This document shows positions 1 through 22,761 of a stretch of 22,761 nucleotides of DNA, piece after piece. The position numbers were made by a program, and so were the translations under genes. The notes below the pieces were generated by a model. That model was not told where the DNA came from. It worked only from the letters and a program-made list of their open reading frames with translations, and did not search any database. Origin of the DNA: a virus; the IMG/VR virus record IMGVR_UViG_3300036652_000499, positions 1 through 22,761 of that record, one strand, 5' to 3'. Numbering within the stretch: the stretch's first letter is position 1; each line of letters starts with the position of its first letter.

Positions 1-110
1 GACCCAGAGGAGTCTTGGAGCATCGGGGCATTGGCCTGCAATGAACTCTGCTGAGCGTTATCTAGAATCTGTCTGACTAAGGCGGTACTGGCGGGAGTGC
101 TGTTATCCAT
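1..110 (-). CDS. Partial hypothetical protein, N-terminus only (runs off the window)
   Basis: An open frame begins with ATG at 110 and continues to the left edge, giving 36 residues that start MDNSTPASTALVRQILDNAQ and are polar and Ser/Gln-rich. The start codon shares one base with the TAA stop of the preceding Gln/Ala-rich gene (TAATG). This is the same coupling used by many other gene pairs in this window and is the main reason for calling it real. Too little is present to name a family. From its position it probably belongs to the same virion or tail block. Confidence 0.6.
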   Translation of the reverse strand, partial: MDNSTPASTALVRQILDNAQQSSLQANAPMLQDSSG

Positions 111-1075
111 TAGAAGCTTATATTAAAGTTTGGTACTGAAGTATTGACACCACTGAACCCGCCGCCTCCAGCCTGCTTATCAAGGTTGGAGAGGATGCTA
201 GCGAACTGGCTGGTGTTACCGCCTTGGAGGGCTGATATAGCTTGCTGGAGCTGGCTCGCCACGTTACCGCTTTGGAGTGTGTTGCCGCCGCCCTGGACGT
301 TGGTCTGGTTCTGGGCGTTGTAGACCGACTGCTGCCAGGCAAGCGTCTGCTTGGCCACTTCTGCCTGCATCATCTGGGCGGAAGCGGATTCGGCTGCTGC
401 CTGGGCCTGTATATAACCGTTATAGGCGTCCTGATATGCTTTCACCTGCTGAGCGGTAAGGAAGCCCTGCTGCTGCTGGAGCCCTTCTACCTGGGTCATT
501 ACCTGACCAGCTGTCTGCATCTGTTGTGTGGCATTGCTGTAGAGCGCCTGGTAGTTCTGGGAAGCTAGCTGAGCTCCAGCGAGTTGCTGGGTTGTTTGCT
601 GGTTGGCAGCACCGGCGGCAGCACTGTACATACCAAGCTGGTTCTGGAGTGCATTATTCGCATTCGTTAGCTGGGCATTGACGTTGCCAGCCATGTTGGT
701 GTAGTTCTGGGCTTCCTGACCAGCGGTTGCGCCAGAGTAGTTACCCATCTGGTTCGTAGCCTGGGGAAGCTGAGCCATTATGTTCTCACCGGCTGTCAGG
801 TTTTTGGCAGCAGCCTGCGTGGTAGCTGGGTTGTAGCCGAGCTGAGCCTGCTGTTGGTTCTGGCGCTGGGAGAATACATCACCAAAGTTCGTATTAGCTA
901 GCTGATTATTATAGTTCTGTAGGTTTTGGTATGCCTGCTGAGCCTGACCATAGGTCTGCTGATACTGGTTCTGTGTCTGAGCGGACTGTGTATCGTACTG
1001 GTTCTGAAGCTGCTGGCCTTTAGATTGAGCCTGGCCTATTAGTGCGCTGGTTGCTGCTTGATTGGTTGGTGCCAT
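110..1075 (-). CDS. Gln/Ala/Asn-rich virion-associated protein (possible internal or ejection protein)
   Basis: This 321-residue protein consists almost entirely of Gln, Ala, Asn, Thr and Tyr. Short helical QA/QN-rich segments run through the first 260 residues, and a Gly-rich patch lies near the C-terminus. No enzyme motif, signal peptide or membrane segment is visible. The start was placed at 1075 and not at the upstream in-frame ATG at 1090, because a GGAGGA Shine-Dalgarno lies between them, 3-8 bases before the second ATG. It follows a terminator (1089-1113), so it begins a new block and is coupled by TAATG to the next gene. Long Gln/Ala-rich helical proteins late in a virion module are often internal or DNA-ejection proteins. 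That role is inferred from composition and position only; a tail-tip or fibre-associated protein is equally possible. Confidence 0.6.
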   Translation of the reverse strand: MAPTNQAATSALIGQAQSKGQQLQNQYDTQSAQTQNQYQQTYGQAQQAYQNLQNYNNQLANTNFGDVFSQRQNQQQAQLGYNPATTQAAAKNLTAGENIMAQLPQATNQMGNYSGATAGQEAQNYTNMAGNVNAQLTNANNALQNQLGMYSAAAGAANQQTTQQLAGAQLASQNYQALYSNATQQMQTAGQVMTQVEGLQQQQGFLTAQQVKAYQDAYNGYIQAQAAAESASAQMMQAEVAKQTLAWQQSVYNAQNQTNVQGGGNTLQSGNVASQLQQAISALQGGNTSQFASILSNLDKQAGGGGFSGVNTSVPNFNISF

Positions 1076-1088
1076 TATTCCTCCAAAC

Positions 1089-1113
1089 AAAAAAGACAGC
1101 GTAGGGCTGCCTT
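1089..1113 (-). terminator. Intrinsic terminator upstream of the Gln/Ala-rich gene
   Basis: On the minus strand an 8-bp stem (1106-1113 with 1093-1100, one G-U pair, 5-base loop) is followed by a run of six T at 1094-1089. Eighteen bases of its plus-strand sequence (1085-1102) are identical to those of the terminator at 18169-18192. Confidence 0.75.
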
Positions 1114-1138
1114 AGTGCTTTCTAGGTTTAGTATATCA

Positions 1139-1495
1139 CTACGGAACCAGTATCTTGTAGGTGTACGAGCAGGCATACGACGGGATGCCAGATCCACTGC
1201 TATCTATCTGAGTAGCAGTTATGTACAGGTTAGTGGCATCCAGAGAGGCGTAGAGCCAGAGAGTGTTATCTCCCGGAGCATAGGCGACGATATGTCTGTC
1301 TCCGCCAGCATCAGTCATAGATACCTGCCAGAGAAGATTGTCCGAGCCGAAACCGTGGGGGATGGTTACGGTAGCGAAGTTGTCACTGCTGGGGGGCGCA
1401 GCTGGAACCGTGAATGTACCGCTTCCTTCCATCCATATCTTATTCGAGCTGGCACCCGAGTAAAGTTGGATTTTGGACCAATCAATCGTGCTCAC
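1139..1495 (-). CDS. Small virion protein, YSG paralogue 3 (tail or decoration)
   Basis: The 118-residue protein opens with DWSKIQLYSG and is otherwise beta-rich. A central IPHGFGSDNLLWQVS segment resembles the 'PHGLG-hydrophobic' beta motif common in small phage tail proteins. The two genes just upstream (1492-1839 and 1839-2156) begin with the same D-x-SK(L/I)-x-x-YSG pattern, so these are three tandem paralogues. The start is GTG at 1495, overlapping the TGA stop of the previous gene in a GTGA tetranucleotide. The gene ends just before a terminator, so it closes its operon. A virion role is inferred from position and composition; the exact part of the particle is unknown. Confidence 0.65.
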   Translation of the reverse strand: MSTIDWSKIQLYSGASSNKIWMEGSGTFTVPAAPPSSDNFATVTIPHGFGSDNLLWQVSMTDAGGDRHIVAYAPGDNTLWLYASLDATNLYITATQIDSSGSGIPSYACSYTYKILVP

Positions 1496-1839
1496 GACTG
1501 CGGCTCCGCGTAGATACGGTAGTAAATAGTCCCTGTATGAGTAACGGAATCATCGTTCTCCATAGTTACTGATATGGTGGTAGTGGTGACAGTTATATCG
1601 TCTACTTGGATTAAGTTACCATCTATGCTGAAAGATGATGCCCCGGAGAACATCTGAAAGTACGCGCTATCGCTGAAGACATACCAGAGCTTAACGTACG
1701 GTATATAGCCCAGGTTATGCGTAATCGTGAAAGTCGGAAAAGCGAATGACGCGATAGAGAACGGGAGGTTCCCTTTCAGCGCGATCCGTTCATAACGGCT
1801 GCCTGAGTAGAACGATAGTTTACTAAGATCAACTGCCAT
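1492..1839 (-). CDS. Small virion protein, YSG paralogue 2 (tail or decoration)
   Basis: The 115-residue protein starts MAVDLSKLSFYSG and contains FTITHNLGYIPYVKLWYVF, the counterpart of the PHGFG segment in the next gene. The longer frame that starts at 1863 was rejected. The ATG at 1839 overlaps the TAA stop of the upstream gene by one base (TAATG), and only from this start does the YSG motif fall at the same distance from the N-terminus as in its two neighbours. The protein is beta-rich, with no membrane segment or catalytic motif. It is the middle copy of three tandem paralogues. A virion surface or tail accessory role is inferred. Confidence 0.65.
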   Translation of the reverse strand: MAVDLSKLSFYSGSRYERIALKGNLPFSIASFAFPTFTITHNLGYIPYVKLWYVFSDSAYFQMFSGASSFSIDGNLIQVDDITVTTTTISVTMENDDSVTHTGTIYYRIYAEPQS

Positions 1840-2156
1840 TAGTGGATCACCGTATCTGACCACACGAAGTACCGTGCATTACCTGAGGCCGGTGCATTGA
1901 TAAAGATTTTTCCCGACTGCAAATATGTATAGAAGCTTTGGCCACCCGCGAACCGGCCAGTCGTGCTGTATTGCCCTACCTGATGCCATACGTTACTTTG
2001 TTCGAATTGGACTTCGTAAATAGGAACCGAGGGAAGGCTCCCAGTAACCGTGTATATGGCCGTGATGCCGCTGCCGACAGCCACGGTTCCACTATCTACG
2101 AGCTGGTCAATGTCCCAGCCGCTGTAGTAGTTTAGTTTGCTATCGTCTACGCTCAC
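1839..2156 (-). CDS. Small virion protein, YSG paralogue 1 (tail or decoration)
   Basis: The 105-residue protein begins MSVDDSKLNYYSGWDIDQLVDSG, followed by beta-rich sequence with a VPIYEVQFEQSNVWHQVGQY stretch. The start is GTG at 2156, overlapping the TGA stop of the upstream gene (GTGA). Its N-terminal motif matches the two following genes, although the remainder has diverged, which suggests repeated duplication with separate specialisation of the body. No known domain was recognised. The three copies could be subunits of one complex or alternative versions of the same part. Confidence 0.62.
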   Translation of the reverse strand: MSVDDSKLNYYSGWDIDQLVDSGTVAVGSGITAIYTVTGSLPSVPIYEVQFEQSNVWHQVGQYSTTGRFAGGQSFYTYLQSGKIFINAPASGNARYFVWSDTVIH

Positions 2157-2515
2157 GAGAATGCCGAGAATACGTCAACGCCAGGTTTGCTGATCGCCAT
2201 ACCGGCCGTCCCGTCGGGGAGAATGCCGATTAGCACCTGGGTGACTCCGTTATTAGTTACTTCAATGACCCCAGTCGTGTTGCTGGCATCGGTGTTGTTC
2301 AGGGTTATCGTGCCATTATTCAGGGTGATGCCATAAGTTCCATCAGACTGCAGGCCCTGGATAATCACCGGATTTCCAAATGGATCAAACCAGGTTTCGG
2401 TGCTGTAGTCGTTCTTGTAGATGAGCTGGCTGTCGTCTGCATTGTTCACTGGCACCCCGACTTTGCTCACCTTCACACCGAAGAAAGTGTTCTGAATATT
2501 GGCGTTAAGACCCAT
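2153..2515 (-). CDS. Small beta-rich virion protein of unknown family
   Basis: The 120-residue protein contains FFGVKVSKVGVPVNNADDSQLIYKNDYSTETWFDPFGNPVI, then repetitive Asn/Thr-rich short strands (GTITLNNTDASNTTGVIEV), and ends in a 'GILPDGTAGMAISKPGVDVFSAFS' type segment. Such sequence is typical of a beta-structured tail or fibre accessory protein whose last residues pack on another subunit. The ATG at 2515 overlaps the TGA of the upstream gene by one base (TGATG), and its own stop overlaps the GTG of the next gene, so it is translationally coupled on both sides. The family is unrecognised. Confidence 0.62.
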   Translation of the reverse strand: MGLNANIQNTFFGVKVSKVGVPVNNADDSQLIYKNDYSTETWFDPFGNPVIIQGLQSDGTYGITLNNGTITLNNTDASNTTGVIEVTNNGVTQVLIGILPDGTAGMAISKPGVDVFSAFS

Positions 2516-2868
2516 CAGGCGCTATTCCCCGATCCAACATTGGCACTCTGGAAGCCCTGGAAGTACCGGCTGGTTCCGGAAACATCCTGCTGGGTGATGC
2601 TACTCTGGTTGACCTGCTGACCAGAACTACTACCGCCATATATGGTGTAGGGAGCGCTCATCGGGTTGCTCATGCCCTGGAAGAATAGCAGGGCCTCCAG
2701 GCTAACGTAGGGAACTGCCGGGAAACCTGGCTCCACGTCGGTATCAGTCTTGGGCGTCTGGATACCGAAGTTCATGTTGCCGAAGATCGGGGTCGAAGAG
2801 AAACTCAGGTTCGGCGCGTTCTGCGACTCTGCTTGGACGATGTTGCTGCTGGGATCTGCGAAGTCCAT
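2515..2868 (-). CDS. Hypothetical virion protein
   Basis: The 117-residue protein is rich in Ser, Gln, Asn and Pro. It has a central VPYVSLEALLFFQGMSNPMSAPY segment and a polar Gln/Ser-rich C-terminal half. The ATG at 2868 is preceded by AAAGG, which lies across the end of the upstream gene. The downstream gene starts on its stop codon (TGATG). No family, membrane helix or enzyme motif was recognised. Its position directly after the large beta-rich tail protein suggests an accessory or capping subunit; this is inference only. Confidence 0.6.
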   Translation of the reverse strand: MDFADPSSNIVQAESQNAPNLSFSSTPIFGNMNFGIQTPKTDTDVEPGFPAVPYVSLEALLFFQGMSNPMSAPYTIYGGSSSGQQVNQSSITQQDVSGTSRYFQGFQSANVGSGNSA

Positions 2869-2871
2869 AGA

Positions 2872-4956
2872 CTACCTTTCGTTCGGGAGAAGATCGACTT
2901 CGGCCGGGAGGCTGTCGACTTCTTCCGTTATACCAAGTATAACCGGTGGCGCAGTGGCGGCAGTGCAGGTACCGCTAAAACCCCACTGCAGTTCGTGGAA
3001 ACGAGCGTTGTTCTGCTCCATGAATACCTCGGTATCGCCAGCCGTAGCGGTCGGTCCGGTCACCGTAGTGCCTCGGTCGATAGCGTAGAACGGCGTCAGC
3101 GTACATCCGGTTGGGAGTGCTTCGAAGGTAATCTTGTACCGGACAGCCATCTTCTCCTTATAGACCGCTCCGCCGTCGAAGATCAGCGACTGCCAGTAGA
3201 AGGTGCTAGCCGGAGCACTGAGATTATCCACTACATCGAGACCGTAGTGGGTGACGCTGCTGCCGTCGGTATACTGCCAGCTGTTATACAGACTATCGAC
3301 GAAGTTTACGGCTGCGCCGACTTTGAGGTTGGTACTTCCGGTGCTGGATATCAGGCCGTGGGATTGAGTGTAGCTGTAGCCGAAGCTGTTCGGGTAGGTT
3401 AGTTCCGGTGTTCCCCACGACCAGATGCCGTAGGTCAGGTTCGTGTTGGTAGAACTGCCTGGATAGGCCATGTAGAGGATGTTGTAGCGGCTGGTGAAGC
3501 CATTCGGATATACCACCGTGCTGTCGGTGGTACCGAGGAAGTCGGTGTTCTCGGTAACGAACTTCCTCACCTTTATGACCGTCTGGCCACCGCTCCAGGC
3601 GTAGAGGCTACCTGCACACTCGAAGTACGTGATGTTGTTGAACGTATAGAGCCCGTACGGACTGCCCATCGGCAGCGTAATCAGGAAGTTCGGGGCACTC
3701 GTGCTGCCATCCCAGAAGTACAGCGTACCGAGCTGCGCGTTTCGAGCAGCGTCGTTACTACGTCTTTCAGTAGCAATAACGAGATACTGATTGTTCACCG
3801 ATAAACCGCATACTTCATCACCTGGTCGGAAGGTAAGGGTATGGCGCTGCCAGGAGTTGTTGCTCGGGTTCTTGTCGTTGAAAAAGTTGTATGTGCTGAG
3901 ATATTCTCCATTCCCTATACAGAGGAGCGGCTGGCCAGTACCAGTAAAGAACGCTGTTGGGTGCCAGCCATTGTTGGTCTGGACTAGCCGGTACGCGAAT
4001 AGCAAGAAGCAGCAGGTCGAGAGATCGCCCGCGGTCAGCACCGACACGGAAGCGTCCTGTACCGTACTCGTAAGATGGAAATGGTACGTTGCCGTGCCGC
4101 CTATGTTGCTGGCGTTGACGAATGCTCTGACCTGGCTGCCGAAGATAAAGTTGTTCCAACCGCTTACCATGTTGGCATGAGTTATTGTCGCGCTACCAAG
4201 ATTGTTGTTGAGCGCATCGTGCATGGTTAGGGTGAAGTTACCGGTACCGATCGTCGGTATCCAGACTGCTACCGAGTAGAACGGTTCGATGTCAGGGGCG
4301 AAGAAGCAGAAGTTTTGGGCGTTCTCGATAATCGAAGCTGGAGGAACGTAACTACTGATGAAACTGGAGTTAATCGTTACCTGTGTAGGGTCGGTGATGC
4401 TAATGGTGCTGCCGACTACCTGAGCATTGTTACGATTGGTGCTGTCGAATAAACCGTCATCTGGGTTGTAGAGGTTGACGCAGCCGTTGGCAACGCTGGC
4501 GGATTGGGCGAACTGGTTCTGTCGGAAGGCTGGTTCGTTAGCACCGCCACGAGTAACTCTACCGTACATGCTGACCGTAGTCTGACCAGGGATATACAAC
4601 TGATCGGTAATCTGGCAGTAGAGCAGTCCTGCGCTTCCGTTCTCGGTTAGCTGGCCTACGTTACTTACGACATTGTTTGTATCAATCTCGTATATGTATC
4701 CTTTATCACCTACCGCCCAACGCACACCATCTAAGTCCTGGTCAATTGCAGTGACAAGATCACGCAAGTTTGTAGATATTGAAGTGCTGGCCGGTAGTAC
4801 TGACATCTGGCTCGGGAAGGTACGGAAGTCCAAGTTCCGGCTATTGTAGAACGAGTTGGCAATGCCCATCTTGAAGTCGAGCGCCATACCAGCATAGAAG
4901 TACTGGTTGTTTATCTTGAACTTCTCGGAGTTCTTTACCTTCGGTTGGCTATACAT
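2872..4956 (-). CDS. Large beta-rich tail protein, possibly propeller-like (nozzle or hub type)
   Basis: This protein of about 694 residues is almost wholly beta-rich. It shows repeated short strand pairs such as GVRWAVGDKGYIYEIDTNN, AGLLYCQITDQLYIPG and TLYFWDGSTSAPNF. These look like blades of a beta-propeller, each reporting an aromatic/Gly 'value' strand. The N-terminal NSFYNSRNLDFRTFPSQMSVLPAS segment is of a type seen in uncharacterised phage tail proteins. The ATG at 4956 was chosen. Upstream in-frame TTG (4968) and GTG (4962) codons also exist and would add 2-4 residues; the whole start region overlaps the end of the upstream LamG gene. The C-terminus is acidic and leucine-rich. A role as tail hub, nozzle or large baseplate subunit is inferred from size, composition and position. 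Confidence 0.65.
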   Translation of the reverse strand: MYSQPKVKNSEKFKINNQYFYAGMALDFKMGIANSFYNSRNLDFRTFPSQMSVLPASTSISTNLRDLVTAIDQDLDGVRWAVGDKGYIYEIDTNNVVSNVGQLTENGSAGLLYCQITDQLYIPGQTTVSMYGRVTRGGANEPAFRQNQFAQSASVANGCVNLYNPDDGLFDSTNRNNAQVVGSTISITDPTQVTINSSFISSYVPPASIIENAQNFCFFAPDIEPFYSVAVWIPTIGTGNFTLTMHDALNNNLGSATITHANMVSGWNNFIFGSQVRAFVNASNIGGTATYHFHLTSTVQDASVSVLTAGDLSTCCFLLFAYRLVQTNNGWHPTAFFTGTGQPLLCIGNGEYLSTYNFFNDKNPSNNSWQRHTLTFRPGDEVCGLSVNNQYLVIATERRSNDAARNAQLGTLYFWDGSTSAPNFLITLPMGSPYGLYTFNNITYFECAGSLYAWSGGQTVIKVRKFVTENTDFLGTTDSTVVYPNGFTSRYNILYMAYPGSSTNTNLTYGIWSWGTPELTYPNSFGYSYTQSHGLISSTGSTNLKVGAAVNFVDSLYNSWQYTDGSSVTHYGLDVVDNLSAPASTFYWQSLIFDGGAVYKEKMAVRYKITFEALPTGCTLTPFYAIDRGTTVTGPTATAGDTEVFMEQNNARFHELQWGFSGTCTAATAPPVILGITEEVDSLPAEVDLLPNER

Positions 4957-6775
4957 ATGCACACTCAAATGCTATGACGCTCGGCTGGAAGTCAGCGTGA
5001 ATAGCGAAAGCGCTGGTGGTGCCGCTTCCGTTCGGTCTTGCATTGAAGTAATAGATTGTTTGTGACGGAACGGTTACTGGGCTGGTTATACTAATGTTTG
5101 CCATAGCCTCAGCTATGCCAATAAAGTACATATTGGTATAGAATGGCGACGTGGACGACAATGAAGCACTCGTAGTAGAAAGGTCGAAACTGTTATTTAT
5201 ACTGCCCGAAGCATACCTTGTGTAATTATTCATCTGTATCATGCCAACCCACTCACCTGTTGGCACGGATAGTTGGGCGTTCATCCACTTGCTTGTCCCC
5301 TGCGCGACTGCCCCTTGGTCGAGGAAAGCAAGATACAGTGACGATACTGTCCACTTATCCGACCCTGCCGGGAAACCGAACGGTGTACGACTAACTGAGT
5401 ACTGCGGTGTGTTCAATGTCATATTTGGAATAGTGCATTGCTTACCCGTAAACATGGTGATCGTGGAACTTGTAATAGCGGTGATAATGCCGTACTCGGT
5501 GGCGTTGTAGGGGTTGGCGGCCTGGGTCGCAATCGCTCCACCGCCGGCCGTCAGGGTGTTAGCGTTGCTCGTCAGGTCGTTGAAGTTGCCACCGCCTTTG
5601 AAGAGTGCCACCAGGTTAGTCTCTGAACCGGTAAGGTTGATAGCCATGTTCGCTTGGATATTGGCTTGGGTCTGGCCGACTGACCAGACACGTACTTCCG
5701 ATAGATAACCGTTAAAAAATGAACTGGCAACGCCAGCGTTAGCTGCACCCATCGACAGGTTATTGGCTTGAGTGACGGTTGACGCAGCCGACGAAGCTAC
5801 ATTAGAGGCGATATTCGTACCATTCATATAGATAGCCATTGATTTAGTTGAAGCGTTAGTAACAGCAAAAGCTATATGCGTCCAAGTCTTTAGAGGTACG
5901 GACTGGTAGGAATCTATCTCGGTAAAAACACTAGAACCACCATAAAAACCCTTGATTTGACCGCTTGGCTTAATGACTAATGCCCATCCGCTAGTAATAG
6001 CGTCCGAACGACTAACAATATATTGGTCGCCTGATAGATATGAGTTCAGATACACCCACGCCTCACAAGTAAAGGCACTGGTGAAAGTTATACCGCTCGG
6101 ACTACTTTTGGTGGCGTACTGGTTGCTGGCCGAAGCGAACGCCATACACTGTGTCGGAGGAGTTACGCTACGAGATACCTTGACTTTCATTCCAGGGCTA
6201 AGAACGCCGGTCTGGTCAGTGCCAGTCGTGACGACGAACTCTCTGTTCCCGTTATTCGCGCTATAGGTAAGTGTCGTACCTATCGTGTTCCATCCCTGGG
6301 TGATCTGATTAGAGGTGATCGTACCGGATACGGTCAGATTACCCGTGATCGTAGCGTTGCCTGCGATACTCAGATTCGAGTTACCGGTAATCGTACCGGT
6401 TGCGGTCAGTGTACCGACCGTAATGTTACCGAAACTACCGCTGAAGGTAGCGTTGTTTATTGTCGGTGAGTTGATTATGGGATTGTTAATCGTCGGCGTG
6501 TTCTGCAGCACGAAAGCTCCGGTGCCGGTCGTGCTACCAGCGAACGTCGCGCTTATAGGCTGCCAACTGGTGCTAGTCCCGTTGCTGGTCAGGACGCTAT
6601 TAGGGTTTCCGGTAGGGTCACTTGCTCCGATACCTACCTTTGTCTCCAGCGCAATGACGGCTTCATTCTGCAGGCTCTGGCCATCAGCAAGGCTCGGGCT
6701 GTCGGTGTCGTCAGTCGAGGATGGGTTCGGGAGGCTGGTGCCATTGTCGATGGAAGTTGGGTAGTTGATTGCCAT
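4949..6775 (-). CDS. Tail fibre or receptor-binding protein with a LamG-like domain
   Basis: The 608-residue protein has three parts. Residues 1-52 (NYPTSIDNGTSLPNPSSTDDTDSPSLADGQ..., then NEAVIALETKVGIGAS) are shared with the fibre genes at 7695 and 8564 and probably form the attachment or trimer-initiation module. Residues about 85-160 are TPTINNP/TITGNLTVSG-type repeats, typical of a fibrous beta shaft. Residues about 205-375 look like a laminin-G/concanavalin-like lectin domain: CMAFASASNQYATK, FTCEAWVYLNS, WTHIAFAVTN, MAIYMNGT and FNGYLSEVRVWS are its recognisable strands. The ATG at 6775 has an AAGGA Shine-Dalgarno 8 bases upstream. Carbohydrate binding at the host surface is the usual role of LamG domains in phage fibres; the ligand is unknown. 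Confidence 0.8.
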   Translation of the reverse strand: MAINYPTSIDNGTSLPNPSSTDDTDSPSLADGQSLQNEAVIALETKVGIGASDPTGNPNSVLTSNGTSTSWQPISATFAGSTTGTGAFVLQNTPTINNPIINSPTINNATFSGSFGNITVGTLTATGTITGNSNLSIAGNATITGNLTVSGTITSNQITQGWNTIGTTLTYSANNGNREFVVTTGTDQTGVLSPGMKVKVSRSVTPPTQCMAFASASNQYATKSSPSGITFTSAFTCEAWVYLNSYLSGDQYIVSRSDAITSGWALVIKPSGQIKGFYGGSSVFTEIDSYQSVPLKTWTHIAFAVTNASTKSMAIYMNGTNIASNVASSAASTVTQANNLSMGAANAGVASSFFNGYLSEVRVWSVGQTQANIQANMAINLTGSETNLVALFKGGGNFNDLTSNANTLTAGGGAIATQAANPYNATEYGIITAITSSTITMFTGKQCTIPNMTLNTPQYSVSRTPFGFPAGSDKWTVSSLYLAFLDQGAVAQGTSKWMNAQLSVPTGEWVGMIQMNNYTRYASGSINNSFDLSTTSASLSSTSPFYTNMYFIGIAEAMANISITSPVTVPSQTIYYFNARPNGSGTTSAFAIHADFQPSVIAFECAYV

Positions 6776-6788
6776 TGTCTTGTCCTTA

Positions 6789-7685
6789 TCAGGTTATCGG
6801 TGGAGGTGGAATCATGAAGATTGAGTATCGGTACTGATCGGTCTGACCCTGCACCACGCCGGTCTGCTTGCTGGAGTAGTTCTCTCGGTATTGCTTCAGA
6901 AGGTCGTTGAACAATCCATTGTACAACTCCGCCGTAGCGCTATCCTTTCGCTTAAGGTAGAAGTTGTAGGCAGCGTAGTATACCAGTCCTAGGTGGTAGT
7001 CGGGCGGGATATCTGGGCAGTCACCGATGATGTAGCTAAGCCCTGAGCCACCGACACCAGCGTAGAAGTTGGCTAACTCCAGTACAGACACGCTGTCGAA
7101 AGTAGCGATCTGGTACCAGGCCTCGTTGAAGCGGTTTTGGATCTGAAACCACCTTCCTACAAAGCTGGCGTCCCAGGAGTTCGTGCTGCAGGCAATGGCT
7201 GTTCTGCCGTTCGATACGGTAGCCAAACCAGCCGTGACGTCAGCCTGGCTGAGCTCCAGCTGGGGCTCGTAGGATACGTTTAGGCTATTAACGGCGTTAG
7301 CGCTCGGGATAGGCCACAGACCGATCTCGTCTCTGCCTCGGATGAAGTAGTATGTCGGCACGTTGATAGTAACGGCTGGAATGACGTTTATCTTGTTCCA
7401 GAGGTACTCCGAATCGACCGGCTTAACCGGGTAGTTCAGACCGTTGCTGTTCACGTATACCTGGGTGACGCGTACGCAGTCTGGCGGCAGTTCGTAGTAC
7501 TGCTGATTGTTTATCAGGTTAGCGCTAGCCTGCTTGCGGGTCCAGTATCGCCGGGCGGAATTCTTGATAAGCTTCAGACCTTGATTAAGGTCCTGCTTGA
7601 TGTTAGCGAGGTCCTGACTATCCTGGGTCGTGTCGATACCGCAGATGTCTGCTGTTCTTGCTATTAGTTGTGTAAATGTCAACAT
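6789..7685 (-). CDS. Head-tail adaptor or connector-like protein
   Basis: The 298-residue protein begins MLTFTQLIARTADICGI, followed by a helical region (LANIKQDLNQGLKLIKNSARRYWTRKQ). It then has YYELPPDCVRVTQVYV and the pattern RGRDEIGLWPIPSANAVNSLNVSYEP. The helical N-terminal domain, 'ELPPD' strand and 'GLWPIP' strand resemble phage adaptor or connector proteins that bind below the portal. No accession-level match can be claimed. The C-terminal part is helical and Tyr-rich and ends in a Pro-rich tail. The start at 7685 has a strong AGGAGAG Shine-Dalgarno 7 bases away. It is unusual in lying between two fibre genes and not beside the portal. A fibre-adaptor role is the alternative. Confidence 0.55.
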   Translation of the reverse strand: MLTFTQLIARTADICGIDTTQDSQDLANIKQDLNQGLKLIKNSARRYWTRKQASANLINNQQYYELPPDCVRVTQVYVNSNGLNYPVKPVDSEYLWNKINVIPAVTINVPTYYFIRGRDEIGLWPIPSANAVNSLNVSYEPQLELSQADVTAGLATVSNGRTAIACSTNSWDASFVGRWFQIQNRFNEAWYQIATFDSVSVLELANFYAGVGGSGLSYIIGDCPDIPPDYHLGLVYYAAYNFYLKRKDSATAELYNGLFNDLLKQYRENYSSKQTGVVQGQTDQYRYSIFMIPPPPIT

Positions 7686-7694
7686 TATTCTCTC

Positions 7695-8555
7695 CTACGC
7701 CGCTCTATAAGTCATGTTTATCTCTAGGATGTCACCGTTCGCCCAGGTGAAGGGGGCTGTCGTCGTGAGGGAAGCGGTTTGTACGGTGCTGCTAACGATG
7801 GAGTAGTAATACATGGTCCCATCAGTTGAATCGTATATCTGAGATTGTCCCAGGTAAGGCGAACCCGAATGAACGAACCAGCAGGCTCCCTGGGCCGATT
7901 GATAAGGAGCACTAGCATCCGATGTAACCGGCAAACTAAACAAAGGTGACGTGTGAGAACTCATTATACTAGTACTCCCCAGCACGAACGTCAGCTGGAG
8001 GAACACCACTTTTCCAATCTGTGTATATAGGGCGGTGACGGTGCCGTTACCCACCGTGAGATTAGTCCAGGTCGGTGACCAGCTCTGCCAGGCCCAACTC
8101 GAGCCGGTGCTGGCCAGGAGGTCATTCGGAATAATGCTTCCGGTCGGTATTGTCAGTGTGCCGCTAACCGATAAGGCGCTGCCGATTGTCACCGTGGTTG
8201 CATTCAGTGTACCGACTGTGGTGGTACCGGTAATCGTCGGGCTAGCGATAGTCGGCGTGTTTATAGTCGGGCTAGTCAGTATCTTATTCGTCAGCGTCTG
8301 GCTATCGCTGGTGCCGACGATCGTACCAGTCGGGGCTGCTTTTGTCCATGCGCTGCTGCCGGTGCCAGTGCTGATTAATAAATTCGTACCACTCGGCGTG
8401 CTGCTGCCGATTCCCAGTTTTGTTTCGACTGCTATGACTGCTTCGTTCTGGACGCCTTGTCCGCTGGCTAGACTGGGAGAGTTAGTCTCATCGTTAGCAC
8501 TCGGGTTAGGGAGTGATGATCCGTTGTCTAGGCTGGTTGGATAATTTACTGCCAT
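7695..8555 (-). CDS. Short tail fibre protein with shared N-terminal module
   Basis: The 286-residue protein begins MAVNYPTSLDNGSSLPNPSA, nearly the same as the N-terminus of the LamG fibre at 4949. It continues with NEAVIAVETKLGIGSS, then TLTNKILTSPTINTPTIASPTIT-like shaft repeats, and ends in an unrelated beta-rich tip of about 120 residues (WQSWSPTWTNLTVGNGTVTALYTQIGKVVFLQLTF...). That tip resembles C-terminal head domains of phage appendages. A longer frame starts at 8630, but only the ATG at 8555 has a Shine-Dalgarno (AGGA, overlapping the upstream TAG stop) and begins with the shared module. It is probably a second appendage or an alternative receptor-binding protein. Confidence 0.75.
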   Translation of the reverse strand: MAVNYPTSLDNGSSLPNPSANDETNSPSLASGQGVQNEAVIAVETKLGIGSSTPSGTNLLISTGTGSSAWTKAAPTGTIVGTSDSQTLTNKILTSPTINTPTIASPTITGTTTVGTLNATTVTIGSALSVSGTLTIPTGSIIPNDLLASTGSSWAWQSWSPTWTNLTVGNGTVTALYTQIGKVVFLQLTFVLGSTSIMSSHTSPLFSLPVTSDASAPYQSAQGACWFVHSGSPYLGQSQIYDSTDGTMYYYSIVSSTVQTASLTTTAPFTWANGDILEINMTYRAA

Positions 8556-8563
8556 AATGGTTC

Positions 8564-9883
8564 CTAATTCAAATACTCCACGGTTACGACGGAGGTGGTA
8601 ATGGTGTTCGAAGCACTTGCTGACCCCCACTTAACCGACACGTTTATAGTATTAGATGCAGTCGTATCAATCGTGGTAGCAGCCGTGTTGGCCATACTGA
8701 AACGACCGGTGCTTGCCGCTGCCGTTTGCACCAGGTATCCCTGGCCCCATACAGTGCCTGATACTCCGGTCGTGTAGCAGGTTATGACTCCTCTAACCTC
8801 GAATGTCTGGTTCGTAGCGTTGTTACTCGTTATTGCACCGGTAGTCATCACGACGGTAGCACCGAGGTATACTTTTATGTTCATCGTAGGATTGGCTGTA
8901 TCGCTGTAAGTACCGAGCACGTTTATTCGTATTGTTTTACCGGCTGACAGGAAGTTAGCTGGTATGGTTAGTGTCCCGGTGCCAGAGGTAAGAAGCGTTG
9001 TTTCTGCTGCTGTGTTGGCTACGGTCTTGGTCGTAGTCTGCGTATAGGATGTCAGCGAAGCGGTCGTGTCTTCACCATTCGTGTAGAAGTGGAGTCTAGA
9101 GGCTCCGTACCACAAGTCTCCGTTATTAGGAGCAGTAGGGGCAGTGCCGGTAGGGAGATTCAATCCAGACTGAGTAGTAGTGGAGGCGGCTGTCTTCAGT
9201 TGTCCTACGGTAGTTATTACTCCAGCACTAGAGCCAGACATGGAAGCGGTGCTATTAGCGTTCCAGGTAGTTCCGTATATGTTTGAAGCGTAAGCCCCTG
9301 AGGATCCTACGTTGTAGGTGTTGTTAGCGCTAAACAATATGTTGCTGGAGTATGTCTTGGTACCGGTAATTGTCTGGTTCTGGGCAAGTGTATTAACGGT
9401 CTGTCTGCTGGAGTTCGTGAAGTACAGGTTGGTTCCATCGAATTCTATATCTCCTGTAGTAGGACTCGTCAGGAGTGTTCCGGATGGTATGACAAGGGGA
9501 CCAAGGACAGTGGTACCAGTAGCCAAGGAGAGAGTACCGGTCAGAGTCTTGTTTCCGCCTACATTCTGGTTAGTGGTCAGGTCTACGAAGTTCTGAACAT
9601 TTGAACCTGTTCCCCCGTTATCCGTTGGCAGGACTCCTGTAACGGATGTGGTGAGGGGAACTTGGCCGAATGAACTGGTACCGGTTCCGTCACCGAGTAG
9701 CACGGTCCCTGATATTGGTGTGCTCGCACCGGTTCCCACCTTTGTTTCTACTGCTATAAGCGCATCACTTATGACATTGTGCAAGGTCGGGTGGCTAGGG
9801 AGATTAAGAAAGTTACCGCCCGATATGGTATCCGGCAGGTTTGATGTTGTGTCTAACATGGCTGGGAAGTTGCTGTTCGACAT
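8564..9883 (-). CDS. Tail fibre protein, third member with the shared ALIAVETKVG module
   Basis: The 439-residue protein has a diverged form of the shared N-terminal module (NFPAMLDTTSNLPDTISGG..., then DALIAVETKVGTGAST). Next comes GTGGTGSN/TLTGTLSLATGTTVL shaft-type sequence and a segment, APNNGDLWYGASRLHFYTNGEDT, that looks like the 'dgdlW' pre-tip element of phage fibres. A C-terminal beta-sandwich-like head of about 150 residues follows (TETTLLTSGTGTLTIPANFLSAGKTIRINVLGTYSD...). The ATG at 9883 shares one base with the upstream TAA and has AAGGA five bases before it. With the two downstream fibre genes it forms a set of three paralogous appendages with unrelated tips. Confidence 0.75.
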   Translation of the reverse strand: MSNSNFPAMLDTTSNLPDTISGGNFLNLPSHPTLHNVISDALIAVETKVGTGASTPISGTVLLGDGTGTSSFGQVPLTTSVTGVLPTDNGGTGSNVQNFVDLTTNQNVGGNKTLTGTLSLATGTTVLGPLVIPSGTLLTSPTTGDIEFDGTNLYFTNSSRQTVNTLAQNQTITGTKTYSSNILFSANNTYNVGSSGAYASNIYGTTWNANSTASMSGSSAGVITTVGQLKTAASTTTQSGLNLPTGTAPTAPNNGDLWYGASRLHFYTNGEDTTASLTSYTQTTTKTVANTAAETTLLTSGTGTLTIPANFLSAGKTIRINVLGTYSDTANPTMNIKVYLGATVVMTTGAITSNNATNQTFEVRGVITCYTTGVSGTVWGQGYLVQTAAASTGRFSMANTAATTIDTTASNTINVSVKWGSASASNTITTSVVTVEYLN

Positions 9884-10413
9884 TAGAATCCTTCACTTCC
9901 TGCTACTACGGTCCATCCAGTAGGCTTCTTCCAGGAGTAGAAGCTCTCACCGTTATTGGTTCCATCATAGTTACGAGTACCGCTATCGTATGGCATGAGT
10001 GATTCTACGAAACCCTCGTATGTCACCGTAGAAGATCCGTAGGATATGGTGCTGTTGGCATAACTCTGGGAGGCTGGACCGATTCCATCGTATGCGTAGA
10101 GGTCTGCCTCAGCTCCTACGCTTGGTACATACTGCCCTGCTTGGTTGACGATGCCTGGGTTAGCCTGCCAGTGGGTCGGTCCGCCGTAGAGCGGTACGAA
10201 ACTCGGTCCGCCGTAGTACTGCTGCTGGGCGGGGAAGGCCAGGCTGTTCTGCCAGGCTGAAGGATTTTTCCAGTTAAAGGGTCTAATACCTATGTTATAT
10301 CCGTCGTATGGCTGGGTATGCACGTCGTATTTACGGGTAGTTGAATCGTACTCCACTACGTTAGCAGTGGAGGCTGTCGGATTCGTTGCCCACTTCGTCG
10401 GCTGTCCCGCCAT
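9883..10413 (-). CDS. Tyr/Gly-rich virion protein with internal YD repeats
   Basis: The 176-residue protein is rich in Tyr, Gly, Ser and Trp. Two related segments stand out, VVEYDSTTRKYDVHTQPYDG near the N-terminus and SLMPYDSGTRNYDGTNNG near the C-terminus. So do the repeated short motifs PTKWA, PTHWQ and PTGWT. This indicates an internally repeated surface or fibre-like protein. The RBS is very good (GGAGATATACATG), almost the sequence of the T7 capsid gene leader, which suggests high expression. It is coupled to the fibre gene at 8564 by TAATG, so it may be an adaptor or chaperone for the fibres or a decoration protein. The family was not recognised. Confidence 0.62.
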   Translation of the reverse strand: MAGQPTKWATNPTASTANVVEYDSTTRKYDVHTQPYDGYNIGIRPFNWKNPSAWQNSLAFPAQQQYYGGPSFVPLYGGPTHWQANPGIVNQAGQYVPSVGAEADLYAYDGIGPASQSYANSTISYGSSTVTYEGFVESLMPYDSGTRNYDGTNNGESFYSWKKPTGWTVVAGSEGF

Positions 10414-10422
10414 GTATATCTC

Positions 10423-10803
10423 CTAAATAGTAGTGAAGTAAAAGTTTACCGCTGTTGAACCGCTAGTCTTTAGGTATACATTTTGCTGATTAGCAACGTC
10501 GAATGTCCACGGGATCCCAGCGGGAAGAGCGAACGATTCGCCCGATGTTGAATCTTCGGATACCTGGACTGCGTTCGTCGTTGACACGATAGTGAGCTGG
10601 CACGCATTCTGCGGTACAACAAGTGTCGTAGTCGTATTGACGGTAACCGGAGAAGTGACCGGAGTCCCTGTGCCATCTTGGGTCAGGATGCGGTTACCGA
10701 CAGCACCGGTTAGAGCGTTGCGTCCAGCATCGTTCTGTAGGTTGCTAAAGTTACTCGCGTAACCTATCGTCTTTGTTTTATTAGCTGAAGGTGTATATGC
10801 CAT
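10423..10803 (-). CDS. Small decoration-type virion protein
   Basis: The 126-residue protein has a Ser/Asn-rich N-terminus followed by a compact beta domain: TTTLVVPQNACQLTIVSTTNAVQVSEDSTSGESFALPAGIPWTFDVANQQNVYLKTSGSTAVNFYFTT. This pattern, with a strand giving 'vp..a..l.i', a SE acidic turn, 'G.p..fdv' and a final 'vylk...stavnf.f', is familiar from small phage head-decoration or particle-surface domains. That assignment is by appearance only. The ATG at 10803 has AAAGGA seven bases upstream. It begins the block after the terminator at 10820-10846. Confidence 0.6.
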   Translation of the reverse strand: MAYTPSANKTKTIGYASNFSNLQNDAGRNALTGAVGNRILTQDGTGTPVTSPVTVNTTTTLVVPQNACQLTIVSTTNAVQVSEDSTSGESFALPAGIPWTFDVANQQNVYLKTSGSTAVNFYFTTI

Positions 10804-10819
10804 TTATTTCCTTTCAAAC

Positions 10820-10846
10820 AAAAAAGCCAGCGCTATGTGCTGGCTT
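10820..10846 (-). terminator. Intrinsic terminator between the coiled-coil and decoration blocks
   Basis: A perfect 8-bp stem on the minus strand (10839-10846 with 10824-10831, 7-base loop) is followed by six T at 10825-10820. The T-run and first stem arm closely match the terminators at 1089 and 18169. Confidence 0.8.
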
Positions 10847-10866
10847 GTTGCTATGTCCTTACTATA

Positions 10867-11211
10867 CTATGAAGCGACTAATTTTTCACGGGCTGAGACT
10901 TCTTGTTCACGCTTGTTTATAGCCTCTAATATATCCTTCAAGTGGCCCCTGACCCATACTACCCGAGCGCTGATCTTTTCTTCCTCTTCCAGAAGTGCAT
11001 TGATATCCTGGAGTAGTTTGTCTCTCTTACGCTCGATCTCTTTTATCTCGTAGTCTACTTCTAAGAGGCGTCCGTTACCCTTTTCTACCGCTTCTGCTAT
11101 CTGGTCTTCAATCTCACTAAGGTAAGACTGACGGCGTTTCTCTTCCTTGGCTGCACGGGCTTTTACGAGTGCTGCTCGACGTTTATCGTTTTTATCTTCG
11201 TCTGCATTCAT
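10867..11211 (-). CDS. Charged coiled-coil protein
   Basis: The 114-residue protein is nearly all predicted coiled coil: KRRAALVKARAAKEEKRRQSYLSEIEDQIAEAVEKGNGRLLEVDYEIKEIERKRDKLLQDINALLEEEEKISARV, with heptad-spaced Leu and Ile and about 45% charged residues. No enzyme motif is seen. Its ATG overlaps the stop of the upstream gene (ATGA), giving tight translational coupling, and it is the last gene before a terminator. It could be an assembly chaperone, a small scaffold or a structural spacer. None of these can be separated on sequence alone. Confidence 0.6.
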   Translation of the reverse strand: MNADEDKNDKRRAALVKARAAKEEKRRQSYLSEIEDQIAEAVEKGNGRLLEVDYEIKEIERKRDKLLQDINALLEEEEKISARVVWVRGHLKDILEAINKREQEVSAREKLVAS

Positions 11212-11792
11212 GTCTCGACGCCAAGCTCCTTGGCCATAGCTTTGAGTTCTGATTCAACGTCTACCGGCTTTTGCGTAGTCGGTAATTCTACCTTTCCGTC
11301 TGCATAACTTGGTGTACCAAAGCTAGGGTTCTCGACACTGACAAATATTCTGTCGATCCAGGCTTCCTGCTGATCTCCGTCTGCCCAGTTAATAGGGATG
11401 TCTCCGAGTTTGCTCTTAACTGCTTCGTCTGGGCTCATGCCCTGGCGTCGGGAGAGAGCGATCTTCGCTTTCAGTTTTCGGTATAACTTCTCGATCATCA
11501 GTTGGGCGTTCCATCCCTCTAGCACTAAGCTTTGTCCGGGACCGATACGGTAGAGTCTAGGATTACCGCGCGAAGTGTTCTTCATCGGGCCTCGGTCTAT
11601 GAAGTAACTCTCGGTCTTTGGATCAAGGGCCTGCCAGGTGAACTCTTCGCTATCAGGATTGATGACCCGTACAAAATCATTCGCACTGAACCTCTTCTCT
11701 AAGCGTTCCCTGAATGTTGCTTGGTCTGGGCTGGATGCTACGTAACCGCCCTTAGTGAGTTCTTGACCGGTATACACAGAATCTTCTGGCAT
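11208..11792 (-). CDS. Hypothetical protein of the virion block
   Basis: The 194-residue soluble protein has a globular mixed alpha/beta body: NDFVRVINPDSEEFTWQALDPKTESYFIDRGPMKNTSRGNPRLYRIGPGQSLVLEGWNAQLMIEKLYRKLKAKIAL. Its C-terminal part is Pro/Thr-rich and ends in a short helix. The 'FTWQ...D...R....G....Y.IGPGQ..VLEGWNA' segment looks conserved, but I cannot attach a family to it. The start overlaps the previous stop (TAATG) and its stop overlaps the next start (ATGA), so it sits in the middle of a three-gene coupled set with two coiled-coil proteins. Confidence 0.6.
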   Translation of the reverse strand: MPEDSVYTGQELTKGGYVASSPDQATFRERLEKRFSANDFVRVINPDSEEFTWQALDPKTESYFIDRGPMKNTSRGNPRLYRIGPGQSLVLEGWNAQLMIEKLYRKLKAKIALSRRQGMSPDEAVKSKLGDIPINWADGDQQEAWIDRIFVSVENPSFGTPSYADGKVELPTTQKPVDVESELKAMAKELGVET

Positions 11793-11977
11793 TACTTAGG
11801 TTCCTTCTTATCTTTAGGTTTCATTGCTTTCTCTGCTTCACTCAGCTCCGCAAATGCACCCTGTAACCAGGTCTGCCTCGATTGAAGTTCGCTTATCTTT
11901 TTAGTATTTTCATCGAACTCCGTCTCCAGAACTTTTTTACGTTCTGCGACATACTCATCATGCTTCTGCTCGCTCAT
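11792..11977 (-). CDS. Small coiled-coil protein
   Basis: The 61-residue, highly charged helical protein (KHDEYVAERKKVLETEFDENTKKISELQSRQTWLQGAFAELSEAEKAMKPKDKKEPK) has a basic C-terminal tail. It lacks a convincing Shine-Dalgarno. A TAATAT box lies about 10 bases before the ATG, so a short-leader or leaderless message is possible. It opens a coupled three-gene set after the terminator at 12000-12031. The length and coupling argue that it is real; the function is unknown. Confidence 0.5.
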   Translation of the reverse strand: MSEQKHDEYVAERKKVLETEFDENTKKISELQSRQTWLQGAFAELSEAEKAMKPKDKKEPK

Positions 11978-11999
11978 TGTCTAAATATTACCACAATAG

Positions 12000-12031
12000 A
12001 AAAATCCCCCCAAAACAAGTAAAGGGGGGAC
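12000..12031 (-). terminator. Intrinsic terminator with a G/C-only core stem
   Basis: On the minus strand TCCCCCC-type arms (12025-12031 with 12006-12012) pair over 7 bp around a 12-base A/T-rich loop and are followed by T at 12005-12000. It ends the transcript of the decoration gene at 12097. It also lies only about 30 bases downstream of the predicted start of the promoter at 12067-12095. Confidence 0.75.
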
Positions 12032-12066
12032 TTTCGCAGTGTACAGCGCCTTAAGGAGGCGTATAC

Positions 12067-12095
12067 ATTATATCTTTCTTATCGGGTCAGAACAA
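12067..12095 (-). promoter_or_regulatory. Sigma-70-type promoter just after the 12097 gene
   Basis: TTGTTC (12095-12090) and a perfect TATAAT (12072-12067) are separated by 17 bases on the minus strand. The predicted start is near 12060. From there the RNA would run through a small hairpin and into the terminator at 12000-12031 before reaching the coiled-coil genes. It therefore either makes a short RNA of about 60 nt or supplies readthrough transcription to the block at 10867-11977. Confidence 0.55.
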
Positions 12096-12096
12096 T

Positions 12097-12600
12097 CTAA
12101 GCTGCGGTGAATATACCAGTCTGTGCGGTTACCCACCAGGCGGTGCCGTCACAAACGAGTGTGATTGCGTCGCCAACGACTGCGGTAGCTTGGGTATTGG
12201 TCAGCGTAGTACCAGTGACTGCCGTACCCGTAGCCGACGTCTTGGCGTGGATAGTTCCACCGGTGACTGTGAAACCAGCTGTGGTGTTCGCTGTCGTGAA
12301 GGTGAACATTAGACCATTTGCTGCTGTGGGAAGTGTCCAAGATGGGCTTCCACTCGTAGACCGGTTCTGGAATGTTCCGCCAGACTGTGTAGCTTTCAGC
12401 ACTACGGTAGCACCTGCCAAGGCGCTCTGCACTACTGGAGAAGTGACTCCAGTAATGCCGCCAGTAGATACAATCGAGTTAGCTGTCACGCTGTTTTTAA
12501 TCACGGCTGGGTAGTTCGAGTAGATACCGCCCTGACGCTCCACGGCATTGACGTACTCCTCGATAGGAAGGTGTGAACTATTTTGTGATGTTCGTGTCAT
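12097..12600 (-). CDS. Decoration or appendage protein with a C-terminal beta domain
   Basis: The 167-residue protein has a short helical N-terminus (LPIEEYVNAVERQGGIYSNYPAVIKNSVTANSIVSTGG) and a beta-rich C-terminal domain. The domain includes TLPTAANGLMFTFTTANTTAGFTVTG and GDAITLVCDGTAWWVTAQTGIF. This last 'v.Gd.itlvcdGt.Wwv..qtG' pattern is common in the C-terminal domains of phage capsid-surface and fibre proteins. The start at 12600 has AAGGAG eight bases upstream. Its place directly after the two capsid genes supports a head-surface protein, but it could equally be a head fibre. Confidence 0.6.
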   Translation of the reverse strand: MTRTSQNSSHLPIEEYVNAVERQGGIYSNYPAVIKNSVTANSIVSTGGITGVTSPVVQSALAGATVVLKATQSGGTFQNRSTSGSPSWTLPTAANGLMFTFTTANTTAGFTVTGGTIHAKTSATGTAVTGTTLTNTQATAVVGDAITLVCDGTAWWVTAQTGIFTAA

Positions 12601-12612
12601 CTACGGTTCTCC

Positions 12613-13449
12613 TTAGTCAATCTTTAGGAAGACGCTTGCTGCGTTAGATGCTTCAGCAGTGTAGAAGTAACCGAACTGCGGTACCGTTTCAGCTGCGCCT
12701 GCGCCAATGTTAGCGACGTATCCAGCGTTGGTAGCAACGTCCTGAGCGACTGGGTATCCAAGCGTACCGCTAGTAGCGTTGACGAATGCTTCACCGCGAG
12801 TCTGGATCCACCCGGCATAGCTAGCCGTAGAAGTCTGCGGGACAGATACGATAGTTACACCAACCGGCTCACCCTGAGTGGTGCTTGCGGTAGGCTGGTT
12901 CCAAGGGCTGTAGCGGAGGTTTACCGTGTCAGTACCAGGGATTAGTGTCGTGATAGTCGGAGGCAGTGGGTCAGCCAGGTAAAGGGTGACAGTACCGTTA
13001 GCTGCTGCTTTGCTGTTACCGCGAAGTCGGAGTTTGTACGTACCGTTGGCGGCGCTTGAACCGACGAGGATTTCGACGAACTGGAACTCGTCCTGAGTAA
13101 CTGCCGTTGCACCGTTGGTTACTGCGAATACTTGTGATCCTGCAGCCAGAGCGCTAGTGCCACTTGTTCCGCTCCCTGTTGCCGTGTTAGCTGGCTGGGA
13201 AGCTGCTGCTACGATCGCCAGACCGGTAGAGTTGGCGGGTGCAGCCGGAGCTACCAGGAGTGATCCCGGATTAATGGTGCTGGTTCCGGCGAACTTCGTG
13301 TAGCGGAAGATTCGTCCGTCCTCAGTCTGACCGATTGAACCGTACTGAGTGTGTAGAGCCGCAGGCTGATTAGCCGGGACATTGCTCGGGTTCAGCAGGG
13401 TAAGCACCTGGAGGTCAACGTCGGTTAGATATCGTGGGCCATTTTGCAT
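12613..13449 (-). CDS. Probable head decoration protein
   Basis: The 278-residue, Ala/Thr/Gly/Ser-rich beta protein lies immediately after the major capsid gene with a strong AAGGAAGGA Shine-Dalgarno. After a short N-terminal arm (YLTDVDLQVLTLLNPSNVPANQPAALHTQYGSIGQTEDGRIFRYTKFAG), the body alternates short strands and loops: FQFVEILVGSSAANGTYKLRLRGNSKAAANGTVTLYLADPLPP, then SYAGWIQTRGEAFVNATSGTLGYPVAQDVATNAGYVANI. No enzyme or membrane features are present. Genes in this position usually encode a capsid decoration or cement protein, or a minor capsid protein. The call rests on position and composition. Confidence 0.65.
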   Translation of the reverse strand: MQNGPRYLTDVDLQVLTLLNPSNVPANQPAALHTQYGSIGQTEDGRIFRYTKFAGTSTINPGSLLVAPAAPANSTGLAIVAAASQPANTATGSGTSGTSALAAGSQVFAVTNGATAVTQDEFQFVEILVGSSAANGTYKLRLRGNSKAAANGTVTLYLADPLPPTITTLIPGTDTVNLRYSPWNQPTASTTQGEPVGVTIVSVPQTSTASYAGWIQTRGEAFVNATSGTLGYPVAQDVATNAGYVANIGAGAAETVPQFGYFYTAEASNAASVFLKID

Positions 13450-13469
13450 GATTCTTTATCCTTCCTTTC

Positions 13470-14561
13470 CTAGTTTGAAGTGATGTTAATCATTTTTGCA
13501 TTCCTTCGTGGCTGGCCACACACCAGGTTACCCATCAGCATGAGCAAACCGACCTGACCGTACTGGTTAACCGGGCTCATCATGTCTCGGAACTGCCAGA
13601 CGCTCGGGAATGGAACGTCCTTGTAGAATCCTTCGGTTACTTCGACGTTACCGCTGGTTTGCTGTAGCTCGCCAGATTTCAACGCGTAGAAGTCGATGTA
13701 GTGCTCGTTCAGCCAGAAGTAAGTTCCGCTCGGTGCCATGTCGTCGGCAACCATGTTGCGGGCGCGGTACTGAAGGGCGTTGAATCCAGCGCGTCCCTCT
13801 AAGCGAGAGTCACCTGGGCGAACCGATGTTCCAGGCGGCAATCCACCGTCGATACGGTCGTAGCCACCAGCGCTTACTACTTCGTAGCGGGCGCTCAGCA
13901 TCGGTTGGATGAGGCCTTCAATGAAGGTCCAGATTGCTTTGGTAGTCAGACCAAGCGTAGGGCTTTCAGAGAAGCTACCGGCTGCCGACACGTCGTCGAA
14001 GCTTGAGCTCAGGTAGTCCAAGGTAATGATACCAGTGTTGAGCGAGTTCATGTCGAGGACTGTTGCATTGACGAACGTGTTAGTGCTGCGGGTCAACCCA
14101 CCGTAGGAACTTGTGCTGGTACCGTCGTCGACGATCAGACCAAGACCATCGAAGTCTTTACCTTGACCTACACCGTATAGGGTCGTACCGACACCAACAG
14201 CTGCTGATACTTTAGCCTCGTCAAGACGAGTGCTCAGAAGGCGAAGTACCTGCTTCTCGTTGTTTGCGTTGATGTCACGCTCGATGCCAGGTACAACGAC
14301 TGACTGCTCGTAAGCGGCCACGTACCAAGTGTAGAGGCGCGTGTTGTTAGTAGCGGCGGTCGGGAACGTGTCCATACCAGAGAAGCTTCCACCAGTCGTA
14401 CTGTTGGCTGTCTCAATCGGAAGGTTCAGCGTGACACCACTCCAGTTCTTTGAGTTGGAAAGCACACGGGCAGTCCAAATGTTTGAGTTGTTTATTTGGT
14501 CGACGAGCCGTGGCAGTAGCTCCTGATAGGTGATATCTACCACTCGGTCGGTGAAAACCAT
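13470..14561 (-). CDS. Major capsid protein, HK97-fold type
   Basis: The protein of about 363 residues begins MVFTDRVVDITYQELLPRLVDQINNSNIWTARVL. It has a Ser/Thr-rich NSTTGGSFSGMDTFPTAATNNTRLYTWYVAAYEQSVVVPGIERDINANNEKQVLRLLSTRLDEAK region that fits an E-loop and spine-helix layout. It ends in a beta-rich P/A-domain-like half (FPSVWQFRDMMSPVNQYGQVGLLMLMGNL). Position after a scaffold-like gene and before decoration genes supports the call. There is no N-terminal protease-cleavable delta domain of HK97 length. The start was set at the ATG 14561; an upstream TTG at 14594 would add 11 residues. The Shine-Dalgarno near it (GAGGA) is too distant for the ATG and better placed for an out-of-frame two-codon ORF. 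Confidence 0.8.
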   Translation of the reverse strand: MVFTDRVVDITYQELLPRLVDQINNSNIWTARVLSNSKNWSGVTLNLPIETANSTTGGSFSGMDTFPTAATNNTRLYTWYVAAYEQSVVVPGIERDINANNEKQVLRLLSTRLDEAKVSAAVGVGTTLYGVGQGKDFDGLGLIVDDGTSTSSYGGLTRSTNTFVNATVLDMNSLNTGIITLDYLSSSFDDVSAAGSFSESPTLGLTTKAIWTFIEGLIQPMLSARYEVVSAGGYDRIDGGLPPGTSVRPGDSRLEGRAGFNALQYRARNMVADDMAPSGTYFWLNEHYIDFYALKSGELQQTSGNVEVTEGFYKDVPFPSVWQFRDMMSPVNQYGQVGLLMLMGNLVCGQPRRNAKMINITSN

Positions 14562-14608
14562 GCCTGCTATGACATTATCCTCACATTCTGTCAAAAGACT
14601 TAAGTAAT

Positions 14609-14637
14609 AAAAAAAACGCCAAGATGCTTTCTTAGCG
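14609..14637 (-). terminator. Intrinsic terminator before the major capsid gene
   Basis: A 7-bp minus-strand stem (14631-14637 with 14617-14623, one G-U pair) is followed by eight T at 14616-14609. It separates the portal/scaffold block from the capsid block, so the capsid gene needs readthrough or its own promoter. Confidence 0.75.
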
Positions 14638-14661
14638 CTTTCTATTTAAAGAATATACTGA

Positions 14662-14925
14662 CTATTTCTTTTTGGCAACTTTGGCTTGGAGTTTTTCTTC
14701 CAGTTCTGCTACTCGGTTTTCCAAGCGTGCAATGTCACCAAGCCACGGTTCATCTACGAACTTTTCTACGTCTCCGGAAGCCTTTTTTACCATGAGGAGA
14801 GCATCATCATAACGGGACTGATGGATGTTGTTCTGCATGTGCGTTGCCAGCTTTGAGGCTGCATCGTGAGTGATGAGGTGAGCTTCCTCTAAGACTGCGC
14901 AGATAGTGTTATATATAGGATTCAT
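14662..14925 (-). CDS. Small helical protein with C-terminal coiled coil
   Basis: The 87-residue protein starts MNPIYNTICAVLEEAHLITHDAASKLATHMQNNIHQSRYDDALLMVKK and ends with a heptad-patterned IARLENRVAELEEKLQAKVAKKK. The ATG has a GGGAG Shine-Dalgarno at 6-7 bases, overlapping the end of the upstream scaffold-like gene. Its place between scaffold-like and capsid genes suggests an assembly factor or small minor capsid protein. No family was recognised. It ends at a TAG followed by a TATATT box and a terminator. Confidence 0.6.
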   Translation of the reverse strand: MNPIYNTICAVLEEAHLITHDAASKLATHMQNNIHQSRYDDALLMVKKASGDVEKFVDEPWLGDIARLENRVAELEEKLQAKVAKKK

Positions 14926-14933
14926 ATTTCTCC

Positions 14934-15953
14934 CTACAGCCCGTAAGCTGCGATTATGTCGTCAACTGATGCGTTCTTAGCGAGGCGGGGGCGCGAGGTT
15001 GTAGACTGGTCACCCTGGCCCTTAGATCCTTTGGCTAGGACTTTCGTAGCAGCTTTGCGTTTGGTATCGGCTTTCCTCTGCTCCGGCGAATCCTGTTTAC
15101 TGGGCGCTTGCTGCCGCTGATATAGGTAGAATGCGTCACGGTACGAAAGTCTTGAAAACAATCGGCCAGTTCGTTGAGATTCGGTGTATCGTCGTTGGTT
15201 TTGTTCATTGTAGTAATCTAATACCTCCTGCATTTCTTTAACTGCTGGATCTTTTTCGAATCGATCGTCATTAGGCTGGTAGCGGAATCTGTCTAGCAAT
15301 CCTTCCCTCTGGAGACTGGCTATATCTAGTTGGATATCACGGTTCTCCTGCTCGCTGAACTTGCTGGCAGATGACTGCTGCTGGTCGTTGTTCCACTGGT
15401 TAATCAGGTTTATGGCACGATTGGTCTGGTCAGCGATATTTTGGCTGAATATCATCTCGTCCCGTTTATTGAGGAACTCGAAGTCGTTCGGGAGGTCCTC
15501 AGCCCTTTTGACTTCCATGCCGACTTGCTCGCCCTTGCTCGTACCGATGACGTATATCTTCGGTAGCTGCTCCAGTACCCATGAACCCATGTCGGTTGGG
15601 TTTCCTGAAGCAGTTTCCAGCTCTGCCGGTTTTACTTCGTCTTGGCCCTCGTCCGCGTAGTAACCTTCGGTTTCTTTATCTTTTTCAGAATCTCCGTCCG
15701 ACTCAACTGTTCCTTCCTCGTCTCCGGATTCATCCGCTTCGTCTTGGTTCGCGGAGTCGTCGGTAGTGGTTGGAGCAGGTGCCTCCGTAGTATCTTCGGT
15801 ATCGGTTCCATCTTTGCCATTTCCACCTGCCTCTCCGGCTACTGCCTTATCGTAGGCTGCATCAGCTATAGCTGCCAATGAACCTGGTTGGGACATTTCC
15901 CCAGTTGCTGAGTCTTGGATAGCTCCTTCGACGGCTGCCCCGATGTCTGTCAT
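14934..15953 (-). CDS. Scaffold-like acidic protein
   Basis: The 339-residue protein has three zones. The first 110 residues are low complexity and strongly acidic (TDTEDTTEAPAPTTTDDSANQDEADESGDEEGTVESDGDSEKDKETE). Residues about 115-270 are helical with many Gln and Asn (FSQNIADQTNRAINLINQWNNDQQQ, RDIQLDIASLQREGLLDRFRY). The last 60 residues are basic (KADTKRKAATKVLAKGSKGQG) and end in a short helix, NASVDDIIAAYGL. An acidic disordered start, helical middle and basic C-terminal capsid-binding end, located between portal and capsid genes, are usual for P22-like scaffolding proteins. No protease motif is seen, so cleavage would need another protein. Confidence 0.65.
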   Translation of the reverse strand: MTDIGAAVEGAIQDSATGEMSQPGSLAAIADAAYDKAVAGEAGGNGKDGTDTEDTTEAPAPTTTDDSANQDEADESGDEEGTVESDGDSEKDKETEGYYADEGQDEVKPAELETASGNPTDMGSWVLEQLPKIYVIGTSKGEQVGMEVKRAEDLPNDFEFLNKRDEMIFSQNIADQTNRAINLINQWNNDQQQSSASKFSEQENRDIQLDIASLQREGLLDRFRYQPNDDRFEKDPAVKEMQEVLDYYNEQNQRRYTESQRTGRLFSRLSYRDAFYLYQRQQAPSKQDSPEQRKADTKRKAATKVLAKGSKGQGDQSTTSRPRLAKNASVDDIIAAYGL

Positions 15954-15967
15954 GCTCGCTTACTCCT

Positions 15968-18115
15968 TTAAATGCTATTGCCTATTGTACCAGGGACGGC
16001 GGGGTTTACCACCGGCATGGATGGCTGGCCCAGAGGTGGCGGACCAGCACTAGTTGTCTGACCAATACCGGGCGGAGGTGTCGGCTGTAGGAGCGATGCT
16101 ACGTTAGCTGGGCCCTGCGGAGGCGGTCCTTGCGGGGCTGGTGCGCCGGGCGCTGGAGCTCCTCCTGGAGCTGGTGGCTGTCCGCCAGGCGGCATACCGG
16201 GAGGTGTTGGCATCGGCGGAGGACCGGTCATCTCGTCGAGTTGCTGACGTACCTGTAGGAGCTGTGTCTCCATCTGAACATGCTCCAGAATCGCTCGTTT
16301 GACCTTCTCTTTTGCCCCGAGGAATTTCGGTTCCAGCAGTTGCTTACGGTGAGTGAGGACGTGGGCCATGTCTGCTTCCATGTACGGTTCGACGATCTTT
16401 CCATCGAGCATCTCCATAAACTCGACATACGCCTTGTCATCCTGCATCTGGTCGTTTGCTTCCTTGGCTAGACCCTGCGGATCAGTTTTGAATTTGACCC
16501 AGTTATCGTATCGACGCTGCGGTTTGTCCATACCGATATCTTTGTATAGATCGAGCGGAGAAATGAGTCCCATCTTGGCCAGGTTGAGGGCGGTGGCAGA
16601 CTCCTGGGATTTGTCGAAGGGTAGCGTAGTACCGGCGCGCACCATTATCTGCATGTCGGGGTCGATCGCAGTTCTGGATATAGCAATGCGGTCGTAGTCT
16701 CCATCGCCCGCGTCGTATACGAACCAGTGTTTCGTGTCGTAATGGACCATCATCATCTGTCCGAGTGCGTTAAAGTAGCGCTTTGCTCCCCGCTCGACGA
16801 CCCGTACCAAGCGGTCCTGGCGTCCGGAGGCCTGGTTCTTAATCATAATAGCCTGGCCCAGCGTATCCGTTTTATTGTCCTCGGTGTCGCCTGCACCGGT
16901 GAACTGGGCCGGAGTTCCCATGATGTTGTGCAGAGTATTCCTGGTGTCAATCTTGTCGTCGAGCACATAGGAGGGCAACATGTGCGGTGGAATTTGCTGG
17001 ACCAGCTGTTGAATGGGAGTTCCCTGGGTATGGATGGTAAGTTTCTGGTTCGGGTCTCCAACCAGGTTTTCGACGTCATCGGTCGTTACGGCATCGTCTG
17101 AGAAGACCAGGAAACCACTTGCTGTATCAGCATTCTCCATGATCTGTCTACCGCGCTTGTTGAGAACGTCTTGCATGGAGTATGCCTGCTCAACCGGTGT
17201 TGTGTTGTCGATCCAGTGGTTACCGTCGTTCATGTAGTTGAACGGTATGTACATCTTGGTCGGTATAGGGAGGAAGTTCTTCATCGGGTCGCCGTATACC
17301 CAGTTCGGGTCTTTGAAGGCGTCGAGCATGATGTCCTTGGTGTAGCAGAATACCCATTCGACCGGTTTGTTTTTCTGGTATACGGTAGCGTGTATCTCTC
17401 GCCAGACGATCTCGGCTGACATCTGTCTCGGTGTCCCGCGCTTAATATTCAGGGCATCGAATATCTCTTCCTTCTTGGAGGGGAACATCTCGAGCAGTTC
17501 TTCGAGCGAGCTCTTGTGTACCTCACATATCCAAGATGGATTTGCTCCCTCCTTGCAGTTCTTGTCAACGATGACGTAGTTCGGGTCGAGGGCTTCGACG
17601 CAGATCTCACCGTCGCGGCCGTAGTCGGGGTCGTAGTAGAGTTTGATGATACCGATACGCTTGGTCAGGACATTATATATAACGGTCTCGAGTATGCGGT
17701 TGAGTTCCACCATGTCCGAGTGGGCTTCCATCGCTTTCTCGAGGTCTCTAGCCAGGATTCTCGCCCCTTCCTCGTCACTGGACGGTACTACCTCTGGACG
17801 GGGTGTATTTGCGCTTACGTAGGAAATAATCGCGTCTATAGCGATATGGAGTTCGTTATCTATATAAGGTATTTGGTACCGGTATAGCTTGCTGGTGTCT
17901 ATCTGCTTTCCGAGCACCATACGAACAGATTGGGCCCTGGCGTACTTTAGGTTCGCTCCCTGGGTATCGTTCCAGTAAGCTAGAGAATCTTCAATCAGGT
18001 CATTGAAGTTCTTAATGAGCTGCCGGGCCTTGATCGTAGTCGCAATCGCCGGGAACGTATCAACGGCACCGTCCTGGCCCATGAGGTTGTCAACGCGTCG
18101 CTCTTCGTAGGGCAT
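15968..18115 (-). CDS. Portal protein, P22-like
   Basis: The 715-residue protein has the layout of large portal proteins. An N-terminal helical region (LIEDSLAYWNDTQGANLKYARAQSVRMVLGKQI) leads into a beta-containing wing (GIIKLYYDPDYGRDGEICVEALDPNYVIVDKN). A region about residues 290-440 contains TPVEQAYSMQDVLNKRGRQIMENADTASGFLVF and DTRNTLHNIMGTPAQFTG. A crown-side helical segment and a Pro/Gly/Ala-rich disordered tail (about 620-705) follow. It would form the dodecameric DNA channel at one capsid vertex and bind the terminase. The ATG at 18115 has no Shine-Dalgarno nearby. An AAGGA lies 8 bases before an in-frame ATC at 18136, which would add IDYEAIA, so the true start is uncertain. Confidence 0.85.
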   Translation of the reverse strand: MPYEERRVDNLMGQDGAVDTFPAIATTIKARQLIKNFNDLIEDSLAYWNDTQGANLKYARAQSVRMVLGKQIDTSKLYRYQIPYIDNELHIAIDAIISYVSANTPRPEVVPSSDEEGARILARDLEKAMEAHSDMVELNRILETVIYNVLTKRIGIIKLYYDPDYGRDGEICVEALDPNYVIVDKNCKEGANPSWICEVHKSSLEELLEMFPSKKEEIFDALNIKRGTPRQMSAEIVWREIHATVYQKNKPVEWVFCYTKDIMLDAFKDPNWVYGDPMKNFLPIPTKMYIPFNYMNDGNHWIDNTTPVEQAYSMQDVLNKRGRQIMENADTASGFLVFSDDAVTTDDVENLVGDPNQKLTIHTQGTPIQQLVQQIPPHMLPSYVLDDKIDTRNTLHNIMGTPAQFTGAGDTEDNKTDTLGQAIMIKNQASGRQDRLVRVVERGAKRYFNALGQMMMVHYDTKHWFVYDAGDGDYDRIAISRTAIDPDMQIMVRAGTTLPFDKSQESATALNLAKMGLISPLDLYKDIGMDKPQRRYDNWVKFKTDPQGLAKEANDQMQDDKAYVEFMEMLDGKIVEPYMEADMAHVLTHRKQLLEPKFLGAKEKVKRAILEHVQMETQLLQVRQQLDEMTGPPPMPTPPGMPPGGQPPAPGGAPAPGAPAPQGPPPQGPANVASLLQPTPPPGIGQTTSAGPPPLGQPSMPVVNPAVPGTIGNSI

Positions 18116-18168
18116 CGCAATGGCTTCGTAATCGATGGCAGTTTTCCTTCCGTACCTCTGTTAGAAAC

Positions 18169-18192
18169 AAAAAAGACAGCGTGCGCTGTCTT
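18169..18192 (-). terminator. Intrinsic terminator ending the structured RNA
   Basis: An 8-bp perfect stem on the minus strand (18185-18192 with 18173-18180, 4-base loop) is followed by six T (18174-18169). It lies between the structured RNA and the portal start and would end a transcript from the promoter at 18829 after about 650 nt. Confidence 0.85.
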
Positions 18193-18823
18193 AATGCGTG
18201 GTATGGGTTTATCGTACCACTTATGTTCCATCCCCGCTACCGGTCACCTGACCCCATACCCGGTAAATAAAAATAAGGGTCTTAATAAATAAGTTTCTTC
18301 GATTGTGAGAACCGGCGCGTTCGGCCAGCGCATTGTCGGTTCGGTCTGACGTGTAACTATGTGAAGTCTTCGATTCTGAGTTGTGCTTAATGCTTAAGTT
18401 GTCGTACTTACGCCTTACCCGCTTGGCTACCGGCCCCATCGTGGGGGGCCGGACAGGATTCGAACCTGCGATCTTAAGTGCCTTAAGACAAGTAATCTTT
18501 CACGATTGCATTGTGAAATGTTGGTGTAGAACACACTGCGGGCCCGCTGTGCATAGGCATTTAGGGCAGCCTTCCAATGCCCGATATGAGCCGTCAGATG
18601 GCCGGAGGTGGGGATGGAATTGTAAAGGTGCAAATTCCCTGGGACGACTACTAAACCGGAACGATATTTCGTTCAGGGTGCTAACTGGATTAAGCACCCC
18701 TTCCTAGAGTATGGACCACGTTTCCCAGGAACTCAGGCTGGTAGACCAGTAGTTCTCATTTAACAGTCACCGTGCGCTGGACTCATCCCCGCTACGCCCA
18801 CAAGGTTGGTTTGACTGCACCTG
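18193..18823 (-). ncRNA. Large structured non-coding RNA containing a permuted tRNA body
   Basis: About 700 bases between the SPFH and portal genes hold no credible protein frame, but a promoter (18829-18858), a terminator (18169-18192) and many complementary segments. Pairings seen on the minus strand run 5' to 3'. A 7-bp helix joins 18816-18822 to 18626-18632. CAGTCA/TGACTG pairs lie inside it. A hairpin GGGTGCT/AGCACCC lies near 18670-18700 and GAACGA/TCGTTC near 18659-18674. Flank-to-flank helices enclose the tRNA: 18610-18619 with 18226-18235 (10 bp), 18599-18603 with 18323-18327 (5 bp), 18592-18598 with 18345-18351 (7 bp) and 18487-18491 with 18399-18403 (5 bp). These four are nested in the correct order, which is unlikely by chance. 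No known class (RNase P, tmRNA, group I intron) fits on its conserved motifs. An ornate large phage RNA of unknown function is the best description. Confidence 0.7.
18406..18479 (-). tRNA. Circularly permuted tRNA body (3' half precedes 5' half)
   Basis: Reading the minus strand, 18479-18442 carries anticodon-stem strand ACTTA, variable loop AGATC, T-arm GCAGG-TTCGAAT-CCTGT, acceptor strand CCGGCCC, C73 and an encoded CCA. After only CGAT (18441-18438) comes 18437-18406: G-1, acceptor strand GGGCCGG, U8, A9, D-arm GCC-AAGCGGGTAA-GGC, G26 and anticodon-stem strand TAAGT. The acceptor pairs over 7 bp plus G-1:C73, and the anticodon stem pairs over 5 of 5. U8-A14, G15-C48, G18G19 and the T-loop UUCGAA are in place. 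No conventional partner half for either piece exists nearby. G-1:C73 is the histidine hallmark, but no GUG anticodon is visible. The loop is interrupted: AC on the 5' piece and TTAAGGC on the 3' piece, followed by a further 5-bp helix. Confidence 0.8.
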
Positions 18824-18828
18824 ATACG

Positions 18829-18858
18829 ATTATACTATCTACTTACCTTGCAGGTTAA
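18829..18858 (-). promoter_or_regulatory. Promoter for the structured RNA with permuted tRNA
   Basis: A perfect TATAAT (18834-18829) lies five bases after the SPFH stop codon. TTAACC (18858-18853) is placed 18 bases upstream inside the end of that gene. The predicted start near 18822 coincides with the first strand of the RNA's 7-bp long-range helix (18816-18822). Confidence 0.6.
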
Positions 18859-19594
18859 TCCCAAAGATTGTTCCACTGCCTACGGAGTTCGGCATTGCAC
18901 CGTTCCACTTAGCAATGGCTTGCTGCTCCAGGATAGCTGGTGTTAGCGCAGCGTCCTGGACGGCGTTGGCCTGAGCGTTAAGCTGAGACTGCTGAAGTTT
19001 GTACTGGGCAGCAGCGACGTTTTGGGCTTCTACCTGCTTGTTCTCGATAGCAGCTGTGTATTGTGGGCTGAAAGAGAAGTTCACGATCGAGAAGTTATCG
19101 ACCGTGACACCTCGGTTGGTCAGCGCCTTGGTCAGATCGCTGAGCGTTTGCGCTTCCACCTTTGATCGCTGGTCGATAAGATCGGTTGCGTTGTACTGGC
19201 TGGTAACCGCCTTAACAGTCTCCTGCAAGATCGGGTCTATCACCACGCTGTCGTACTGAGTGCCGACGTTCTTATAGATATCGTTAGCGGTCTTAGGAGT
19301 CAGGTTGAAGTTCAAGGCTACGGTGGCGGTGACGGTCTGGAGGTCCTGGGTGGCAGCAGTAGCATCAACCTGGACTTTCTGGTTCTGGACACTCATACCG
19401 GTCACCGTTTCCCAAGGCGGAATGAAATGCAGTCCGCTACTGACCTCTCCTTTGACATTGCCATAGCTGGAAATGATTCCGACTTGCCCGACCGCTACGG
19501 ACCGAATACAAGTAAGAAGACGCACAACCACAATAAGCATAATAATGCTGCTAATTGCCACCAAAACCACTTTCTTGGGGTTCGGTTCATTCAT
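18839..19594 (-). CDS. SPFH/Band 7 (stomatin-prohibitin-like) membrane protein
   Basis: The 251-residue protein has one N-terminal membrane helix (residues about 8-30, KVVLVAISSIIMLIVVVRLLTCI). A Band 7 domain follows: SVAVGQVGIISSYGNVKGEVSSGLHFIPPWETVTGMSVQNQKVQVDATAATQDLQTVTATVALNFNL, then VIDPILQETVKAVTSQYNATDLIDQRSKVEAQTLSDLTKALTNRGVTVDNFSIVNFSFSPQYTAAIENKQVEAQNVAAA. The GLHF..PW, TxDLQTV, LN(F/V), ATDLIDQR and 'GV.V..FSI.N..FSP.Y..AIE.KQ.A.Q' motifs are those of prohibitin-like proteins. The C-terminus is a Gln/Ala-rich helix suited to oligomer rings. Such proteins form membrane microdomain scaffolds. Here the gene lies inside the terminase-portal interval, so it may reshape the host membrane or protect against host membrane proteases or defence; that is inference. 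Confidence 0.85.
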   Translation of the reverse strand: MNEPNPKKVVLVAISSIIMLIVVVRLLTCIRSVAVGQVGIISSYGNVKGEVSSGLHFIPPWETVTGMSVQNQKVQVDATAATQDLQTVTATVALNFNLTPKTANDIYKNVGTQYDSVVIDPILQETVKAVTSQYNATDLIDQRSKVEAQTLSDLTKALTNRGVTVDNFSIVNFSFSPQYTAAIENKQVEAQNVAAAQYKLQQSQLNAQANAVQDAALTPAILEQQAIAKWNGAMPNSVGSGTIFGINLQGK

Positions 19595-19596
19595 AG

Positions 19597-19917
19597 TTAC
19601 TTGGTTTTCTTCGTTTCAGGCAGGTACACAGACTCGTCGAAGTCGACTTTGTACTTCCAATTAGCTTCCTGGATCTTAGTATCAAGGACGCGGAGCGCCT
19701 TGGCATATTTGTCATATTCTTGTGTGACGTCAGCCATCGTGACACGGGGGACTTTCATTCGGAGTTCGTCCACCTTTTCGTCCTGTCCGCTGGAGACCGG
19801 CACGCGGTCCACCTTCAGTTCGAACATACCGCGTTCGCCTGCCTCGTAGATGGGCTTAAGTTGTTCTACCTTGTTTTGTAGATGCTTACGTAGCACCAAA
19901 CTCTCAGCGATAGTCAT
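19597..19917 (-). CDS. DUF6847 (DIP1984)-like helical protein
   Basis: The 106-residue protein starts MTIAESLVLRKHLQNKVEQLKPIYEAGERGMFE and has a second conserved-looking helix, VTMADVTQEYDKYAKALRVLDTKIQEANWKYKVDF. A helix beginning 'AE.L..R..L...V.QL' and a later helix of the form 'EYD..A..LR.LDT.IQ.ANW' resemble the small helical DIP1984/DUF6847 family as I recall it; no search was possible. An excellent Shine-Dalgarno, AAGGAGG, lies 7 bases before the ATG. It is followed after two bases by the SPFH gene, so the two are probably expressed together from the promoter at 19954-19982. Its function is unknown. Confidence 0.55.
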   Translation of the reverse strand: MTIAESLVLRKHLQNKVEQLKPIYEAGERGMFELKVDRVPVSSGQDEKVDELRMKVPRVTMADVTQEYDKYAKALRVLDTKIQEANWKYKVDFDESVYLPETKKTK

Positions 19918-19953
19918 GTTTTGACCTCCTTAGCTCGCATTAATTGTCATCTA

Positions 19954-19982
19954 AGTATAGCTCAGTAGACCTGTTGTACCAA
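19954..19982 (-). promoter_or_regulatory. Promoter for the DUF6847-SPFH pair
   Basis: TTGGTA (19982-19977) and TATACT (19959-19954) are separated by 17 bases on the minus strand. The -10 box lies two bases after the TGA stop of the zinc-ribbon gene and about 37 bases before the next start codon. Confidence 0.55.
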
Positions 19983-20207
19983 TATTCTGTGTATAAATTT
20001 ACAACGATGACAGATATGTTGAAGATAGGTGTCTCCGGTCCTCACCGTCTGGTATGGCATACCGGCACTGGTGGTCCAGGTAACAAGTCTCCCTTTAATG
20101 GTGAGAATAGTATTGCCACAGTGGATGCAATGGATCGGTTCGGTTGTAGAGCCGGGATAATCGTAGATGTAACCGGTCAAGATGTTGGGAAATTGTTGGG
20201 AGATCAT
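19962..20207 (-). CDS. Small zinc-ribbon protein (Com-like)
   Basis: The 81-residue protein contains two Cys pairs, CIHC and CHRC, about 40 residues apart, in a layout typical of a zinc ribbon (EPIHCIHCGNTILTIKGRLVTWT ... YLQHICHRCKFIHRIL). This resembles the Com-like zinc-finger proteins of phages, which act on RNA or DNA. The ATG at 20207 overlaps the TGA of the terminase gene (ATGA) and has AGAGG upstream. An in-frame ATG at 20219 lacks a usable Shine-Dalgarno. It could regulate translation of neighbouring late genes, but a purely structural role is also possible. Confidence 0.6.
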   Translation of the reverse strand: MISQQFPNILTGYIYDYPGSTTEPIHCIHCGNTILTIKGRLVTWTTSAGMPYQTVRTGDTYLQHICHRCKFIHRILVQQVY

Positions 20208-21679
20208 CGATACAGCCATCCTCTGTCATTACCTTCACCGACTTTAGTAGTCGCTTTTAGCATCTTAGATATATCAATATCATGGTATAACTGTCCATCT
20301 TCCACAAGATATCCTTTCTTTACGTCATCTTGGTATCTCTTTGGTGAAATAATCTCCGCCTGGCCGTGGATGCGCGGGATAGCGTATAAGCAGTAACCGA
20401 TCGAGTTCTCAGCGTGATCTTCCTGGTGGTCGGCAATCTTTTCGGGACGTTTGTCGTCGGCAGCAAGCATCGGAAGGGTTCGGATTAAGTTGAGGCAGGA
20501 TTCATGGAAGTGGAGTTTCGGGCGCTGCAGGTGCGTTTCAGCCAGCAGTTCGTGTAGGAGCGTCTGCCGACCGATCATGTCAGCTGTGGTACCGCCGGGG
20601 GCCCTTACTAGACGTACTTTTATCTTGCGTCGTTCGAAGACTGCCTTAAACTGGTCTACGATCGGTCGGGTACCTCCAAGATTGCTGAATGTGTCATGTG
20701 GCATGGCGATAAAGTCGACGGGTTCCCTGTCTAATATGTCAGCTATCTTCTCTGCCCACGCCTCTGGCCTTATCTGGGAACCGTACATCTCGCGGTAGAC
20801 GTAGTAATGCTTACCGTCCTCCAGTTCCGGGGTCTCAGCGATCCAGTATATAGCCGTTGGGTCATTGTAACCCCAGTCGAGACCGATATACCGATGGCAT
20901 TCGTCGATATCAATAGGAGAATCGTGGTACACGTGCTTCTTGTAGTCGAACTCCGGGTAGAACTGACCCTGGAAAACACTCCAATCACCGTCCCTGAGGG
21001 CTGATCTCAGCCGTGGGTCAGCGATTGCATCGAGTACATCATGCTTATACCTTGTACGAAATGCTTCGTCCGGGTGGTCGTCGATTTTAGCAGGTATAAA
21101 TTGGCGCGTAAGCCCGGTGTCGGGGTCTTTGTAGACGTGATTCGGCGGCATGACGTCCATGAAGTAGGATTTGATCCAGCCGTGCCCGATGTTACCGGGG
21201 TTGCTGGTAAGCATTATCCGTAATCGTCGGTTTCCCATGCTTCTTACGCGTGTTTTCAGGTAATCGTACTCGTCTTTACTGAAGTGGGTCGCTTCGTCGA
21301 TTAATAACGAGTGGATTTCAGCTGACTGGTATCGGTACATGTCACCTGGATCATCGAGATAAGCGAGCTGGAGCTCGGAGCCGTTATCGAACTTGAAGGT
21401 ACGCTCGTTGGCCGAATATGGCATGTGGCTGAGGTAGGCAGCACACTGCTTTTTGATCTCCGGAACGATGCTCTGCCTGATTTCAGGGATGGTACGCCGG
21501 AAGATATACGTACGGTGCCCTGGATCCTCTAAGCAAGAGGTGACGGCTTCAGCGACGAGAGCGGCGCTTTTCCCGCCGCCTGCGGCTCCCCCGTAGAACG
21601 TTTCGTAGGCCGGGCTCGCGAGGAATTGGGTCTGCTTCGCGCTCGGCGTGAAGTCTGGAACACGGATGGGCTCGCTCAT
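20204..21679 (-). CDS. terL: Terminase large subunit (packaging ATPase and nuclease)
   Basis: The 491-residue protein has all the expected parts. A Q-motif-like PSAKQTQFL lies at 12-20 and Walker A GGAAGGGKS at 30-38. Walker B LLIDE is at 125-129, with catalytic Glu129. A coupling motif, LTSNPG, lies near 158. The C-terminal RNase H-like nuclease has YIGLDWGYNDPTA with its first Asp near 270, IAMPHD near 330 and an ENSIGYCLYA segment near 445. It would drive DNA into the capsid through the portal and cut the concatemer. No Shine-Dalgarno is obvious at 21679; a TATAGT box lies about 20 bases upstream, so the leader is short. It is divergent from the small subunit candidate. Confidence 0.95.
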   Translation of the reverse strand: MSEPIRVPDFTPSAKQTQFLASPAYETFYGGAAGGGKSAALVAEAVTSCLEDPGHRTYIFRRTIPEIRQSIVPEIKKQCAAYLSHMPYSANERTFKFDNGSELQLAYLDDPGDMYRYQSAEIHSLLIDEATHFSKDEYDYLKTRVRSMGNRRLRIMLTSNPGNIGHGWIKSYFMDVMPPNHVYKDPDTGLTRQFIPAKIDDHPDEAFRTRYKHDVLDAIADPRLRSALRDGDWSVFQGQFYPEFDYKKHVYHDSPIDIDECHRYIGLDWGYNDPTAIYWIAETPELEDGKHYYVYREMYGSQIRPEAWAEKIADILDREPVDFIAMPHDTFSNLGGTRPIVDQFKAVFERRKIKVRLVRAPGGTTADMIGRQTLLHELLAETHLQRPKLHFHESCLNLIRTLPMLAADDKRPEKIADHQEDHAENSIGYCLYAIPRIHGQAEIISPKRYQDDVKKGYLVEDGQLYHDIDISKMLKATTKVGEGNDRGWLYR

Positions 21680-21769
21680 TGCTTACAGTTTATGACATAC
21701 TATACATAATGAATAGGCAAGCCAAGCGAGATAGGGCACTTGCTATATTAGGAAACAGGTGTGTGCGAA

Positions 21770-22225
21770 ATGGCGAGCGATAAGAAAGCCAAGGCAAGGT
21801 TCAGAGGCCACAAAGAACATCCGACACCGAAACAGCGGGCAGCCGTCGATGCGTTTTTGGCACACCCAGGAGACAGCTCATCTAAGAATATAAAGCGGGC
21901 TGGCTATTCGGTACCGAAGAATGTGACCGGTGTCATGGCAGCGCAGGTCACCCAGACGATAGGCTTTCAGGAGCTGCTGAACGAGCGCGTACCGGACGAT
22001 AAGCTGGCTGATCTCATCTCGGCTGGGATGCAGGCAGAGAAGCCGCCTGCAGGCTTTGAGGACTTCGTACCCGATTGGGGCAACCGGTTTAAGTTCGTGG
22101 AGCTGGTAACGCGGCTGAAGGGCTACGGTAAGGTCGATGCCCCGACCGTGAATGTACAGTTCACGAACGCGATCCCCCGGCCGGAGCCTATTGAGGGCGA
22201 AGTTGTAGATAATACATCCCTATAA
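21770..22225 (+). CDS. Terminase small subunit-like DNA-binding protein
   Basis: The 151-residue protein has an N-terminal helix-turn-helix-like region: TPKQRAAVDAFLAHPGDSSSKNIKRAGYSVPKNVTGVMAAQVTQTIGFQELLNE. The pattern, with 'AGYS' before the recognition helix and a following helical segment, is that of small terminases and related HTH proteins. A long helical part follows, ending in an acidic tail (PIEGEVVDNTSL) of a kind that can contact TerL. The ATG at 21770 was preferred because AGGTG lies 8 bases upstream; GTG at 21761 is an alternative, with AGGA five bases away. It is on the opposite strand to terL and separated from it by about 90 bases. This fits the call, but another DNA-binding protein cannot be excluded. 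Confidence 0.7.
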   Translation: MASDKKAKARFRGHKEHPTPKQRAAVDAFLAHPGDSSSKNIKRAGYSVPKNVTGVMAAQVTQTIGFQELLNERVPDDKLADLISAGMQAEKPPAGFEDFVPDWGNRFKFVELVTRLKGYGKVDAPTVNVQFTNAIPRPEPIEGEVVDNTSL

Positions 22226-22308
22226 ATATGAGAAAACCCCTGTTTCCAGGGGCACTTCAACTTGTTATTCTCATTGATATATTATCACGGCTGTGTCATA
22301 TTACAAGC
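22226..22308 (+). other. Non-coding leader region with hairpin and short direct repeat
   Basis: A 6-bp hairpin with a TTTC loop (22237-22252) follows the TerS stop. On the minus strand it is followed by TTTTCTC and could terminate leftward transcripts; on the plus strand the tail is not T-rich. A direct repeat, ACTTCAACT(T)GTTATTC, occurs at 22254-22270 and again at 22313-22328. No protein frame was seen. Confidence 0.45.
22274..22302 (+). promoter_or_regulatory. Promoter for the right-end structured RNA
   Basis: TTGATA (22274-22279) and CATATT (22297-22302) are separated by 17 bases on the plus strand. The predicted start near 22309 is the first base of the 5' hairpin (AATAAC/GTTATT) of the structured region that follows. 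Confidence 0.5.
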
Positions 22309-22755
22309 AATAACTTCAACTGTTATTCATCTAGGCAGCCCTACAGTTGGGCAAAGGGGGATGTAAAACTACCTGGATAGGGGAAAAGATCCCGATCACT
22401 CGCAAGAGCACAAACTGTACTACGCCAGCCCGGTGGCGGTAACCGGGCCTCTGCACTTCATCGCATGACGCGTACATTAACAAACCGAGCGGTACCAAAC
22501 AGTAGAAATACTGGAACCCCAATTTTCTTCGATCATTACTTGTTTTAAGAAAGGGCTTCAAGGCACCCTCCACCAGCTCTCTACCTTCATCAGGCTAGGG
22601 AACCGGCGAATATCGAAGAACTCCGCCATGAAGGTAGAGTTGCATCAGTAAGGTGCCTCCAGCCGTAAGGCTATGAAAAAGAGAGGCTTATTTGACGTGG
22701 GAAAGGGATTGTTTTGTTATTTGTTAGGTACTTAAGCTGGAGGGTCTTTTTTATT
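22309..22755 (+). ncRNA. Structured non-coding RNA beside the terminase genes
   Basis: About 445 bases without a credible gene are dense in complementary segments on the plus strand. A 5' hairpin AATAAC/GTTATT (22309-22327) comes first. A GCCC/GGGC hairpin (22338-22352) follows, and its loop ACAGTT can pair with AACTGT at 22413-22418, forming a pseudoknot. Next are a CTC-GCAA-GAG hairpin (near 22400), CCCGGT/ACCGGG (22429-22434 with 22442-22447) and a CAGTA-GAAA-TACTG hairpin (near 22500). A 12-bp perfect stem, 22579-22590 with 22628-22639, is enclosed by 7 bp at 22561-22567 with 22652-22658. AGCC-GTAA-GGCT lies at 22661-22672. GCTGGAGG (22736-22743), complementary to 22656-22663, precedes TCTTTTTT. 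Three GNRA loops all read on the plus strand, which fixes the orientation. No known class was recognised. Confidence 0.6.
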
Positions 22756-22761
22756 TCTGTG

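Follow-up and report, generated by a model that had tools for sequence, protein, structure and literature searches.

On the evidence of its sequence and of its homologs, RNA2 is a conserved, noncoding structured RNA that ends in a terminator, a description which covers its strand, its noncoding status, its termination signal and its multi-helix architecture. It is very probably a genuine RNA gene on the minus strand. RNA2 occurs in a 22.8-kb linear IMG/VR phage fragment (the window, that is, the whole stretch of DNA analysed), between the end of the small-terminase-like gene and the contig end (Table 1). The portal and adaptor proteins of this phage are SU10-like, its capsid protein is of podovirus type, and its structural genes are on the minus strand. 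A family search with the small-terminase-like protein gave no match; in L037 a homolog of the gene is situated immediately 5' of a large terminase gene.

An earlier note on this DNA had described a plus-strand structured RNA at 22309-22755, possibly linked to packaging. Its observations were borne out as regards the lack of coding, the lack of a known class and the stems, and not as regards the strand, promoter, T-run, GNRA loops and pseudoknot. Its interpretation as an unclassified structured RNA is supported by a full-length homolog and by covariation; the plus strand, promoter, pseudoknot and packaging role are not.

Table 1. Features of RNA2 and the adjoining terminase genes (window coordinates)
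Feature	Position	Strand	Remarks
Large terminase gene	20204-21679	minus	Terminase_3/Terminase_6N matches
Small-terminase-like gene	21761-22225	plus	Divergent from large terminase gene
RNA2, structured noncoding RNA	22232-22700	minus	Conserved CCACG motif through terminator; homolog aligned over 5' and 3' domains
P1, GCCUCU/GGAGGC	22655-22687 (22687-22682/22660-22655)	minus	Excludes P0
P2 hairpin, AGCC-UUAC-GGCU	22661-22672	minus	Three double changes relative to G395
P0 outer stem, GAGGCACCU/GGGUGCCUU	22560-22659 (22659-22651/22568-22560)	minus	The 7-bp stem of the earlier note, longer on minus
P3, 12-bp stem	22579-22639 (22639-22628/22590-22579)	minus	Two short capping hairpins, 22627-22605 and 22604-22593
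Conserved element, GGUUUGUUAAUGU	22474-22486	minus	10-nt block identical in G395; UUGUUAA common to G005
H1, 8-bp hairpin, GGCCCGGU/ACCGGGCU	22427-22449 (22449-22442/22434-22427)	minus	Followed by conserved (A/G)GC element
H2 hairpin, UGCUC-UUGC-GAGUG	22397-22410	minus	UGCUC...GAGUG kept in G395 with two extra base pairs
CCAGGUA-UUU...CCCCUUU element and 13-bp G.U-rich helix	22326-22376 (helix 22374-22362/22345-22333)	minus	Pair probability 0.98
Intrinsic terminator, GCCCCUG-GAAA-CAGGGGU-UUUC	22232-22253 (hairpin 22253-22236)	minus	Terminator scan

Coding content, strand and ends of RNA2

The RNA2 region specifies no credible protein. Its ORFs, of 80 aa (minus) and 50 aa (plus), scored -0.47 in a hexamer coding test in which whole genes scored +0.04 to +0.57, and the 80-aa ORF matched no protein family, in agreement with the protein-free character claimed earlier. 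The lack of a recognised class was likewise upheld: neither 21600-22761 nor 22226-22761 gave a match to Rfam 15 at gathering or at E<=10 on either strand, the models for ROOL, GOLLD, OLE, self-splicing introns (group I/II) and ribozymes included. There are no tRNA genes in the window or in the relatives scanned, G395 having lacked a separate scan.

The minus strand of RNA2 folds with a free energy of -162 kcal/mol and a z-score of -4.0 (-3.4 to -4.2 across runs), compared with -139.5 kcal/mol and -2.3 for the plus strand of the same bases. When 150 windows of 470 nt were surveyed on both strands, the two highest-ranking were the gap at 18160 and the RNA2 region on the minus strand (z -4.2, versus -1.6 on plus); these two starts and one more were hand-placed on elements, the others lying on a regular grid. 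The high-confidence pairs of RNA2 include 13 G.U pairs on the minus strand versus 2 on the plus, and all three of its domains and its terminator are more stable on minus than on plus.

The sole terminator-like site is on the minus strand, directly 3' of the structured region and convergent with the small terminase gene. Taken alone it is not beyond chance; the homolog in G395 carries a terminator (GGCCCACGAAACGGGCC-UUUUU) at the same place. RNA2 reaches past the start first proposed, to the terminator at 22236. Within the contig no minus-strand promoter is evident; the 5' end of RNA2 may be near, or past, position 22761, where the contig stops. We put the size of RNA2 at about 470-520 nt.

Homologs and conserved helices

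A full-length homolog of 523 nt was found in G395 (IMGVR_UViG_3300037418_002375, 5947-6469, plus strand) when the search was extended from capsid-related loci to the complete records containing them. This is a 41.9-kb record whose capsid protein is 63% identical to that of the window. The nhmmer alignment covers 253 positions and reaches into the terminator in both phages (E 4e-8 in 2.2 Mb). The 5' domain aligns separately, over 76 columns, with a score of 20, the best of 1000 shuffles scoring 17, and therefore the whole element is homologous. The G395 copy has a z-score of -3.1 on the homologous strand versus -1.4 on the opposite one, and matches no Rfam family, the one match being unrelated at E=5. 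Its orientation to the late genes is that seen in the window.

A third copy is probably held by G005, where R3, a covariance model built on the 85 central columns, matched the central hairpin at L021 10836-10911 (19.1 bits, E 0.1). This candidate lies at 36.2 kb, on the capsid gene's strand and near the contig end. The H1 loop CACAAGCC occurs 56 times in the sequences gathered, and within a stem of at least 6 bp only in G395 and G005. At the terminator position G005 has a GC-rich hairpin with a poor U-run. Its membership is probable, not certain, because the flanking 3' similarity is weak, about 6% of shuffles being as good. The comparison set consists of two full-length sequences (window and G395) and one partial (G005).

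Most relatives searched carry no detectable copy. Blastn in 'distant' mode against phages and plasmids gave nothing, or chance matches only; a search led by the TerS protein yielded no relatives, and those led by TerL and MCP yielded relatives with no RNA2 in the first flanks examined. A covariance model made from a single 5'-domain sequence matched no sequence but its own. Several candidates were discarded. Exact 16-mer scans of viral contigs produced 44 loci, of which the best-looking, L188, falls inside a coding gene. The motif TTAGGTACTTAA near 22724, common to G002 and G003, is close to chance level. R3 matches across 380 small bacterial genomes (E 0.01-0.09 each) are at chance level, and a weak match in L117 was not supported.

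The covariance analysis proposed earlier was carried out on these related contigs, and compensatory changes were found in several helices (H1, P1, P2 and, with one, P3). P1 reads GCCCUU/AAGGGU in G395, with two double and two single compensations and all six positions paired. P2 becomes CCGC-AUUA-GCGG; these three double changes rest on a one-column hand shift from the automatic alignment. P3 is the longest perfect stem, exceeding 60 of 60 shuffles (maximum 10 bp), and keeps 10 of its 12 pairs in G395 with one double change and one G.U. It is enclosed by P0, where 17 of 18 cells (window and G395) are paired and variation is exclusively through G.U. Both stems, which the earlier note had reported, recur in G395. 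Minimum-energy folds of the two sequences each independently place P2 directly before P0, and P0 around P3. Farther 3', H1 has double changes in six of eight pairs over three sequences, 95.8% of cells being paired. CCAGGUA and CCCCUUU are identical in G395, and the 13-bp helix is only partly kept there.

With three sequences, just 1 of 500 shuffles was as good as H1, and slid versions were 25-38% paired. For two sequences the shuffles are a weak control: 55-78 of 500 were as good for P1 plus P3 and for H1, and 253 of 500 for P0 plus P3. The slid controls, which lose pairing, are more telling. Several of the fold-level similarities are based on pairwise alignment. In each phage P1 and P0 have bases in common, so that at most one of them forms at once. 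This overlap, being kept in both, may represent a switch between two folds, or one of the two helices may simply not be real.

Known RNAs and other structured RNAs of these phages

ROOL and GOLLD are large ornate RNAs of phages and prophages (PMC12286853). They are the natural comparison class for RNA2, which is also large, protein-free, highly structured and phage-encoded. RNA2 differs from ROOL and GOLLD, which are often near tRNA genes, in its location away from tRNAs, its length and its other helix set. Late transcription offers another comparison: the lambda late promoter makes the 6S leader RNA, and HK022 has put antiterminator RNAs. Like these, RNA2 is structured, terminator-ended and upstream of late genes on the same strand; unlike them, it is longer, has an opposite-strand gene between itself and the late genes in the window, and comes with no antitermination factor that we could identify.

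The window encodes a second structured RNA, RNA1, in the other noncoding gap (18165-18824, minus). RNA1 contains a tRNA-like module in circularly permuted order (T-arm, acceptor, CCA, acceptor, D-arm; 18396-18491, minus), which resembles the Y-RNA-like YrlA (Rfam RF02553, 28.1 bits, E 8e-4, below gathering). A TATAAT is found a short way upstream, and there is a strong terminator at about 18190-18168. The same permuted module occurs in L074 (4165-4276), with a perfect 7-bp acceptor and encoded CCA (28.3 bits). A permuted-tRNA scan gave just two matches, L074 and RNA1 (18464, minus), against 0.2 expected, and none in RNA2. Both RNA1 and RNA2 are structured and lie on the late-gene strand of the same phage, but RNA2 has no T-arm/D-arm module and their sequences show no similarity.

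Near their terminase or portal genes, relatives have further structured RNA genes, of which two are related to portions of RNA1. The 5' domain of RNA1 (18725-18824, minus) is common to L014 (9938-10055, plus); the outer helix has double changes in three of five pairs, and an inner helix GCAGUC/GACUGU in the one corresponds to GCAAGC/GCUUGC in the other. In G003 the short terminator-ended RNA of L014 lies directly upstream of a large terminase gene. L022 (1290-1575, plus) holds a structured (z -4.7), terminator-ended, noncoding element in the slot of the L074 tRNA-like RNA, without the tRNA-like module; this slot seems to hold varying RNAs. L014 6050-6330, which separates two divergent genes and is very strongly structured (z -5.2 on plus, -7.3 on minus), is a candidate origin or regulatory RNA. 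Adjoining RNA1 is a gene (18839-19594, minus) for a Band 7/SPFH membrane protein; a 58% identical protein in G002 is encoded downstream of a 970-nt gap with moderate structure (z -2.9, same strand).

Possible roles of RNA2

We lean slightly towards RNA2 being an autonomous, terminator-ended minus-strand phage RNA that acts in trans. It would be transcribed from the same strand as the late structural genes, transcription would stop at its own intrinsic terminator, and it would presumably be released as a discrete stable RNA. By analogy with its kind, it might then act as a scaffold or ribonucleoprotein, rather like ROOL and GOLLD. Granted a genuine minus-strand RNA gene, a trans-acting RNA is, in our estimate, the reasonably probable choice over a leader.

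The strongest rival is, indeed, a late-operon leader, that is, a terminated leader whose structure controls read-through into the downstream genes. In both the window and G395, RNA2 precedes the late genes, lies on the same strand as they do and ends in a terminator, as such a leader would. We nevertheless consider this unlikely: an opposite-strand small terminase gene stands between RNA2 and the first late gene of the window, 470-520 nt is long for such leaders, and the gene downstream of RNA2 is not the same in the two phages. The packaging role suggested earlier from proximity to the terminase, in which RNA2 would work with the terminase in the manner of phi29 pRNA, fares far worse. RNA2 adjoins packaging genes in the window contig only. 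The link is not supported because in G395 RNA2 precedes the late cluster and lies about 5 kb away from the likely terminase genes (the likely small terminase gene is at 11368 and the capsid gene at 18433; the former was called from sequence type, not by family search, and the large terminase was not found by similarity). Nor is it supported in view of the terminase itself, which is an ordinary two-subunit enzyme whose large subunit is of Terminase_3/6N type rather than a gp16 ATPase like that of phi29, and of the absence of any match to the phage pRNA in Rfam. RNA2 is also much longer than phi29 pRNA, with an unrelated fold, and we regard such a role as extremely improbable.

Two readings would deny that there is a minus-strand RNA. 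One is functional DNA, a pac or cos site or a replication origin with many inverted repeats; the location is what might be expected of it, at a contig end and next to the small terminase gene, a position in which pac sites are found. The G.U-dependent strand asymmetry, the covariation, the same-strand terminators of window and G395, the other location in G395 and the lack of iteron-like repeats in a repeat search make it very improbable. The other is the plus-strand RNA of the earlier note, or the 3' UTR of an mRNA for the small terminase. In its favour, the plus strand has a single promoter-like match and three hairpins with GNRA loops. The promoter is a single 9-of-12 match, and 21650-22761 contains 2 such matches versus 1.2 +/- 1.1 in shuffles. 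The T-run has no local hairpin to make it a terminator. The GNRA hairpins have p ~0.04, and the opposite-strand loops of G395 (UAAU, AAC) are not GNRA. As for the pseudoknot, 22343-22348 is complementary to 22413-22418 as claimed, but beyond-chance status and conservation did not follow. Four loop complementarities of that size were observed (overlapping loops counted) against a shuffle mean of 0.9 (p 0.02), and the partners AACUGU/ACAGUU are UAAUGG/AAAGUU in G395, which are not complementary. On the minus strand the loop sits inside the 13-bp helix (P 0.98). With plus-strand z-scores from -0.92 (22309-22755, not better than shuffles) to -2.3, and with the homolog's terminator on the strand homologous to minus, a plus-strand RNA is also quite improbable.

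Regarding hosts, a close homolog of the capsid protein (81%) was found in just one contig from a bacterial genome, L090 (JAJZOE010000032.1). Its MAG is about 0.9 Mb, and phylum-mates are mostly 0.5-1.2 Mb, which suggests small-genome CPR-type hosts; a binning error is possible.

Tentatively, and at somewhat less than even odds in our judgement, the trans-acting RNA preferred here may be the first member to be recognised of a new family of large noncoding RNAs, common to podophage-like phages that possibly infect small-genome (candidate-phyla-radiation-sized) bacteria, and serve as an RNA scaffold or ribonucleoprotein during infection; together with RNA1 this would give two unrelated large structured RNAs in one phage. 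Few large phage noncoding RNAs are known, most of them without an assigned function. RNA2 offers a defined sequence, strand and structure model for one which covaries, is absent from Rfam and has homologs in divergent phages. It indicates that such RNAs evolve fast enough to evade standard searches even though the capsid proteins are 63-68% identical.
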